Shown: positions 1 through 64,000 of the stretch, piece by piece
Layout of the letters: every line of letters begins with the position of its first letter
Numbering within the stretch: the first letter of the stretch is position 1
Source of the DNA: Exiguobacterium sp. Leaf196
GTDB lineage: Bacteria > Bacillota > Bacilli > Exiguobacteriales > Exiguobacteriaceae
Assembly (NCBI RefSeq): GCF_001423965.1
Contig: NZ_LMPV01000009.1
Coordinates: forward strand, 124,001 to 188,000
DNA length: 64,000 nucleotides
Direction: 5' to 3'
The notes under the pieces: generated by a model
What the model saw: the letters and a program-made list of their open reading frames with translations, nothing else
The model's database searches: none
Told to the model about the DNA's origin: nothing
Position numbers and translations under genes: made by a program

Positions 1-881
1 GCGACCTCCTCCCACTCAAGAATCTTATTGAAATCCTGTACATACCACTTTTCATCATCACTTAAGGTCGAAGCCCCTTTGTCATACAATTCCTCTAAAC
101 GATCTCTTGCATTCCCCATCTCGACTAACCGACCTATTTCTTCATGCTTTCGAGTATTCACGTCAAGACGTCGGTCGATTTCTCGTTCACGTTTCATCCA
201 TTCTCTTGAGTTCACTTCATACCGTGCTTGCTCTTCTAATAAGATACCAAGCCCACTATCTTGGAAGTAATGAAGCGCACGATAATCCGCTTGTTCTAAG
301 TTCCCCTTTTCTAGTAAAGCAAGCGTCTCCTCGAAATCAAGGAAGGATGTATTTTGCATACGCGTTGTTTGTTCACGATTCTTTAGATAATGCATGAAGG
401 CGGCTTGTTCTACCTTCGAAAATCGACTGACCTCTAGCAACTCATCCATACTCTTGACCATTTGACTGACGTGTAGTGGAAGTCCCTCACTCATGAGATT
501 CCGTCCACCGCCACGAATTGAGTCATTAAGCGTGTCGGAAAGAAGGACAAGAGAAGTTCCCTTCCAAATTCCTTTTTGTTCACTCATCTCATTTCGAAGT
601 GTAACTAAGAAGTCGATACTCGTATCAATCCCTGTTGCAGCAATAACGAATTTTTGACTGCCGTATTCTAAGGAAATTGTCTCATACGTTCGTGTTCCAG
701 ATGGATGACGGTACTGAAATGGTTTACTCGTCGATAAATTGGAGAGTGCATTATACATTTCTACGACGTGTTTCCTAGAGGGCAAGTGAACATAATATCG
801 ATCCGTTTGTTGATTTAGTGCCTCTTGCTGAAAGAAGCGATTCAATTGTTGACTAATATGATTAAAGAATGGATTTGACAT
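1..881 (-). CDS. dptH: DNA phosphorothioation-dependent restriction protein DptH, N-terminal part
   Basis: Partial gene that runs off the left edge; about 293 codons are visible with no stop. The ATG at 881 follows a GGGGA ribosome site and overlaps the end of dptG by 20 bases. The visible residues begin MSNPFFNHISQQLN and form a mostly helical, charged region with no ATPase motif yet; in the DptH family the HerA/FtsK-like ATPase lies further downstream. DptH works with DptF and DptG to restrict DNA that lacks phosphorothioate modification. The call rests mainly on the gene order dptF-dptG-dptH and on general resemblance of the N-terminus, so the family is likely but the part that would prove it is outside the window. 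Confidence 0.7.
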   Translation of the reverse strand, partial: MSNPFFNHISQQLNRFFQQEALNQQTDRYYVHLPSRKHVVEMYNALSNLSTSKPFQYRHPSGTRTYETISLEYGSQKFVIAATGIDTSIDFLVTLRNEMSEQKGIWKGTSLVLLSDTLNDSIRGGGRNLMSEGLPLHVSQMVKSMDELLEVSRFSKVEQAAFMHYLKNREQTTRMQNTSFLDFEETLALLEKGNLEQADYRALHYFQDSGLGILLEEQARYEVNSREWMKREREIDRRLDVNTRKHEEIGRLVEMGNARDRLEELYDKGASTLSDDEKWYVQDFNKILEWEEV

Positions 882-2235
882 ATTGAGCATCCCCACTATC
901 GCTTTTCTTTTCCAAATAATTCAATTTATCAAGTAGTTTAACGACTTCTTCTTTCGAATTATAGTCGAACCAAACACCTCGTTCTTCGAGCCGCTTCCAT
1001 AGCTCACGTAGTTCGATTCGCTCCTCTTTTACTGATACTGCAACCAGCATCAATAACTGTTCTTGTGACAAGGATAATAACGTTCCAAGTGAACCACCAT
1101 TTTTCCGATAGAATTGTTTTACAAGCATTTCAAGTGTCTTCGGATATCGGGAATTCAATTCTTTCGATACTCCCATCCGAATCGTTCGATGTAAATCTTC
1201 GAAGGCATCCCGCAATGTTTTTCCTTCTAAATTGTGTGGTACATCCTGTTTCGTCCAAGTAGCATATTCTTCTTCTAACCATTCATAAATCGATGATATG
1301 AATGGTTGTCTCCCTTCTGGTTTTTCAGCGAAAAACTCGAAGTAGTCATGGTATAGACGGTTCTTATCATGACCAATAAAATCGTTCATCGATAAAATAT
1401 TCAATGCATGCTCATGCGCATAGAAATGTTCCAGTCCGTACTTAATCAATCTGTATCCACTCTCATAATTTTCACGCCATTTTGCTCCCTTTTCCCATCG
1501 AAGAAGAAAGTATAAAGGTTGAAGATGGTGCGCCTCAAAATGCCCAATTTTGTTCACTTTGAAGATAGTTTGTGTAATCGATGTGAATGCATAATGAACA
1601 AGTAATGCTGACAGATTCTCGATTAGAAATTTTGGATTACGCCGCATATGTGCTACGTCCTCTTGAAAACGTTCCTCAAGTCCAGGAAATAATGAGCGAT
1701 ATGTCTCTTCTCCTTGATCGTAGCGCGCTACTGGAGATAATTGCTCCATGAGTACTGTAGTGATGATATCCATTTCCTCAGTCGTCTGGAAGTGGTCATG
1801 TAAGACAGTTCGGTTTTCTCTCGCATATGTGTCATATAGATACCGAGCAAAGTCGATTTCCCCTACTTGTTCTCGTTCATTTTCCGAAAGAGGTACCCGC
1901 TCTAATTGCTCAATTTTATCGATTCGCTGACTTGTTACGTCATGATTTGATTCTTCTAGATAGTACTCAAACAGTTGCTTAGACTCATCATCGTCGAATT
2001 TTCCTAGTCTTAGCACGTCATCAAAAGACTGACTTTTTAAATCGATTTCTGCAGATTTCCCTTTAATCATCCGTACGAATGCACCGGTAACTGATAAAAA
2101 ACCGTTCTCAAATTTCACACGCTCTGGCTCTCGGGTAGGAAAAGGCAGAAGATAGACGTTCTTTCTTCGTGCAAAAACATATTTTCCACCTTTTCCTGCA
2201 AAACGCCGGATGCTTTCCTTCTTAAGTTGATACAT
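862..2235 (-). CDS. dptG: DNA phosphorothioation-dependent restriction protein DptG
   Basis: 457 residues, no signal peptide or membrane segment. DptG is the middle subunit of the DptFGH restriction complex, which attacks DNA without the Dnd phosphorothioate mark; its biochemical role is poorly defined. The N-terminus (MYQLKKESIRRFAGKGGKYV, then RRKNVYLLPFPTREPERVKFENG) is what I recognise as DptG-like. The start codon abuts the dptF stop (TAA then ATG), and the end overlaps dptH by 20 bases, so the three genes are translationally coupled. No catalytic motif is visible, as expected for this family. The name depends partly on the neighbouring ATPase. Confidence 0.75.
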   Translation of the reverse strand: MYQLKKESIRRFAGKGGKYVFARRKNVYLLPFPTREPERVKFENGFLSVTGAFVRMIKGKSAEIDLKSQSFDDVLRLGKFDDDESKQLFEYYLEESNHDVTSQRIDKIEQLERVPLSENEREQVGEIDFARYLYDTYARENRTVLHDHFQTTEEMDIITTVLMEQLSPVARYDQGEETYRSLFPGLEERFQEDVAHMRRNPKFLIENLSALLVHYAFTSITQTIFKVNKIGHFEAHHLQPLYFLLRWEKGAKWRENYESGYRLIKYGLEHFYAHEHALNILSMNDFIGHDKNRLYHDYFEFFAEKPEGRQPFISSIYEWLEEEYATWTKQDVPHNLEGKTLRDAFEDLHRTIRMGVSKELNSRYPKTLEMLVKQFYRKNGGSLGTLLSLSQEQLLMLVAVSVKEERIELRELWKRLEERGVWFDYNSKEEVVKLLDKLNYLEKKSDSGDAQYVKSIL

Positions 2236-4452
2236 TTACTTCACCTTCTTTACTTCGTATCGTGATTTTGAGAATTTTGGTTTTGAAATTTCTAGCATCG
2301 AGTAATCTAGTGTATGGACAAGCAATAATTTATTCGTCTTGTCTGCCCCTTGAATTAGCTTTTCATGAAATTCAGCAAATTGAAGTGCATTTTGTACATC
2401 TTGTTTTGTAGGACGGTAGCCGGATGCTACTTTTTTCAGTAAAGCAAACAAAGAATAATCCAAATCAAATAAGTGATTTGTCGCATCTTGTTGATATCCG
2501 ATACGGACCGAAGGCTCAAAACGAGTTAAGATATTCTGCCCTTCAGCCATCCCATACGTTTCTTCGTCGACACTTTCTTCGACTTTCAACGTGATGGCCA
2601 TACGGAATCGTTTATTCGGTGGATCGATGTATATATAACCATCGCGCGGCGAACCTTTCCACATATACAATACGTTGTTTAATAGTTCAAAGACCTCGCC
2701 CATACCTTCTTCGTCCCCGGTGTAGTAAGCAAATAATAGCTGGACGAATGATTCATAGATATCATCAATTTTTTCTGGATAGAGTAAAGCATAGTTACGA
2801 ATCAACAGACGTGCGAATGCAAGCTGTGTCTCACGACCATAAGCTTCTGATAGACGTTCCCATACACCATCCAATGCTCGATCACCCAGAATTTCTTTAA
2901 CCATTCTTTCAGGATGTTCAGTCATGATGAAACGTGTCAACATCATATCGAAATGTTGAAGGCGCATCTTCACAGGGTCAACTTCATGTAAAATATGAAG
3001 AAGATGAGAACGGTCAGGGTGTGCGAATAAAAGATTTGGTAACATAGCATCAATATGTTCTTGAAGTGAAGAGATAGCCGTCGTCACCTTTACCGGTACG
3101 ATGATATCGTAAATGAAGTTATACAAAGCCCGCATAGATATGATTACTTTTTGCTTAATCATCGCCTCGACTAAAGCTTTGACTACTGCTTGTTGTACAG
3201 ATTCATGTTGCAACAACTCAAAATTCTGATGAGCCGCCGTTACATTTTCTTGTTGAATATCTTTTAACCATGATTTATAAAATGGATTTTTTTCATCCTT
3301 CGCTGTGATACGTCGGATAATTTCCAAACAAACTCTAGAAGTGGCCCCATTCGACGTCACTTCATAAAATTGTTCTCCAGAGAAATTAAGTAGATGGAAA
3401 TGCCCTTCGCTTTTTCCGTTACTCGCGGCTGATGCAAACACTTCACTTCGATCGATAAAAGACGTCACTTGATTAAAACGCCCTTTAGATTTTTGAAGAT
3501 GATAAAAATTATGCAAGACACCTAAATTGATGGCAATAATTGTCGTCCTCGCCTTTTCCGGTGATGCATCGAAATGATGTAAGACTCTCTCCAGTGTCTC
3601 AAGCGCATTTTCACTTGGATTATGTGCTTCGGTCGAATCATTATGTACCAACACCTCTTCAAACAAATCAGGACGATTCTCCATCAAATAAGCAAGTAGA
3701 TGACTTTTCCCATCTCCTACACTACCGCATAAGAGAATCAGGCTAGGTGAAGGACTCTTGCGAGCCACTTCCAGTTTTTCCGTCAACATTTCCTGAATAG
3801 GACGAACAACATGCATATAAGCCCGAAGAGACCCAAAAGATTCTGCATGAACAACAGATTCTTTCGACGAAGATTGTAAGACACGCATTCTCGTCAAAAA
3901 GTCACCAGACTCTGTTATGAAACCAGTATTCGATTCTTTGTATTCAAGATGTTCGGGTTTCTCGATAGCCACCTCAACAGGTGTAGGACTCGTCTCAATA
4001 ATCTTAGACATCGGAAAATCTGAAATCTTATTTTCTTTAGCAAAGAACTTACAATCACTGATCCAGGATTGAGCGATTTCCATTAAAATATTTAGCGCTC
4101 TAAATCCTTTTGAAACACGAAGATTCTCTGCATAAATTGAATCGCTTATTTTAATATATTCGTTCGCAATTTGAAATTCACGCATCGATACATTAAGTCC
4201 AACTCGCATATGTTTCCATGCCAAATGTAATAAGTTTTTTTGAAACAAGTGTGATTTCGTTTTATCTTGGCCTATTTGCTCAGCTAGTTGTGTCGAACGC
4301 TTTTCAGATAATGCTATGAATAATCCATCAAGATACGCTAATGCCTCCGTCGGACTATCTTCAATCATTTGATTAATCTCATCGAAATGAAAAATTATTT
4401 CGTCTACATGAAGAAGCGTCTGTAACTCTCCCCAAACTTCTACTTCTTTCAA
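2236..4452 (-). CDS. dptF: DNA phosphorothioation-dependent restriction protein DptF (P-loop ATPase)
   Basis: 738-residue ATPase of the DptFGH system, predicted to power recognition or cleavage of DNA lacking phosphorothioate. A Walker A motif, LLCGSVGDGKSHLLAYL, sits near residue 245, followed by VLVHNDSTEAHNPSEN, a segment I associate with DptF. The first 170 or so residues are a helical region before the ATPase core. The start is TTG at 4452 behind GGGGTGAG; no earlier in-frame start has a better ribosome site. It is first in the dptFGH operon and is separated by an 80-base AT-rich gap from the helicase gene upstream, which may hold the operon promoter. No dndBCDE modification genes are in this window. 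Confidence 0.8.
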   Translation of the reverse strand: MKEVEVWGELQTLLHVDEIIFHFDEINQMIEDSPTEALAYLDGLFIALSEKRSTQLAEQIGQDKTKSHLFQKNLLHLAWKHMRVGLNVSMREFQIANEYIKISDSIYAENLRVSKGFRALNILMEIAQSWISDCKFFAKENKISDFPMSKIIETSPTPVEVAIEKPEHLEYKESNTGFITESGDFLTRMRVLQSSSKESVVHAESFGSLRAYMHVVRPIQEMLTEKLEVARKSPSPSLILLCGSVGDGKSHLLAYLMENRPDLFEEVLVHNDSTEAHNPSENALETLERVLHHFDASPEKARTTIIAINLGVLHNFYHLQKSKGRFNQVTSFIDRSEVFASAASNGKSEGHFHLLNFSGEQFYEVTSNGATSRVCLEIIRRITAKDEKNPFYKSWLKDIQQENVTAAHQNFELLQHESVQQAVVKALVEAMIKQKVIISMRALYNFIYDIIVPVKVTTAISSLQEHIDAMLPNLLFAHPDRSHLLHILHEVDPVKMRLQHFDMMLTRFIMTEHPERMVKEILGDRALDGVWERLSEAYGRETQLAFARLLIRNYALLYPEKIDDIYESFVQLLFAYYTGDEEGMGEVFELLNNVLYMWKGSPRDGYIYIDPPNKRFRMAITLKVEESVDEETYGMAEGQNILTRFEPSVRIGYQQDATNHLFDLDYSLFALLKKVASGYRPTKQDVQNALQFAEFHEKLIQGADKTNKLLLVHTLDYSMLEISKPKFSKSRYEVKKVK

Positions 4453-4532
4453 TCAATCTCACCCCAATTAGTTTATACATTTATTTTAATAAGTTATATT
4501 TAACTTTATCATTATTTGGATAGAATGAACAT

Positions 4533-6857
4533 TCAGTTTCCTTTTTTAGCAAAATATATATTCATTCTATATCGAACAATTTCTAATATCATTTTATAAA
4601 AATCATTCGACGCATAATCAACTGTCGAAATAGTTAATTTGTTGTTTTCGAATACGAATGGCCTGCCCATTTTCGGAAACGGCATTTTTTTTAATAATCT
4701 CTCAACTTTAGTAGCATCAAACGTTCCTTTTAACTCAGCCGTTTGGGCATCCTTCAATTCCCGATACTTCTCCGCATGCAAATAATCATAAAAGAACGGT
4801 GCGACTTCTTCGGCCGTAATCGGCTCCATCCAGCGCTCTTCTCCCCGCTCAAGCATCGCTAGCAAGACGACCATCTTATAGCTCCGGTTCATGATCGTCT
4901 TTTCGACCTGCTCGATCAATTCACGATTTGCTTCATATGCTTCGATCTCTTCGTCTGATAACTCCTGATGCTCTTTTAAGAAACCAATGTAAGAACCCCA
5001 CTCCTGTTTATAGCCTTGCGGAACTGCTGCATACTCACCGATTTCAACATAGGATGGTCGACGACCGAGTTCGTATTTGATTTGCTCATATTGTTCAATC
5101 AGTCGTAACTTCCGCTGACTTGGTTGCCGGAGTCGATGAATCAATTCCAATGCCCGTGTATCGAACTCAATCACACAGCCGGGCGGTGGCGTAATCGGTT
5201 CTGTCTCCCCTCGCTTGAACGATTCTTTCATCGTTCCGAGCAATTTCAGTTTCGTCTCGACGTTACGATAGTTCCCGATCAAATCAATGATGACGCAGTG
5301 CGATTTGTCTTGCGCTAAACGTAAGCCGCGTCCGATTTGCTGTGTATAAATGGCGACGGATTCAGTTGGACGACAGAACAGAAGTGTATCGACTTTCGGA
5401 ATATCGACACCTTCGTTAAATAAATCGACAGTAAAGAGAACGTCAATTTCGCCCTGCTCGAATGCTTGCATATGTTGCGCGCGATTCGTCGTCTGCCCTG
5501 TCAGTGCAAATGCCGTCGTTCCTTTTTCCCGGAATACTTGCGCCAGATATTCCGCTTGCTTGATCGACGAACAAAAGCCGATCGTCTTCGTTTGCCGATG
5601 TTTCTCCCAAGAATGATAGATATTATCCGCGACTTCACGATCGAGTTGCCGATGCTCGAGTTGCGACGCATCATAGGTCCGACCAATTCGTCGAATCTGA
5701 GAATAGTCGATCGTGTCATGAATACCGTAATAATGAAACGGCGTCAAAAATCCTTCAGCAATCGCTGCCGTGAAGTGCATCTGGAAAGCAACGTTATGGT
5801 GACAGATCGCATAGACATCGGCTCCATCCATTCGGTCTGGTGTTGCCGTCAGACCGAGCAAGAAACGAGGCGTGAAATGATCAATGATTTTCCGATAACT
5901 CGTTGCTGCCGCGTGATGGAACTCGTCAACAATAATGAGATCAAACTGATCCGTTGCAAAACGGTCCAAGTGACGCTTTTGCGCCAACGTCTGGACGGAA
6001 GCGAAGACGATCTCCGTCGTCTCTGTGACGGTCCGGTCACTGCCGATATAAAAGCCAGTCTGCCACGCCGGATTGACTTTTTGAAACGAACGCTCTGCTT
6101 GCAGTAATAGTTCTTTTTGATGTGCCAGGAACAGGACTCGTGTAAAGTTTCCCGCAAAGAACGCACTCAGATAGGTCTTCCCTAGTCCAGTCGCAAGCAC
6201 TGCCAACGCCCGTGTCCGTCCTTCTTCCATCGTTTCCCGTAACGCTTGCAGCGCTTCTTCCTGCACCCGGTGCGGCAGGATTTCTGGCGCAACGACGACC
6301 GTTCCTTCGTCATACTCGACTTCTGGTTCTGCGACATATTGACGTGCCGCGTACTCTTGACGATAAGCGTCTAAGACAACCGGATTCAATTCCTCTGCCG
6401 ATTCGCTGAGATAAAGATCCATGAAGGCATCAATCGCATCATCAAGGATCTGTGGAGCGACAGCTTGCGGTAGATGAACGTTCCATTCAATACCGGACCG
6501 AAGCGCACTGTTCGAGATGTTCGACGAACCGACGATTGATAAGCCAGTCTCTGCGTTTCGAAACAGATACGCTTTCGGATGGAACGAGCGTCCGCCTGAC
6601 CGATAAAAGCGAACTGACAACCCATCAAGCGCAAGCAACTGCGCCAATGCTTCTGGATCGGTGATATGTAGATAGTCGCCAATCAACAGCCGAATCTCGG
6701 CTCCTCGTTGCAAGGCGCGACGAAATGCCGGAACGAGCAAGGCGACGCCTGACTTCTGAGCAAACGCTGCGACGATATAGACTTCCTCTGCCAAATCAAT
6801 GGCCTCGACGAGTGAGTCATATAAGTGATGCGTCGTCAGCTTCGCTTCCGGGATCAA
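4533..6857 (-). CDS. PLD-nuclease / superfamily 2 helicase fusion
   Basis: 774 residues. The N-terminus is a phospholipase-D-type nuclease domain with H93-P-K95 and G110-S-S-N113; the Asp of the full HKD motif is missing, and there is one motif only, so an active site would need a dimer. It is followed by a two-lobed SF2 helicase: Walker A TGLGKT near 225, box II DEFH near 310, LTATPDR, and motif VI QQIGRGLRLA. The C-terminal 230 residues resemble the tail of DUF3427-type helicases. The ATG overlaps the stop of the MazG-like gene by four bases, so the two are made together. It lies directly upstream of dptFGH, which suggests a defence role, but many chromosomes carry such helicases elsewhere. 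The domains are certain; the function is inference. Confidence 0.85.
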   Translation of the reverse strand: MIPEAKLTTHHLYDSLVEAIDLAEEVYIVAAFAQKSGVALLVPAFRRALQRGAEIRLLIGDYLHITDPEALAQLLALDGLSVRFYRSGGRSFHPKAYLFRNAETGLSIVGSSNISNSALRSGIEWNVHLPQAVAPQILDDAIDAFMDLYLSESAEELNPVVLDAYRQEYAARQYVAEPEVEYDEGTVVVAPEILPHRVQEEALQALRETMEEGRTRALAVLATGLGKTYLSAFFAGNFTRVLFLAHQKELLLQAERSFQKVNPAWQTGFYIGSDRTVTETTEIVFASVQTLAQKRHLDRFATDQFDLIIVDEFHHAAATSYRKIIDHFTPRFLLGLTATPDRMDGADVYAICHHNVAFQMHFTAAIAEGFLTPFHYYGIHDTIDYSQIRRIGRTYDASQLEHRQLDREVADNIYHSWEKHRQTKTIGFCSSIKQAEYLAQVFREKGTTAFALTGQTTNRAQHMQAFEQGEIDVLFTVDLFNEGVDIPKVDTLLFCRPTESVAIYTQQIGRGLRLAQDKSHCVIIDLIGNYRNVETKLKLLGTMKESFKRGETEPITPPPGCVIEFDTRALELIHRLRQPSQRKLRLIEQYEQIKYELGRRPSYVEIGEYAAVPQGYKQEWGSYIGFLKEHQELSDEEIEAYEANRELIEQVEKTIMNRSYKMVVLLAMLERGEERWMEPITAEEVAPFFYDYLHAEKYRELKDAQTAELKGTFDATKVERLLKKMPFPKMGRPFVFENNKLTISTVDYASNDFYKMILEIVRYRMNIYFAKKGN

Positions 6858-7177
6858 TCCTCGACCTCGATCAGGTAAAGGCGTTCTTCGAATCCGCCGC
6901 GTTGTTGCTGTTTCTTCGTTCGGACGGCTTCCAGTTCCTCGACTGTCACGCCATGTGTCTTCGCTAACGCTTGGATGAGCTCCAGTAAATCAGCTAACTC
7001 CTCGACAGCGTCTGCGTCCGTCGTCGCTTCCTCGTATTCAGCCAGTTCTTCATGTAATTTCTTTTTCGCTTCCACTAGGAATTCATTTTCATCCAACGTG
7101 CGGAACGTCGCTTTTTTCCCATTTTGGTCGATGATGTTTGGAATCGCGTCTCGAACTAATTTATGATAAAGTGGCAT
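6854..7177 (-). CDS. MazG-like nucleotide pyrophosphohydrolase
   Basis: 107 residues. The all-helical all-alpha NTP pyrophosphohydrolase fold is recognised from KLVRDAIPNII at the start and the metal-binding EELAEY then VEELADLLELIQAL pattern (EExxE...ExxD). Family members hydrolyse nucleoside triphosphates or phosphoribosyl-ATP to the monophosphate. AAAGGAG precedes the ATG at good spacing. It ends in a four-base overlap with the PLD-helicase gene, and it is the first gene of that two-gene unit. Its pairing with a helicase-nuclease rather than with histidine biosynthesis genes argues against HisE and for a housecleaning or defence task. Confidence 0.85.
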   Translation of the reverse strand: MPLYHKLVRDAIPNIIDQNGKKATFRTLDENEFLVEAKKKLHEELAEYEEATTDADAVEELADLLELIQALAKTHGVTVEELEAVRTKKQQQRGGFEERLYLIEVED

Positions 7178-7266
7178 ATCAATTCACTCCTTTGAAGGGT
7201 TGAGGGATCTCCGAGTCGAATCACTCGGTGTCGTACATATGTATTTTATAAGAGGAGGTTCTTTTC

Positions 7267-7656
7267 ATGTCTACATTCAAACAGATCGACACAACGAACG
7301 CCCCTGCTGCAATCGGTCCTTATTCACAAGGCTTCATCGCGAACGGAACACTCTATGCTTCTGGTCAAATCCCGATCGATCCCGCAACAGGTGAACTTGT
7401 ACCAGGCGGAATCACGGAGCAGACGGAACAAGTCATGCGAAACGTCGATGCCATCCTGAAAGAGGCAGGACTGACACCTGACCGCGTCGTCAAGACGACA
7501 TGCTACTTAACGAGCATGGAACACTTCGCTTCTTTTAATACGATTTATTCCGATTACTTCGCACCGCACGATTACTTCCCGGCTCGGTCTTGTATCGCGG
7601 TTAAGGAACTACCAAAAGGTGCATTAGTTGAAGTCGAGATCTTAGGACTCGTGTAA
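7267..7656 (+). CDS. ridA: RidA family 2-iminobutanoate/2-iminopropanoate deaminase
   Basis: 129 residues, full length for the YjgF/YER057c/UK114 family. It hydrolyses reactive enamine/imine intermediates made by PLP enzymes such as threonine dehydratase. The signature GPYSQG near the start, ASGQIPIDP, and FPARSCIAV with the catalytic Arg near the C-terminus are all present, followed by KGALVEVE. A trimeric cytosolic enzyme is expected. The ribosome site AGGAGG is 8 bases before the ATG. It is divergent from the MazG-like gene and is followed by a strong terminator, so it is probably monocistronic. Confidence 0.95.
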   Translation: MSTFKQIDTTNAPAAIGPYSQGFIANGTLYASGQIPIDPATGELVPGGITEQTEQVMRNVDAILKEAGLTPDRVVKTTCYLTSMEHFASFNTIYSDYFAPHDYFPARSCIAVKELPKGALVEVEILGLV

Positions 7657-7662
7657 TCTGAT

Positions 7663-7691
7663 CGCTACGCACTCGTTGCGTAGCGTTTTTT
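7663..7691 (+). terminator. Intrinsic terminator of ridA
   Basis: A perfect 9-bp stem CGCTACGCA / TGCGTAGCG with a 5-base loop, followed by six T. Confidence 0.9.
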
Positions 7692-7954
7692 CATCGCAAT
7701 CCCCAGCGTCCTGTTCCTTTCCTCGTCTCACTGTAAAAAAGGTCCTGCTCTCCCTGGTACAATTCACACTCACTCGCATGCAGGTAGATCAATTTTCGAA
7801 TACGTGCCTCGAGTCCTGCTTCTGATGTAAACCGTGATAGATCCAAATGTTCTATTTGTCTGACGCGCTGGTAGATATCAATTAAATCGAGTGGCGATTG
7901 TCGTTCTAGGATTTTCTGAATTGCATCAAGTAACTGCTGACTCTCATCCGTCAT
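7691..7954 (-). CDS. Hypothetical 87-residue protein
   Basis: Small acidic, helix-rich protein with no signal peptide or membrane segment and no family I recognise. It is the last of three overlapping genes on the minus strand (8743 to 7691), overlapping the membrane-protein gene before it by 11 bases, which supports real translation. The ribosome site lies inside the upstream gene (AAAGGAG type, GGAGTTAGAAGGACATG). The stop abuts the ridA terminator. Confidence 0.6.
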   Translation of the reverse strand: MTDESQQLLDAIQKILERQSPLDLIDIYQRVRQIEHLDLSRFTSEAGLEARIRKLIYLHASECELYQGEQDLFYSETRKGTGRWGLR

Positions 7955-8306
7955 GTCCTTCTAACTCCTTTCTCATCACTTTATTTTGAATCGCATTCAT
8001 CACAATCGGTATTTGCACGACCAGATTCAAGACACTCACTCCGAGAACCAGTTGACTGACTGTCAATGGATTAAAGTATCCTTCGCCATATCCTTCCCCC
8101 ACGCTGAGCGCGATCCCATACGAAATCGCAAACGACACCATATTGCCGATGACGATGTATTTCGGTTTTCCACTCCGCGCAAGTGAATATGATAGAACAC
8201 CGAGTCCAAATAAAAATAAGGCATACCCTAGTATCGAACCCTCTTTCCAATCGAGATAAGGTCCAAGCCACGCAAACGGTATCAGATACAATAGGGCTCG
8301 TTTCAT
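7944..8306 (-). CDS. Hypothetical membrane protein, about four helices
   Basis: 120 residues with hydrophobic segments near residues 3-16, 25-42, 50-68 and 81-105, so a small integral membrane protein with positive residues at the termini and between helices. No family recognised. It overlaps the gene upstream by four bases (ATGA) and the gene downstream by 11, so it is the middle of a three-gene operon of unknown function. Confidence 0.65.
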   Translation of the reverse strand: MKRALLYLIPFAWLGPYLDWKEGSILGYALFLFGLGVLSYSLARSGKPKYIVIGNMVSFAISYGIALSVGEGYGEGYFNPLTVSQLVLGVSVLNLVVQIPIVMNAIQNKVMRKELEGHDG

Positions 8307-8743
8307 TGTTCACCCTCCACTTCTTCGTCTTTTCGGTTACTCCCAGCATCGTAATAACCGTATAGCAGTTCTCGAATCATCTCCCACCCTGGTGGAAACA
8401 CGTTTGATCGTGAAATTATTTCTGTTCCGTTTTCTGTCGTCACATGAATCTCCCAATCTGTTCCGCCAATAATAGTAAAGCTTTCAGGATCCGAATACTC
8501 TCGCCATTCATTGGCATTAAATCGATCCGACCACATGTCGATTAGATAGATGTCCTCTTCCGTCAGCTTTCTGAATAATGGATGCTCTTCTTCATCTAGA
8601 AAGAGACGCCCTTTCGGATACCATGGACCTAATAATTCTTCCTCATCTTCCGCACGAAGCGTCTGACTTGCGCGATCCCACCAAAACGTCTGTCCTCTTC
8701 CCATACCGGACTCTCGGAAATAAATTCGTTCGACTGTTTGCAT
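8303..8743 (-). CDS. Hypothetical 146-residue protein
   Basis: Soluble, acidic, Trp- and Tyr-rich protein with no recognised motif. Two in-frame starts exist, at 8752 and 8743. AGAGG touches the first ATG but is about 8 bases before the second, so 8743 is preferred. First gene of a three-gene operon with the small membrane protein and the 87-residue protein. It stands divergent to ecsA, and the 140-base gap between them must hold both promoters. Confidence 0.65.
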   Translation of the reverse strand: MQTVERIYFRESGMGRGQTFWWDRASQTLRAEDEEELLGPWYPKGRLFLDEEEHPLFRKLTEEDIYLIDMWSDRFNANEWREYSDPESFTIIGGTDWEIHVTTENGTEIISRSNVFPPGWEMIRELLYGYYDAGSNRKDEEVEGEQ

Positions 8744-8892
8744 CACGCTCATCCTCTAAAATTGATATTTCCATTATAGCCCATTTGCTATTTTTAACCT
8801 GTTACATTTTTTACTATGGTTCTGCTGATTTCTGTGACTGTGAAACATTTTTCTTCTTCTATCAGTAAATGTAGTGAAAGGAGATGTTTCAC

Positions 8893-9573
8893 ATGCATGT
8901 ATCCATTCGCCAAGCCGGTTATGACATCGGTCAGCCCGTCTTACACGAGATTGCGTTTGCCTTACAGCCTGGATCCATCACCGGTTTGATCGGTACGAAC
9001 GGTGCAGGAAAAAGTACGACGATTCAAGCGATGTTCGGTACGCTGCCTTGGGTCGAAGGAGAGATCGATTTACCGGTCTCACTCGCCTATATTCCGGAAC
9101 AGCCAACCTATTATGAATATTTGACGCTCTCCGAGCACCTTGAGCTGGTCGCCTCACTTCACGAGACAGATCACGCTTACACAGAACGACTCTTAAAGAC
9201 ATTCGAACTGCATGCTGTCACAGGTGACTATGTGTCCTCTTTCTCTAAAGGAATGAAACAGAAGGTGATGCTCGTCTGTGCCTTGATGCAACGCGCGGAC
9301 TGCTTGATCATCGATGAACCGTTCGTCGGTCTCGACGCGGTCGCGACGATTCGGTTATTGCATGTACTCGAAGCAGAACGAACGCGTGGCGTAGCGATTC
9401 TGCTCGTCACCCATGTCCTTGATTCCGCGGAACGTCTGTGTGACGATTTCGTCTGGATTGATCAGGGACGCATTAAACATCAAGGAACACTCGCTCAAAT
9501 CGGTGAAGCCTCTGGTCAACCTGGTGCTCGCTTGTTCGACATCATGGAAGCGATGGTACTCGAGCATGATTGA
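8893..9573 (+). CDS. ecsA: ABC transporter ATP-binding protein, EcsA-like
   Basis: 226 residues. Walker A GTNGAGKST, signature SSFSKGMKQKV, Walker B DCLIIDEPFVGLD and the switch His in LLVTHVLDS are all present, so it should be an active ATPase. It pairs with the permease gene that overlaps it by 8 bases, matching the EcsA-EcsB arrangement; Ecs affects protein secretion, regulated membrane proteolysis and peptide export in Bacillales. AAAGGAG touches the first ATG (8884) but is 9 bases from the second (8893), so the second is chosen. No ecsC follows. Confidence 0.85.
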   Translation: MHVSIRQAGYDIGQPVLHEIAFALQPGSITGLIGTNGAGKSTTIQAMFGTLPWVEGEIDLPVSLAYIPEQPTYYEYLTLSEHLELVASLHETDHAYTERLLKTFELHAVTGDYVSSFSKGMKQKVMLVCALMQRADCLIIDEPFVGLDAVATIRLLHVLEAERTRGVAILLVTHVLDSAERLCDDFVWIDQGRIKHQGTLAQIGEASGQPGARLFDIMEAMVLEHD

Positions 9574-10564
9574 AACCTTTTTGAAGCAACGGATCCGTCG
9601 ACGGCATGCGGAACAGCATCGCTTCTTTAGAGAAATTTTTGATTGGACGATTTTGCTGTATCTTGTCATTCCGGTCGGTCTGTTTATCATCTATGAGACG
9701 ATTCAGATCTTAAGTGGTCAAGCGGTTTGGGTGCAAACAGTTCCGGTCGCTTGGATCTTACTTGGTTGGATGCTGTACGGGTTTCTGCCTGCCTTTTACG
9801 CTTGGTTCGAACCAGCGGACCGTCTCTTCTTCAAACTGGTTCCTGGAGCAATCGTCCGAATGAAGCGGTATTCTGTTCGGTATCACTTCGTGCGGATTTT
9901 CTTATTAACGACCGGCTTACATCTACTTTGTTTCCCGCTACATCACATCCGGTTTGACCAATCCAGTATCACCGTACTGCTGACTAGTCTCGCGCTTTCT
10001 TTACTCCAACCGTTCTTTAGCTTCTGGACATACCGGTTATCTGGGCAACGGTTCTTGCGGAAATGGAGCGGTCATCTCTTCCTGGCAGCAGGACGCATCT
10101 CCCTGTTGCTCCTGCTTTGGCTTCAACCGCACCCTGTTCTCTTCGTTGTCGCACTGGGTGTGTTACTGTTCGGATCTCTCCATGTCCGGCACTGGTCACG
10201 ACGTGAGGACGGATTAACGGAGGATATCCTGTTGTCGATGAAACGACAGTCGAGTTTATCAACAACCGTCCTTGAATTGAACGGTGCCTTACCGAAGCCG
10301 TCTCATCGAAAGCGACCCTTCCTTCATCTGCGACTATTCAAGAAAACGCATCAGCAACTCCCGCTGATCACGTATCTGCGGGATCCGAGTAAGCGCCGCT
10401 TCTTGCTCCAGCTGTTCGCTGCAATGAACTACGGTCTTCTCGTCTTACCATGGATTGGACGCGGTCTCGTCATCACCTTCGTACTATTCGTTCTCTTTCA
10501 AGAACGGAAACAACATCACACGTGGTTCCGCAGACAATCATTCTACCAGCATATTTCCAATTGA
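9566..10564 (+). CDS. ecsB: ABC transporter permease, EcsB-like
   Basis: 332 residues, beginning MIETFLKQRIRRRHAEQHR. There are several hydrophobic segments: two near residues 30-50 and 60-82, then clusters at about 110-180, 185-225, and a C-terminal pair after residue 290. The long charged stretch before the last pair is cytosolic. The start at 9566 overlaps ecsA by 8 bases, so the two are coupled. Membrane partner of EcsA. An earlier in-frame start (9413) lies inside ecsA and has no ribosome site. Confidence 0.85.
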   Translation: MIETFLKQRIRRRHAEQHRFFREIFDWTILLYLVIPVGLFIIYETIQILSGQAVWVQTVPVAWILLGWMLYGFLPAFYAWFEPADRLFFKLVPGAIVRMKRYSVRYHFVRIFLLTTGLHLLCFPLHHIRFDQSSITVLLTSLALSLLQPFFSFWTYRLSGQRFLRKWSGHLFLAAGRISLLLLLWLQPHPVLFVVALGVLLFGSLHVRHWSRREDGLTEDILLSMKRQSSLSTTVLELNGALPKPSHRKRPFLHLRLFKKTHQQLPLITYLRDPSKRRFLLQLFAAMNYGLLVLPWIGRGLVITFVLFVLFQERKQHHTWFRRQSFYQHISN

Positions 10565-10612
10565 TTGATTTCTGCTATACTTTTTCTAATACATGGTTGG
10601 AGGGATGACTTC

Positions 10613-11263
10613 ATGCGTACTCATTTATTCTTATTTGGAGGCGGTCCTCCATTTACACCGAATTTGCAAAAACGGTTTGCTGCATTAACGAATGGTGGTC
10701 CGGTCGCGATTCTGTATGTCCCACGTACTGGTAAGGACTGGGTGACCTACGCCTCGATTTATACGGAAGCGTTGCGGGAAGAGGGTATTGCGTCCTTCGT
10801 CCATCTACCACTGTCTGACGCGCCAACGGATGAACAGCTCGCGCAACTACAGCAATGTCAAGGGATCATCATCTCCGGTGGCGAGACCGAATTGTATCAG
10901 CAATACTTGGTCGCGACACCGATTGGTGACATCATCCAGTCGCGTTTCGTAAACGGTGTTCCGGTCGCTGGCTTTTCTGCCGGTGCCCTCGTTTCACCCG
11001 AACGTTGTGTGATTCCGGAGATCGACCAACGCGACAATCGACGTCTTCGCTTGCCTGGTCTTGCTCTGCTGACAGATGCGACCGTCTGTGTGCATTACGA
11101 GACGTGGGGCGAAGCCGCCCACCTCGTGCAATCCTTTACGGAAGAAGGCACGAGCCGTGCCTTCGGACTTGCCGACGCAAGCGGGATCTATCTGTGCGAT
11201 CAGTACCTGATCGAAACAGAAGGAACCGATCCCGTCGTGTTATCACGGAGTCCCGTCAGATGA
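10613..11263 (+). CDS. Peptidase E-like protein (S51 family, class I glutamine amidotransferase fold)
   Basis: 216 residues. It has the N-terminal FLFGGGPPF, a central ISGGETELY, and GFSAGALVSPE, whose Ser is the nucleophile of S51 dipeptidases (Ser-His-Glu). The family cleaves Asp-X dipeptides or related substrates in the cytosol. The ATG at 10613 follows TTGGAGGG at 8 bases; an earlier TTG at 10565 has no ribosome site. Possibly co-transcribed with ecsAB (48-base gap). The stop overlaps the start of a Nudix gene by four bases. Confidence 0.85.
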   Translation: MRTHLFLFGGGPPFTPNLQKRFAALTNGGPVAILYVPRTGKDWVTYASIYTEALREEGIASFVHLPLSDAPTDEQLAQLQQCQGIIISGGETELYQQYLVATPIGDIIQSRFVNGVPVAGFSAGALVSPERCVIPEIDQRDNRRLRLPGLALLTDATVCVHYETWGEAAHLVQSFTEEGTSRAFGLADASGIYLCDQYLIETEGTDPVVLSRSPVR

Positions 11264-11664
11264 CGGCGATCGTCCCTGCTGTCAAAGGCATCATCATTCA
11301 CGAGCAACGTCTCCTGATCGTCCGCCGGGCTGTCGCTGACTTCGGCGGCGGAACATGGGAATGTCCAGGTGGAAAGATCGACTTCGGTGAACTGCCGCTC
11401 GACAGCCTTGTTCGCGAGATAAAAGAAGAGACACAGTTGACGGTTACGCCAGAACGTCTACTCTATGCCTCTAGCTTCCTAACGCATCCCGATCGGCAAA
11501 TCATTTTGTTGATGTACGTCTGCTCGACGAACCAGACGAGCGTTCAGTTATCCGCAGAACACGACGCTTATCTCTGGGCGGACGAAGAAATGATCCGTCA
11601 GTTGATCGCTCCAAATATTTTGGCTGATTTTGAGCGATATGATGTCTGGTCTCTCCTTAGTTGA
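11260..11664 (+). CDS. Nudix hydrolase with variant Nudix box
   Basis: 134 residues. Nudix box: GGKIDFGE..., then REIKEETQLTV, containing the metal-binding REXXEE core. The Gly that usually follows (EEXG) is Gln here. Such enzymes cleave a nucleoside diphosphate linked to another group; the substrate cannot be read from sequence. The ATG at 11260 overlaps the S51 gene stop (ATGA), so the pair is coupled. A longer in-frame ORF upstream is only the shadow of the peptidase gene. Confidence 0.85.
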   Translation: MTAIVPAVKGIIIHEQRLLIVRRAVADFGGGTWECPGGKIDFGELPLDSLVREIKEETQLTVTPERLLYASSFLTHPDRQIILLMYVCSTNQTSVQLSAEHDAYLWADEEMIRQLIAPNILADFERYDVWSLLS

Positions 11665-11670
11665 CCGTAA

Positions 11671-11718
11671 TATACTGCCCTGTCCAATGCTCTCGTCAAA
11701 CAAGACAGTATTTTTTTC
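11671..11718 (+). terminator. Probable terminator after the Nudix gene
   Basis: Inverted repeat TACTG ... CAGTA with a long loop, followed by seven T. The stem is short, so this is a weaker call. Confidence 0.5.
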
Positions 11719-11737
11719 ATTACCGGACAGTTGTTGT

Positions 11738-11762
11738 GTTTTTAAAGTAATGAACAGGGAAT
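11738..11762 (+). promoter_or_regulatory. Sigma-B-like promoter for the 58-residue protein
   Basis: GTTTTT (11738-11743), a 13-base spacer, then GGGAAT (11757-11762), close to the Bacillus general-stress consensus GTTTAA-N12-15-GGGWAW. It lies 46 bases before the small membrane-protein gene. Confidence 0.5.
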
Positions 11763-11807
11763 CCCTTAAATATATCTATCGTATACATTATTAAGGGGGA
11801 ATCTTTC

Positions 11808-11984
11808 ATGGACCGTCAAGCCGAAAAACGAAAAAGTAAGATGCCGTTCTTCATCATTCTTGTCATTGCCATCTTTGTCATCGTTGCTGCTGCGTTGATC
11901 ATTTATGTGACGTCTGAACCAAAAGAAGAGACACAAGCACTTATGACACATCTTGCGACTGTCCTTCCGATTTACGTGAACTAG
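11808..11984 (+). CDS. Small single-pass membrane protein, 58 residues
   Basis: Too short for usual gene calling but well supported: AAGGGGG is 8 bases before the ATG, and the product reads as a basic N-terminus (RQAEKRKSK), one 21-residue hydrophobic helix (residues 14-34) and a short tail with EPKEE. That layout is N-in with a short outside tail. It has its own sigma-B-like promoter, suggesting a stress-induced small membrane protein. No family recognised. Confidence 0.6.
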
Positions 11985-12042
11985 ATTCACAAGACCTTTA
12001 CACAAGTCGTACAACGCCTTCATACATGTTGAGCCATCTCCT

Positions 12043-12050
12043 TCCGATAG
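12043..12050 (+). promoter_or_regulatory. Weak sigma-D-like -10 element before a chemoreceptor gene
   Basis: TCCGATAG resembles the sigma-D -10 GCCGATAT. A TACA lies 16 bases upstream in place of TAAA. The distance to the ribosome site is very short, so this is the weakest of the three sites seen before chemoreceptor genes. Confidence 0.3.
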
Positions 12051-12073
12051 GTACACGGGAGGAGATGTTTTTT

Positions 12074-13723
12074 ATGCTTACGAAAAAACGATTACTAGCA
12101 CAACAACTAAATAGATGGTTGATTCCGATCGTTGCCATCGGATTGATTATGATCAGCGGTCTAAGCGTTTACGCTTCCTATCAACAATCCGTCGCAGCGA
12201 CTGAGGAACGGCTGATGCGCGAATTAACGATGTTTGATGCGAACGTCCGGGCAACGTTTCTCGCATATCCGAATGACGCAACAGACCGTACGCGTGCCAT
12301 TAAACGATTGCAACAGCAACAACGAACCGACTTATCACGTGACGACTACACGGTTCGCTTTCAAAGCCTGAACACGAGTGAGGCGTTCCGACCGTTGACA
12401 CTCGACCCAGCAAAACGGAAACAACTACTACAGCATTTAAAAACAGCTCGTACATATGCCTTTTCAAATCAAGACCAGTTTCTTGTCGCGATGACGATTC
12501 CGGAACTCGATGACGTCATCTTGCTGACGACCGATCGCGATAAATTAATCGCTCCTGCTCGAGATTTAGCTTGGACACTCATCTGGGTGAGCGTGATCAC
12601 ACTTGTCAGCATCAGCCTCTTGATCCGCTGGCGAATTCAACGACAACTAGCACCGTTATCGAAACTCGCTCTACAGATTGAAGAAGCCCATGCGAAGCGA
12701 TCGTATCGTCCGTTAACACTTAAGACGACGACCTTTGAGTTACAACAGCTCACGTTTCAATACAATCAATTGATGCAACAGATTGGGGATTTGACGACCG
12801 AAATGCAACAAGCCAGTCAGGAACTTGAATCCGTCCAACCCCACTTTTCATCGCACTTATCCGCGATGGATCAGTCGGTGCATGCCGTCGATGAAGTCGC
12901 CGGTTCCTTACTTGCGCAATCGACGCAGATGAATCAGACGATCATCGCCTCCACACGTTTGACTGCCCAAGGACACGATGCGTTAAGCGAAATGCAAACG
13001 ACACTTCTGAACAGCCAACGTGCCGTAACTCGTTTTCAACAGACTGTTCAGACGAATCACACGACACTTGGGACATTACAACAAGAAAGCCACTTGCTGA
13101 AGGAACAATCCGCGACGACAGAGCAAATCTTGCAACAGACCTCACATCTACAGCAGCAGATGGAGACCTCAATTTCCCACATCCAGCGTGTCGCTGAAGA
13201 GACGCGCCGCCTATCGCTAAATGCGCTAATTGAGGCAACTCGTGCTGGCGAAGCCGGTCGTGGCTTCACGGTCGTGGCCAAGGAAGTCGAAAGACTAGCC
13301 ATCGATATCCGGACGAGTACGGACCACATCCGTCAGGTCAATCAGACGTGGACGGCAGGGCTCACTCAAGTCGAACAAGCGCTCTCGCAGATGACGGAAC
13401 GGTTTCTCTCGACGTCACAACAGCTCGAGACGGCAACAGAGCACTTGCAACAGATGCTGACTGAAGCGACGACGATCGAGACGACACTGGGGACCGTGGA
13501 ACACCAACGTCAAATCGTCGCAGAAGTCCAGTCGAATATGCAACAGCATCTACAATCTGTCCAAAAGTTGATGTCAGAGCTCTCGTCCTATAGCCAAGTA
13601 CTCGGGGATCAAATGCAACACCACGTCATTCAGCAAACGGAATTGAAGACACATAGCGCGGTACTCGAGTCACGGATCAGTTCGTTGCAACAGACCGTTC
13701 GCTCGAGCGAATCGTCGTCTTAA
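12074..13723 (+). CDS. Methyl-accepting chemotaxis protein, two transmembrane helices
   Basis: 549 residues. TM1 at about 13-33, an extracytoplasmic sensor of about 130 residues, TM2 at about 166-186, a HAMP-like linker, then the signalling coiled coil. The hairpin tip reads [20 protein letters not shown], the CheA/CheW contact region; the usual Asn-Ser/Thr-Asn before it is altered. It senses an outside ligand and controls CheA; the ligand is unknown. GGGAGGAG touches ATG 12065 and is 9 bases from ATG 12074, so the latter is chosen. The gene is alone and ends at a bidirectional terminator. Confidence 0.9.
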
Positions 13724-13724
13724 C

Positions 13725-13761
13725 AAAAAGTGCGCCTGCCATTCCTGGCAAGCGCTCTTTT
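13725..13761. terminator. Bidirectional terminator
   Basis: Stem GCGC-C-TGCCA / TGGCA-A-GCGC with loop TTCC, flanked by AAAAA on the left and TCTTTT on the right. It serves the chemoreceptor gene (+) and the NUMOD4 gene (-). Confidence 0.8.
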
Positions 13762-13770
13762 CCTCTGTTC

Positions 13771-14298
13771 TCAGCCGATATAACGTGCTTCCTTTTTATC
13801 GATGATATTGCGAATCCGGTTCTCCGTCACCTGATACTGCTCCGCCAGTTGACGAATCGTCTTCCCTTTTTCATATTGGGCGCGAATCGCTCGAATCTGG
13901 AATGATGACAGTGTCACATGTTGTTCTAATAAGAGATCAAACTCACCAAGTAGTTCGGTATACTGCTGATCAAATGAAGGCAACACGTCCAAGTTCGACA
14001 ACTGATCGTCAGCTCGTTTACCGTTGCGTCGGACGAGTCGCGCTTCCGTAACGTCAACCGTCAGAAAAGCTTGCGCAACGAGTAGACCGACCTGCACTCG
14101 TTCTCCTCGCCCCCGTTGATAGAGCGTGACTTTCCGATATCCTTCCCGATTGAGTCGTGGTCGGAGCAAGACACCTTTTCGGCGTTGCCGGACGCCGCGA
14201 CACGTCACGATCGTCCGATCAAGCGACCTTACGCGACCAAGTGACGAGACTTCATATATACCTACATAGCCGATGACGGCCTTCCATTGCTCTTGCAT
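13771..14298 (-). CDS. NUMOD4-domain protein with degenerate HNH and C-terminal helix-turn-helix
   Basis: 175 residues. The N-terminal NUMOD4 domain is clear (W5, then YEVSSLGRVRSLDR), followed by an HNH-like region (EGYRKVTLYQRG, LVAQAFL). Where HNH homing nucleases have VNHIDGNKxNN, this has LVRRNGKRADDQLSNL, so the catalytic His and Asn are gone. The C-terminus (KTIRQLAEQYQVTENRIRNI) is a helix-turn-helix. It is thus probably a DNA-binding protein without nuclease activity. AAGGAGG is 6 bases before the ATG. A LexA-type box and a TATAAT lie upstream. It is a stand-alone gene, not inside an intron. Confidence 0.75.
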   Translation of the reverse strand: MQEQWKAVIGYVGIYEVSSLGRVRSLDRTIVTCRGVRQRRKGVLLRPRLNREGYRKVTLYQRGRGERVQVGLLVAQAFLTVDVTEARLVRRNGKRADDQLSNLDVLPSFDQQYTELLGEFDLLLEQHVTLSSFQIRAIRAQYEKGKTIRQLAEQYQVTENRIRNIIDKKEARYIG

Positions 14299-14343
14299 AG
14301 TTGTCCTCCTTCAGACAAGGACACGACGGGACTTCATACCTGA

Positions 14344-14371
14344 ATTATATCAAATTACGAACAAACGTTCT
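14344..14371 (-). promoter_or_regulatory. Promoter -10 and SOS (LexA) box of the NUMOD4 gene
   Basis: CGAACAAACGTTCT at 14358-14371 matches the Gram-positive LexA consensus CGAACRNRYGTTYG except the last base. On the minus strand a perfect TATAAT (14349-14344) follows it, so LexA would sit over the -35 region of the NUMOD4 gene. The divergent kinase-like gene has no clear promoter at matching distance. Confidence 0.65.
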
Positions 14372-14430
14372 AGCGATGTCACTCATCGGAATGTGCTATT
14401 CTTAGCAGAAAAAGGAAATGAGGTTCGTCC

Positions 14431-15009
14431 ATGAAATTTGTCTTGTTACTTGGTCCCCAAGCAGTCGGAAAGATGACGATTGGTCAGGAAATCGAACGGT
14501 TGACGGAGATGAAAGTCTTCCATAACCACCAGACGATCGACTTGTTATTGCCTTATTTTGATTTCTCTGAACCCGCCCATCACCGCTTAAAAGATACGAT
14601 TCGGCGCGAGATGTTCAAGGAAATGGCGAACAGTTCGCTTGAAGGTGTCCTGTTTACATTCGTCTGTCTATTCGGCGTCGAAGGTGGTGGTCTCGAGTTC
14701 ATCGAAGAAACGGTTGAGTTGTTCGAACAAGCAGGTGCTGACGTCTATATCGTTGAACTGGATGCGCCGGTCGCAACCCGTCTGCACCGGAACACGACCG
14801 AAAACCGATTGACGCACAAAGTAACGAAGCGTGACCTCGCCGCTTCTGAACAAGACTTACGCGAGACGGCGGACGGATACCGGACACGCTCGCTGCCAGG
14901 CGAACTACCGGACGTCAATTATCTCTTCCTTGATACGGAACAGTTAAGTGCGCGTGAAAGCGCTGAAGCGATTTGCGACCATTTCAACTGGTCGAAAACA
15001 ACGGTCTAA
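14431..15009 (+). CDS. P-loop NTPase, kinase-like
   Basis: 192 residues. The P-loop GPQAVGKMT is at residues 8-16, followed by a single alpha/beta kinase-like domain with no lid motif I can assign. It resembles the shikimate/gluconate-kinase-like AAA_33 group often annotated as AAA family ATPase; the substrate is unknown. Residue NxTENRLTHK in the second half looks like a nucleotide-base or lid region. Ribosome site AAAGGAAATGAGG. Monocistronic, with a strong terminator. Confidence 0.75.
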   Translation: MKFVLLLGPQAVGKMTIGQEIERLTEMKVFHNHQTIDLLLPYFDFSEPAHHRLKDTIRREMFKEMANSSLEGVLFTFVCLFGVEGGGLEFIEETVELFEQAGADVYIVELDAPVATRLHRNTTENRLTHKVTKRDLAASEQDLRETADGYRTRSLPGELPDVNYLFLDTEQLSARESAEAICDHFNWSKTTV

Positions 15010-15017
15010 TCACAAAT

Positions 15018-15050
15018 AAGCCCCGTTCTGCTCAGCAGACGGGGCTTTAA
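15018..15050. terminator. Bidirectional terminator
   Basis: Stem AAGCCCCG ... CGGGGCTT extended by TCTGCT / AGCAGA with one bulged T. It serves the kinase-like gene (+) and the alkylation-repair operon (-), and overlaps the end of the GNAT gene. Confidence 0.8.
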
Positions 15051-15388
15051 TGATGAAGTTCGCGTGCATATCGATTCGCCTGCAACTGAAATCCGTTCCG
15101 ACGCCAGACCGTCTCACTGCCCGCTTCACTATAGACACACGTCAATAATAACGTCCGCGCGAGATATGACAAAATCGACGTCAAGGCTTCTGTGATGTAC
15201 CCGTGCTGATCGTCCTCATCAGTCGTCGTGTAACGTAAGGTTCCGGTAGATGCATTCCAAGTGAAGATAATCGTTCCGACGATCGTTTTCTCACGTAACG
15301 CATGCAGCGTCCACTTACAACCCGATTCTTCATCCGTTGCTTCGACAAATAATCGTGACGTTTTAAAATCCGGATGCCGTCCTTGCAT
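15047..15388 (-). CDS. GNAT family N-acetyltransferase-like protein
   Basis: 113 residues, short for the family. The C-terminal part ETVWRRNGFQLQ is typical of the last strand-helix of GNAT acetyltransferases, but the acetyl-CoA loop (Q/RxxGxG/A) is replaced by DQHGYITEAL, so binding may be weak. It is the last gene of the ada operon: its ATG directly follows the stop of the AlkC-like gene (TGAATG), with GGAGAG as ribosome site. A role in alkylation response is only suggested by position. Confidence 0.65.
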   Translation of the reverse strand: MQGRHPDFKTSRLFVEATDEESGCKWTLHALREKTIVGTIIFTWNASTGTLRYTTTDEDDQHGYITEALTSILSYLARTLLLTCVYSEAGSETVWRRNGFQLQANRYARELHH

Positions 15389-16435
15389 TCAGCTCTCCTC
15401 CTCGACCTCAAACGTTGCTGTCGCGTAAGCCTCTCCGTTAATCAAAATCGTCAATGTGTGTGTACCAGGATAATGGACACGCGTCGTCATGTTCCGAAAC
15501 GATTGGCGTCTTTCGACTTGTAAGACACCTTTAACTTCCCGCTCCCGCAGTTGAAACACCTTCCGACTCGTTCTGCGTTGTTTGACGTAATCGATTGCGT
15601 ACTCCAAGCGCAAACGTTGTGGAACAGAACTCGTCACGGTGAACGAGAAGTCGAGCTCTCCGCCAATCGTAACCGGCGAGACGACTAAATTTGTAATCTC
15701 GACCTCCCCTTGCGTAACGTGACCGAACAATTGTAAGACTTCTGGATTTCCGCGTTTGAGTAACGTCCGGGAGGCGTGGCGCAAAATCCAGTCCGTGTTC
15801 GGATCTGTTCCTAAGTGACGTTCGATCCGCTCAATCAGATATTCCGGATGTGTCTTTGAAATATCGTTCAAGTGATTGGCGACACTTTTTCGGACGTAGA
15901 GTGACGGATCCTGTAGTAACGCGTCAAGAACCGGTAACGCCGGTCGCGGATCAGCAATCAGACTCGGAATCGCTTGTCCCCATGGCAGACGCGGTCGTGT
16001 CCCTTCCGACGCTAAGCGCCGAACATGTTCATCGTCTGATGTTGCCCACATGAGTGCTTGCTCGAGATAACGCTCTTGATCAGCGAGTAGAAAACGCCGG
16101 ACAGCGAACTCAGACGTCGAATACGGTGTCAATTTAGCGAGTGTCTCTAACGCAAGCTTCCAGTCAACGAGTGTTGCTGTCCGTTCGACATACTCGGGAA
16201 AAACGATCCCTGGTAACCCAGTAAACTGCGGTGCGAGTCGCTCTAGCTCCGGCACCGAATCCGGAAACGGTGGCAGGACGGATTCTAGCGTCTCCGCAAC
16301 ACGACGGACGCGTTGTTTAAACGCAAGCTCGTCCCAGTCCTCCCGTTCGACTCGTCTGCGAAAGTCTGGTACATCGACCGCTTCTTCTAATTCATCGAGC
16401 CAACTCGGTGAAAACACATCTTTAATCAAACTCAT
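15389..16435 (-). CDS. DNA alkylation repair protein, AlkC-like HEAT-repeat glycosylase
   Basis: 348 residues. Tandem HEAT-like helical repeats fill residues 1 to about 245 (for example YSTSEFAVRRFLL, LYVRKSVANHLND, WILRHASRTLLKRGNP), followed by a beta-rich C-terminal domain of about 95 residues that fits the Ig-like domain of AlkC. AlkC/AlkD proteins remove 3- or 7-methylpurines from DNA without base flipping. The ATG at 16435 overlaps the ada stop by four bases; the longer in-frame ORF up to 16666 is a shadow. Co-expression with Ada makes the repair role convincing. Confidence 0.85.
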   Translation of the reverse strand: MSLIKDVFSPSWLDELEEAVDVPDFRRRVEREDWDELAFKQRVRRVAETLESVLPPFPDSVPELERLAPQFTGLPGIVFPEYVERTATLVDWKLALETLAKLTPYSTSEFAVRRFLLADQERYLEQALMWATSDDEHVRRLASEGTRPRLPWGQAIPSLIADPRPALPVLDALLQDPSLYVRKSVANHLNDISKTHPEYLIERIERHLGTDPNTDWILRHASRTLLKRGNPEVLQLFGHVTQGEVEITNLVVSPVTIGGELDFSFTVTSSVPQRLRLEYAIDYVKQRRTSRKVFQLREREVKGVLQVERRQSFRNMTTRVHYPGTHTLTILINGEAYATATFEVEEES

Positions 16436-17475
16436 CCTATATCTAGTCCCTTCCGTGTACGCTCCAGTTTGAGCAATGTTTCTTTGCGTGCAAGTCCCCC
16501 GGCGTATCCACCTAAATCTCCATTCGTTCGAATGACCCGATGACATGGAATGATGATTGCTAGTTGATTTGCTCCGTTGGCTCGTGCGACAGCGCGAACA
16601 GCGGTTGGTTGACCAATTCGGATGGCCAGTTCCTGATACGAGATCGTCTCGCCACTCGGAATCCATTCAAGTTCTTCCCAGACGCGGCGTTGAAAGGGCG
16701 TTCCGTACCGCATCAGTGGCGTCTGAAACAAGACCGGTTCTCCTTTGAAGTAACGACGGAGCTCCCCTTCAATTTGTTCAAAGATGGGTGACTCCCCAGG
16801 CACGATGACAGCACGCGCTTTTTGACGCAATTGTTCAATTTCCCGCTCAAGTCCCCGTCGATCGACGAATTCAAGGAGATGCAAGTGTTGTTCATCAGCA
16901 ATCGCAAGCATCGAACCGAGTGGTGTATCAAGCCATTTTGCGCGCAAGACCTGTCCGTCAAAACGTGACGGTGCTTCCCCGAGCATCCGTGCTGACGCTT
17001 CACGAAAACCGCTACTTGATTCATAGCCTCCTACTAACTGCCCTTCGATGACCGGCTTCCCAGTCCGAATCTCTTTCATCGCTAGCCCCATCCGCCGTGC
17101 CCGAGCATAGGCAACGAACGTCATCCCGAATCGTTTCTTGAACTGGCGCCGTGCTGTTGATTCGTCCAAACCAAGTGCTCGGAAATCGGCTTCTTTAAAC
17201 CGTTTATCTGGTTCCGCCTCGACTGCTTCGATCAAGCGTTGAATCGTACCGTGATCGCCTGGATAAGCGAGCGGATGACACCGTCTGCACGGTCGATAAG
17301 AGGCAAGCAATGCCTCTTGCGCCGTCTCGAAAAACTCACAGTTCTCCGCCTTCGGTTTTCGCGCTGGACACGTCGGGCGGCAAAAAATACCGGTCGTCTT
17401 GACTCCGACGAAAAACGTTCCTTCGTACGTCGCGTCACGTCGAACGAGTGCCTCATAATACATATGTTGTTCCAT
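16432..17475 (-). CDS. ada: Ada: methylphosphotriester/O6-methylguanine DNA methyltransferase and activator
   Basis: 347 residues. The N-terminal Ada zinc domain has C32, C36, C63 and C66 (FCRPTCPARKPKAENCEFF, PCRRCHP), where the first Cys accepts the methyl group from phosphotriesters. An AraC-type helix-turn-helix follows (RRQFKKRFGMTFVAYARARR), then the Ogt domain with the acceptor motif IIPCHRVI. All key Cys are present, so it should be a full self-inducing Ada. The start at 17475 follows AAAGGAGGGG; an earlier start at 17523 lacks a ribosome site. First gene of ada-alkC-GNAT, and it probably activates its own operon once methylated. Confidence 0.95.
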   Translation of the reverse strand: MEQHMYYEALVRRDATYEGTFFVGVKTTGIFCRPTCPARKPKAENCEFFETAQEALLASYRPCRRCHPLAYPGDHGTIQRLIEAVEAEPDKRFKEADFRALGLDESTARRQFKKRFGMTFVAYARARRMGLAMKEIRTGKPVIEGQLVGGYESSSGFREASARMLGEAPSRFDGQVLRAKWLDTPLGSMLAIADEQHLHLLEFVDRRGLEREIEQLRQKARAVIVPGESPIFEQIEGELRRYFKGEPVLFQTPLMRYGTPFQRRVWEELEWIPSGETISYQELAIRIGQPTAVRAVARANGANQLAIIIPCHRVIRTNGDLGGYAGGLARKETLLKLERTRKGLDIG

Positions 17476-17653
17476 CGCTTTCCCCTCCTTTGTCTCTAGT
17501 ATACCGACTTGTTCAATCGTCATGTCGCCGAAAATCAGGCATTGATATGTTTAAGATTCAGTTAAGAATTCTCTACCTGTTTTCGAAAGGGACGACGTGC
17601 ATACTACATGCTATACTCAACGGAAAGTAAGGTTTTCATGTTTGATTTTTTTA

Positions 17654-17938
17654 AAAGAAACACTTCACGGAATCGGTGATCTTCGGATTTCAATCAAAGA
17701 AGGAGCACAAGGCATCCAACTGATTTGCTCGAATGCGATTGAAACGATCTATACGCTAGAGGAACTAAACGCGTGACTGACGCCGTTCGGAACGTCTGAC
17801 GCATCGCGTTCTTCCGGCGGTTCCGGTATCGGTCTGTCGATTGTTCAACAAATCATGGCGCGCCATCACGGAAGTGTCCAGCTCACTTCAGCAGACAAAT
17901 GCTTTTCCGTCACGTGTCGTTTTCCGCGTCATTCGTAA
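17654..17938 (+). pseudogene. Remnant of a sensor histidine kinase (C-terminal ATPase domain)
   Basis: In one frame the sequence reads the end of a HATPase domain: SIKEGAQGIQLICSN, then TLEELNA-stop-LTPFGTSDASR, then SSGGSGIGLSIVQQIMARHHG, ending at TAA 17938. The G-box GSGIGLSIV and TSDASRSSG are typical of kinases such as the BceS/YvcQ type. A TGA at 17774 interrupts the frame, and nothing upstream supplies a start, dimerisation or membrane part. It is a truncated, dead copy and the only content of the 600-base gap between ada and oatA apart from the terminator. Confidence 0.8.
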
Positions 17939-17942
17939 GTCA

Positions 17943-17972
17943 GCATCCGATGCTCTCGTCGGGTGCTTTTTT
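17943..17972 (+). terminator. Terminator of the lost histidine kinase gene
   Basis: Stem GCATCCGA / TCGGGTGC (one G-T pair) with an 8-base loop and six T. Confidence 0.75.
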
Positions 17973-18074
17973 GGGCTAGGTTGTTACTTCTTAGACACTT
18001 CTTTGAAATTGGAATTCGATACACTAAAGACTGTTAGAAATTAGTTGTCGTTTTAAAGGAGTTGTTCGTGTCTT

Positions 18075-19868
18075 ATGAAATCCTCGTCTCGTTCGATTAC
18101 ATATATGCCAGGGCTTGACGGCTTACGTGCTTTCGCTGTCCTGTCTGTCATTCTCTACCACTTATCTGTTTCATTCTTCTCTGGTGGTTTCCTCGGTGTT
18201 GATCTCTTTTTCGTCCTATCCGGTTACCTGATTACTGGTCTTTTGTTACGCGAGTGGCAAACGACCGGGCGCCTCGATTTGAAACGGTTTTGGATTCATC
18301 GTTTCCGTCGTTTGTTCCCAGCTCTATTCGTCATGCTGTTACTCGTTCTCGGATATGTAACCGTCTTTGAACGCGAGCTATTGCATACAGTTCGTCAAGA
18401 TAGTGCCTTTGCGCTTATTTACGGAACAAACTGGTGGTATATCTTCCATGACGTCTCGTATTTCGAGTCGTTCGGGAAACCGTCACCGATCCAAAACCTT
18501 TGGTCGCTCGCGATCGAAGAACAGTTCTACCTGCTATTCCCGATCCTACTTTGGTTCGGCATGAAAAATCGTCGCCTGTTCCTTCAATTGATTGGTGTCG
18601 CGATCGGCGCATCCGTGCTCGCGATGGCGATTCAATTCACACCGGGTGAGGATCCGAGTCGTGTCTACTACGGTACCGATACACGATTATTCGCCTTATT
18701 GATCGGGAGCTTGCTCGCGTTCGCGTGGCAACCGACCCGCTTTAAGATTGATATCCCAAAACGTGGTGTTCGATTGTTGAATCAAACAGGTGCTGTCACG
18801 TTGCCACTCTTACTTTTACTGATGGTTGTCACGAGTGAGTTCGGAAGCTTTTTATACCGCGGTGGCTTTTTCATCGTTTCGCTCCTTGCCGCCCTATTGA
18901 TTGCTACGATCGCCCATCCGGCGTCGATTTGGAGTCGTTGGTTTGCGCGTCCATCACTTATTGCGATCGGCAAACGGTCGTACGGCTTATATCTATGGCA
19001 TTTTCCCGTCATCACGTTGCTGACACCGGTCGAGCAAATTGGAACATTCTCGGTACTACGGACTATATTGATCATAGTTATTCTTGTTGCGTTAACAGAA
19101 GCGTCGTATCGCTTCATCGAGCGTCCGATTCGTCAACTCGGACTGTCTGGTTACTTGAAGCGTTTATCGCTACATCCGCAACAGTTACGTCAGTTCTCAA
19201 CGATACAGTGGGCGAGTGTTGCCGTGTTGACGATCCTTATCGTCAGCTTCATTGGTAACTTATCGATTCTTGCTGTTTCCGATACACCGAAGCCAGAACC
19301 CGCCTTCCATAAGATAGCGGCGCCAAAAGAAAAACCGAAACCGGTCCTCAAACCGACGACACCGAAAGCAAAACCTGATCAACGAAAAATTTGTCGACCG
19401 ACGCTTGCGATCGGTGACTCCGTCCTGCTCGGTGTCGAAGATTATCTCGGCAGTACACTCAAACAACTGACGATTGATGCGAAACTCGGTCGACAGCTAC
19501 GAGAAGCGATTCCGCTAAGTGAGCAGTATGCGTCGTACAATCAACATGGACGCCAAGTCATCCTCCATCTTGGAACGAACGGCAGCTTCCGCAAAGATCA
19601 GTTGAATAGCTTACTCGACCAATTTGCAAATGCCGATCACGTCTATCTCGTCACAGCACGGGTGCCACGCCCGTGGGAAGCAGAAGTCAATCAGATGTTA
19701 CGAGAGGCATCAAAGCGGAAACGGGTCGAACTGATCGACTGGCATGCTAATGCTGTCAAACACCCATCCTATTTTGAAGCAGATGGTGTTCATTTGAATA
19801 TTAAGGGCGCCCGGGCCTATTCGAAGATTCTTGCGAAGGCCACGAATTGCGCCGTTTCGACAAAATAA
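18075..19868 (+). CDS. oatA: OatA-type peptidoglycan O-acetyltransferase
   Basis: 597 residues. An acyltransferase-3 membrane domain of about 10-11 helices (residues 1-400) starts with YMPGLDGLRAFAVLSVILYH and includes FWIHRFRRLFP and SLAIEEQFYLLFP. A Pro/Lys-rich linker leads to an extracellular SGNH esterase-like domain: AIGDSVLLG carries the nucleophile Ser, ILHLGTNG the Asn block, and DGVHL the Asp-His pair. It acetylates muramic acid O-6 and so blocks lysozyme. AAAGGAG lies 13 bases before the ATG, rather far. Monocistronic. Confidence 0.9.
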   Translation: MKSSSRSITYMPGLDGLRAFAVLSVILYHLSVSFFSGGFLGVDLFFVLSGYLITGLLLREWQTTGRLDLKRFWIHRFRRLFPALFVMLLLVLGYVTVFERELLHTVRQDSAFALIYGTNWWYIFHDVSYFESFGKPSPIQNLWSLAIEEQFYLLFPILLWFGMKNRRLFLQLIGVAIGASVLAMAIQFTPGEDPSRVYYGTDTRLFALLIGSLLAFAWQPTRFKIDIPKRGVRLLNQTGAVTLPLLLLLMVVTSEFGSFLYRGGFFIVSLLAALLIATIAHPASIWSRWFARPSLIAIGKRSYGLYLWHFPVITLLTPVEQIGTFSVLRTILIIVILVALTEASYRFIERPIRQLGLSGYLKRLSLHPQQLRQFSTIQWASVAVLTILIVSFIGNLSILAVSDTPKPEPAFHKIAAPKEKPKPVLKPTTPKAKPDQRKICRPTLAIGDSVLLGVEDYLGSTLKQLTIDAKLGRQLREAIPLSEQYASYNQHGRQVILHLGTNGSFRKDQLNSLLDQFANADHVYLVTARVPRPWEAEVNQMLREASKRKRVELIDWHANAVKHPSYFEADGVHLNIKGARAYSKILAKATNCAVSTK

Positions 19869-19878
19869 AACCAGGACA

Positions 19879-19914
19879 AACAAGGTAGCGGATAGTTCCG
19901 CTACCTTGTTTTTT
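19879..19914. terminator. Terminator of oatA (also opposite copD)
   Basis: A 13-bp perfect stem AACAAGGTAGCGG / CCGCTACCTTGTT, 6-base loop, then TTTTTT on the plus strand. The T run is short on the minus strand. Confidence 0.95.
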
Positions 19915-19919
19915 CGTGT

Positions 19920-20906
19920 TCACCCTGTCGCAAGTAGTCCAAGGTAGATCAGACTGACACTAAGAAGGCTCAGCAAGACACCCACTGCATGTCGTCTGAA
20001 TCCGAGTAAGAGCAGTGGTAAGGTGGCGATCCCCATCATCAAGACCCACCCGTCCCCTGCTGGACCACTGACCGGTAGTTGACCTAACGTCGGTTGTTCC
20101 AAACGACTGAGTGATGCACTTGCCATGAACAGAAGTATTAAAATAATACTCTCCATCCGGAGTAACGGACGCGAATCGTATGTCGAGTCGAAACGTAACC
20201 GACGCCGGACAAGCGTGCCATTACAAAAGGCGTAGAACAAAAGCGGCAACAACAAAAGATGCTTCAGCAACATGGCTTGACCGTATGGCACGCCCCATAG
20301 ATTCGGATAACGTTCAAGCGGAATTGCCAGTTGCATCAGCAACAGACCTGACAGAATGACACCGGCAAAAGCAATCCGGGCAAACGGACTGAACCAGTTT
20401 AAAAAGACGGACCAATTCTCGGTCGAACGGGCACCAACAGCTACCCAAAACACAACACCGATCCAAGCCGTCACACATAAAAAGTGACTGAACTGAAGCG
20501 TCCACCCAAGCGCCCCGTATTTCGCTGCGGCATGACTCGTTCCTGCAATGCCAATCCATATCGGGATCGTCAAGAGTGCGAGTAGGACGGACCGATGTTT
20601 TCGCCAAGCAAGTACGATCAATAAGAGTAAGACAGCGAAGTAAACGACAAGAAACATCCGACCGATATGCAAAAATAATCCTGTCCGTAGAGCCTCCGTC
20701 ATCGTTTGTGTCGAATGTAGAAAACGAACGGCACTGATGATTGGAATACTCGTTCCAAGAACAAGCATCCCGAGCCCCGCTACCGCCCATGACGTACCAT
20801 CCATTAATGGCGGTTTGTGTTTCGTTGAGATGAAGCATAACACCAGATAACCCATCCAAATCGCTCCACCCATGTAGACAAGTAGTTCTCCTAGAAACGC
20901 ACTCAT
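19920..20906 (-). CDS. copD: CopD family copper resistance membrane protein
   Basis: 328 residues with about eight membrane helices. The CopD region WTLQFSHFLCVTAWIGVVFWVA contains the conserved His-Trp pattern, and other His occur at helix ends (FLHIGRM, LLKHLLLLP). CopD is thought to move copper across the membrane together with periplasmic or surface CopC. The ATG at 20906 overlaps the copC stop by four bases; a longer in-frame start lies within copC. Part of a surface copper cluster from 19920 to 26004. Confidence 0.85.
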   Translation of the reverse strand: MSAFLGELLVYMGGAIWMGYLVLCFISTKHKPPLMDGTSWAVAGLGMLVLGTSIPIISAVRFLHSTQTMTEALRTGLFLHIGRMFLVVYFAVLLLLIVLAWRKHRSVLLALLTIPIWIGIAGTSHAAAKYGALGWTLQFSHFLCVTAWIGVVFWVAVGARSTENWSVFLNWFSPFARIAFAGVILSGLLLMQLAIPLERYPNLWGVPYGQAMLLKHLLLLPLLFYAFCNGTLVRRRLRFDSTYDSRPLLRMESIILILLFMASASLSRLEQPTLGQLPVSGPAGDGWVLMMGIATLPLLLLGFRRHAVGVLLSLLSVSLIYLGLLATG

Positions 20907-21430
20907 ATCGAACGACGACGGAATAAGAGAAGTAAGACGATGCTGACTAATAGTCCACCAACAATCCAAGGAAGAAGCGTCGGAACGAGTCCTTTTGAAA
21001 CAGGTTCAGCTTCTGGGACGACCGCTGCCTTTGTTTCCATTGGCTCTGCTTTTTCAACTGTACTCGCTTCAGTTGTCGCGGCACCCATCACTGTAAATCC
21101 GATCGTTCCTTTCACGGGATGACCATCATCTGAAATCGATGCCCATTTAATCGTGTACTGTCCTTTTTTCAATGGTTTCGAGACGACGGCACTGAGTTCA
21201 TTCCCGATGATGAGCGGTTTCGCAAGCGACTGTTCGACACCGTTCGTATCCACTACACGTAAGGTACTCGTCTTTTCGACAGCCTCACTAAACGTCAAGC
21301 GGATTCGATCGACGGGCTCTGATAACACCGCTCCTTCTGCCGGATTGGAACTTTTGAGACTCGTGTGTGCTTCAACGGAGATGGGAAGCAGACAAATGAG
21401 GAATAGAAGTGCAAATCGGATGATACGCAT
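20903..21430 (-). CDS. copC: CopC domain copper-binding surface protein
   Basis: 175 residues. Signal peptide 1-21 (cut before AHTSLKSSNPAEGA) leaves a mature N-terminal Ala-His, the usual Cu(II) ligand of CopC. The CopC beta-barrel follows with the second ligand region SDDGHPVKGTIGF, then a Glu/Ala-rich linker, a C-terminal membrane helix (about 149-168) and RRRS. So it is membrane anchored. AAAGGAGGT is 7 bases before the ATG. Coupled to copD. Confidence 0.9.
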   Translation of the reverse strand: MRIIRFALLFLICLLPISVEAHTSLKSSNPAEGAVLSEPVDRIRLTFSEAVEKTSTLRVVDTNGVEQSLAKPLIIGNELSAVVSKPLKKGQYTIKWASISDDGHPVKGTIGFTVMGAATTEASTVEKAEPMETKAAVVPEAEPVSKGLVPTLLPWIVGGLLVSIVLLLLFRRRSI

Positions 21431-21460
21431 GTCGTTTACCTCCTTTCAGCTTGATGTGTA

Positions 21461-21488
21461 TAAGAAAACCCGCTGTTTCCAGCGGGTC
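21461..21488 (-). terminator. Terminator of the duplicated surface protein gene
   Basis: Stem ACCCGCTG / CAGCGGGT with a GAAA tetraloop (minus strand), followed by TTTTCTTA. Confidence 0.8.
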
Positions 21489-21493
21489 GTCCT

Positions 21494-22861
21494 TTATTGT
21501 TGCGGGCGACGACGGAGTGCGAAGAATCCAAGGATCGATGCTGCGGCAATACCAAGCAATGACCACACGATACCTGTCGCCGATGATTCTTGCATACCAC
21601 CGAGACCTGTGTTCGGCATTCCAGATGGCGCACCTTTGAATTTATCTGGGAACTGATCGACGATTGCTGTCGCTGTTCCCTCCCCTACGCCGTACATATG
21701 CGCGTACGCTTCGCGAATCGCTGGGTACGTTTTGTCGTAATCTTTTTCATTGTAGCTATTGAAGGCGAGTAAGAGTTGGTCAATATGGACCTTCAACCCT
21801 TCTTCCAAATCTTTTGCTTTCAAGCGTCCTTCCGTTGCTGCATCGAGGAATGCTGCTTGTTCAACGCGGTACTCATCGAGTTCTTTTACAGCCATGTCGC
21901 GTGCTTGATCATCTTTTGCACCTGTTGCTTTGACGTAGTCGACGAAGTAGCCGATATGGCTCGACCAGATTTTCTTGAATTGTTGTGCTGCTTCACTGCC
22001 GTAAACGGAACCGATTGAAGCCGACAAATCATCTGTATTTTGACTCAAGGCACCGGCTGCTGCGTCAAAGTCCTTTGCACCGTCAATCCCTTTTTGCATC
22101 GCGAGCACCGCAAGCGCTGCGTGCTCTGAGAAGTTCCGGTTGAGCCCGGCACGAAGATCGGCTGCTGGTGTATCGACTTTCGTATTTTTGAATTTGTCCG
22201 GATACTGATCAACGATCGCACCAGATAATCCTTCTCCGACCATATACATATGCTCGATTGCTTCACGTAGATTGCTGTAGGCAGCGTCATAATCACCAGC
22301 AACGTAACTATCAAACGATGTTAACAATTGCGTGATATGGACTTTGAGCCCTTCTTCGAGATCTGCTGCTTTCAATCGCCCGCCTGTTGCTTTATCAAGG
22401 AATGCAGCCTGCTCGACACGGTACTCATCCAAATCTTTCAATGCTTTTTGTTTAGCATCTTCATCTTTTGCTCCAGTCGCTTTGACGTAATCGACGAAGT
22501 AACCGATGTGGCTCGACCAGATATCTTTAAACGCTTTTCCTGCATCATCACCGTAGACAGAACCGACAGCTGCCGCTAAATCATCCGTATTTTGATTCAA
22601 TGCGCCTGCTGCTTGTTCAAAATCTTTTTTACCATCAATCCCTTTTTGCATCGCAACGACTGCGAGATATGCGTGTTCAGATAGAATTTGATCGAGTGTC
22701 GCTCGCAGATCCGATGCTGGAGAGGAGACATCTAGTGAGACTTTTCCTGAACTGTGAGACATTTTACTATGGTCCTCATGACCATGTGCACTGACACCTG
22801 CTGCTGGAATCAACAATGCGGCACTTAGCGGAACAGCGAGATACGACTTTTTCATCTTCAT
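21494..22861 (-). CDS. Duplicated helical surface protein with MPNTG sorting signal
   Basis: 455 residues. Signal peptide (about 1-25) is followed by a His-rich start AHGHEDHSKMSH. Then come two repeats of about 160 residues (near 46-205 and 233-395) sharing SEHAxLAVxAMQKGIDG, SSHIGYFVDYVKATGAK, DEYRVEQAAFLD and the EHMYMVGEG-like end. Each repeat is all-helical with His at matching places, like a metal-binding four-helix bundle. The C-terminus has MPNTGLGG (415-422), a hydrophobic helix and RRRPQQ, a cell-wall sorting signal with Met for Leu. Relatives are often misannotated as copper amine oxidase. Placement beside copCD suggests copper binding; that is inference. Confidence 0.75.
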   Translation of the reverse strand: MKMKKSYLAVPLSAALLIPAAGVSAHGHEDHSKMSHSSGKVSLDVSSPASDLRATLDQILSEHAYLAVVAMQKGIDGKKDFEQAAGALNQNTDDLAAAVGSVYGDDAGKAFKDIWSSHIGYFVDYVKATGAKDEDAKQKALKDLDEYRVEQAAFLDKATGGRLKAADLEEGLKVHITQLLTSFDSYVAGDYDAAYSNLREAIEHMYMVGEGLSGAIVDQYPDKFKNTKVDTPAADLRAGLNRNFSEHAALAVLAMQKGIDGAKDFDAAAGALSQNTDDLSASIGSVYGSEAAQQFKKIWSSHIGYFVDYVKATGAKDDQARDMAVKELDEYRVEQAAFLDAATEGRLKAKDLEEGLKVHIDQLLLAFNSYNEKDYDKTYPAIREAYAHMYGVGEGTATAIVDQFPDKFKGAPSGMPNTGLGGMQESSATGIVWSLLGIAAASILGFFALRRRPQQ

Positions 22862-23108
22862 CTTATGAACACCCCTTTAATTTTTTAGACTTCACATAGA
22901 TAACGTATGGAGTTCATAAATGGTTTTATCTTTTTACATTTTTTATTTAAAATATTTTTTTGGTCGAAATACCTCCGTTCATTACTCTAATTATTTTTTA
23001 GTTTTTATTTACTCATTTCAAGAAATAAACAACTTATTTTCTAACGATTTCATTAAAATCTTCTTATCACCATATCTTTTATTTATTATTCAGAACAGGA
23101 GTGGACTC

Positions 23109-24101
23109 ATGAAACGGATCGTCATTAGCGCATTACTTGCTTCGCTCGTCGTCTCGCAAGCAGTTGGACCTGTCGAAGCAAAAAGTAAAGCGAAGAAGAA
23201 ACCTGTCATGCAAGTCGATCGAGACAAAAACGGGATTCCAGATGCTTGGCAAAAACAATATCATTTGGGATATGGAAAACAAGTCGCAACAAAAGATCAC
23301 GATCGCGACGGTCTAACGAATACTCAAGAGTATCAACTTCGCCTCAACCCTACAAAATCGGATTCCGATCGCGATGGAATCAAGGATGGGAAAGAGGATG
23401 CGGACCGCGACTTACTTACGAATCAACAAGAATACACAGCGCATCTGAATCCGTTGAAGAAGGATTCCGATCAAGATGGTATTTCTGATGATAAAGAAGA
23501 CCAAGATCAAGATCGATTGACGACACGCGAAGAGTTCATCGTCGGTACGCAACCATTGAAAAAGGATTCAGACCGTGATGGCATCACAGACAATGAAGAA
23601 GACCGCGATCAAGATACGCTTCTGAATGAAGACGAATTCGAACTTGGTTCTGATCCAACCAAAGCAGACAGCGATCAGGATGGAACTCGAGACGATCAGG
23701 AAGATACGGATCAAGACGGTGTTCAAAATAACCAAGAACTTAAACGAATCATGATCAAAGTGACGGATACGAATAAGAAAAAGTTCGAGTGGCGCTACAG
23801 TAATGAACACCAACGGAAAGAACTCCGTTTTAAAGATGAGATTGGCATCACTGATGTCGCGACGTTAAAAGACCGCCTTCTCGTCACGCCATCGATGACG
23901 GAAGAGGAATTATTAACGTTAGTAGCTCAGGCACTTCAATTGCCAAACATTAAAACATTACAATTCCAAGTCAAGTTCTACAATGGACAAGAGCTTGAAT
24001 CGGAAGATGAACACGCGGATGACGATGGTGCATCGGATGATTCTGGGGATGAAGGCGATGACGATTCCGATGATCATGGTGGTCACGGTGATGATGATTG
24101 A
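23109..24101 (+). CDS. Secreted thrombospondin type-3 repeat protein with YusW-like domain
   Basis: 330 residues. Signal peptide 1-25. Residues about 37-215 hold a run of calcium-binding TSP3 repeats (DxDxDGxxDxxE, e.g. DSDRDGIKDGKED, DSDQDGISDDKED). Next is a domain of about 85 residues (FEWRYSNEHQRKELRF ... TLQFQVKFYNG) that resembles the YusW-like family. The tail is almost pure Asp/Glu/His/Gly. It should be an exported, Ca-stiffened acidic protein. AGGAG is 7 bases before the ATG; the in-frame ORF further upstream is AT-rich noncoding DNA. The 250-base gap upstream is very AT-rich and holds promoters only. Confidence 0.8.
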   Translation: MKRIVISALLASLVVSQAVGPVEAKSKAKKKPVMQVDRDKNGIPDAWQKQYHLGYGKQVATKDHDRDGLTNTQEYQLRLNPTKSDSDRDGIKDGKEDADRDLLTNQQEYTAHLNPLKKDSDQDGISDDKEDQDQDRLTTREEFIVGTQPLKKDSDRDGITDNEEDRDQDTLLNEDEFELGSDPTKADSDQDGTRDDQEDTDQDGVQNNQELKRIMIKVTDTNKKKFEWRYSNEHQRKELRFKDEIGITDVATLKDRLLVTPSMTEEELLTLVAQALQLPNIKTLQFQVKFYNGQELESEDEHADDDGASDDSGDEGDDDSDDHGGHGDDD

Positions 24102-24112
24102 TCCTCAATACA

Positions 24113-24148
24113 CAAAGAGAGAACGGAAAATTCCGCTCTCTCTTTTTT
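24113..24148. terminator. Bidirectional terminator
   Basis: AAAGAGAGAACGGAA / TTCCGCTCTCTCTTT stem with one mismatch and T runs on both strands. Confidence 0.85.
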
Positions 24149-24158
24149 CATACTCCTA

Positions 24159-24644
24159 TTAATGATGGTGACCGCTACTTCCACCAGCGGGTTTTGCTCC
24201 ACCTTGTAAGATTTTTAAATCCTGCGCCGACAGTTTTCCGACGATGAATTGCCGTGTCGGCATGATCATCGCACCTTCACTGCTCGCATGCGCTTTGACA
24301 TAATACAAGCCGGATTTCGGTAATGTCTTCGCAATCGTGTAGACACCCGGCTTCGTCTCTTCTGCCGGTTCCATACTATAGCGGACTGTTCCGTCTGCTT
24401 TCCAGATTTCGAAGTGGACATAGTCGACTTTTTGAGCCGGTTTCGCTTCACGCCAAACCGTCGCTTCGAACGTTTGCTTTTTCTTTGCGTCCGGTTGTAC
24501 GTCTTTTGGGATATTCATTTTGATCGATAACGGATGAACGACTGCGTACTGCTCCGCCGCATCAGAATCAACGGCGCAGCCGGCAAGACTCGTCGTCGTG
24601 ACGAGCAGTCCACCAAGCACGAATGTTTGCATCGATTTACGCAT
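24159..24644 (-). CDS. YtkA-like (FixH) domain lipoprotein
   Basis: 161 residues. Lipoprotein signal peptide with lipobox SLAGC (Cys at 23). The mature part is a beta-sandwich of the YtkA/FixH type (PLSIKMNIPKDVQPDAKKKQ, VHFEIWKADG, LPKSGLYYVKAHAS), which includes copper-delivery and cbb3-assembly proteins. It ends in GGSSGHHH, a possible metal site. AAGGAGG precedes the ATG. It overlaps the end of the PepSY gene by 8 bases, so they form an operon next to copCD. Confidence 0.8.
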   Translation of the reverse strand: MRKSMQTFVLGGLLVTTTSLAGCAVDSDAAEQYAVVHPLSIKMNIPKDVQPDAKKKQTFEATVWREAKPAQKVDYVHFEIWKADGTVRYSMEPAEETKPGVYTIAKTLPKSGLYYVKAHASSEGAMIMPTRQFIVGKLSAQDLKILQGGAKPAGGSSGHHH

Positions 24645-26004
24645 TGAAGAACCTCCTTACACTCGGAATACGACGAATGACGAGGAAATCGAGTAACCAG
24701 ACGACGAGCAACGAGAGTCCGACAAGTGGGAAGACAATTCCCAGCACAACAAGCACAGCGAGGAATCCTTTCAACATGAATGCTTTCGGACCTTTTGGTG
24801 CCCCCATCCCCTTACTTGGTTTTCGCTTCAACCACAGATAGAAACCACTGACTGCTACGAGAATGATCCCAAGACAAATCAATAGGCTGATCAATTGGTT
24901 GAACCAGCCGAATTCCGTTCCTTTGTGAAGCGTGATTCCGGTCGCGACGATCTTCCCGACGACGCCATAATTGTCATAGCGATAGTCAGCGAGGACAGCA
25001 CCGGAATATTGATCGAGATGGATCGTTGCTTCATCCTGTGCCTTTGCGGGATACGCGGACAGGGTGTAGACTCCACTCGGATCACTCGGGATGCTGATTT
25101 TAAAGCTTGGGTCCATTCCCTGTTGCTTGCCGATCGCAACGATGTCATCGATCGAAGCCGGAACGGCTCCTTCGACTTTCGACTGAGGGACATCAAGTGT
25201 TTCAGCGGCCCACGGGACTTCTGCGATATCTTTCGTTTGAAGCGTTGAAGTCGGTGCCTCCCCACCCCAGATGGACGGTGGATAGCCCAGTCCTTGGTTC
25301 GTGACGAGTGACTGGAAGTTCGTTCCCCAGAAACCGGACCATGGGAGACCTGTCAGGATGAGGAATAACATTCCTGCTGTAATCCAAAATGCAGGAACCG
25401 CGTGAAGATCACGACGGAATAACTTCTTACCTTGACGAAGACGCGGGAACAAAACACCTGACAGTCCCTTTTGCTTGCGTGGGAACCATAAGAATAATCC
25501 TGTCACGATCAAGACGATTGCCCAACAGGCAACGAGTTCGACAATCCGGTCACCGGTCGTTCCTGCCATCAGTTCTCCATGAATTTCTTCAATTTTGTTC
25601 ATGATTCGATCGTCGTCCGATAATGTTCCGATGATTTTCCCGGAGTACGGATTGACGAAGACTGTCGCCGACATCTTAGGTGACGAGATGTTCACTTCAC
25701 TGGATCGATCGTCCGATTCACCCGGTCGGTATGACGTAACGAGCGCGTCGGGATACTTCGCTTTGACGCGATTGATTTGTTCTGTCGCCGTGATGCGATC
25801 CGCTTTTGGTGTAACTTCATAATACGATTGATACAGGACGTTTTCGATTTGCGGCTTAAATAGATAGATCGATCCTGTCACGGCAAGCATGACGAGGAAC
25901 GGTGCAAAAATGATACCAGCATAAAAGTGCCACCGCCAAATCGTCCGGTAAGCAGAAGAAGTCGGTGCTTTTTTGACCGTCTCTTCCGTCTGCATGAGAT
26001 TCAT
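24637..26004 (-). CDS. PepSY-associated transmembrane protein
   Basis: 455 residues of the PepSY_TM family. TM1 near 25-50 (WRWHFYAGIIFAPFLVMLAVTGSIYLF) is followed by an outside PepSY domain, a pair of helices near 165-235, a second outside PepSY-like region and C-terminal helices. His of WRWHFYAG and EEIHGELM are the usual positions for heme or metal in this family, which is linked to iron or copper reduction. AAGGAGG is 6 bases before the ATG. Operon with the YtkA lipoprotein. Confidence 0.85.
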   Translation of the reverse strand: MNLMQTEETVKKAPTSSAYRTIWRWHFYAGIIFAPFLVMLAVTGSIYLFKPQIENVLYQSYYEVTPKADRITATEQINRVKAKYPDALVTSYRPGESDDRSSEVNISSPKMSATVFVNPYSGKIIGTLSDDDRIMNKIEEIHGELMAGTTGDRIVELVACWAIVLIVTGLFLWFPRKQKGLSGVLFPRLRQGKKLFRRDLHAVPAFWITAGMLFLILTGLPWSGFWGTNFQSLVTNQGLGYPPSIWGGEAPTSTLQTKDIAEVPWAAETLDVPQSKVEGAVPASIDDIVAIGKQQGMDPSFKISIPSDPSGVYTLSAYPAKAQDEATIHLDQYSGAVLADYRYDNYGVVGKIVATGITLHKGTEFGWFNQLISLLICLGIILVAVSGFYLWLKRKPSKGMGAPKGPKAFMLKGFLAVLVVLGIVFPLVGLSLLVVWLLDFLVIRRIPSVRRFFNA

Positions 26005-26052
26005 ATGTATCCTCCTTCGACAGAAAATATGTCCACTCTGTGAACACCTTTT

Positions 26053-26068
26053 AGTATAAGCGGTTACA
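26053..26068 (-). promoter_or_regulatory. Possible promoter -10 with overlapping catabolite response element
   Basis: TATAAGCGGTTACA (26055-26068) matches the CcpA cre consensus TGWAANCGNTNWCA except position 2. On the minus strand it overlaps TATACT (26058-26053), about 50 bases before the PepSY gene. No good -35 is seen. Confidence 0.35.
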
Positions 26069-26235
26069 ATCCATTTCCACGCACTGGCTTGTGACGATAA
26101 ATTGCCAATCCAGTGTGTAAATCAGGTAGCTTTTAAGAAGTGATGTGCGTCATTTTTTGACAATGATTTCACTTTTTTTGTAGATTACTTCTTATTTCAA
26201 AAAACTATCCTTATTCATAAAACCAAACTTTAACC

Positions 26236-26268
26236 TAAAAAGCGAATCCATTATCGGATTCGCCGTTT
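26236..26268 (-). terminator. Terminator of the DedA gene
   Basis: On the minus strand GCGAATCC / GGATTCGC with loop GATAAT, followed by TTTTTAGG. Confidence 0.8.
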
Positions 26269-26278
26269 TATATGTGAT

Positions 26279-26860
26279 TTACATCGAGGACTCTTCTTCT
26301 AACGCTTGCTTTTGACGATGATGATGGACGATTCCGATGACCGCTGCTCCAATGAGGATCACGATGATTGATCCAATGACACCAGGATTCACCTGTAGCC
26401 AGTTCCACAGTTCCGACCACGTCACAGCTTCTCCGATTCGAATGATGATGAATGTCCACAGTCCTGTATAGACGCCTGCTGCTAAGAACGTCATCACTAA
26501 ATAACGCGGTAACGGATAACCGAGAAGTCCGGCGACATAATGAATCGGATGTCTGACGCCGGGTAAGAAGAACGATAGTCCGATTGCCCATAACCCGCGT
26601 CGTTCTATGATTGCTTCTGCTCGTTCTAAGAAACGTGATTTCATCCAGCGTTTGACGAGCGGAATCTCACGGAAGAACCGAGCAAGTAGATAAAACCACG
26701 TAAAGGCGATGAAGAAGACCGGCCAAGCGGTCAGCCAGATGACGACCGGGTACATCCCCTCTCGTAATCGAAGTGCTGCAAAACCCATCATCAAGACATC
26801 GTCCGACAATGGGGTGAACATGATTCCGCCAGCCAGGCGGACGAGTGCCATGATATCCAT
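26279..26860 (-). CDS. DedA family membrane protein
   Basis: 193 residues of the DedA/SNARE-associated family, implicated in undecaprenyl-phosphate and phospholipid recycling and in proton-dependent homeostasis. The family core is recognisable: GGIMFTPLSDDVLMMGFAALRLREG and the Gly/Arg/Pro block FFLPGVRHPIHYVAGLLGYP, with about five membrane segments. It ends in a His-rich charged tail. Two starts overlap, GTG 26863 and ATG 26860; AGGGA spacing favours the ATG. Monocistronic. Confidence 0.85.
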   Translation of the reverse strand: MDIMALVRLAGGIMFTPLSDDVLMMGFAALRLREGMYPVVIWLTAWPVFFIAFTWFYLLARFFREIPLVKRWMKSRFLERAEAIIERRGLWAIGLSFFLPGVRHPIHYVAGLLGYPLPRYLVMTFLAAGVYTGLWTFIIIRIGEAVTWSELWNWLQVNPGVIGSIIVILIGAAVIGIVHHHRQKQALEEESSM

Positions 26861-27132
26861 CACGTATCCCTACTTTCTGTTTCTCTCTATATTCAGTATC
26901 CCCGATTTTTCTGAAGTTGAGCCCTATCCATTTCTTAAGTTCTTCTTTAGTTATACTTTTCTGATCAAAAGAGATCATCATCGATGATTTAAAGTCACTT
27001 AGACCGGATGACATGTATACGCAATCGTTTAATAAAACATCCTTTTCCCACATCGAGAAAAAGGGTTTCCTTCATCCGTTCGAGAAGGGGTATAACGTAC
27101 ATCCGAACGCTCATCTGATAGGAGGAATTTCC

Positions 27133-27918
27133 ATGTTGCATCGCCGGAAGACCTATACGATTCGTCCCGAACGCCTAGAAGAATTCACTGAGTTTTTTCA
27201 TACCTACCTGTATCCGCTTCAAGTCAGTCATGGTGCCCGTCTCGTTGGTCGCTGGGTGACGGAAGCAGAAGATGAAGTTATCGCTATCTGGGAATACCGC
27301 GACCGTGAACATTACGAACAAGTCGATCGTGATGTCCGAAACAGTGCCTTACGCCGTGAAGCGATGAAAAAACGTGCCCGACTCGGCAAAAATCTCTATA
27401 TCAAGTCGTATGAAGACTTCATGACGGCGACCGGTACGTACGCTCCTCCTCGTGCCATCGTCAGTGTGACCGCGTACATCACAAACGATGCCGGTGAAGT
27501 CCTGCTCGTTCGCAACCTCCACCGGGGTGATACGTATGAGATGCCGGGTGGACAAGTCGAAAATCATGAGTCGATTCTTGACGCGATCAAACGAGAAGTC
27601 AAAGAAGAAACCGGGATTGATGTCACAATCGATGGAATTACCGGTATCTATCAAAACGTCTCGAGTCACGTCCTTTGTGTCTGCTTCCGCGGGAAAGCGG
27701 TCGGTGGTGAACTTACGACACAAGAAGGCGAAACAACAGATGTCGGCTTCTTCCCACTGACACGTGACTCGCTGAGTGAATACATCAAACGGGATCATTT
27801 CCAGTTGCGGACGCTTGATGCCATGGATCCGCACTACTTCCCGCATGCCTTATATAAAGTCAGACCGTATGAGCTGATCAGCCGGTATGACGGTAATGCA
27901 ACGTCATCTTCACGATAA
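27133..27918 (+). CDS. NIPSNAP-like / Nudix hydrolase fusion
   Basis: 261 residues. Residues 1-95 look like a NIPSNAP or antibiotic-monooxygenase-like ferredoxin fold (MLHRRKTYTIRPERLEEF, ARLVGRWVTEAEDEVIAIWEY, YEQVDRDVRN). Residues 105-245 are a Nudix domain with a complete box: GGQVENHE...REVKEETGIDV. Such fusions are annotated as Nudix proteins of unknown substrate. AGGAGG is 7 bases before the ATG; the frame is open further upstream but without a ribosome site. Monocistronic. Confidence 0.85.
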   Translation: MLHRRKTYTIRPERLEEFTEFFHTYLYPLQVSHGARLVGRWVTEAEDEVIAIWEYRDREHYEQVDRDVRNSALRREAMKKRARLGKNLYIKSYEDFMTATGTYAPPRAIVSVTAYITNDAGEVLLVRNLHRGDTYEMPGGQVENHESILDAIKREVKEETGIDVTIDGITGIYQNVSSHVLCVCFRGKAVGGELTTQEGETTDVGFFPLTRDSLSEYIKRDHFQLRTLDAMDPHYFPHALYKVRPYELISRYDGNATSSSR

Positions 27919-27922
27919 AACA

Positions 27923-27963
27923 AAAAATCCCCTTGCAGATTTTTCTCTGCAAAGGGATTTTTT
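27923..27963. terminator. Bidirectional terminator
   Basis: AAAAATCCCCTTGCAGA / TCTGCAAAGGGATTTTT stem with one mismatch and A/T runs on both sides. It serves the NIPSNAP-Nudix gene (+) and catE-like gene (-). Confidence 0.9.
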
Positions 27964-27966
27964 CAG

Positions 27967-28815
27967 TTATGTTGTCAATCGAGCAGTGATTCCAGCATCA
28001 TCGGTGACATAGACAGCATCTGCTTGATCCGTAACGGTATACGCAGAAGACTTCAACGTCTCGATTGCTGCTCGGAGCGTCGCTTGATCCGGATAACGCA
28101 GCGTCCAGTAGACAAGTCCGACCGCATCTTCCGGATTCGTCGGTGCGTCAACTCCCGACCAGACGTTCAGACCGATGTGATGATGGTAACCGCCAGCAGC
28201 GACGAACAACGCACGCATCCGCGAAGCGTCAGCCGCAACCTCAAAGCCGAGCGTGTCGACATAAAATGTCCGCGCTGCTTCGAGTGTCTTGACGTGGAAA
28301 TGGACATGTCCCATGACCGTCTCGGCCGGCATACCATACCAGTCTTCTTCTCCAGCTTCGACGAGCATACTTTGCCAATCGACAGGATCGGTCGTCATCT
28401 TAACATCTCCATTTGCTTCATACGTCCATGTCTCACGTGGACGATCGGCATAAATCTCGATCCCGTTCCCATCCGGATCCGATAGATAAAAGGCTTCACT
28501 GACAAGATGGTCACCTTGACCAATCTCAATCCCTTGTTCGATCAAATTGCGGATGACGAAACCGAGTTCTTTTCGGTTCGGTAGCAAAATCGCAAAATGG
28601 TATAACCCGGCAACCGAGTTCGGTGGGAAACGGCGGGCATTCGGATGAACTTCGAGCTCAACGAGTGGTGTACCTTGTGCGCCAAGAACCGTTAGCTGAT
28701 CCGTTTGTGTCAGTATACGTAATCCGAGGGATGCTGTATAAAATGAAACGGAACGGTCAAGATCGGTGACGCGTAAACGAACGGGACCGAGTGTAATCTG
28801 TGGGTGAATCGACAT
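27967..28815 (-). CDS. catE: VOC family extradiol dioxygenase, CatE-like
   Basis: 282 residues with two glyoxalase/extradiol modules (residues about 10-125 and 165-280). Metal ligands are visible: GLYHFAILLPN, EIYADRP, and GHVHFHVKT, with YHHHIGLNVW in the second module. CatE opens catechols with Fe and oxygen and, with a DUF24 regulator, protects against catechols and quinones. GAAGGAGG precedes the ATG at 28815; the longer in-frame ORF to 29073 runs into the divergent regulator. Divergent to the CatR/YodB-like gene with an operator-like repeat between. Confidence 0.85.
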   Translation of the reverse strand: MSIHPQITLGPVRLRVTDLDRSVSFYTASLGLRILTQTDQLTVLGAQGTPLVELEVHPNARRFPPNSVAGLYHFAILLPNRKELGFVIRNLIEQGIEIGQGDHLVSEAFYLSDPDGNGIEIYADRPRETWTYEANGDVKMTTDPVDWQSMLVEAGEEDWYGMPAETVMGHVHFHVKTLEAARTFYVDTLGFEVAADASRMRALFVAAGGYHHHIGLNVWSGVDAPTNPEDAVGLVYWTLRYPDQATLRAAIETLKSSAYTVTDQADAVYVTDDAGITARLTT

Positions 28816-28895
28816 GTTGTTTCCTCCTTCAATGAAATAGCTTGTACCTCTATTATTACGCGGAAGTGATGGAAGCGGAAGTAGGCACGAATAAG

Positions 28896-28920
28896 TGGTA
28901 TAGTATCCTAAACGATACCA
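28896..28920. promoter_or_regulatory. Operator-like nested inverted repeat between catE and the DUF24 regulator
   Basis: Outer arms TGGTAT / ATACCA (28896-28901, 28915-28920) enclose a second repeat GTATC-CTAAAC-GATAC (28903-28918). It lies just before the regulator's ribosome site and about 80 bases upstream of catE, a fitting place for repression of both genes. Confidence 0.6.
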
Positions 28921-28936
28921 TGAAGGAGGAAGACCG

Positions 28937-29287
28937 ATGGAAGAGACACCAAGCTGTCGAGTCGAGACCGCACTCGAAATCTTGACCGGAAAATGGAAAC
29001 CGTCGATTTTACTCGTCTTGATCACACACGGAACGCTCCGCTTCAGTGAATTGAAACGACAATTGCCGAACATTACGCAAAAGATGCTGACAGCTCAATT
29101 GCGCGAGCTCGAACTAAACGATATCGTGCATCGCGAGATTTACCAAGAAGTCCCGCCACGCGTTGAGTATTCGCTGACGGATTACGGTCGGACACTTATC
29201 CCGGTTCTTGACGCCATCAATGCATGGGGCGAACAGCACGTCATTCATCTTGAAAATAAAGAAAAAGTAGCTTCGGCCTCCCAATGA
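28937..29287 (+). CDS. HxlR/DUF24 family redox-sensing regulator, CatR/YodB-like
   Basis: 116 residues, a winged helix of the HxlR family: ALEILTGKWKPSILLVL, RFSELKRQLPNITQKML, LTDYGRTLIPVLDAINAWG. The single N-terminal Cys7 (TPSCRVETA) is the conserved thiol that CatR and YodB use to sense quinones and diamide. With divergent catE it mirrors the catR-catE logic of Bacillus subtilis. GAAGGAGG is 8 bases before the ATG. Likely a repressor of catE and itself. Confidence 0.85.
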   Translation: MEETPSCRVETALEILTGKWKPSILLVLITHGTLRFSELKRQLPNITQKMLTAQLRELELNDIVHREIYQEVPPRVEYSLTDYGRTLIPVLDAINAWGEQHVIHLENKEKVASASQ

Positions 29288-29318
29288 GAAATCCATTTCG
29301 ATGTGATTTCTCATTTTT
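29283..29318 (+). terminator. Terminator of the DUF24 regulator
   Basis: AATGAGAAATC / GATTTCTCATT stem with 11-base loop, then TTTTT; it overlaps the end of the gene. Confidence 0.85.
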
Positions 29319-29391
29319 GTATGGAATAAACTGTCTATTCCCCCGTATACTAACCTAATAGACTTCTGTTTTCGGAAAGGAATGAGTCCTC

Positions 29392-30174
29392 ATGCATCAA
29401 CTCCATGCAATCGAGCAACTCGTTGCTCGGCTCAAACAAGATCCTGCAGTCGAAGCCATCTTCTTGAAAGGATCCTTCGGACGAGGAGAAGAAGACGTTC
29501 ATTCAGATATCGATCTGTACTGTCTCGTCTCGGAAGAACGCCAAACGAAATTTTTATCACGTCGACTGTCCCACCTCTCTGTTTATCGCCCCATCATCTG
29601 GAAAGATGAGATCGACATCATCGCACCACAGATGATCGTCGTCTATGATGATTTGTTACATATCGATTTATTCACGGTGACACTTGATTCGCTAAACCAT
29701 AAGGATCAATTGCGTGTCCTGTACGATCCAAAACAGCAATTGACGGACTTTACGGATACTTGCGACTTGACGCTTTCCGCACAAGAAGCGACCGATGAAG
29801 CGATTGATGCCGTCTGGTTCTTGTTCCAATACAAAAAAGCAGCGGCACGGGGAAACGACTTATGGGCAGTCGAGATGCTCCGGAGCGCCTTGATCAAGTT
29901 CGCGAAAGTCTTGCTTCATCACCATACTCCAGATCGGGCGCAGCTCGGATTAAAGACGATTCCGACGACATTGCCTGACGGTCCACGCCTTTCTCTTGAA
30001 TCAATCTATGAAGTCTTGACACCCGCAACGCATGCTGAAGCGGCTCAACGTTATCTGGCATGTCTAGAGACTGAACGGAAGACACTCAATCGGACGCTCG
30101 TCACGCATCCCGAAACACTCGACTTACTCGATCGATTAACGCATGAACTATCGATGCAACAAGTAAAACGATAA
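29392..30174 (+). CDS. Nucleotidyltransferase domain protein
   Basis: 260 residues. The polymerase-beta-type motif KGSFGRGEEDVHSDIDLYCLV carries the GS and the DxD metal Asp pair; a third Asp is in LHIDLF. The C-terminal half is helical and resembles aminoglycoside adenylyltransferase-like proteins. It should transfer a nucleotide to a small molecule or a protein; the substrate is unknown, and resistance should not be assumed. Ribosome site GGAAAGGA. Single gene between two terminators. Confidence 0.8.
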   Translation: MHQLHAIEQLVARLKQDPAVEAIFLKGSFGRGEEDVHSDIDLYCLVSEERQTKFLSRRLSHLSVYRPIIWKDEIDIIAPQMIVVYDDLLHIDLFTVTLDSLNHKDQLRVLYDPKQQLTDFTDTCDLTLSAQEATDEAIDAVWFLFQYKKAAARGNDLWAVEMLRSALIKFAKVLLHHHTPDRAQLGLKTIPTTLPDGPRLSLESIYEVLTPATHAEAAQRYLACLETERKTLNRTLVTHPETLDLLDRLTHELSMQQVKR

Positions 30175-30177
30175 CAA

Positions 30178-30213
30178 CAAAGGAGTAGCAGGCATTTGCC
30201 TGCTACTCCTTTG
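30178..30213. terminator. Bidirectional terminator, 17-bp perfect stem
   Basis: CAAAGGAGTAGCAGGCA paired with its exact complement across a two-base centre. The T runs are short on both strands, so the stem strength carries the call. Confidence 0.75.
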
Positions 30214-30225
30214 TCTGCTCACCTA

Positions 30226-30810
30226 TCATCGTGTCAATTGAATCTCTTTTGATTGTCCACCTGCCCAGCCAAAACCGGATGAGACTTCAAGCTTCGGATT
30301 TTTGACCTGTTTCGGTAATTCAAAGACGATGTTGCCGGTTTTTTCGATATTCGGGTTGATCGTCTCTAGGAAGAAGCCCATGCCGTCTTCATTCGCATAG
30401 AGATCGAGTTCCGTATCGGCTGAATACTCGGTATCGCCGACATTGACTTTAAACATGTTGCTATCGACGAAGCGCTCTTCCTTATCTCCATTTAGAATCG
30501 TCAGACCGATGACTAAGAATTGTCCTGATGTTTTCTTTTCGCCAAGGACATTCGATAACGTGTCGACCATCTTGACGTCATTGGCGACATACGTCAATTT
30601 CCCGACCTTTACCTGATCCTTGATGCCATAGGTTTTCTTGACCGGCTTCGCCGCTGCTTTTGCTTTCACTGGTTTTGCTTCTGATTTGACTGCTTCTTGT
30701 TCGACCTCTACTTTTTTCTCTGGTGCCACTTGTTCTTCATCATCTCCTAGATTTCCAAGGATGACTGCTCCGATTACGATGATTCCTGCCCACTTCAATC
30801 CTTTTTTCAT
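30226..30810 (-). CDS. DUF4352 domain protein, membrane anchored
   Basis: 194 residues. A short N-terminal hydrophobic helix (about 6-20, LKWAGIIVIGAVILG) serves as an anchor, followed by a Lys/Glu/Ala-rich linker (24-60), and an Ig-like DUF4352 domain (GKLTYVANDVKMVDTL, GQFLVIGLTILNGDKEERFVDSNMF, NIVFELPKQV). These are extracellular domains of unknown ligand. AAAGGAGGAAGTAAC precedes the ATG. Monocistronic. Confidence 0.85.
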   Translation of the reverse strand: MKKGLKWAGIIVIGAVILGNLGDDEEQVAPEKKVEVEQEAVKSEAKPVKAKAAAKPVKKTYGIKDQVKVGKLTYVANDVKMVDTLSNVLGEKKTSGQFLVIGLTILNGDKEERFVDSNMFKVNVGDTEYSADTELDLYANEDGMGFFLETINPNIEKTGNIVFELPKQVKNPKLEVSSGFGWAGGQSKEIQLTR

Positions 30811-30942
30811 GTTACTTCCTCCTTTTAATATGGCTGACTCACTTCTAATAGCCCTAGTATAGGAAGAAGCAACCCCTTATCCTTCACACTTTTTTAACCA
30901 GGTTATTTTTTGTTTTAGGTATGAAAAATAGATTGACAGGAC

Positions 30943-30976
30943 ACAAAAAAAGAGCGCTGATTTCAGCGCTCTTTTC
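30943..30976 (-). terminator. Terminator of the quinone reductase gene
   Basis: AAGAGCGCTGA / TCAGCGCTCTT stem; on the minus strand it is followed by TTTTTT. Confidence 0.9.
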
Positions 30977-30979
30977 TCC

Positions 30980-31915
30980 TTATTCTCCTTTGACCCGGAT
31001 GACGATTTTTCCTTTCGCATGCCCTTCTTCGCCATAATCGTGCGCTTCCTTGATGTGGTCGAGATCAAAGATTCGATCGACGACAGGCTGCAATTCGCCT
31101 CGCTCGACGGCTTTAGCGATATGTTGCAAACGCTCACCGGTCGGTTGCATGAAGACGTAGGCCGAACGGGCATTGTGTTGTTTCGCTTGCTCCTCATCGG
31201 GTGGTGTGGAAATCGAAACAAGCATCCCATTTGGTTTCAGCATCTGATAGAGCTCTCCTTGCTTGTCTCCGCCCATCGTGTCAAAGACAAAATCGACGTC
31301 CCGGACACGGTCGGCTGGATTTTCTTGTTTGTAGTCGATGACTTCGTCGGCTCCAAGTGCTTTTACCCAATCGACGTTTTTTGTACTCGTCGACGTAATG
31401 ACGTACAACCCGTTCGCTTTCGCAAGTTGGATCGCAACCGTTCCGACGCCCCCTGATCCGGCACCAATGAAGATCCGGTCACCTGGCTTCGCATCCATCA
31501 CTTCGAACATGACCTGCCACGCTGTATGCGAGACGAGCGGAAGGGACGCTGCTTCTGCGAAACTGAGCGATTCTGGTTTTTTCACGACAAGATGTGCATC
31601 AACTGCGACATACTCCGCATAGGTCCCTTGACGAGCGATTTCTGGACGACTGAAGACGGCGTCCCCGACTTGAAGATCCGAGACGTTTTCTCCGACTTCC
31701 TGAATCACGCCAGCAACATCCCAACCGATAACGAGCGGCATTTCGTAGCTCAACATCTGACGCAAGTACCCCTCTCGTAACTTCCAGTCGACCGGATTTA
31801 CGCTCGCGGCATAGACTTCAATTAAAACATCATCTGGTCCGATGACCGGCTTTTCCAGTTCTCCGATCTTAAATTGTTCCGATCCACCATACTGTTCAAT
31901 GTAAGCTGCTTTCAT
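30980..31915 (-). CDS. Zinc-free NADP-dependent quinone oxidoreductase (MDR family)
   Basis: 311 residues. A GroES-like N-terminus (NPVDWKLREG, PLVIGWDVAGVIQEVG) lacks the zinc Cys residues of alcohol dehydrogenases. The Rossmann domain has AGSGGVGTVAIQLAK for the dinucleotide, with STSTKN as the likely NADP phosphate site. Such enzymes reduce quinones or enones. The ATG at 31915 follows GAAGGAGGAG; the longer in-frame ORF has no site. Monocistronic. Confidence 0.9.
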   Translation of the reverse strand: MKAAYIEQYGGSEQFKIGELEKPVIGPDDVLIEVYAASVNPVDWKLREGYLRQMLSYEMPLVIGWDVAGVIQEVGENVSDLQVGDAVFSRPEIARQGTYAEYVAVDAHLVVKKPESLSFAEAASLPLVSHTAWQVMFEVMDAKPGDRIFIGAGSGGVGTVAIQLAKANGLYVITSTSTKNVDWVKALGADEVIDYKQENPADRVRDVDFVFDTMGGDKQGELYQMLKPNGMLVSISTPPDEEQAKQHNARSAYVFMQPTGERLQHIAKAVERGELQPVVDRIFDLDHIKEAHDYGEEGHAKGKIVIRVKGE

Positions 31916-31993
31916 CCGTTGACTCCTCCTTCGATAATCATTCCCTATCTTCTTCCCCGTCCGTTCCACCAACAAACAGTCTGAGAATAGACA

Positions 31994-32025
31994 ACAGCTC
32001 CCCACTGATCAATGAGGAGCTGTTT
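31994..32025 (-). terminator. Possible terminator of the minus-strand chemoreceptor gene
   Basis: AACAGCTCC / GGAGCTGTT inverted repeat with a 14-base loop just past the gene end; the T run after it is poor. Confidence 0.5.
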
Positions 32026-32027
32026 CG

Positions 32028-33497
32028 TTAACGATTCGTTTGCTGAAGGGTAGACGCCGTCTCGTTCAAGGCATGAATCGCCTGTTGCAGTTCCATGACC
32101 TGTCCGACTTGATGACGTGTCAGACCTGATAATGACTCACTTTGCGCGAGCAAGGCATTCATGAACGTGTCGAGTTGACTGGTTGCTGTCGTGATAGCAG
32201 TAAGACTACTTGTCATCGTCGCGAACTGAGTCTGCGCCGACTGGATCGAACCGACGACTTCCGTTGTATTCATCTCAATCGTCTGTAGCGCCAATTGACT
32301 CTCTGCCATCCGTTCTTCCTGCTCACGTAACAAGGTCGTACTGGCATGAATCGAGTTTCCGGTTTGCGTAACATCCTGCTCAACACGTTCAATGATCGTA
32401 TTGATTTCCTTCGACGCTTCTGCCGTCTGTGATGATAGATTACGAATTTCTTGCGCAACGACCGTAAAACCTTTTCCGAACTCGCCCGCGCGAGCCGCTT
32501 CGATCGACGCGTTAAGACTAAGCAGATTCGTTTGCGTCGCAATCGCGTTAATACTCGACGTGATAGCGACGATCTCCTGGAAACGCCCAGCAAGCTGTCC
32601 GAACGACGTGACCGACTCATCCATGCTCGTCGTCAATTGTTGCAGCGATTGTCCGGCAAGACCGATCGTCTGCCTGCTTTGTTCAGCTGTTGTCCGCGAT
32701 GACGAACTCCGCTCGAGCGCACGGTCGACTGATACCGTTACCTCTTGCATCCGGTTAACTTGTTGTTCGTTCAGTTGACGGATTTCACGAATCGCTTGGA
32801 CGCTGCCTGCCGCTTCACTTGCCAGCTGTTGCATCGCTAGATCGACCTGACTGAAGGAATCCTTCGCCGCGTCGACCGTCTCACTCATTTCTTCTGTGAA
32901 CGTCGTCACTTCCGTTGCCGTTGCTGCCGTTTGCTCAAGGGCGACTTGCGATGTTGCCGCGTAAGCTTCCGACCGTTCCTGTTCTTGGCGGACTGCCAGC
33001 ATGACGTTCCGTCCGAAGACGGCAACGAAGACAGCCGCTGAGAAGATCATCAAGTAGATGACATATGCGACGATCAAGTCAAATGTGTTCGTAAAAACAA
33101 TCGTACCGTTGGCTGTGAATAACGCCATTTCAAGTAGTCCGAAGATCCCAGCCAAAACGACGAGACGCGGAATCAAATAGACGATCGAAATCGTCAAATA
33201 AAGATAAGCAATCGTCCAGATACTTGGGGACGGTAATGTCGTCAAAACCAAGGCGAGGACGAGATACGTTAATGTCACTTGAACATATTTCCCACTCGGA
33301 CGATGTCCGAGGAGGCGGTTGCCGACCAGCAACGCGACCGTCAAGATCAGACCACCGACTAAAAACTGATAGAACACACTGATGGGAACGTAATTCATTT
33401 GGGCAAATACGAAAATCAACGGATGCGCAATTGTAATCAACGTTGCAATCAGACGGGATAAAATCTTTGTACTTTGTTGCTCGAGGGCAGATACCAT
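32028..33497 (-). CDS. Chemoreceptor with six-helix membrane domain and no outside sensor
   Basis: 489 residues. The first 180 residues form about six closely packed membrane helices with very short loops, so there is no extracellular sensor. A standard signalling domain follows with the tip [20 protein letters not shown] and [17 protein letters not shown]. It probably senses something in the membrane, such as lipid or energy state, but that is inference. GAAGGAG is 10 bases before ATG 33497 and only 1-2 bases before an in-frame TTG, so ATG is chosen. A sigma-D-like promoter lies upstream. Confidence 0.9.
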
Positions 33498-33538
33498 CTT
33501 GTTCAAACTCCTTCATCATAGTAAAGTCATACAATTGT

Positions 33539-33565
33539 TCATCGGCAGAAAGAATTCAATCGTTA
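33539..33565 (-). promoter_or_regulatory. Sigma-D-like promoter of the chemoreceptor gene
   Basis: Minus strand: TAAC (33565-33562), a 15-base spacer, GCCGATGA (33546-33539); the Bacillus sigma-D consensus is TAAA-N15-GCCGATAT. Confidence 0.6.
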
Positions 33566-33651
33566 AGTCCCTCGGATGACTTTTTTTCTTGACGCTTTCT
33601 TGAGAGCGGGAGTACGTTTAACGTAGACTTTTTTCAGAAAAGAGGATTCCT

Positions 33652-34050
33652 ATGCTCTATGTACTCGTAGGTCTCGCAGGTGTTCTCGGTGCCTCTGCAC
33701 GTTATGGACTTGGACTGCTGATTGGCGACTTTACGACCGGTCCGTTTCCGTGGCCCACGCTTGCGATCAACTTGATCGGTAGCTTTCTGCTCGGCTATGC
33801 GACACACTTCCTATTTCGAACGAAACTCTTGCATCAATATGCGATTACAGCTATTGGAACGGGCTTCATCGGCTCATTCACGACATTTTCGACATTCAGC
33901 GTCGAGACTGTGACCTTATTTAACGAACGTCATTTAGCGGATGCGCTTCTCTACGTGCTCGTTAGCTTATTTGGTGGTCTGTTCCTGTCTTATCTCGGTT
34001 ACGCGCTTGGGACAAGACGACTGCGTCACGTGACGAAAGGACGTGACTGA
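33652..34050 (+). CDS. crcB: Fluoride ion channel subunit FluC/CrcB (first copy)
   Basis: 132 residues, four membrane helices. Family motifs: GVLGASARYGLG at the start, LAINLIGSFLLGY (channel Asn) and GFIGSFTTFSTFSVE (Na site and Phe box). Fluc channels are dual-topology dimers that let F- out of the cell. The second copy begins directly after the stop (TGAATG), the usual sign of a heterodimeric pair in Firmicutes. I see no fluoride riboswitch upstream. Confidence 0.95.
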   Translation: MLYVLVGLAGVLGASARYGLGLLIGDFTTGPFPWPTLAINLIGSFLLGYATHFLFRTKLLHQYAITAIGTGFIGSFTTFSTFSVETVTLFNERHLADALLYVLVSLFGGLFLSYLGYALGTRRLRHVTKGRD

Positions 34051-34401
34051 ATGACATTACTCGCCCTCGCCATCGGTGCTTTTTGTGGAGCCATCAGTCG
34101 TTTTGCTGTCAGTCAATGGATCAAGACGATGTGGAAACATGAATTCCCACTAGCCACATTCCTCATTAACGTACTCGGCTCATTTTTGCTTGGTCTCGTC
34201 ATCGGTGCACATCTCGATACGACTTGGACGTTACTGCTTGGTACTGGCTTTCTCGGGTCGTTTACGACGTTCTCGACGTTCAAGATTGAAACGTTACAGC
34301 TTTTACAAGATGGAAACCGTAAAGTACTCGCCTTCTACTTGATATGCAGTTATGGATTCGGAATCCTCGCTGCCTTTTTCGGTATCACCTTGACCGCTTG
34401 A
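34051..34401 (+). CDS. crcB: Fluoride ion channel subunit FluC/CrcB (second copy)
   Basis: 116 residues, four membrane helices. It has FCGAISRFAVSQWI, FLINVLGSFLLGLV and GTGFLGSFTTFSTFKIE, so both channel motifs are intact. It is translationally coupled to the first copy and presumably inserts in the opposite orientation to form the heterodimer. Its N-terminus is shorter and the loops carry different charge from the first copy, as in other pairs. Confidence 0.95.
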   Translation: MTLLALAIGAFCGAISRFAVSQWIKTMWKHEFPLATFLINVLGSFLLGLVIGAHLDTTWTLLLGTGFLGSFTTFSTFKIETLQLLQDGNRKVLAFYLICSYGFGILAAFFGITLTA

Positions 34402-34406
34402 TTAAA

Positions 34407-34438
34407 AAAGAGGCGATGGAAAAATCCATCGCCTCTTA
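34407..34438. terminator. Terminator of degV (and of the crcB pair)
   Basis: AAGAGGCGATGGA / TCCATCGCCTCTT stem; six T follow on the minus strand, few on the plus strand. Confidence 0.85.
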
Positions 34439-34447
34439 CATGTAATT

Positions 34448-35302
34448 TTAATCATTCATCCAGAACAGACCGACCGTCTCTGCTCCGGCATGTGTCCCAA
34501 TTGCCGGTCCGAACGTGCCTTCAAGAATCGTCAGATCCGGGAATTTCGCTGCGACCTGTTGGCGCAGTTCTGCTGCCATTTCGGGTGCCATCGTCGTCGC
34601 AACATATATCCGGTTCTTATAGAACGTGTGTTGACGCATCGACTCATCGATTTGTTTGACCATCTCGATGTAGGCTTTCTTAAGAGAACGCGCTTTTTTG
34701 AATGGTACGACTTTTCCCGCTTCATCCGTCGTGATGATCGGTTTGATGCTGAGTAAGTTCGCAAGGAACAGGTCTCCTGACGAGACACGTCCACCGCGAC
34801 GCATCGTCTCCATATTACCGACGATCATATAAAAATGGGTCTTTTTCGTCAATGCTTGTAACGCCGCAACGATTTCTTCGACCGATTTCCCCTGTGCCTC
34901 AAGTTCCATTCCGTAACGAATGAATTCCTGTTGGTTTTCGAACGCGGTATGGGAATCGATGATATGAACCGGGAAGCTTGCCGCTTCCGCTGCTGATGCT
35001 GAGCTTTGAACGGTACTTGATAAGCCATTCGTACAATGTACTGCAATCGCGCAGTCATATCCTTCTTCTTTTAGCCGTTCGTATGTCCCGACGAACTCAC
35101 CAAAGATCGGTTGTGAAGTTTTTGCAATCAGCTTTTTGTCCGCATCCAGGGCACGAAACAGACGCTCGACCGTAATGGCATTCTCTTGATACGCCGTATC
35201 ACCAAGTAAAATTTGAATCGGCACGACATTGACGCCGATCGCTTCCGCCTCTTCTTTCGTGAAATAGGCCATACTATCGGTCACCCATGCAATTTTAGTC
35301 AT
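34448..35302 (-). CDS. DegV family fatty-acid-binding protein (FakB-like)
   Basis: 284 residues. The family marks are present: WVTDSMAYF at the N-terminus, the TSQP motif with the fatty-acid carboxylate Thr/Ser, MRRGGRVS, and GTHAGAETVGLFW at the C-terminus. FakB proteins present exogenous or recycled fatty acids to the kinase FakA. The gene is alone here and no fakA is near. Several DegV copies per genome are common, each with different acyl preference. Confidence 0.9.
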   Translation of the reverse strand: MTKIAWVTDSMAYFTKEEAEAIGVNVVPIQILLGDTAYQENAITVERLFRALDADKKLIAKTSQPIFGEFVGTYERLKEEGYDCAIAVHCTNGLSSTVQSSASAAEAASFPVHIIDSHTAFENQQEFIRYGMELEAQGKSVEEIVAALQALTKKTHFYMIVGNMETMRRGGRVSSGDLFLANLLSIKPIITTDEAGKVVPFKKARSLKKAYIEMVKQIDESMRQHTFYKNRIYVATTMAPEMAAELRQQVAAKFPDLTILEGTFGPAIGTHAGAETVGLFWMND

Positions 35303-35372
35303 TTTCCTTAGCCTCCGTTAGATTCTTCTCGCTCTATCCTACCATATACAGGAGTGGAAATCGCGAGATACC

Positions 35373-36404
35373 TCATGACATCATCTGAAAATGAAACGAT
35401 GTACGCTTATGATAGTGCTCACCGGCACGCAAGACAACGGAAGGGAAATCTGGTTGATTGATCGCATCCGGCAGCCCTTGTGTCTCAAAACAGATGCCCA
35501 GGTACGGCGTTGCCCGTCTTCCACAAATCGTGAACTCGCCTGACAAGTGATTGGCCGTGTAGACGACGACCCCCGGTTGGTCGGTTACGACCCGTAACCG
35601 CCGCCCGCTGATTGGTTCGTCAAGAACGATTTCCCCACCTTCTCTAAGCAGGAAGGGATGATCCACCCCGCTACCCGCTTGACGAAGTTGTTCGTCTGGT
35701 GCGTGTGTGACTTCATGTAGAAAACGGGCATCGAGAAAATCAAAAACGGTGTCTGTTACCGGGAGAATGTCACCGGTCGGTACGGCATCTTTCGTCAACG
35801 GAATATAAAAAGGGGCGTCCATTCGCAGGACGTGCTGTTCGATTGTCGTCTTCGCCTCACCCGTCAAATTGAAGTACGTATGATTCGTCGGACTGAACGG
35901 TGTCGAGGCCGTCGTCTCCGCTTCATAATGAACATGCAGGACGTTCTCGTCTGTCCATTCGAAGGTCAACTCAAACGATAAGTGACCTGGGTAGCCGTTC
36001 TCTCCATTCGGACTATCTAATCGTAGGACGAGTCGGTCATCGTTGATTTCGTGCGTGAACATCCGGTTCGCCCAATTCTCGCTTCCCCCGTGAAGATGAT
36101 GCTCGCCTTCATTTTGTTCAAGTACATACGTCATTCCTTCGAGCGCGAACGCTCCGTTCGCGATTCGTCCTCCGACACGTCCGATCGTTGCGCCTAAATG
36201 GTGTGGATCATCCTGGTATTCTGACAGGTCATCAAATGCGAGTACGACGTTTTCAATCATCCCTTGCTGATCTGGAACCCGTATCGCAAGAATTTTTGCG
36301 CCTCGGTTCAAGATATCGACACTATGTCCATGAACATTCTCTAACGTGAACCGTAACAAGTACTGATCTCCTAGTTGACCCACTTCTGTTGTCGTAATCA
36401 TCAT
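35373..36404 (-). CDS. galM: Aldose 1-epimerase (galactose mutarotase)
   Basis: 343 residues, full length. It has GRVGGRIANGAF, the catalytic His region SPTNHTYFNLTG, GVDHPFLL and a C-terminal GICFETQGLPDAINQPDFP with the catalytic Glu region. It interconverts alpha and beta anomers of glucose and galactose in the cytosol. The first of two adjacent ATGs (36404) follows AGGAGG at 6 bases. Downstream of the LytS-like gene with 90 bases between; no gal operon is nearby. Confidence 0.92.
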   Translation of the reverse strand: MMITTTEVGQLGDQYLLRFTLENVHGHSVDILNRGAKILAIRVPDQQGMIENVVLAFDDLSEYQDDPHHLGATIGRVGGRIANGAFALEGMTYVLEQNEGEHHLHGGSENWANRMFTHEINDDRLVLRLDSPNGENGYPGHLSFELTFEWTDENVLHVHYEAETTASTPFSPTNHTYFNLTGEAKTTIEQHVLRMDAPFYIPLTKDAVPTGDILPVTDTVFDFLDARFLHEVTHAPDEQLRQAGSGVDHPFLLREGGEIVLDEPISGRRLRVVTDQPGVVVYTANHLSGEFTICGRRATPYLGICFETQGLPDAINQPDFPSVVLRAGEHYHKRTSFHFQMMS

Positions 36405-36493
36405 CTGCTTCCTCCTGTACAATACGTTTTGCTGTTTTCCTATTTACCCTTGAAGCAACACAAAAAAACAACAGTAGCAAAGTGCCACTGTCG

Positions 36494-38170
36494 TCAAGGC
36501 GATGGAAAAGGTAGCCGGACTTCGATTCGTGTTCCTTGATGGATAATGGAATAGACGCGTAGTGACGCAGCCGGACCATATGTCACCTCCAGTGCGCGTC
36601 GAATCAAGAACAGATTCGAATCACCTGATTCTTTTTGATCCAGTTGTTGCATCACAGCAAGCGGCATTCCTTGCCCATTGTCTGCGACTTCGATGACCCA
36701 ACCCGTCGTCGACTTAAAGGCGCGGACATCAATCCGGTGATGCCGTCCTGCCTTTACGAACGCGTGACGTAGTGCATTATCGACAAGCTGTGTCACGAGG
36801 AACGGGAAAACGAAGTATTCCTCAACGGAAGTCTCGATGTCGAGATCGACCGTGATATCAGCGGATGTCAATTGATTCGGACGGCGGCGTGTACCTTCGA
36901 GCGATAGATAAGCTTTTAGCGTCGCTAGTTCCTCACGCAGTGGATGTTCATCGTGCCGCGTCGCTGTCGTCAAAAGTTGAAGCAACGCATTCAATTGATG
37001 TTTTACAGGAGTTCCGGGATCGGCTGTCCGCTGAATTTCTTCGATGATACCTTTGAGATAACTGACGTGTAACATAGGTTTCATCTTTCTACCGCTTAAT
37101 CGGAGCAACTGCTCTTCTCGGTGCATGTATAACTCTCGTGCTAATAAACGGACAAGTTGTTCCGTCATTCGCTCGACCGTATCGTCAAATAGATCTTTCG
37201 AGAAATAACAGATGACACCCGCCTTTTGACCGTTGATGCGTATTGGATGAAAGCTTAGAATCTGTCCCGTCAGTTCATCTTCCTGTCGGACGGGTTCTTC
37301 TGCCTCAATCCATTGTTGTTCCTCACGTCTCGGTTGTTCGCCACAGACAGCAGGTTGCTGTTCCGTCATATCAATGACGACTTCCGTCGCTCCGAGCAAG
37401 ACGACACGTTGCATTTTCGTCTCCTTTAATAATGTCGCTCCGATTTGTCGGGCGACTTCTGACGTCAACCCCTGCTTTCGTAAGGGTTGCAACGCTTGTA
37501 ATAACCGATCAGAACGCTCCGTTTGTCGGACGAAGAGATCACCTTCGAGTCGAAGTTGCGTTCGTAAAATCATGATAAACAGGACGACACCACATGTGTT
37601 CGCGAACAATAGCGGAAATACCGCATGACTGATTAAATCAAGTGCCTGCGTCGTGTCTGGAGCCAGCAACAACGTGATTCCACTTTCAAAGAACAATGCG
37701 GCTAAGACGATGCCGACTGGTGGAATCAAGGCATAGTCATCCCGTAAACGCCAACGTTTCCGGTACCATCCACTCACGAGCCCAGCTACCATCGCAATGA
37801 TCCAACCTGCTTCTGCCCCTAGAGAACCGAGTAAATAGCGGTGCAACCCGACTAGACATCCTGTGATCCCACCGACGATTGGTCCACCGATCAGACCGCT
37901 CGTCACGATGACTGCTAAACGTGTATCAAGTAATAAAGCATCCTTTTTGACGGATAACCCGAGTAACGGATCGATCGTTGTATCATTCGAAAGCACGATT
38001 CCCGCATAGTTCATTAAAATACCAGATGATACGAATGCTAAAAGAAGTGGTACATTCATCCCGCGGTCCATCTTGAATATGTATCGAGAAATGCGCCACT
38101 GGGATAATAGAAAGGCTAACAGTGCTAACATACCTAAACGACTCAGTAAGAATGGAATCTGATCAAGCAC
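36494..38170 (-). CDS. LytS-type sensor kinase homologue lacking the phosphoacceptor motif
   Basis: 558 residues. The first 200 form the 5TM-LYT membrane sensor (MNYAGIVLSNDTTI, GLIGGPIVGGITGCLVGLHRYLLG), followed by a GAF-like domain (about 220-345) and a HATPase (LVTQLVDNALRHAF, VADNGQGMP). Between them LytS proteins have the phosphoacceptor block INPHFLFNALN; here the matching stretch reads LHVSYLKGIIEEI, so the block is not conserved. No LytTR response regulator is adjacent. It may be a sensor that no longer autophosphorylates, or acts through another subunit. LytS relatives sense pyruvate or membrane potential. Confidence 0.8.
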   Translation of the reverse strand: MLDQIPFLLSRLGMLALLAFLLSQWRISRYIFKMDRGMNVPLLLAFVSSGILMNYAGIVLSNDTTIDPLLGLSVKKDALLLDTRLAVIVTSGLIGGPIVGGITGCLVGLHRYLLGSLGAEAGWIIAMVAGLVSGWYRKRWRLRDDYALIPPVGIVLAALFFESGITLLLAPDTTQALDLISHAVFPLLFANTCGVVLFIMILRTQLRLEGDLFVRQTERSDRLLQALQPLRKQGLTSEVARQIGATLLKETKMQRVVLLGATEVVIDMTEQQPAVCGEQPRREEQQWIEAEEPVRQEDELTGQILSFHPIRINGQKAGVICYFSKDLFDDTVERMTEQLVRLLARELYMHREEQLLRLSGRKMKPMLHVSYLKGIIEEIQRTADPGTPVKHQLNALLQLLTTATRHDEHPLREELATLKAYLSLEGTRRRPNQLTSADITVDLDIETSVEEYFVFPFLVTQLVDNALRHAFVKAGRHHRIDVRAFKSTTGWVIEVADNGQGMPLAVMQQLDQKESGDSNLFLIRRALEVTYGPAASLRVYSIIHQGTRIEVRLPFPSP

Positions 38171-38313
38171 GGAATACCTCCTCGTTTCATAGGACGCGAA
38201 TCGACAATACGGTAGTTGTAGATTACATTCCCGCTCACTCCATCATTCTCCTATCATGACCGCTGAAAGTTCACACAATCCGCAAGTTCTTAATTTTTTG
38301 ACTGATGTGATAT

Positions 38314-38343
38314 AAAAAAATCGGCTCCTCGATGAGGAACCGA
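38314..38343 (-). terminator. Terminator of the CorC/HlyC-type gene
   Basis: Minus strand: TCGGTTCCTC / GAGGAGCCGA stem, 3-base loop, then TTTTTTT. Confidence 0.9.
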
Positions 38344-38348
38344 CCATC

Positions 38349-39671
38349 TTATCCTTCTGCTTCTACTTGTTCAGCTGGATGCAACCAAATCTTGACGCGA
38401 TTGATTTGATAGTTCTCCATCTCCATTACTTCAACCGAAAAGTCTGGTGTATCGATGTGCTCACCGGGTTGAAGATCAATGTTGTGCATCTGAATCCAGC
38501 CGCCGATCGTATCCACGTCCTCGACGTTCGTAAATCGAATGTTGAAACGTTCTTCTAAATCCACGAGTAATACAGTACCGTCCAGTAAAAATTCGTCAGA
38601 TTTGATTTGTTCGATTTCTTCGACTTCATCTGCATCGAATTCATCACGGATTTCGCCGACGATTTCTTCGAGTAAGTCTTCCATCGAGACGAGTCCTGCT
38701 GTTCCACCATATTCATCGACGACGAGTACGAGGTGTGTCCGGGTCCGTTTCATCTTCCGCAATGTGTCCTGAAGTGATGTTACTTCAGAAACGACCGGTA
38801 GTTCCTTGACGTAATGTGTCACCGGATGTTCGTTCCCGTTCGCAAAATCCGTCAAGACTTCCTTGACGTTGACGTATCCAAGAATCCGGTCTTTATCGTT
38901 CTCTTCTGTGACCGGATAACGCGTATACGGATTATCCATGAAGATTTCCATCAGTTCATTCTTCGTCAAACGTTCCGAGATCGTCTCCATCCGCATTCGT
39001 GGAACCATTAAGTCTTTGACAATATGCTCGTCAAAGGCGAAGACGTTCTGCATGAGAGCAAGTTCCGTCTGATTGATTTCACCACTTTGGAAACTTTGCG
39101 CCATGATGATTTTCAATTCATCTTCTGAGTGGGCTTGTTCATGTCCTGCTGGTTTGACACCGAACAGACCGAGGAACAGGCGTGCTGAACCGTTGAGTAA
39201 CCAGATGAACGGATACATGATCTTCCCGAACACATACAGCGGACGAGCAAATAACAATGTCATGCGTTCTGCATACTGAATCGCGAGTGTCTTCGGAGCA
39301 AGTTCGCCGATGACGACGTGTAAGAACGTTACGGATACAAATGCGATACCAAACGACAAGAGTGTTGAAACAGCAGCAGAGATCCCGAAGTCATCGAAGA
39401 CCGGATGCAAGATCTTTTCGACTGTCGGTTCTCCAAGTGCCCCAAGACCGAGTGCCGTGACGGTAATACCGAGCTGACAGGCAGACAAGTAATAATCAAG
39501 ATCACCGGCGATTTTTTTCGCAAGGACCGCACTTTTATTGCCTTCCTGGATCATCTGATCCAAACGCGACATCCGCACTTTGACGACAGCGAATTCCGAT
39601 CCGACGAAGAACGCCGTCAACACGATCAACAACACCACTAAAAATAAATTGATGAATAATATAGTATCCAA
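38349..39671 (-). CDS. CNNM/CorC-type transporter (DUF21-CBS-CorC_HlyC), MpfA-like
   Basis: 440 residues. An N-terminal DUF21 domain with about four helices (FFVGSEFAVVKVRMSRLDQ, GITVTALGLGALGEP, VVIGELAPKTLAIQ) is followed by two CBS domains (KDLMVPRMRMETI, RTRTHLVLVVDEYGGTAGL, MEDLLEEIVGEI) and a C-terminal CorC/HlyC domain (VEDVDTIGGWI, PGEHI). Such proteins export Mg or Na/Mg; in Bacillus MpfA protects against high Mg. The MerR-type gene lies just upstream. Confidence 0.9.
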   Translation of the reverse strand: MDTILFINLFLVVLLIVLTAFFVGSEFAVVKVRMSRLDQMIQEGNKSAVLAKKIAGDLDYYLSACQLGITVTALGLGALGEPTVEKILHPVFDDFGISAAVSTLLSFGIAFVSVTFLHVVIGELAPKTLAIQYAERMTLLFARPLYVFGKIMYPFIWLLNGSARLFLGLFGVKPAGHEQAHSEDELKIIMAQSFQSGEINQTELALMQNVFAFDEHIVKDLMVPRMRMETISERLTKNELMEIFMDNPYTRYPVTEENDKDRILGYVNVKEVLTDFANGNEHPVTHYVKELPVVSEVTSLQDTLRKMKRTRTHLVLVVDEYGGTAGLVSMEDLLEEIVGEIRDEFDADEVEEIEQIKSDEFLLDGTVLLVDLEERFNIRFTNVEDVDTIGGWIQMHNIDLQPGEHIDTPDFSVEVMEMENYQINRVKIWLHPAEQVEAEG

Positions 39672-39707
39672 AATCCCCTAAACAGGGGTCACCTCCATTG
39701 TTTTGTA

Positions 39708-40097
39708 TTAAAGCTGTGCAATCAGAGAAGCAATCAATGTCAGACGCCGGGACAGTTCTAAGCGAATCGCTTGTTTTTCGACTTCCGTCGACTGCAACAA
39801 ACGTTGCTCGAGTCCTTCAACCGTCGTCTGTAATTGTTGTACTTCCTGATAAATCGTCTCTCCTGTTTTTTGTTCTCGTTCCGTAAAAGAAGCAAGAATC
39901 TCTTGCAGGGAAAGCCGTTGAGACTTCAAATATTCAATCTTTTCGATTTGATGAATGACCGATTCGTCATACAAACGGTAGCCCGATGCAGTACGCTCTG
40001 ATGTTAAGAGACCGAGTGATGTGTAGTAATCGATCGTTCGTTTTGATAAGCCGGTGGTCTCCGCGACCTGACCGATTCGAAGTAACGCCTTCCCAAA
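39708..40097 (-). CDS. MerR family regulator without a usual start codon
   Basis: About 130 codons. The reading frame encodes a complete MerR helix-turn-helix (RIGQVAETTGLSKRTIDYYTSLGLLTSERTASGYRLY), then a coiled coil and a short tail with no metal Cys. AAGGAGGTGA (40113-40104) is a perfect ribosome site, but the next in-frame codons are GAA TCT TTT GGG AAG, with a TGA directly upstream. The first in-frame ATG, GTG or TTG is TTG 39974, which would remove the DNA-binding domain. A TTG at 40096 is in frame only if one more G stood in the GGG run. Either a recent frameshift or start mutation, or a sequencing error. The 5' end given is nominal. Confidence 0.65.
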   Translation of the reverse strand, partial: FGKALLRIGQVAETTGLSKRTIDYYTSLGLLTSERTASGYRLYDESVIHQIEKIEYLKSQRLSLQEILASFTEREQKTGETIYQEVQQLQTTVEGLEQRLLQSTEVEKQAIRLELSRRLTLIASLIAQL

Positions 40098-40175
40098 AGA
40101 TTCTCACCTCCTTGCCATAGTTAGTACTTTTATTTTATCATGTCAAAACCGTACAGTAAAACGTCATGCTTTTAA

Positions 40176-40216
40176 TAAAAAAACGATTACTCCCGTTGAT
40201 ACGAGAATAATCGTTT
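40176..40216 (-). terminator. Terminator of fadF
   Basis: AAACGATTA ... TAATCGTTT stem with inner pairs CTC..GAG-like and a T run on the minus strand. Confidence 0.75.
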
Positions 40217-40230
40217 ATACACTTCTAATT

Positions 40231-42366
40231 TTAAACTGTGGCAATTGGCTCTTCGACCGCTATACCAACGATCGAGCGTTCTAATAATTCGACGACATCA
40301 TACGTGGCGACCGCTTCATCCACTTCCTTCGCCTTCGTACCGTCACTAAGCATCGTCAAACAGTACGGACATGCTGACCCGATGACGGATGGTTGGACGG
40401 TCAACAATTGTTCCGTCCGCGCGACGTTGACACGTGCACCAACTTTTTCTTCTTGCCACATCATACCGCCACCAGCACCACAACACATGCCTTTTTCACG
40501 GTTACGTTCTGTCTCGACGAGAGTGATGCCTGGAATCTTCTCGAGAATATAACGCGGTGCGTCGTAAATATCATTGTATCGACCGAGGTAACACGAATCG
40601 TGATAGACGACCCGCTCCTTAACTTCATGTAACGGTGTAATGCGTTTCTCATCAATCAGACGAGCGAGCAATTCGGTATGGTGATAGACTTCGACATCCA
40701 GACTGAGTCCGAAGTCTGGGTACTCATTTTTGAATGTATTGTAGGCATGCGGATCAATCGTGACGATCTTTTTGACGCCATACTTCTCAAATGATTTGAT
40801 GTTTGCTTCCGCGAGTTCTTGGAACAAGACTTCGTTACCGATTCGACGTGGTGTATCGCCCGAGTTCTTTTCATCGTTTCCGAGAATCGCAAACGAGATA
40901 TTTGCCTCGTTCAGAATACGCGCAAACGCCATAGCGATTTTTTGACTCCGGTTATCGTACGATCCCATCGCCCCGACCCAGAACAGGTACTCGAACTCTT
41001 CGCCTGCTTTCTTCTTTTCTTTCGCTGTCGGAACGACGAGTTCATCACGGTTTTTCCGCCAGTTTTCGCGCTCTTTTCGGTTCATCCCCCACGGATTACC
41101 TTGACGTTCGATGTTTGCCATCGTCCGTTGCATTTCCGGATCCATCTTGCCTTCCATCATGACGAGATGGCGACGGAGGTCGATGATTTTATCAACATGT
41201 TCGTTCATGACCGGACACTGATCCTCACAGTTCCGACAAGTCGTACACGCCCAGATTTCTTCTTCCGTAATGACGTTCCCAATCAATGAATCCGGAACGA
41301 TATCCATCTGTCCGGCTGCAGCCAGTGAAGCGATTTGATTACCTTGCGATCCTTCGAACGCAAAGGCAGGTGCCCATGGCGAACGTTGTGTGATGGCTGC
41401 CGTTTTCATATTAAGATGGTCCCGTAATTTAACGATCAAATCCATCGGTGACAACATCTTCCCAGTTCCGCTTGCTGGGCACATGTTCGTACAGCGACCG
41501 CACTCGACGCAGGCATATAGATCAACGAGTTGCTTTTGATTGAAATCCTCAATCCGATTGACCCCGAAGCTGAATTCCGCTTCGTCGTCTTCTGCTTCTT
41601 CCATGACGGATAGATCAATCGGTGCCAAACGACCAACCTTCGATGTCCGACCGAGCCAGACGTTTGCTGTACCGGCAATCAAGTGCGCATGCTTACCTTG
41701 TGGGATGTAGACCATGAAGCTAAGTAGGAACAAAAGATGCGCCCACCAGAAGAAGACGAATAATCCGAAAGCGACCGATTCCGGTACCCAGCCGAATAAG
41801 AACGCAATGCTTGAAGCGACGGGTTCACCGAGCGTCGAGTGGTTCTCATAGACAAGGAAGAATCCATTTCCGAAGAGGACGGCAACCATCAAGCCACCGA
41901 TGAAGATCAAGGCAAGACCTGCTAAGAAATTTCGCTTCAGACGGACGAGCTTCTCGACATACCGGCGATAAAAACCCCAGACGACGGCAATCAAGATGAC
42001 GAGCATGACGATCTCTTGAAAGAATGTAAAAAATGGATAAAGTGGACCGAGCGGGACATGCGGAAAACGCTGACCGACGGCAAGTCCTTTCCAGATAAAA
42101 TCAATCGCTCCGAATTGAACGAGTAAGAATCCATAGAACATCATGACGTGGATGGCGCCACTTTTCTTATCTTTTAATAGTTTCTTTTGACCAAAGACGT
42201 TAACTAAAACTGCGTCTAGTCGTTCTTTATTCGTCAGCGTCCATTCCGCCTTTTTTCCCCGTTTAATGGCGGCATAACGACTTTTGACGAGTGATGTGAA
42301 CAGATAGCCTGCATAACCGATGACGAGTAGGAAGGCAATCCAGTTGATGATTAAAAACGTATTCAT
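40231..42366 (-). CDS. fadF: FadF-like membrane iron-sulfur oxidoreductase
   Basis: 711 residues. About six N-terminal membrane helices (to residue 235) resemble the NarI/heme-b type. Two 4Fe-4S sites follow: CVECGRCTNMCPASGTGK and CTTCRNCEDQCP. Two CCG domains end the protein; the second is intact (DSCYLGRYND, GMCCGAGGG, SACPYCLTM) while the first has lost its Cys (GAMGSYDNR, IDPHAYNTF), as I recall for Bacillus FadF. It likely passes electrons from acyl-CoA dehydrogenase/ETF to quinone in fatty-acid oxidation. A FadR box upstream supports this. The ATG at 42366 is the first after the operator. Confidence 0.85.
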   Translation of the reverse strand: MNTFLIINWIAFLLVIGYAGYLFTSLVKSRYAAIKRGKKAEWTLTNKERLDAVLVNVFGQKKLLKDKKSGAIHVMMFYGFLLVQFGAIDFIWKGLAVGQRFPHVPLGPLYPFFTFFQEIVMLVILIAVVWGFYRRYVEKLVRLKRNFLAGLALIFIGGLMVAVLFGNGFFLVYENHSTLGEPVASSIAFLFGWVPESVAFGLFVFFWWAHLLFLLSFMVYIPQGKHAHLIAGTANVWLGRTSKVGRLAPIDLSVMEEAEDDEAEFSFGVNRIEDFNQKQLVDLYACVECGRCTNMCPASGTGKMLSPMDLIVKLRDHLNMKTAAITQRSPWAPAFAFEGSQGNQIASLAAAGQMDIVPDSLIGNVITEEEIWACTTCRNCEDQCPVMNEHVDKIIDLRRHLVMMEGKMDPEMQRTMANIERQGNPWGMNRKERENWRKNRDELVVPTAKEKKKAGEEFEYLFWVGAMGSYDNRSQKIAMAFARILNEANISFAILGNDEKNSGDTPRRIGNEVLFQELAEANIKSFEKYGVKKIVTIDPHAYNTFKNEYPDFGLSLDVEVYHHTELLARLIDEKRITPLHEVKERVVYHDSCYLGRYNDIYDAPRYILEKIPGITLVETERNREKGMCCGAGGGMMWQEEKVGARVNVARTEQLLTVQPSVIGSACPYCLTMLSDGTKAKEVDEAVATYDVVELLERSIVGIAVEEPIATV

Positions 42367-42424
42367 GTTCGAACAAACCCCTTTCCCCCTAAAGCAGTTG
42401 TGTTGAAATGAGTATAGCATATAA

Positions 42425-42442
42425 TGAATGACTATTCATTCA
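42425..42442 (-). promoter_or_regulatory. FadR operator upstream of fadF
   Basis: TGAATGACTATTCATTCA matches the Bacillus FadR consensus TGAATGAMTANTCATTCA at every position. It lies 58 bases before the fadF ATG, next to TATACT (42413-42408, minus strand), so FadR would block the promoter until long-chain acyl-CoA appears. Confidence 0.85.
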
Positions 42443-42570
42443 TAAATTTTTAAATAAATTTCTTACTTATTCATTGACTTAATCTGTCAAAAAAATAAAA
42501 CACATCCATAAAAAGTAAGTTATCGTATATATGGTCATTTTATTTATATACATATCAGGAGGTTTTCATT

Positions 42571-42918
42571 ATGCAAGGTATTCTTCAACATCCAAGCGGT
42601 CTCGTCAAAGAAGTCAAAGTAGGCTTTTCTTGGACAACATTCTTTTTCGGCTTTTTCCCAGCTTTTTTCCGAGGCGATTTTAAATGGGGATTGATTCAAC
42701 TCGTTCTTGCACTTGTCGTCGGTACTGCTACGGTAGGCTTTGGAACAGGTCTCGTCAGTCTCGTATTTTCGTTCATCTATAATAAAATCTATATAAACGA
42801 GTTGATTGAAAAAGGATATCGTCCAATCGACACCTCCTTCCAACAAGCTTTGAAACAACGCGGAATCCATACACGTCTATTATCTGAAACATCTGCTCGT
42901 CAAGAAGCAGCATTCTAA
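42571..42918 (+). CDS. Small membrane protein, DUF2628-like
   Basis: 115 residues. The pattern KVGFSWTTFFFGFFPAFFRGDFKWGLIQL is typical of DUF2628-type small membrane proteins, with two membrane segments (about 20-36 and 42-70) and a polar C-terminal tail. The function is unknown. AGGAGG is 9 bases before the ATG. It is divergent to fadF across a 200-base AT-rich gap with the FadR box on the far side. Confidence 0.75.
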   Translation: MQGILQHPSGLVKEVKVGFSWTTFFFGFFPAFFRGDFKWGLIQLVLALVVGTATVGFGTGLVSLVFSFIYNKIYINELIEKGYRPIDTSFQQALKQRGIHTRLLSETSARQEAAF

Positions 42919-42921
42919 GCA

Positions 42922-42965
42922 AAAGAACGGATACATTCCTTCATAAGGATGATCCGTTCTTTTTG
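42922..42965. terminator. Bidirectional terminator
   Basis: AGAACGGAT-CATCC / GGATGATCCGTTCT-type stem with one bulge and A/T runs on both sides. Confidence 0.85.
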
Positions 42966-42966
42966 C

Positions 42967-43404
42967 TTACCACTTCATCTCTTCAAACATATAATAACCT
43001 TTGTGTTGTTCTGTTAAGTATGTATATAACGGAAGACGGACATCCTCACTTGTGATGTATTCCGTTAGCTCCCTTTGATTGATCCACTTCGTCTCGCTAA
43101 TTTCTTCATCAGGATCATTCGGATCGAGTACTCCGCTCACCTCGCAATCAAAATAAGTGACGAGACTGTGCGCTTGATAAGTTGGCATGAAGTTCTCCGT
43201 CAAGAAGGCAAACGACGATGATGTGACTGCCAAGCCAGTCTCCTCAGCAACCTCACGACGAAGTGCTTGCTCGAGTGTCTCCCCAGCTTCAATCTGTCCA
43301 CCGGGTAAGCTCCACCGATTGTCCTGACCCGATTGATTGTTGACAATGAGCAGTTGATCGCCCTTCCGGATGATCGCGACGATGATTCGATAGAGTGGAT
43401 ACAT
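42967..43404 (-). CDS. Nudix hydrolase
   Basis: 145 residues. Complete Nudix box GGQIEAGETLEQALRREVAEETGL, with an N-terminal strand MYPLYRIIVAIIRKGDQLLIV. Substrate unknown. TAGGAGGAAGCGTC precedes the ATG at 43404. A terminator for the preceding gene lies between them (43423-43449), so it probably has its own promoter or depends on readthrough. Confidence 0.9.
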   Translation of the reverse strand: MYPLYRIIVAIIRKGDQLLIVNNQSGQDNRWSLPGGQIEAGETLEQALRREVAEETGLAVTSSSFAFLTENFMPTYQAHSLVTYFDCEVSGVLDPNDPDEEISETKWINQRELTEYITSEDVRLPLYTYLTEQHKGYYMFEEMKW

Positions 43405-43419
43405 GACGCTTCCTCCTAA

Positions 43420-43452
43420 AAAGACCACCTTGTCTAAAACAAGATGGTCCAC
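43420..43452 (-). terminator. Terminator of the 139-residue protein gene
   Basis: Minus strand: GACCATCTTGT / ACAAGGTGGTC stem with one mismatch and 5-base loop, then TTTTT. Confidence 0.85.
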
Positions 43453-43459
43453 TGATTGT

Positions 43460-43879
43460 TTATTCTAGACCGAGCGACTGTGGCAGACGGACTGCACGTG
43501 CGAAGGCATTTTTATAATCCTTTTTCGCGACTAACTTTTCGACTTCACGGATCGCTGGATGCTGTTCGTCCGCAAACGCACCCAGGATCGTCAAGTAACG
43601 CTCATATACTTGATCGTCTTCCTGACGTGCTTTCAAAAGCGCTGTATACAGCATGACGGTATCTTCACCGTATAAGACAGGTAATTCTTCATTGATTAAA
43701 AGTAGCGTATCGATTGACTCCGGATCGACCTTCGGATTGTATTCCGTGATGACCTGCTCTGCGAGTCCTTCGAGTTGATCACGCCATTCGTTGTAGCGCG
43801 GCTCATCGTTCTCGAGCCACTCGAACCATTCCTCTTCCAACATCTGTTCCATTTGACGTACTGTTTGTTCAAATGCCAT
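43460..43879 (-). CDS. Hypothetical 139-residue acidic protein
   Basis: Helix-rich, strongly acidic cytosolic protein (FEQTVRQMEQMLEEEWFEWL, LLLINEELPVLYGEDTVMLYTALL) that resembles TPR-like helix pairs but has no motif I can name. GGAG sits 8 bases before ATG 43879, while the in-frame GTG at 43888 lies inside the ribosome site, so ATG is chosen. It overlaps the end of the DUF1934-type gene by 11 bases, so both are one operon. Confidence 0.7.
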   Translation of the reverse strand: MAFEQTVRQMEQMLEEEWFEWLENDEPRYNEWRDQLEGLAEQVITEYNPKVDPESIDTLLLINEELPVLYGEDTVMLYTALLKARQEDDQVYERYLTILGAFADEQHPAIREVEKLVAKKDYKNAFARAVRLPQSLGLE

Positions 43880-44291
43880 TCGTCTCACTCCGTTTCCAAG
43901 TTAAATCAATCGTATACGTACCGACTGCTTGTCCATTCATTTTTAATGTATAGCGAAACTTCATCTGCTGCGGTTTCATCTCAATCGTCTCCGTGTCTGT
44001 CTCCATCAACATTTGACCGAACTGACTGCCATACTGGCTTTTAGTCGTCTCTTTTAAAATGAAGATATGATGCATCGCAACAGGACCTTTGCGATTCAAG
44101 GCGATCTGGTCTTTTGACCATTTGATCGTCGTATCAATCGGTTGTTCATCCGGTTGAACGAATTTCACGGCAAAACCGTCCTTTGTTTCGAACAACGTGC
44201 CGTCCGCCTCAAGTTCGACCGATTCACGCATCGGACCATCTTCAATCGTCGTCACCTGTCGTAATGACACCGAGTACTTTACTGGTTTCAC
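43869..44291 (-). CDS. DUF1934 (YwiB-like) beta-barrel protein
   Basis: 140 residues from a GTG start. A lipocalin-like beta-barrel of the YwiB family: RESVELEADGTLFETKDGFAVKF, IKWSKDQIALNRKG, MKFRYTLKMNGQAVGTYTIDL. The start GTG at 44291 follows GAGGTGAT, an exact match to the 16S 3' end; earlier in-frame starts (44339, 44393) would place the N-terminus inside the terminator of the glucosidase gene. Function unknown. It is in an operon with the acidic protein downstream. Confidence 0.75.
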   Translation of the reverse strand: MKPVKYSVSLRQVTTIEDGPMRESVELEADGTLFETKDGFAVKFVQPDEQPIDTTIKWSKDQIALNRKGPVAMHHIFILKETTKSQYGSQFGQMLMETDTETIEMKPQQMKFRYTLKMNGQAVGTYTIDLTWKRSETNGI

Positions 44292-44356
44292 TTCTATCAC
44301 CTCATCGTTTAGCGTACACGATTTTTTCGTCTGATGCATCTTCTGCTTACGCGCAA

Positions 44357-44394
44357 CAAAAAAACGGATTCGATGTACTTCGAATCCGTTCAAA
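44357..44394 (-). terminator. Terminator of the glucosidase gene
   Basis: AACGGATTCGA / TCGAATCCGTT stem and, on the minus strand, seven T. Confidence 0.9.
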
Positions 44395-44399
44395 ACATA

Positions 44400-46100
44400 T
44401 TAGCGCACACGGTACAGACGAGCTTCGAATGGACGAAGTTCCAGTTCTGTTCCTTCGTGGTGCATCGTCGGATAGTTGCCAAGCAACATATTATCCGAAT
44501 GCAAGATGATATCCGTATCGATTTCTGCTGTTTCGCCTTTTAAGTTCGTAACAATCAAGAACTGTTCGTCACCAAGCGTCCGTGTATAGGCATAGACTTT
44601 CGTATCTTCCGGTAAGATGAGATCATACGCACCATAAATCAATGTCTCTTCCATCTTACGGATTTGAATCATTCGTTTATAGAAGTTCAAAATCGAGTCT
44701 TCGTCTTGTTCTTGTGACGCGACATTGATGTCCGCGTAGTTCGGGTTAACACCGAACCATGGGGATTGATTCGAGAAGCCACCATTTTGCTCGTTCGTCC
44801 ATTGCATCGGTGTGCGTGAGTTATCGCGGGACGAGTTCCAGATGACTTCCATGATTTCCTCATGTGTCTTCCCGGAAGCGAGTTGCATCTCATACATGTT
44901 TTTCGTCGCGACGTCATCATAATCCGAAATATCCGGGAACTGAACGTTCGTCATCCCGATTTCCTGACCTTGATAGATGAACGGTGTGCCTTGCATGAAG
45001 AAATACATCATCGCAAGCGACTTCGCGCTCTCTTTCCAGTACTGTTCCTCGTCACCCCAAAGGGAGACCGAACGAACCTTATCGTGGTTTTCGAGGTACA
45101 ACGCATTCCAACCGGTCGCTTCAAGACCTTTTTGCCACTTCGTCAGCACTTGTTTCAGTTTGACGACGTCGACGCCTTTTTCCGCATCTGCGCGCCAGAG
45201 ATCCATGTGCTCGAACTGGAAGACCATGTTCATCTTGCCGTTCTCTTCTCCGACCCAAAGGTCTGCTTCTTCCGGCGAGACGCCGTTTGCTTCCCCAACA
45301 GTCATGATGTCGTATTTCGAGAATGTCTCATCCTTTAGCTCTTCAAGATACGCATGGATGCCTTCGACGTTCATATGCATGTCAAACGACGGCACATACG
45401 GCATACCAAGTGGGTTCGGGAGATCGCCGAACGACTGATCCTTGTTGATGTGACTGATCGCATCGATTCGGAAACCATCGATGCCTTTATCAAGCCACCA
45501 GTTGATCATTGTATAGACCGCTTGACGCATATCGCGGTTTTGCCAGTTCAAGTCTGGCTGACGACGGGAAAAGACGTGCAGGAAGTATTGCTCAGTCTTC
45601 TCGTCATATTCCCATGCTGATCCACCGAAGATACTTTCCCAGTTGTTCGGTTCTCCTCCATTGATCGCATCTTTCCAAATGTACCAATCGCGTTTCTCGT
45701 TGTCTTTTGACGAACGCGATTCAAGGAACCATGGATGTTCATCAGATGTGTGGTTGACGACGAGATCAAGTAACACTTTGATGTCTCGTTTATGCGCTTC
45801 TTCCATTAAGAGATCGAAGTCTGCCATTGTTCCGAACTCATCCATAATGTCTTCATAGTCACTGATATCATATCCGTTATCATCGTTCGGTGACTTGAAC
45901 ATCGGACAAATCCACAAAACGTCGACGCCAAGATCCTTCAAGTAATCCAGTTTTGCGATGATACCCGGAATATCGCCGATTCCATCGTTATTTGCGTCAT
46001 AAAAGCTGCGTGGATAGATTTGGTATGCTACTGCTTCTTTCCACCAAGCTCGTGTAATTGTTTGTTGGGCCGTCTCAGGGCGCGGTATCATTTGTGTCAT
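44400..46100 (-). CDS. malL: GH13 alpha-glucosidase (oligo-1,6-glucosidase type)
   Basis: 566 residues, full length for MalL/oligo-1,6-glucosidase. GH13 blocks: AVAYQIYPRSFYDANNDGIGD, LDLVVNHTSDEH, nucleophile Asp in GIDGFRIDAI, acid Glu in MTVGEANG, and LENHDK with the third Asp. The calcium-like DANNDGIGD loop is present. It splits isomaltose and short alpha-glucosides in the cytosol. AGAGGA lies about 10 bases before the ATG. A clear sigma-A promoter and a LacI-type operator are upstream; no sugar transporter or regulator is in the window. Confidence 0.9.
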   Translation of the reverse strand: MTQMIPRPETAQQTITRAWWKEAVAYQIYPRSFYDANNDGIGDIPGIIAKLDYLKDLGVDVLWICPMFKSPNDDNGYDISDYEDIMDEFGTMADFDLLMEEAHKRDIKVLLDLVVNHTSDEHPWFLESRSSKDNEKRDWYIWKDAINGGEPNNWESIFGGSAWEYDEKTEQYFLHVFSRRQPDLNWQNRDMRQAVYTMINWWLDKGIDGFRIDAISHINKDQSFGDLPNPLGMPYVPSFDMHMNVEGIHAYLEELKDETFSKYDIMTVGEANGVSPEEADLWVGEENGKMNMVFQFEHMDLWRADAEKGVDVVKLKQVLTKWQKGLEATGWNALYLENHDKVRSVSLWGDEEQYWKESAKSLAMMYFFMQGTPFIYQGQEIGMTNVQFPDISDYDDVATKNMYEMQLASGKTHEEIMEVIWNSSRDNSRTPMQWTNEQNGGFSNQSPWFGVNPNYADINVASQEQDEDSILNFYKRMIQIRKMEETLIYGAYDLILPEDTKVYAYTRTLGDEQFLIVTNLKGETAEIDTDIILHSDNMLLGNYPTMHHEGTELELRPFEARLYRVR

Positions 46101-46169
46101 GTGTTAGAAATCCTCTCGTAGGTGAGTCATTAGTAGGAGTTAGGTATATTTGTTCGTCCTTCATTTTGT

Positions 46170-46191
46170 TTTGCGCAACCGATTGCGCAAA
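46170..46191 (-). promoter_or_regulatory. LacI-family operator of malL
   Basis: Perfect 9-bp arms TTTGCGCAA and TTGCGCAAA around CCGA, the central-CG palindrome typical of LacI/MalR repressors. It sits at the expected transcription start of malL. Confidence 0.8.
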
Positions 46192-46203
46192 CCCTTTACT
46201 TTT

Positions 46204-46231
46204 ATCTTATCAAATCCACTTTTAAAGTCAA
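46204..46231 (-). promoter_or_regulatory. Sigma-A promoter of malL
   Basis: Minus strand: TTGACT (46231-46226), 16-base spacer, TAAGAT (46209-46204), ending 12 bases before the operator. Confidence 0.75.
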
Positions 46232-46449
46232 TGTCTCGAGGATGATTTCACCATTTCACATCAATGGGGATCACTCTTCGTTTACATCGAATATTTCAGT
46301 TGAATTTACATTACATTTACTGAATCATCCTACACTGTTTATCGGTCAATTTCTACCTTTTTGCATAACCTTTCCTTTCCAAAATGAATCTTTTTTTATT
46401 CGTTCGGGTATACCCTAACCAATGCACGTAAAAAAGGGGGATTTTCAAG

Positions 46450-47886
46450 ATGAAGGGACAATTCTTTATTGGTGGACAATGGCTGGATCACGGACGAGAA
46501 CGGACAGATGTCACGAATCCAGCAACCGGAGAAGTCGTCGGTAGCGTACCAAACGGAACAAAATCAGACGTCAATGATGCTGTCGAAGCAGCACGGAAGG
46601 CTTTTCCAGAATGGTCGAAGCGGACAGTATATGAACGCGCTGAACTCTTGGAAAAACTCTATGCCAAAATGATCGAGAAAAAAGATGAACTCGCCCGGTT
46701 AATGACGCTTGAGATGGGGAAACCGCTGGCTGAATCAGAAGGTGAAGTCCAGTATGCGGCAAACTTCGTCAAATGGTTCGCAGAGGAAGGAAAACGGGCA
46801 TACGGACGTGTCATACCGACACACGATGCTTCTAAAAGACTTCAAGTCATCAAACAACCGGTTGGTGTCGTCGCCGCGATCACACCATGGAATTTCCCAG
46901 CAGCCATGATTACCCGAAAATTGGCTCCGGCTCTCGTTGCCGGATGTACGTTCGTCATCAAACCACCCACCGCGACTCCATTAACAGCACTTCGTTTACT
47001 TGAACTTTGTCAGGAAGTCGGGATTCCAGAAGGCGTCGTCAATGCCGTTACAGGTAGCGGGAAAGCACTCGGTGAATCACTCGCGACACATCCGCATGTC
47101 GATAAGATCACCTTCACTGGTTCGACCGAAGTCGGACGGACACTGATGGCTCAAGGAGCAGAGACGATCAAAGCGATGTCGCTTGAACTCGGCGGACATG
47201 CACCGATTCTCGTCTTTGATGATTGCGATCTCGATTTAGCTGTTGCGGAGACGATCAAGTCGAAATTCCGAAACGGCGGACAGACGTGTGTCTGCGGAAA
47301 CCGGATCTATGTATCTGATTCGATTTATGACGCGTTCGTTGAAAAACTCGGGCAGGAGACGGCAAAATTGAAAACCGGGAACGGTCTGGATGCCGAAACC
47401 AAGATCGGTCCAATGATTAATAAAGCGGGTTACGATAAAGTTAAAAAACATGTCGATGACGCTACTTCAGCCGGTGCTCGTGTCGTCACGGGTGGAACAG
47501 GAACAACGGACGAGGAGAACGATGTCTATTATTATGAAGCAACCGTGCTCGCTGACGTAAAACCCGGCATGTTGATCATGAACGAGGAGACGTTCGGACC
47601 TGTCGCTCCCGTCCAGCGTGTCAGTTCTGATGAAGAAGCGGTTCGTTACGCCAACCAGACACCATTCGGTCTCGCTTCATACGTCTTTACGAAGGATTAC
47701 GCGCGTGCCATTCGTGCAATCGAAGGGCTTGATTATGGAATCGTCGGCTGGAATGATGGGGTTCCTTCTGCTGCACAAGCACCATTTGGTGGAATGAAAC
47801 AATCCGGTCTTGGACGCGAAGGCGGTAGTGAAGGACTCGAAGCGTATCTCGAGACAAAATACATCTCAATCGGTGGACTAGCATGA
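46450..47886 (+). CDS. gabD: NAD(P)-dependent succinate-semialdehyde dehydrogenase
   Basis: 478 residues, full-length aldehyde dehydrogenase. Substrate/cofactor blocks: ITPWNFPAAMITRKLAPAL, FTGSTEVGRTLM, catalytic Glu in LELGGHAPILVF, catalytic Cys in GGQTCVCGNRIYV, and FGGMKQSGLGREGG. The overall pattern (KPPTATPLTALRLLELC, NRIYV) is that of GabD-type SSADH rather than betaine aldehyde dehydrogenase. It oxidises succinate semialdehyde to succinate. The stop overlaps the start of the ThDP-enzyme gene by four bases, so the two products likely work in sequence. Confidence 0.85.
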   Translation: MKGQFFIGGQWLDHGRERTDVTNPATGEVVGSVPNGTKSDVNDAVEAARKAFPEWSKRTVYERAELLEKLYAKMIEKKDELARLMTLEMGKPLAESEGEVQYAANFVKWFAEEGKRAYGRVIPTHDASKRLQVIKQPVGVVAAITPWNFPAAMITRKLAPALVAGCTFVIKPPTATPLTALRLLELCQEVGIPEGVVNAVTGSGKALGESLATHPHVDKITFTGSTEVGRTLMAQGAETIKAMSLELGGHAPILVFDDCDLDLAVAETIKSKFRNGGQTCVCGNRIYVSDSIYDAFVEKLGQETAKLKTGNGLDAETKIGPMINKAGYDKVKKHVDDATSAGARVVTGGTGTTDEENDVYYYEATVLADVKPGMLIMNEETFGPVAPVQRVSSDEEAVRYANQTPFGLASYVFTKDYARAIRAIEGLDYGIVGWNDGVPSAAQAPFGGMKQSGLGREGGSEGLEAYLETKYISIGGLA

Positions 47887-49511
47887 ACGCGGCGGACTGG
47901 TTCGTCCAATGTTTAGAGGCAGAGGGAGTCACGCATATCTTCGGTGTTCCCGGTGAAGAGAACATCACATTGCTCGAATCACTTAGTCGTTCGTCGATCA
48001 CGTTCATCACGACGCGTCACGAAACGAACGCTGCGTTCATGGCAGCGATGTTCGGTCGCCTGAGTGGACGACCGGGTGTCTGCTTATCGACGCTTGGTCC
48101 TGGTGCGACTAACATGATGACGGGAATTGCGAGTGCAACGATGGACCATTCTCCTGTCGTTGCCATCACAGGACAAGGAGCACTATCACGGCAACATAAA
48201 GCGTCGCATCAAATGTTTGATCTCGTTGATCTATATCGTCCGGTCACGAAGTCAAGTACGTCCGTTCTGACACCAGAAGTGATTCCGGAAATCGTCCGTC
48301 GTGCCTTTGCGACGGCACAGAGCGAAAAGCCGGGAGCGACGCATATCTCTTTCCCAGAAGACGTTGCAAAACAAGAACGAGATCAACCTGTGACTCCTGT
48401 CAAAAACGACAGTGCTCCGACATATCTTCATCCGTTGACGATTGATGATCCGGACGTTTTACGATTGATCGAGCGATCGCAACGTCCTGTCATCATTGCC
48501 GGTTTCGGGATTCACCGTCAACACGCACTTGAGGCGTTTCGGGCATTCGTCGAACAGCTGGATGCTCCGGTCGTCGAGACAATGATGGGAAAAGGCTCCA
48601 TCTCCTCACAACATCCGCTTGCCGCGCATACGATCGGTTTGCCGGATGTTGATTACAACCAACGAATTCTTGATGCGAGTGATTTAATCATTACGATTGG
48701 TTATGACATCACGGAACTGCCCCCGGAAAAATGGAATCCGAAAAAGACGCCGGTCGTTCATCTGGATACGAACCCTCACGAAATCGATGCCTACTATCCA
48801 GTCGTTGCAAATCTAGTCGGCAATCTTTCAGATGTATTGACCGTTTTGACACCACTGCTTCCAAAGCGTTCCTGGAACGGTTGGCAACAGAATCGCGATA
48901 AGTTGCGCCAAGAGATTCAAGAAACATATTCCCTCGCGCTCCCTTTACATCCTCAAAGCATCGTTCGTGAGCTCGAACGGACGGTTGGTGAAGCCGGAAT
49001 GGTTTTCTCGGATGTCGGAGCACATAAAGTCTGGCTCGCTCGCCATTATCAAACGACACATCCAGATCAATTGTTCATTTCGAATGGGTTTGCTTCAATG
49101 GGCTATGGTTTATCGAGTGCACTCGCAGCCAAACTTCTCTACCCCGACCGACGTATCGTCTGCGCTGCTGGAGACGGAGCTTTTCTTATGAACGGTCAGG
49201 ACCTCGAGACCGCCGTTCGTTTGAAGCTGCCACTCGTCGTATTAATTTGGCGAGACGGGACATATGGTCTCATCGAATGGAAACAACAACAAGCATATGG
49301 AAAATCATCGTACATCACCTTTGATAATCCGGATCTCGTTCAACTGGCTCATGCTTTCGGTGCGCTTGGACTTCGCGTCGGTGAACACGGTTCGCTTGCC
49401 CATTGTCTTGATCAAGCTTTCGCGAGCGATGGACCCGTATTGATTGACTGTCCGGTCGATTACCGGGAAAATCTAAAGTTAAGTGAACGTCTCCGGACGT
49501 ATGGAGGGTGA
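47883..49511 (+). CDS. ThDP-dependent decarboxylase, acetolactate-synthase-like (candidate 2-oxoglutarate decarboxylase)
   Basis: 542 residues with the three ThDP-enzyme domains. The N-terminus VTHIFGVPGEENITLLESL, with the ThDP Glu in TTRHETNAAFMA, differs from AlsS/IlvB (FGIPGAKID). The cofactor motif is GDGAFLMNGQDLETAVRLKLP...DGTYG. No FAD-site signature of IlvB was noted. It could be AlsS-like, but the PGEEN motif and coupling to SSADH match the cyanobacterial 2-oxoglutarate decarboxylase that was first annotated as acetolactate synthase. Together they would turn 2-oxoglutarate to succinate without CoA. Family certain, substrate inferred. Confidence 0.75.
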   Translation: MNAADWFVQCLEAEGVTHIFGVPGEENITLLESLSRSSITFITTRHETNAAFMAAMFGRLSGRPGVCLSTLGPGATNMMTGIASATMDHSPVVAITGQGALSRQHKASHQMFDLVDLYRPVTKSSTSVLTPEVIPEIVRRAFATAQSEKPGATHISFPEDVAKQERDQPVTPVKNDSAPTYLHPLTIDDPDVLRLIERSQRPVIIAGFGIHRQHALEAFRAFVEQLDAPVVETMMGKGSISSQHPLAAHTIGLPDVDYNQRILDASDLIITIGYDITELPPEKWNPKKTPVVHLDTNPHEIDAYYPVVANLVGNLSDVLTVLTPLLPKRSWNGWQQNRDKLRQEIQETYSLALPLHPQSIVRELERTVGEAGMVFSDVGAHKVWLARHYQTTHPDQLFISNGFASMGYGLSSALAAKLLYPDRRIVCAAGDGAFLMNGQDLETAVRLKLPLVVLIWRDGTYGLIEWKQQQAYGKSSYITFDNPDLVQLAHAFGALGLRVGEHGSLAHCLDQAFASDGPVLIDCPVDYRENLKLSERLRTYGG

Positions 49512-49517
49512 TATATT

Positions 49518-49844
49518 ATGACACAACCACGTAAACTGCAGTCTATTTCTGATTTTGATCAATTTGCGTCCGAGCATAGCGCGTTCGTGATTTGCAAACA
49601 CAGTACGACGTGTCCGATCAGTGCCGCAGGATTCTCAGAGTATACGAAGTTCGCGGATGAAACATATGTTCCGACAGCATATCTCTTCGTCCAAGAAGCT
49701 CGGACCTTATCGAATCACATTGCTGAACACTATAATGTCCGACATGAGTCGCCACAAGTTCTTTTCATTCAGGACGGCAAATCTGTCTGGACAGCATCTC
49801 ACTACGACATTACAAAGGATGCACTCGAAACGAACGTTCAGTAA
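49518..49844 (+). CDS. ytxJ: Bacillithiol-system redox-active protein YtxJ
   Basis: 108 residues, thioredoxin-like. The single active Cys is in KHSTTCPISAAGFSEY, and the cis-Pro loop reads HESPQVLFI; both define YtxJ (a monothiol bacilliredoxin-like protein). It would reduce S-bacillithiolated proteins. GGAGG of its ribosome site lies in the end of the decarboxylase gene, six bases between, so it is the third gene of the gabD operon. A link to redox control of the dehydrogenase Cys is possible. Confidence 0.9.
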   Translation: MTQPRKLQSISDFDQFASEHSAFVICKHSTTCPISAAGFSEYTKFADETYVPTAYLFVQEARTLSNHIAEHYNVRHESPQVLFIQDGKSVWTASHYDITKDALETNVQ

Positions 49845-49887
49845 CGCTAACTATGAAACAAGCTTATGGCTGTTTCAAACTGAAGAC

Positions 49888-49928
49888 AAAGCGCAATTTT
49901 CCTCTAACGAGAAGGATTGCGCTTTTTT
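49888..49928 (+). terminator. Terminator of the gabD operon
   Basis: AAAGCGCAAT / ATTGCGCTTT stem, further inner pairs TCCTCT/GAAGGA-like, then TTTTTT. Confidence 0.85.
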
Positions 49929-49956
49929 ATTTCCTACGAATCATTTTCTTCATTTA

Positions 49957-49970
49957 GAAAAACGCTTTCA
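49957..49970 (+). promoter_or_regulatory. Possible catabolite response element before the MFS gene
   Basis: GAAAAACGCTTTCA matches 12 of 14 positions of the strong cre TGAAAACGCTTTCA. It is 130 bases before the gene. Confidence 0.3.
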
Positions 49971-50103
49971 AAACTACATAAAAAATAAAATTATCTTTCT
50001 TAGCTATTATTATTTGTAATTCGAACTAAATCGGATTAAGATAAACTACAGATAGAACGACCGTATATAAATCTGTACCGTTAGTTTAGTTAGGAGGATA
50101 TTC

Positions 50104-51639
50104 ATGCAACAAAGTGCAACTCACACAGCTCGCGCTCCTTACGGCATCCTCGCCGTTTTGATGATCGGGGCATTCATCGCTTTCTTAAATAATACCTTGC
50201 TCAACATCGCCCTTCCTTCGATCATGAAGGATCTAGCGATCGAACCAGCTACTGCTCAATGGCTGTCGACTGGTTTCATGCTCGTCAATGGTGTCTTGAT
50301 TCCGACATCTGCTTTCTTGATTCAAAAGTATTCGGTTCGTCGCTTGTTCTTACTCGCGATGACCCTCTTCTCGACCGGAACGATTCTTGCCGGATTCGCA
50401 GACGTCTTCCCTGTGCTACTCGCAGGACGGATGATTCAAGCGTCGGGTTCTGCCATCATGATGCCGCTACTGATGAACGTCATGCTCGTCAGTTTCCCGA
50501 TTGAAAAACGCGGGACTGCGATGGGATTCTTCGGATTAATCATGATGGGTGCCCCAGCGATCGGACCGACGTTGTCTGGTTGGATCATCGAGCACTACGA
50601 TTGGCGGATGTTATTCCACTTCATCACACCAATCGCCTTAATCGTTCTCGTCGCTGGTTTCTTCTTACTTCGTGACGTCAAGGAACGGTCTGCCACTCGG
50701 ATCGATCTCGCTTCCGTGGCACTTTCGTCACTTGGTTTCGGTGGCTTACTGTATGGATTCAGCTCAGCTGGCTCTAAAGGTTGGGACAGCTTCCACGTCT
50801 ACGGTGCGCTGATCGTCGGAGTCATCGCACTCGTGACATTCATTTACCGTCAGCTCCATATGGAACGTCCGATGCTCAACTTCAAGATTTATCGTTACCC
50901 GATGTTCGCCTTGTCTTCTGCCATCTCGATGGTCGTCACGATGGCGATGTTCTCGGGCATGTTATTGCTTCCGATCTATGTCCAGACGATTCGCGGTATC
51001 TCACCACTTGATGCGGGTCTCATGCTGTTACCGGGTGCCATCTTGATGGCCGTCATGTCACCGATCAACGGGAAGCTGTTTGATAAGATTGGTGGTCGTC
51101 CTCTTGCATTGACTGGTTTGTTCATCACAGTCGTCACGAGTTATTACTTCAGTCAACTTGAGATGGATACGACGTATACCCATCTGATCATCCTGTATTC
51201 GTTACGGATGTTCGGGATGTCAATGGTCATGATGCCGGTCTCAACGAACGGTTTGAATCAGTTACCAACACGCTATTATCCACACGGCACAGCGATGAAC
51301 AATACGTTGCAACAAGTATCTGGTGCAATCGGAACGGCGTTGCTTGTTACGATCATGTCAACGCATGCGAAGACCCGTGGCACAGAGCTCGCGGCCGAAG
51401 CGGCGAAGAACATGACAAGTCAACCGACAGCTGAAGCAGCTGCTGCTTTAAAACAGCAGATTACGATGCAAGCGACGCTTGACGGAATCAACTATGCGTT
51501 CTTCATCTCGACGTTCATTGCTGGTCTAGCATTCGTCCTCGCCTTCTTCATTAAACGGGCGACACAAGCTGAAGACATCATTAGCGATCAACGCTCATTG
51601 AACGAAACGATCGTCAAACCGCAAGTCTCCAATCAATAA
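50104..51639 (+). CDS. DHA2-type MFS drug exporter (EmrB/QacA family)
   Basis: 511 residues with 14 predicted helices. It has the motif-C-like GLIMMGAPAIGPTLSGWI and the N-terminal FLNNTLLNIALPSIMKDL, with acidic Asp/Glu positions of the drug/H+ antiporter 2 group; QWLSTGFMLVNGVLIPTSAF is typical. It expels lipophilic compounds using the proton gradient; the substrate is unknown. TAGGAGGATATTC precedes the ATG. Monocistronic between terminators, no TetR or MarR gene next to it. Confidence 0.9.
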   Translation: MQQSATHTARAPYGILAVLMIGAFIAFLNNTLLNIALPSIMKDLAIEPATAQWLSTGFMLVNGVLIPTSAFLIQKYSVRRLFLLAMTLFSTGTILAGFADVFPVLLAGRMIQASGSAIMMPLLMNVMLVSFPIEKRGTAMGFFGLIMMGAPAIGPTLSGWIIEHYDWRMLFHFITPIALIVLVAGFFLLRDVKERSATRIDLASVALSSLGFGGLLYGFSSAGSKGWDSFHVYGALIVGVIALVTFIYRQLHMERPMLNFKIYRYPMFALSSAISMVVTMAMFSGMLLLPIYVQTIRGISPLDAGLMLLPGAILMAVMSPINGKLFDKIGGRPLALTGLFITVVTSYYFSQLEMDTTYTHLIILYSLRMFGMSMVMMPVSTNGLNQLPTRYYPHGTAMNNTLQQVSGAIGTALLVTIMSTHAKTRGTELAAEAAKNMTSQPTAEAAAALKQQITMQATLDGINYAFFISTFIAGLAFVLAFFIKRATQAEDIISDQRSLNETIVKPQVSNQ

Positions 51640-51643
51640 GTGC

Positions 51644-51678
51644 AAAAGCAGTCGCCTCTCGCGACTGCTTTTTTTTTA
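51644..51678 (+). terminator. Terminator of the MFS gene
   Basis: AAAGCAGTCG / CGACTGCTTT stem then nine T. Confidence 0.95.
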
Positions 51679-51690
51679 TTGTTTGAGCTA

Positions 51691-51717
51691 TATACTGGTA
51701 CCCCCCATACCTATATG
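51691..51717 (+). promoter_or_regulatory. Probable CsoR operator
   Basis: TATACTGGTACCCCCCATAC continues into CTATA: a GC run flanked by TATA-type pseudo-arms, like the copZA operator bound by CsoR. It lies 45 bases before csoR in the promoter region. Confidence 0.55.
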
Positions 51718-51760
51718 TTAGAGTAAAGATAACAAAAAGATTACTAAAGGAGGCACGACT

Positions 51761-52057
51761 ATGGCACACGATCACCCTGTCGTCCCACGAACACATGAAG
51801 AACAAGATGCCTTGATGAAACGATTAAAGCGTATCGAAGGACAAGTCCGCGGGATTGCCAACATGGTTTCTGAAGACCGGTATTGTATCGACATTTTGAC
51901 GCAAACCGCATCGATTCAAGCAGCACTTCGACAGGTCGAACTACAAATCATCGAACGCCACGTCAAAATGTGCATGCATGAGGTCGCGACTCGTCAAGAC
52001 AGTACGGACGCTTACGTCGATGAGTTGATGGCAGTCATTGCCCGTCTGAAAAAGTAA
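51761..52057 (+). CDS. csoR: Copper-sensing repressor CsoR
   Basis: 98 residues, all-helical DUF156 family. The Cu(I) ligands C42, H67 and C71 (RYCIDILTQ, ERHVKMCMHE) are all present, and RLKRIEGQVRGI is the DNA-binding helix. An N-terminal His (AHDHPVVP) may add a ligand. It represses csoR-copA-copZ and lets go when copper binds. AAAGGAGG is 8 bases before the ATG. First gene of the copper efflux operon. Confidence 0.95.
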   Translation: MAHDHPVVPRTHEEQDALMKRLKRIEGQVRGIANMVSEDRYCIDILTQTASIQAALRQVELQIIERHVKMCMHEVATRQDSTDAYVDELMAVIARLKK

Positions 52058-52070
52058 GGAGGGTTTTCTG

Positions 52071-54200
52071 ATGTCAAAAACGATTGAGTTTGATATTGAA
52101 GGGATGACATGTGCCGCCTGTTCCGCTCGGATTGAAAAAGTCCTGAACCGGATGGACGGCGTCGAAGCAACGGTCAACTTACCACTCGAGACGGCTCGTG
52201 TCTCGATTTCTGATGCCTATGATGATCAAGCGATTATCGAAAAAATTCGCAAAATCGGCTACGAGGCCACGGTCAAACAAGCACCACACGCAACAAAATC
52301 GAATCGTCGGATGCTGTATCGCTTCGTCATCGCAACCGTTCTTTCGCTCCCTTTGCTCGCGAGCATGCTGACACATATTCCGAATAGTCCATTCCATCTT
52401 CCATTCTTGATGAATCCGTGGCTACAATTTGCTTTAGCGACACCGGTTCAATTCATCATCGGTGCGCCCTTTTACAGCGGGGCTTATAAAAGCTTACGAA
52501 GCGGGAGTGCTAATATGGATGTCCTTGTCGCGCTCGGGACATCGGCAGCCTATTTCTATTCCGTTGCTGAAATGCTGTTCGTCTCTGATATGCCACACCT
52601 CTACTTTGAGACAAGTGCAATTCTGATTACACTCGTCTTGCTTGGGAAGGTTCTCGAAGACCGTGCGAAACAACAGACGACAGGAGCGATTAAAAGTCTG
52701 CTTTCCTTACAAGCGAAAGAAGCCATCGTTTTGGAAGATGGGCAGGAACGGATCGTTTCAATTGAGGCGATCCAAGCCGGGATGGTGTTACTCGTAAAAC
52801 CCGGAAATAAAATTCCGACAGACGGTATTGTTCGCGCAGGTGATGCGTATCTCGATGAGTCGATGTTGACCGGTGAATCCGTTCCTGTTCATAAGACTGT
52901 TGGCGCATCCGTCATTGGTGGTACGCTGAATACGAACGGTTCCTTACAAATCGAGGCGACAAAGATCGGGCAAGCAACGGTTCTCGCACAAATCATTCGC
53001 GTCGTCGAGCAAGCGCAGACGGAAAAAGCACCAATCCAGCGACAAGCTGATCGGATTTCTGGTGTGTTCGTACCGATCGTCGTCGCCATCGCGCTTCTGA
53101 CGTTAGCCGCTTGGTGGATGTTCACCGGTTCCTTTGCAGAAGCGATTCGTCCTGCCATCGCGGTGCTCGTTATCGCCTGTCCGTGTGCACTCGGGCTTGC
53201 GACACCAACTTCAATCATGGTCGGAACCGGAAAAGGAGCGGAACGAGGGATTCTCTTTAAAGGCGGTGCTCAACTGGAGAACCTTCAACATGTCGATGCT
53301 GTCGTCTTTGATAAGACTGGAACATTGACAGTCGGTCGCCCTGTCGTCGTCGAGACGTTTGGCACGGAGACAGCGCTCGATTTCGCTGCCGCGCTCGAAC
53401 GTCAATCCGAACATCCTCTTGCCCGTGCCATCACAGCAGAGCGGGATGTTGTGTTTGATATCGAACAGTTCCATGTCGAATCAGGACGTGGGATCACGGG
53501 ACAAATCATGGGACATGATTTGATCGTTGGTTCAGCGCGAATGATCCAGGAACGAAACATCGCCCTTCCTGACTGGACGTCACTCGGAGCGACACTCGTG
53601 TATGTCGCCGTCGATGGAGAAGTCGCTGCCGGATATGCCATCCGTGACGCGTTAAAAGATTCAGCGAAAGAAACAATCCAGCGGTTGCGAGAGACTAAGG
53701 ACGTGTATCTCTTGACCGGTGATCGTCGTGAAGTTGCTGATCATCTAGCAGAAGAACTCGGACTTGATCGAGCGTTCGTCTTTGCTGACGTCTTACCTGT
53801 TGAAAAGGCAGATGTCATTCAGTCACTTCAACAAACGAAACGTGTCGCGATGGTCGGAGACGGTATCAATGATGCTCCCGCTCTTGTAACGGCGGACGTC
53901 GGCATCGCGCTCGGCAGCGGCACAGATGTCGCCCTCGAAGCAGCCGACGTGACGTTGCTTGGACACGATTTAAAACAAGTTTTACTTGCGATCGAACTAA
54001 GTGAGCAGACAATGAAAAACATTCGTCAAAATCTCGTTTTCGCACTCGGCTACAATACGATTGGCATCCCTGTTGCTTTTCTTGGTCTGCTTGCTCCATG
54101 GCTTGCGGGCGCCGCCATGGCATTCAGTTCTGTCTCTGTCGTGACGAATGCGTTACGATTAAAACGTACCCCACTATCTGAAGGAGGAACTTCATCATGA
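52071..54200 (+). CDS. copA: Copper-exporting P1B-type ATPase CopA
   Basis: 709 residues. A single N-terminal HMA domain (GMTCAACSAR) instead of the two in many Bacillus CopA; eight helices; the TGES actuator motif; CPC in VIACPCALGLATP; phosphorylated Asp in DKTGTLT; HP of SEHPLARAI; and GDGINDAPAL. The C-terminal YNTIGIP and MAFSSVSVVTNALRL mark the Cu(I) subgroup. It pumps Cu(I) out of the cytosol. TAAGGAGGG precedes the ATG, 13 bases after csoR, and its stop overlaps copZ by four bases. Confidence 0.95.
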   Translation: MSKTIEFDIEGMTCAACSARIEKVLNRMDGVEATVNLPLETARVSISDAYDDQAIIEKIRKIGYEATVKQAPHATKSNRRMLYRFVIATVLSLPLLASMLTHIPNSPFHLPFLMNPWLQFALATPVQFIIGAPFYSGAYKSLRSGSANMDVLVALGTSAAYFYSVAEMLFVSDMPHLYFETSAILITLVLLGKVLEDRAKQQTTGAIKSLLSLQAKEAIVLEDGQERIVSIEAIQAGMVLLVKPGNKIPTDGIVRAGDAYLDESMLTGESVPVHKTVGASVIGGTLNTNGSLQIEATKIGQATVLAQIIRVVEQAQTEKAPIQRQADRISGVFVPIVVAIALLTLAAWWMFTGSFAEAIRPAIAVLVIACPCALGLATPTSIMVGTGKGAERGILFKGGAQLENLQHVDAVVFDKTGTLTVGRPVVVETFGTETALDFAAALERQSEHPLARAITAERDVVFDIEQFHVESGRGITGQIMGHDLIVGSARMIQERNIALPDWTSLGATLVYVAVDGEVAAGYAIRDALKDSAKETIQRLRETKDVYLLTGDRREVADHLAEELGLDRAFVFADVLPVEKADVIQSLQQTKRVAMVGDGINDAPALVTADVGIALGSGTDVALEAADVTLLGHDLKQVLLAIELSEQTMKNIRQNLVFALGYNTIGIPVAFLGLLAPWLAGAAMAFSSVSVVTNALRLKRTPLSEGGTSS

Positions 54201-54403
54201 AAGAAACAACGTTATCTGTTATCGGTATGACATGCAATCACTGTAAAGCGAGTGTCGAATCAGCTTTATCTGAAGTCGAAGGTGTACAACATGCTACTGT
54301 CTCACTGGAACAAAACCAAGTGACGGTACAGCATGAAGACGTTCCTCGTGAGCGCCTCGTCGATGCAATCGAAGAGATCGGCTATGATGTGCCGACTGCT
54401 TAA
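54197..54403 (+). CDS. copZ: Copper chaperone CopZ
   Basis: 68 residues, a single HMA ferredoxin-like fold with GMTCNHCKASVESAL at residues 10-24 and the closing IEEIGYDV. It carries Cu(I) to CopA and CsoR. Start ATG is within the copA stop (ATGA), and AAGGAGG is inside the end of copA. The third gene of the operon, followed by a strong terminator. Confidence 0.95.
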   Translation: MKETTLSVIGMTCNHCKASVESALSEVEGVQHATVSLEQNQVTVQHEDVPRERLVDAIEEIGYDVPTA

Positions 54404-54411
54404 ACATCCAT

Positions 54412-54446
54412 GCCAAACTGCTTCTAACACGCAGTTTGGCTTTTTT
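54412..54446 (+). terminator. Terminator of the csoR-copA-copZ operon
   Basis: 10-bp perfect stem GCCAAACTGC / GCAGTTTGGC with 9-base loop, then TTTTTT. Confidence 0.95.
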
Positions 54447-54489
54447 GTTTTTTGAAAAGCGGGAATATACGGAGTAAGGAGGGGTTCGT

Positions 54490-54714
54490 ATGGTACCGCA
54501 AATCGAATTCGTAGAACACTTCGACGACAACAAAGGAAAACGATTCAAAATCGAACTTTGGAATCTCGGAACCTTCACATTCAGTGCCGAGTCAGCTCGT
54601 GGACCTGTCACCCGTTTCACCTCCATCGATATTCAATTCGTTCAAACCTGCGTTCAACGAATGCGCTCGATCGTGGACGCCAAAAAAGCATTCCAGGAAG
54701 ATCAACCGGTCTAA
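54490..54714 (+). CDS. Hypothetical 74-residue protein
   Basis: Small soluble protein, beta-rich in the first half ([18 protein letters not shown]) and helical in the second ([19 protein letters not shown]). No family recognised. AAGGAGGGG is 6 bases before the ATG, a strong sign that it is translated. Monocistronic between the copZ terminator and the HemAT gene. Confidence 0.65.
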
Positions 54715-54829
54715 TCCTGTCTTTTTTCATTCTCCTCATGGCACTTGCCATGAGTTTTTTTGTTTCCGGTCAATGTTTTTCAATATTCTCGTCTTTTTTT
54801 CGAAAACCAGTATCGCTTCGTCAAGATGA

Positions 54830-54837
54830 ACCGATAA
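54830..54837 (+). promoter_or_regulatory. Sigma-D-like -10 of the HemAT gene
   Basis: ACCGATAA compares with GCCGATAT; the -35 position 15 bases upstream reads TATC instead of TAAA, so only the -10 is good. Confidence 0.45.
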
Positions 54838-54884
54838 GAAACAGACATCATTTTATTCACATCTTGAGTATTGGAGGCAACTAC

Positions 54885-56186
54885 GTGCGCAATCCTTTTA
54901 AAAGTAAGACTACTTCGGTTTATCAAGCTACAATCGGCTTTCCTGATTCTCATCTCATCACGAAGACGGCAGATCCTGATCTTACATCTCGTCTCGTATA
55001 CATGGGGTATACAGAAGAACAGCTACAGACACTTAAATCGATGGCACCTGTCGTTCAAGGCATCTTAGATGAGGTCCTCGAGCAAGTGCTTGACCATCTA
55101 TTATTGAATCCAGAGATGGCAACGATCGCGAAACAATCATCGACACGCGAACGATTGAAAAAAGTCTTTGCGGACTACTTCACGAGTCTTCTGACAGGAA
55201 ACATGGATGAATCCTTCCTTGCGATGCGGACACGGATGGGACAGACGCATAAACACAACTTCGTTCCCGTCACTTGGTTCATCGCTTCATATGCTGCGTT
55301 TCAGACGTTGTTGATTCCTAAAATCGTCGAACATTATCAGCATGACCCAGCGCAACTGACAACAGCCGTGCTTGCATTGACTCACGCGATGAACTTAGAT
55401 GCTCAAATCGTAACGAGTCAGTACGTCGATTCTCGTCTTCATGAAGTAACGGCAGCGAACGAGTCGCGCCGTCAACTGCTGACAGACGTCGTTCGTGTCA
55501 GTCAAGAAGTCGCAAGCTCCGTCGAACATACGGATCATGCCATCATCGAAACGAGCCGACGTGCTTCACAAGTGTTGGCAGAAACAGATCAGACGGAGCA
55601 GACGAGCCAGCAACTCGTCCAAATGACGATTGCTAACGAACGACAGATGCAACAGATGGAGCAACAATTCGCTCAATCAACACAACAAGTTGGTACTTCG
55701 CTTGAAAGCATCCACGAATTGAAAACGACGTCGGATGAGATCGTCCAGATGACACAAAGCATCGAAGCGATCGCCAATCAAACGAACTTACTCGCGTTAA
55801 ATGCTTCGATTGAAGCAGCCCGCGCCGGTGAACACGGTAAAGGATTCGCTGTCGTAGCGACGGAAGTCCGGAACCTTGCTGAAAATGCCAAGTCATTAAG
55901 TAGCAGCATCAATGGTCTGATTCAAAAGAACAATGGCAACATTACACAACTGGTTTCTCAGATGGAAGACATCACACGCGCCAACACTGCATCTCAGCAA
56001 GAATTACAACAAGTCAAACAAGGAATCCAAACCGTTAAGAGTGAAATGGAAAACTCACTGACGTTGTTTGGTCGTAATAAAGAAAACCTTGGACAAATCG
56101 TCGAGACGATCCAAGGTCTCAGTAAAACGACGCAAGGCTTGACGACACTGACGACGGATCTTGTCGCAGCTTCAGAAACACACTAA
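54885..56186 (+). CDS. hemAT: HemAT-like globin-coupled aerotaxis transducer
   Basis: 433 residues, no membrane segment. Residues 1-175 are a sensor globin: the pattern [20 protein letters not shown] holds the proximal heme His at 122, with the conserved Trp/Tyr of the F-G region. The C-terminal half is a chemoreceptor signalling domain with tip [20 protein letters not shown] and [17 protein letters not shown]. It binds oxygen through heme and signals to CheA for aerotaxis. The start is GTG 54885 behind TGGAGG; longer in-frame starts run back over the previous gene. Confidence 0.9.
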
Positions 56187-56238
56187 AAAACAGGTCTCTC
56201 TTTTTCGGTCATAGCCGAAGTGAGAGACCTGTTTTTTT
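56185..56238. terminator. Bidirectional terminator, long stem
   Basis: AAAAAACAGGTCTCTC / GAGAGACCTGTTTTTT with an inner CGG..CCG hairpin. It serves hemAT (+) and the sortase operon (-). Confidence 0.95.
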
Positions 56239-56843
56239 TAATTGTCTTGTTCTGCCGTGACGACAAGACGTTGATCGTACCCTTTTGAGTTTGTAAACGT
56301 ACCAATGCATGAAATGAGCGTCAGTTTGTTCATGACGGTCGCACCAAAGATTGATCCGACTGGTGCTTCATCGACAGGATAGGACATGACGTTCGTCACC
56401 ACGTATGACACCTGTTGTCCTGTTTTCCCTGTCACTTCAATCCGTTGCCCTTTTTTCATCTTGGCTAAATCATAAAAGACAGCAGGTCCCTTTTCATCGT
56501 CTAAATGTCCTGCTAATACGACATTTCCGGTTTGACCGGCTTTCGCACCGTATTTATACCACGCGACTTGATCCGTTTTTTTTGGCACATCCATCCGTCC
56601 TTGCTTATCCTTCCCGACGACTTCGATGTTTGCTTTCACATCGAGCGTCGGAATCATAATACGCGTTGGAATGAATGCTTCTTCGTCCACCATTTCGGAT
56701 GAAGTGGACGAAGAAGACGTCGTTTCAGTTTGTTTTGGTTTTTCCGGCTTTGTAGTACCTGGAGGTGATCCCGATTGGCATCCGGCTAATACGAGTAAGA
56801 GAAGCAGACTACTCTTAAGCGTTTTGTTTACGACGGACGACAT
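56238..56843 (-). CDS. Class F-like sortase with lipoprotein signal
   Basis: 201 residues. The N-terminal SSLLLLLVLAGCQSG is a lipoprotein signal with lipobox VLAGC (Cys22), then a Lys/Pro/Ser/Thr linker to about 57. The sortase fold follows with catalytic H113 (LAGHLDD), C179 (LTLISCIGTF) and R192 (YDQRLVV), plus GRMDVPKKTDQVAWYKYG typical of the small class D/F enzymes. It should join surface proteins to the wall, but from the membrane face via a lipid anchor rather than a helix. The ATG overlaps the DUF4397 gene by 29 bases (TAGGA ribosome site), and that protein carries the likely substrate motif MPDTG. Confidence 0.85.
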   Translation of the reverse strand: MSSVVNKTLKSSLLLLLVLAGCQSGSPPGTTKPEKPKQTETTSSSSTSSEMVDEEAFIPTRIMIPTLDVKANIEVVGKDKQGRMDVPKKTDQVAWYKYGAKAGQTGNVVLAGHLDDEKGPAVFYDLAKMKKGQRIEVTGKTGQQVSYVVTNVMSYPVDEAPVGSIFGATVMNKLTLISCIGTFTNSKGYDQRLVVTAEQDN

Positions 56844-57603
56844 ACGCTGTTCCTACTAACAAGGCAGCTGCTGCTGCGACTGCCCATGGTGTAGCAGAAG
56901 TCGTATCAGCAGAACCACCAAGTCCTGTATCTGGCATTGATGCCATTTCACCGCCATCTGGAATTAAGAGAACATCAAACGCTGGCTCGCCTTCTAGTAA
57001 ACCGATTGCGAGAGCTGTATAGTTTTTGCCACTGTCGAGTTTGACGCCATCAAGTGCTTTGACGACATCCGTTGCGCCTGCAGGGCGGACTTCAAGGTCA
57101 TACGTACCTGCATCGAGTGTACCGTAGTCAGAGACTTTTGAGAATTCAAGGTTGCTAAAGAGTGGGTCTCCACCTTTTGGTGCGACATCAACAGCAGGTG
57201 CATCTGGTGCAAAGTGTGCGACACGGACCATTGATTTGCCGTCTTCGCCTTTGCCGTTGTCTTCCATGACAGCAAGTTTAATATCAGCAAGTTTACCGAT
57301 TGCTGCGACAGAATAGAATTTACCAGCTTCCACATTGAGTGTTTGAGAGAGCACAGGATCTTTTGTTGTTCCTGCAGCGAATACTTCTACTTTATGTTCG
57401 CCAGCTGGTAGTGTGAGGTAATCTGTAACATCTTTGAATTTTGCTCCTGATACGGCTTTTTTGCCATCGACCGCGATATCGACTGCCGGAGCATCTGGTG
57501 AAGCATGAATGACACGAACCATTGCGTCATCTGCTGCGCCTACCGGAAGCACGAATAGTGCAAACAGTAACGTAGCAGTCACAAACGATAAGAGTTTCTT
57601 CAT
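56815..57603 (-). CDS. Cell-wall-sorted protein with two DUF4397 domains
   Basis: 262 residues. Signal peptide 1-23 (cut after VGA). Two DUF4397 domains (about 26-113 and 124-212), each starting MVRVIHASPDAPAVDIAV or MVRVAHFAPDAPAVDVAP. The C-terminus has MPDTGLGG (223-230), a hydrophobic helix, and RRKQNA, an LPXTG-like signal with Met for Leu. It is coupled to the sortase, so it is the presumed substrate. A promoter resembling sigma-B is upstream. Function of DUF4397 is unknown. Confidence 0.88.
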   Translation of the reverse strand: MKKLLSFVTATLLFALFVLPVGAADDAMVRVIHASPDAPAVDIAVDGKKAVSGAKFKDVTDYLTLPAGEHKVEVFAAGTTKDPVLSQTLNVEAGKFYSVAAIGKLADIKLAVMEDNGKGEDGKSMVRVAHFAPDAPAVDVAPKGGDPLFSNLEFSKVSDYGTLDAGTYDLEVRPAGATDVVKALDGVKLDSGKNYTALAIGLLEGEPAFDVLLIPDGGEMASMPDTGLGGSADTTSATPWAVAAAAALLVGTAYVVRRKQNA

Positions 57604-57671
57604 CTTTTTTCCACCTTTCTGATTGTCAAATGTACATCGCTCTCAAACCAATGTTCTTACACTTCAGAATA

Positions 57672-57696
57672 TTTCCGTCGTGGTGACATCTTAAAC
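57672..57696 (-). promoter_or_regulatory. Sigma-B-like promoter of the DUF4397-sortase operon
   Basis: Minus strand: GTTTAA (57696-57691), 13-base spacer, CGGAAA (57677-57672). The -35 is perfect, and the -10 differs from GGGWAW only in the first base. Confidence 0.45.
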
Positions 57697-57726
57697 TTAA
57701 GATACTTCCGTATATGTGTAAAGATT

Positions 57727-57762
57727 TCAGTGTGCTATGAACTTGTTTTGAAAACACACTGA
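57727..57762. terminator. Hairpin with short T run in the gap
   Basis: TCAGTGTG / CACACTGA arms with a 20-base loop, then CCTTCTTTTT. It has no intact gene in front on the plus strand, and it could be an old terminator. Confidence 0.35.
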
Positions 57763-57837
57763 CCTTCTTTTTGTTTTCGAAATAAAATACATAACAAATC
57801 AATTGAAAAGAAGGTTAGTTATGATACAGCCTCGTCA

Positions 57838-58083
57838 CGGTTAAGTGCCTACCTGTCCGTTTTACTTCTGACGTTCTTGAATCCGATGACGAGCGGACAG
57901 GATGCCGTTTTGTTTCTAATCGGTATTTTTCTTGGTTCTGCCACCTGGGGGAGCATCCTGGCAAACATCACACACCTGCTTAAACACCAGATTGCGACGT
58001 CCGTTCTACGCGTCGTCCAATAGACATCTGTCAGTCTGATCATCGGATTCGGTGCATTCGGAGTCGTTCAGTTCTTCTTCTGA
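57838..58083 (+). pseudogene. Remnant of a LysE-family amino-acid exporter
   Basis: One frame reads RLSAYLSVLLLTFLNPM, then FLIGIFLGSATWGSILANIT, HLLKHQIATSVLRVVQ, a TAG stop at 58021, and SLIIGFGAFGVVQFFF up to TGA 58083. These match the LysE family middle NPM motif and C-terminal helices, but the N-terminal half is missing, the middle is shortened, and the frame is interrupted. An ATG at 57821 after GAAGGTTAG is in another frame and closes after seven codons. Together with the hairpin, this is all that the 525-base gap holds. Confidence 0.75.
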
Positions 58084-58088
58084 ACAAA

Positions 58089-58123
58089 ACAAAAGAGACC
58101 GACATCACGTCTGGTCTCCTTTG
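58089..58123. terminator. Terminator between the LysE remnant and speB
   Basis: CAAAAGAGACC / GGTCTCCTTTG stem with small mismatch; T run modest on both strands. Confidence 0.6.
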
Positions 58124-58128
58124 TCTAT

Positions 58129-59001
58129 TTATTTAATGAATCCAATCATCATCTCGCGCAACACTTTTGCTGCTGCGATCGCTGTCATATCCGATTGATC
58201 ATACGCTGGGCATACTTCTACCAAATCAGCTCCGATGACGTCGACGTCTGCTCGTGCAATCATGTGAACGACTTCGAGTAGTTCCTTCGTCGTCACCCCA
58301 CCGATTTCTTGTGTCCCTGTTCCTGGTGCTGCTGACGGATCAAGGACATCGATGTCGATCGTGACGTAGACCTTTTTCCCGGCAAGTGTTGGAAGAACTT
58401 GACGAAGCGGCTCGACGATCTCGTATTTGAAAAGGTTGTAGCCTGACGTCTTCGCCCATTCGAACTCTTCTTTCATCCCCGAACGGATTCCGAACGAATA
58501 GCAGTTCTCCGGTCCGATCAAGTTCGCGATTTTCTTGAGTGGCGTCGAGTGTGACAACGGCTCACCTTCGTACTCGTCACGCAAGTCCGTATGCGCATCA
58601 AAGTGAAGCACAACAAAATCATCATAGTGTTTATCGAACGCTTTGACGACTGGCCACGTGACTAAATGTTCGCCACCCATACCGAGCGGGAACTTGCCTG
58701 CTGCCAGTAATGAATCGACGTATTCTTCAATCATATCAAGTGATCTTTGTGCATTCCCGAATGGTAACGGGATATCTCCCGCGTCAAACAACTTCGCGTC
58801 GGCGATGTCGCCATCTAAGTACGGGCTATATTCTTCTAAACCAAGTGAGACTTCACGGATACGTGCCGGACCGAATCGTGAACCGGGACGGAAACTGACC
58901 GTCCAGTCCATCGGCATGCCGTATAAAATTCCTTTTGCATCCTCGTGAGTCGGTTGACTCGCGATAAAGACTTTTCCTGAATATGCTTCATCAAAACGCA
59001 T
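58129..59001 (-). CDS. speB: Agmatinase (ureohydrolase family)
   Basis: 290 residues. Mn-binding motifs are intact: GGEHLVTWP, VLHFDAHTDLRDEYEG and VTIDIDVLDPSAAPGTGT. The family also covers arginase and formiminoglutamase; agmatinase is preferred from the neighbouring spermidine synthase and the Bacillus speE-speB order. It makes putrescine and urea from agmatine. The ATG at 59001 follows GGGGGA at 8 bases; an in-frame start at 59040 has no site. Confidence 0.92.
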   Translation of the reverse strand: MRFDEAYSGKVFIASQPTHEDAKGILYGMPMDWTVSFRPGSRFGPARIREVSLGLEEYSPYLDGDIADAKLFDAGDIPLPFGNAQRSLDMIEEYVDSLLAAGKFPLGMGGEHLVTWPVVKAFDKHYDDFVVLHFDAHTDLRDEYEGEPLSHSTPLKKIANLIGPENCYSFGIRSGMKEEFEWAKTSGYNLFKYEIVEPLRQVLPTLAGKKVYVTIDIDVLDPSAAPGTGTQEIGGVTTKELLEVVHMIARADVDVIGADLVEVCPAYDQSDMTAIAAAKVLREMMIGFIK

Positions 59002-59057
59002 GATCCATTCCCCCTGTTCATTGGTCGTTTGCTGCTGCAAACGCCTCTTTACCTGAC

Positions 59058-59092
59058 AACAGAGCGATTTCGAAGATCGAAACCGCTCTGTT
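59058..59092 (-). other. Perfect hairpin between speE and speB
   Basis: AACAGAGCG and CGCTCTGTT arms (59058-59066, 59084-59092) with an inner TTTCGA/TCGAAA pair, one mismatch between. On the minus strand no T run follows, so it may be a processing or attenuation hairpin rather than a terminator. Confidence 0.5.
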
Positions 59093-59115
59093 CATGTGTG
59101 CTATAGTGACTGAAC

Positions 59116-59958
59116 TCAGCCGTTCGTTAAATCTTTAACGAACTTCGGAAGCGCGAAAGCTGCCGTGTGAAGCTCAGGCGTGTAATACTTCGTATCGATC
59201 TCGTGGAAACGCTCTGGTGCGACAGCAAGCGGATCGTGTTTCTTTGATCCGATCGTAAACGTCCAAAGACCACTTGGATATGTCGGAACGTTAGCGATGT
59301 AGAGCTTCGTGATCGGGAAGATTTCTTTGACGTCGCGTTGAACATCACGGATCAAGTCTGGTGTGAACCATGGGTTATCCGATTGTGCGACGAAAATACC
59401 GTCTTCTTTTAATGCTTTTGAAATACCAGAGTAGAAGCCTTTCGTGAACAAGTTGACCGCTGGACCAACTGGTTCTGTCGAATCGACCATGATGACATCA
59501 TACTCGTTTTCTGCTTCTGCGATATGCATGAATCCATCCCCAACGATGACTTCGACGCGTGCATCGTCCAATCCACCTGCGATGTTCGGGAGGTATTTTT
59601 TCGAATACTCGATGACTTTTCCGTCGATTTCAACCAAAACAGCTTTTTCGACGGACGGGTGTTTCAAGACTTCACGGATGACTCCGCCGTCTCCTCCACC
59701 AACGACCAGAACCGATTTTGGATTCGGGTGTGTGAACAATGGGACGTGCGCGACCATCTCGTGGTAAACGAACTCGTCCTTATCTGTCGTCATGACCATT
59801 CCGTCAAGTAACAACATCGTACCGAACTCGTCCGTTTCAACCATCTCTAGGCGTTGAAACTCCGTTTGTTCGCTCTCATAAACGTGGTTGACACGGAATG
59901 TGATACCGTAATCTTCCGTTTGGTGTTCCGTGAACCATAACTTTAATTTTTGTTCCAT
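59116..59958 (-). CDS. speE: Spermidine synthase
   Basis: 280 residues. Aminopropyltransferase motifs: [54 protein letters not shown] and the gate region [11 protein letters not shown]. It transfers aminopropyl from decarboxylated AdoMet to putrescine. Order speE-speB on one strand fits the Bacillus polyamine operon. The ribosome site AAGGGG is 13 bases before the ATG, rather far. Confidence 0.95.
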
Positions 59959-60102
59959 TTGCGATAGAACCCCTTTCTTTCATCAAGACAAAAGTTGTTC
60001 GTATGCGAGTGGCGTTTACGGCGCTTCTTAATCATACAAATGCGAGTATACCGAATTTCGAAAGAAACTTCTATATAATTTGAAAATTTTTGTCTTCCGT
60101 GT

Positions 60103-60774
60103 TTATTCGACGAACGTTACGATTTCATCAAGCGGGCGACGTTGCTTATCACGTTTCGGTTCGTCTGCCCGGTAACCAAATGCGACCATGACCGGAACCG
60201 TAAAAACAGAACGATCGAGCAGTCCACGACCGCCGAGTAATTGCTCGACTGCTTGTTGGTCAAACCCTTCGATTGGACAGGAGTCAATCCCGATTTGTGC
60301 TGCTGTCGACATCATGTTTCCGAGTGCAATATAGGCTTGTTTCGCTGCCCAGTCTTCCATCGCTTTCGGGTTATGACCGATCGCGAAATCCTCCTTTAAA
60401 AACAGACCGTATCGCTTCGTCCGTCCGGCTTTCGCTTCTTCAGATAGACCAAGGAAATCCATCATCTGCGTAACATGCGGTCCATCTATCTGCATTTGTT
60501 CTCCTGTCCGAGCGAGGAACAAGACGAAATGACTCGCTGTCGGTAATTGTCCTTGTGCGCCCCAAGAAATTTCTTTAAGCGCTTCACGGATTTCTGGATT
60601 TTGAATGACGAGCATGTTCCATGGCTCATAACCGAACGAGCTTGGTGACAGACGCGCCGTTTCCAAGATAAAACGGAAATCCTCTTCTGGGATCATTTGA
60701 CCGTTAAATGCCTTTGTGGCATGACGAGATTGAAATGCTTCGAGAATCGCTTGCTTTTGTTGTTGTTTTCTCAT
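60103..60774 (-). CDS. Nitroreductase family NAD(P)H-dependent oxidoreductase
   Basis: 223 residues of the FMN nitroreductase fold: SRHATKAFNGQMI (FMN phosphate Arg/Lys), LSPSSFGYEPWNMLVI, the central AAKQAYIALGNMMSTAAQIGIDSCPIEGF and the C-terminal VAFGYRADEPKRDKQR. Resembles the YfkO/NfsB group, which reduces nitro compounds and quinones as a dimer. AAAGGAGG precedes the ATG. Monocistronic. Confidence 0.9.
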   Translation of the reverse strand: MRKQQQKQAILEAFQSRHATKAFNGQMIPEEDFRFILETARLSPSSFGYEPWNMLVIQNPEIREALKEISWGAQGQLPTASHFVLFLARTGEQMQIDGPHVTQMMDFLGLSEEAKAGRTKRYGLFLKEDFAIGHNPKAMEDWAAKQAYIALGNMMSTAAQIGIDSCPIEGFDQQAVEQLLGGRGLLDRSVFTVPVMVAFGYRADEPKRDKQRRPLDEIVTFVE

Positions 60775-61152
60775 AAGAAATGCCTCCTTTAAAATGATGA
60801 CTGCTTTTGTTATATCAAATCCAATTTCGGACCGCCTCTGATTTGCTCAGATTAGTCATTACGTTAGTTTTTAAGTAAAACGGGAAATAAGAATATTAAC
60901 GTCTTTCCTTTCACTATTTAAAAATCATTTTAAACATTTGATTATCCGCCATTTTACACCTTTCCTCTCTGGTAATTCCCTAATTTCTATGGTTTCATTT
61001 CCCAAACGATTTGCTTTTTCACCAAAGTGTTTGTTACGGTAGTACCCTGCGTGATTAGGTTTTGTTATCGGATGCACGGGGTAATGATAATGTCGTTGTC
61101 ATCATTTGATACAGAACAACCATGTAAAATTCGAAAGAAGGTGTGGAACACG
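60775..61152. other. 378-base noncoding region between nitroreductase and BCCT genes
   Basis: No coding sequence. It contains an inverted repeat TCTGA-TTTGC-TCAGA (60837-60851), 62 bases before the nitroreductase gene, an AT-rich middle, a sigma-B-like promoter, and AATGAT ... ATCATT (61083-61106) ahead of the transporter. Confidence 0.6.
61059..61084 (+). promoter_or_regulatory. Sigma-B-like promoter of the BCCT transporter gene
   Basis: GTTTTG (61059-61064), 14-base spacer, GGGTAA (61079-61084), compared with GTTTAA-N12-15-GGGWAW. A 69-base leader follows to the ATG. OpuD-type transporters are known general-stress genes in Bacillus. Confidence 0.55.
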
Positions 61153-62709
61153 ATGGAAAATAATCGAAAAAGTAAGATTACAAAAGTCTTTATGGTATCC
61201 GTCATTTTCTGTGTGCTCTTTACCATATGGGGAATCTTACCGGAATCCCTAATCGGTGCAGCTAGTCTCGGAAATGTCACAGCTAAAGCACAATCCTTTG
61301 TCTCTGACGGATTTGGCTGGCTTTATCTTCTCGGCATGAGTGCTTTTTTAATCATTGCTATCTTTTTAATCTTTTCCCGCTTCGGTTCCATCCGACTCGG
61401 TAAGGATTCGGACCGACCTGAATATGGTCTCATTTCTTGGTTTGCCATGCTCTTCAGCGCTGGTATGGGAATTGGTCTTGTCTTCTGGGGTGTCTCAGAG
61501 CCTTTGACGCATTTCCATACACCGCCGGTCGCAACGGATGATCCGACGGAAGCGGCACGACTCGCGATGCGCTATTCGTTCTTCCACTGGGGATTACATC
61601 CGTGGGCCTTGTATGCGATCGTCGGACTTGCCATCGCGTACTCGACATTCCGAAAAGGACGTCCTGCTACGATTGGCGACACGGTCGCTTCATTGATGAA
61701 GCCTCAGTTCGCTTCAGCCGGTAAAGGTACCGTCGAAGTACTCGCCATCGTCGCAACGGCGTTCGGTGTCGCGACGTCACTTGGTCTCGGTGCGCAACAA
61801 ATCTCAGGTGGACTGAACTTCTTGACAAGTAGTATTCCGAACTCATTTGCTACACAAATGATCATTATCGTGATCGTCTCGGTCCTTTATATGATGAGTG
61901 CCGCATCTGGTCTTGATAAAGGAATCGTTCGTCTCAGTAACGCCAACATTGTTCTTGCTGTTCTATTGATGGTCGCCGTCCTTTTCCTCGGACCGTTTAG
62001 TTTCATCATGGACCTCTTCGTCCAAACGACAGGAGCTTATCTGCAAAATTTACCAGTCATGAGCTTCCGCGCATCTGCTTTTAATCCAGATGAACGCGGC
62101 TGGATCAACGATTGGACGATCTTCTACTGGGCGTGGTGGATTTCATGGTCACCATTCGTCGGTACGTTTATTGCTCGTGTCTCGAAGGGACGAACGATTC
62201 GTGAGTTCGTCATCGGAATCATGCTCGTCCCAACGATTTTCGGATTGCTTTGGTTCTCTGTTTTTGGCGGATCAGCAATTTGGAATGAACTGTTCCAAAA
62301 CGTCAATTTGATCACGACGATTAACGATAAAGGAGTCGAAACCGGCATGTTCGCTCTGTTTGAGACATTCGGTGGATTAGGCACATTCCTCAGTATCGTC
62401 GCTGTCTTCTTGATCACGACGTTCTTCATTACTTCGGCTGACTCCGCGACATATGTTCTCGGGATGCTTTCGTCTGGTGGTAGTCTCATGCCAAGCTTAC
62501 GCATTAAGCTCGCTTGGGGTGTTCTCCAGTCTTCGATTGCCGCTGTCTTACTTTATGCCGGAGGATTGAGCGCCTTGCAGGCTGCTTCAGTTCTTGCCGC
62601 CTTTCCGTTCATCTTCGTCGTCGGTATGATGATTATCGCTCTATTTAAGGAGTTATCAGATGAACCTGATGCCCAAAAAGAAGTAACTGATTTGAAGCAA
62701 GATGCTTAA
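61153..62709 (+). CDS. opuD: BCCT family glycine betaine transporter, OpuD-like
   Basis: 518 residues, 12 helices. Family motifs: SWFAMLFSAGMGIGLVFWGVSEP, HWGLHPWALYAIVGL and the substrate-box WTIFYWAWWISWSPFVGTFIARVSKGRTIREFV with four Trp. It imports betaine or choline with Na+ for osmoprotection. ATG 61153 follows GAAGGTG; earlier in-frame starts have no site. It ends at a strong terminator, and a sigma-B-like promoter is upstream. Confidence 0.9.
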   Translation: MENNRKSKITKVFMVSVIFCVLFTIWGILPESLIGAASLGNVTAKAQSFVSDGFGWLYLLGMSAFLIIAIFLIFSRFGSIRLGKDSDRPEYGLISWFAMLFSAGMGIGLVFWGVSEPLTHFHTPPVATDDPTEAARLAMRYSFFHWGLHPWALYAIVGLAIAYSTFRKGRPATIGDTVASLMKPQFASAGKGTVEVLAIVATAFGVATSLGLGAQQISGGLNFLTSSIPNSFATQMIIIVIVSVLYMMSAASGLDKGIVRLSNANIVLAVLLMVAVLFLGPFSFIMDLFVQTTGAYLQNLPVMSFRASAFNPDERGWINDWTIFYWAWWISWSPFVGTFIARVSKGRTIREFVIGIMLVPTIFGLLWFSVFGGSAIWNELFQNVNLITTINDKGVETGMFALFETFGGLGTFLSIVAVFLITTFFITSADSATYVLGMLSSGGSLMPSLRIKLAWGVLQSSIAAVLLYAGGLSALQAASVLAAFPFIFVVGMMIIALFKELSDEPDAQKEVTDLKQDA

Positions 62710-62722
62710 ATTGTTTTGAACT

Positions 62723-62757
62723 CCTCCTTCCGTCGCATACGGAAGGAGGTCTTTTTT
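62723..62757 (+). terminator. Terminator of the BCCT transporter gene
   Basis: 11-bp perfect stem CCTCCTTCCGT / ACGGAAGGAGG, 5-base loop, then TCTTTTTT. Confidence 0.95.
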
Positions 62758-62799
62758 GTTATCCTGAATTATGCTGAACAGAAAGAAATGAGGTGACTC

Positions 62800-63645
62800 A
62801 TGCGAAAACGTACACGTTGGCTCGTATCCCTTGGGATTCTCGCCCTAGGTAGTTGGTTTTTATATCGTGAAAATAACGTCATCGACGTCTCAGAGATCAC
62901 AGTGACGTCGGGTCGCTTGCCAAAATCATTTGATGGCTATCGCGTCGTTCAAATCGCCGACTTACATGGCAAAGCGTTCGGATCGGATCAACAACGACTA
63001 TTGAAAAAAATTAGTCGTAAATCACCAGATCTCGTCGTCATGACTGGCGATTTGATTGACTCGAGGCGAAACGGAGAAGAAGCTGCCCTTACACTTATGA
63101 AAGCGCTCGTCGATCGATACCCTGTCTACTTCGTCACCGGGAATCATGAAGTCCGACGAAATTTAACGATTTTACCGAAACTTGAGCAGCTCGGTGTCAC
63201 CGTTCTTCGGAATGAAACGCGTGTCATCGAGTATAAAGGACAATCGATTTCGTTACTGGGTATCGATGATCCGACGACGACACGTTGGCGCGAAGGACTA
63301 TCAGAACCGGATGGGATTCGTCAAAGTCTCAATCAAGCACTGCAAGACGTATCGCCTGATGCGTTCCAGCTCCTGCTTGCGCATCGTCCGGAATATAAAT
63401 CCTTGTATGCAGAGCGTTCCGTTGATCTCGTCTTATCCGGTCACGCCCACGGCGGACAGATCCGCTTACCTTTTACGGAAGGTCTGTATGCGCCTGGTCA
63501 AGGATTCTTTCCAACCGTGACGGCAGGCCGCTATCAGGAACAGCAGACTGAACTGATCGTCAGTCGTGGTCTCGGGAACAGCCTGTTTCCGTTTCGTCTG
63601 TTCAATCATCCAGAACTCGTCGTCTTGACGCTGAAACGACCATGA
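62800..63645 (+). CDS. Membrane-anchored metallophosphoesterase, YkuE-like
   Basis: 281 residues. One N-terminal helix (about 8-22), then the calcineurin-like fold: VVQIADLHG, VVMTGDLID, FVTGNHE, LLAHRPEY and LSGHAHGGQIRLPF, with all metal ligands in place. Related YkuE and LpxG-type proteins hydrolyse phosphodiesters on the outside or at the membrane; the substrate is not known here. The Lys/Arg start MRKRTRW points to an N-in anchor with the enzyme outside. Confidence 0.9.
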   Translation: MRKRTRWLVSLGILALGSWFLYRENNVIDVSEITVTSGRLPKSFDGYRVVQIADLHGKAFGSDQQRLLKKISRKSPDLVVMTGDLIDSRRNGEEAALTLMKALVDRYPVYFVTGNHEVRRNLTILPKLEQLGVTVLRNETRVIEYKGQSISLLGIDDPTTTRWREGLSEPDGIRQSLNQALQDVSPDAFQLLLAHRPEYKSLYAERSVDLVLSGHAHGGQIRLPFTEGLYAPGQGFFPTVTAGRYQEQQTELIVSRGLGNSLFPFRLFNHPELVVLTLKRP

Positions 63646-63646
63646 A

Positions 63647-63678
63647 AAAAGAACGTGTGCCGCGGCACACGTTCTTTT
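63647..63678. terminator. Bidirectional terminator, perfect 16-bp palindrome
   Basis: AAAAGAACGTGTGCCG and its exact complement with no loop bases; T runs on both strands. It serves the phosphoesterase (+) and ywhD (-). Confidence 0.9.
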
Positions 63679-63680
63679 AT

Positions 63681-64000
63681 TTAGACCAACGCTTCATGTA
63701 AAGCAGTGTCAGCATTTTCCCACATCTCAGGTTTATGAGTCTTTAAGAAATCACGTAACAATTCCTTTGAACGCTCATCCATGTGATCGACGACGATCCG
63801 TCCTTTAAGGGATTTATCCATCTTATTGACGTGGTCGGCAAGAATCTTGAATCCGCGCCGTGCTTCTGCATCGACTAGCAGGTCACAAGCAGCCACACCA
63901 CCGTAATAGAAGCCTTCAGGTTTACGACCAACCGTCACCCAGACGATCCAGTACAGTTTACCGTTCGGTGTATCGACTTTATCCGTCGTGAACTTGACGC
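63681..64000 (-). CDS. ywhD: YwhD family protein, C-terminal part
   Basis: Partial; runs off the right edge. The frame is open to base 64000 and reads VKFTTDKVDTPNGKLYWIVW, then YYGGVAACDLLVDAEARRGFK, then KGRIVVDHMDERSKELLRDF, matching what I recall of Bacillus YwhD, which lies near speE-speB in that genome. Function unknown. The gene reads toward the phosphoesterase and ends at the shared terminator. Confidence 0.8.
   Translation of the reverse strand, partial: VKFTTDKVDTPNGKLYWIVWVTVGRKPEGFYYGGVAACDLLVDAEARRGFKILADHVNKMDKSLKGRIVVDHMDERSKELLRDFLKTHKPEMWENADTALHEALV

Follow-up and report, generated by a model that had tools for sequence, protein, structure and literature searches.

Analysis of a 64 000-nucleotide window, covering positions 124001–188000 of contig C9 in a genome of 2.98 Mb, indicated that a gene encoding a DUF4397 surface protein and the adjoining gene of a predicted lipid-anchored sortase probably form a two-gene wall-anchoring module, and that a second MPxTG protein, encoded in a copper cluster of the same window, may be served by this sortase, by a paralogue encoded on contig C10, or by both. 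The enzyme is a sortase by its fold and catalytic residues; what is new about it is a different anchor that is switchable in evolution. Named relatives of the sortase locus were those of Exiguobacterium (E. indicum and E. sibiricum). The features concerned are compiled in Table 1; the coordinates and reading frames given for the three main genes in a preliminary description of this DNA were all correct.

Table 1. Features of the sortase locus and of the copper cluster in the window.
Feature	Position	Strand	Remarks
Class F-like sortase, predicted lipoprotein type	56238..56843	-	Lipobox VLAGC, Cys22; H113, C179, R192; fold model
Lipobox codons L19-A20-G21-C22	56778..56789	-	Invariant residues, synonymous codon change
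Overlap of DUF4397 gene 3' end and sortase gene 5' end	56815..56843	-	29 bp, same strand
DUF4397 surface protein, predicted cognate substrate	56815..57603	-	Signal peptide, two DUF4397 domains, MPDTGLGG + helix + RRKQNA
MPDTGLGG sorting motif, DUF4397 protein	56914..56937	-	Whole tail E 1.7e-16
Stem-loop flanked by A and T runs, AAAAAACAGGTCTCTC...GAGAGACCTGTTTTTTTT	56187..56242	.	Seen by eye; absent from pattern scan listing
Second MPxTG protein, two predicted six-helix repeats	21494..22861	-	Conserved His/Met; MPNTGLGG + helix + RRRPQQ; no adjacent sortase gene
MPNTGLGG motif, copper-cluster protein	21596..21619	-	E 7.3e-15
CopC domain protein, downstream of copper-cluster protein	20903..21430	-	PF04234, 84 bits
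CopD-type membrane protein	19920..20969	-	PF05425, 52 bits

The sortase ORF encodes 201 amino acids and begins with MSSVVNKTLKSSLLLLLVLAGC(22)QSGS; C22 and C179 are its only cysteines and H113 its only histidine, and R192 is also present. With 77 bits against a cut-off of 26.6 for PF04203, it belongs to the sortase superfamily. H113, C179 and R192 were unchanged across 39 aligned homologues, and the AlphaFold2 model (mean pLDDT 86.7, above 90 through most of the catalytic domain) placed this His-Cys-Arg set on a sortase beta-barrel. The model resembled class A, C, D, E and F sortases to much the same degree (Z 15–17), and the fold therefore does not settle the class. Class F, as proposed earlier, scored best by far (127.4 bits, against 35.8 for class E and 21.0 each for classes C and D), though below the curated class F cut-off (NF033748, 166 bits); the class D and E scores likewise lay beneath their own cut-offs of 165 and 160 bits. 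Because the curated class F cut-off was missed by this sortase and reached in none of the 300 Bacilli genomes searched with the class F model, we use the label ‘class F-like’, and specificity is not transferable from the characterised class F enzymes.

The N-terminus of the sortase, MSSVVNKTLK-SSLLLLLV-LAGC, fits a G+LPP-type pattern, with the basic n-region, short h-region and [LVI][AST][GA]C of Gram-positive lipoboxes, and the ORF contains no other N-terminal helix. Among 14 distinct Exiguobacterium orthologues the residues L-A-G-C (19–22) were invariant, with synonymous change in all four codons, while invariant positions numbered 0/9 in the h-region and 2/35 in the linker. As the Cys22 codon lies outside the gene overlap, the other reading frame does not constrain this cysteine; judged from the codons, purifying selection acts on L-A-G-C. 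The sortase was present in all 19 Exiguobacterium genomes and the lipobox in 18 of them. Selection on the lipobox and its retention among congeners bear out the earlier claim of a lipoprotein-type sortase without a membrane helix, the complete VLAGC and H113, C179 and R192 being found in the ORF translation under the numbering originally given, and support the prediction that a lipid here replaces the helix anchor.

The overlapping DUF4397 ORF encodes 262 amino acids, scores 163 bits with PF14344 over two domains and terminates in SMPDTGLGG-(helix)-RRKQNA; both the gene overlap and this tail agreed with the preliminary description. Its proposed tight coupling to the sortase was corroborated by the finding of an MP[DE]TGLGG DUF4397 gene directly upstream of the sortase in 18 of the 19 Exiguobacterium genomes, and of a DUF4397-MPxTG gene in the same position in several other families. 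The stem-loop beyond the sortase gene is probably a bidirectional terminator that ends the two-gene unit. In the remaining Exiguobacterium genome, G016, neither the DUF4397 gene nor the first ∼35 codons of the sortase were present (L031:1120-2004), and no DUF4397 relative was found anywhere in that genome; as read from this locus, the loss of the DUF4397 gene went together with that of the sortase's lipobox end. The signal-less sortase remnant of G016 adjoins an agmatinase-type gene. The corresponding sortase of a sister genus lacks a lipobox and has a signal-peptide-like N-terminus without Cys, but is still paired with a DUF4397 protein, the motif of which reads APETGQGG; the lipid anchor thus appears dispensable for the pairing. 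In a further genus (L100, L109 and L111), the sortase frame carries a lipobox and no suitably placed upstream ATG, GTG or TTG, which suggests that translation starts at a rare codon or is coupled to that of the DUF4397 gene.

Alignment of 20 partner tails gave the consensus [M]-P-x-T-G-x-G-[G/T], in which Pro, Thr and Gly are invariant and Met and the second Gly reach at least 90%, so that the Met at position 1 singled out in the preliminary description is the usual residue of the class F-like branch. The genome-wide search proposed there for MPxTG tails with helix and Arg residues was carried out with a profile of these tails and returned exactly three clear matches (E 1.7e-16, 7.3e-15 and 1.3e-13), two inside the window and the third on contig C10; the next match (E 0.014) was not a sorting signal, and the shared tail thus goes beyond coincidence. 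Both window proteins combine a pentapeptide, a helix and a basic C-terminal tail, and a loose DNA pattern for PxTG gave background matches only. A standard LPXTG signal on most surface proteins, which would have spoken against a dedicated MPxTG system, was not what we found: the Pfam LPxTG anchor model, applied to the whole genome with E up to 10, detected no clear LPxTG protein, only one plausible signal of another type (LPQAG) and otherwise unrelated proteins. This LPQAG signal, the genome's only one of another type found, belongs to a 533-aa exported protein on contig C10 (L178:11543-13144) that ends in LPQAG + helix + RR and whose gene lies 3.6 kb from that of a helix-anchored class F-like sortase. 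Because MPxTG proteins are partners of lipobox-free sortases of the branch as well, MPxTG is, on the evidence of these pairings, a code of the class F-like branch and not of lipid anchoring.

When the class F model was run on the 300 Bacilli genomes, relatives were found in 70 of them (26 of 118 genera). A lipobox was present in 27 of 58 non-redundant class F-like sortases, from 14 genera and nine families, a count probably one too high as L122, in which further hydrophobic residues come after LIIAC, probably has a helix. By the identical rule none of 29 class D Bacilli sortases, used as controls (30 loci less L201, which has no clear catalytic His), had a lipobox (Fisher p about 1e-6, a value that overstates independence as the sequences are related). 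Each frame was read from the preceding stop codon, because evident lipoboxes with an uncertain start codon escaped a strict G+LPP regular expression. On a maximum-likelihood tree of the sortases the anchor type changed about nine times or more, a figure that is approximate because L111 and L121, whose frames read LVAGC and FLSGC, were labelled as lacking a lipobox, and the partner substrate family changed twice. These distributions are best explained if the class F-like branch of Bacilli has at least two interchangeable anchoring modes, lipid anchoring among them.

Contig C10 of the same genome encodes another class F-like sortase (L002:1219-2151, minus strand), which has a true N-terminal helix (score 2.3) and adjoins a paralogue (41%) of the copper-cluster protein ending in MPNTGNGG. 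A third sortase, on contig C8, scored best with class E (106 bits, below cut-off) and had no visible partner substrate.

The copper-cluster protein itself comprises 455 amino acids and terminates in GMPNTGLGG-(helix)-RRRPQQ, which confirms the tail previously described as MPNTGLGG, helix and RRR. It matched no Pfam or NCBIfam model above cut-off, and was predicted with pLDDT above 90 to fold as two ∼180-residue six-helix repeats. H63 and H175 (26/26 each), M205 (25/26) and H118 (22/26) were conserved from repeat to repeat and among relatives. Comparison with solved structures gave no convincing match, the best (Z 8.7) being a designed protein, an outcome that says little where helical bundles are concerned. 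The protein may plausibly have a role with metals and represents a candidate metal-binding family. Beside the copper cluster, window positions 24159–26004 encode a YtkA-like lipoprotein ending in GHHH and a PepSY-type membrane protein; at L165 and L166 a similar pair adjoins a paralogue of the copper-cluster protein.

Orthologues of the copper-cluster protein were kept in nearly the entire genus, G016 with its broken lipid-anchored sortase included. The orthologue of the deep-branching G006 (64%) ends in MPKTGMGG, and directly after its gene comes that of a lipobox sortase of its own (L042), the two genes being preceded by an RskA/zf-HC2 anti-sigma factor gene. In other families the gene order is ECF sigma factor, anti-sigma factor, copper-type protein and class F-like sortase (L159 and L162; rearranged in L160). 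Such units with a copper-type protein were located at L159:8305-11847, L162:6992-10850, L160:6550-10073 and L158:7194-10069; L160 has a CopC gene some 8 kb away, and there the sorting signal of the copper-type protein has lost its helix. Units of ECF sigma factor, RskA/zf-HC2 anti-sigma factor and sortase could possibly represent an envelope-stress regulon of wall-anchored proteins. Since the relatives in G006 and in other families adjoin a class F-like sortase of their own, the copper-cluster protein most plausibly belongs to a second substrate family and has lost the sortase once next to it, so that it now lies beside CopC/CopD alone.

At the sequence level the anatomy, conservation and pairing of the module are established, and from established knowledge of sortases and lipoproteins its working can be sketched as follows. 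The DUF4397 protein and the sortase would be made from the single overlapping unit, and the sortase would pass through Sec, receive its lipid at Cys22 and be cleaved on the N-terminal side of this residue by lipoprotein signal peptidase. Its beta-barrel domain, which starts at about residue 58, would then hang off the outer membrane leaflet on a free ∼35-residue linker, and the DUF4397 protein would be kept by its C-terminal helix and Arg tail at the very leaflet where the sortase sits. Recognition of MPDTGLGG and cleavage at MPDT|G by C179, H113 and R192 would presumably be followed by transpeptidation of the cleaved DUF4397 protein onto peptidoglycan as the acceptor.

Three other explanations have to be weighed against this scheme, the first of which rivals only the part concerning the copper-cluster protein. 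The lipid-anchored sortase might serve the DUF4397 protein alone and the C10 sortase both copper-type MPNTG proteins, a division of labour to which we give somewhat less than an even chance. The location of the C10 sortase gene beside the copper-protein paralogue is in line with it, as are the tails, which read MPNTG in both copper-type proteins and MPDTG or MPETG in the DUF4397 proteins, and so is G016, which lacks the sortase signal peptide and DUF4397 and has kept both the MPNTGLGG copper protein and the helix-anchored sortase. On the other hand, the residue after TG is L in the DUF4397 and copper-cluster proteins and N in the C10 paralogue, the G006 orthologue adjoins the lipobox sortase L042, and both class F-like sortases of G006 have a lipobox. 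Given the C10 and G016 observations and the adjacent class F-like sortases of this family in other Bacilli, the earlier assignment of the copper-cluster protein to the same dedicated lipid-anchored system is not supported.

That the N-terminus is an ordinary uncleaved signal anchor of a normal helix-anchored enzyme, with Cys22 being incidental, appears improbable. Described sortases are indeed positioned by an N-terminal transmembrane segment (PMC5148588), and both the sister-genus sortase and the C10 paralogue do without Cys; however, the hydrophobic stretch is weak (1.55, against 2.2–2.7 in helix-anchored paralogues on one scale), it is itself variable where L-A-G-C is invariant, and lipoboxes recur in 14 genera. 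We attach a similarly low probability to the possibility that the sortase mainly acts as a hydrolase shedding the DUF4397 protein, or as a joiner of subunits, instead of anchoring proteins to peptidoglycan. The acceptor is not visible from sequence, class F sortases have no known physiological role and a quadruple class F deletion in Actinoplanes had no phenotype (PMC13251363), but each substrate has just one wall-sorting tail, and the transpeptidase-type His-Cys-Arg set does not vary. Peptidoglycan anchoring by a lipid-held sortase remains our preferred reading for the DUF4397 protein.

In a wider picture, which we advance tentatively and regard as rather unlikely, lipid-anchored sortases would be widespread in Bacilli and switch repeatedly with helix-anchored ones, would operate in small substrate–sortase modules joined in some genera by a sigma factor of the ECF type and an anti-sigma factor of the RskA type, and would have as one substrate family a His/Met two-repeat helical wall protein serving under stress from copper or other metals. 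Should lipid anchoring hold for a large branch in Bacilli, the location of its sortases would depend on the lipoprotein pathway (Lgt and LspA), and loss of this pathway would indirectly strip wall proteins. The recurrent anchor switch with the substrate pairing kept amounts to a natural experiment on the purpose of the sortase membrane anchor, and MPxTGxGG can serve as a genome-mining signature for substrates of class F-like sortases. In the open-access literature searched, no paper linked MPXTG or DUF4397 with a sortase, and no lipoprotein sortase in the present sense was described.

Compared with the C10 enzyme, the lipobox sortase shows about 41% identity over the domain and likewise has an adjacent MPxTG partner, but the C10 sortase possesses an N-terminal helix and an extra C-terminal domain, and its partner is of the copper-protein family (MPNTGNGG) instead of DUF4397. 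The window tails share with the LPxTG cell-wall sorting signal (PF00746) the tripartite plan of pentapeptide, helix and basic tail and retain Pro, Thr and Gly, but have Met at position 1 and continue with an x-G-[G/T] block; the DUF4397 protein accordingly lacks Leu at position 1, and scored 14.6 bits with PF00746, below the cut-off of 20. Sortases of classes D and E (Bacillus class D, Streptomyces SrtE, Clostridium perfringens SrtD) resemble the enzyme in fold (4d70, Z 15.6; 5cuw, Z 16.2), whereas the class D controls have a membrane helix in place of a lipobox. Closest is class F (NF033748; actinobacterial, e.g. Propionibacterium acnes SrtF), the best-scoring class and one with the same catalytic residues, from which the sortase described here differs in its sub-cut-off score, its adjacent MPxTG partner and a lipobox in place of the transmembrane helix.
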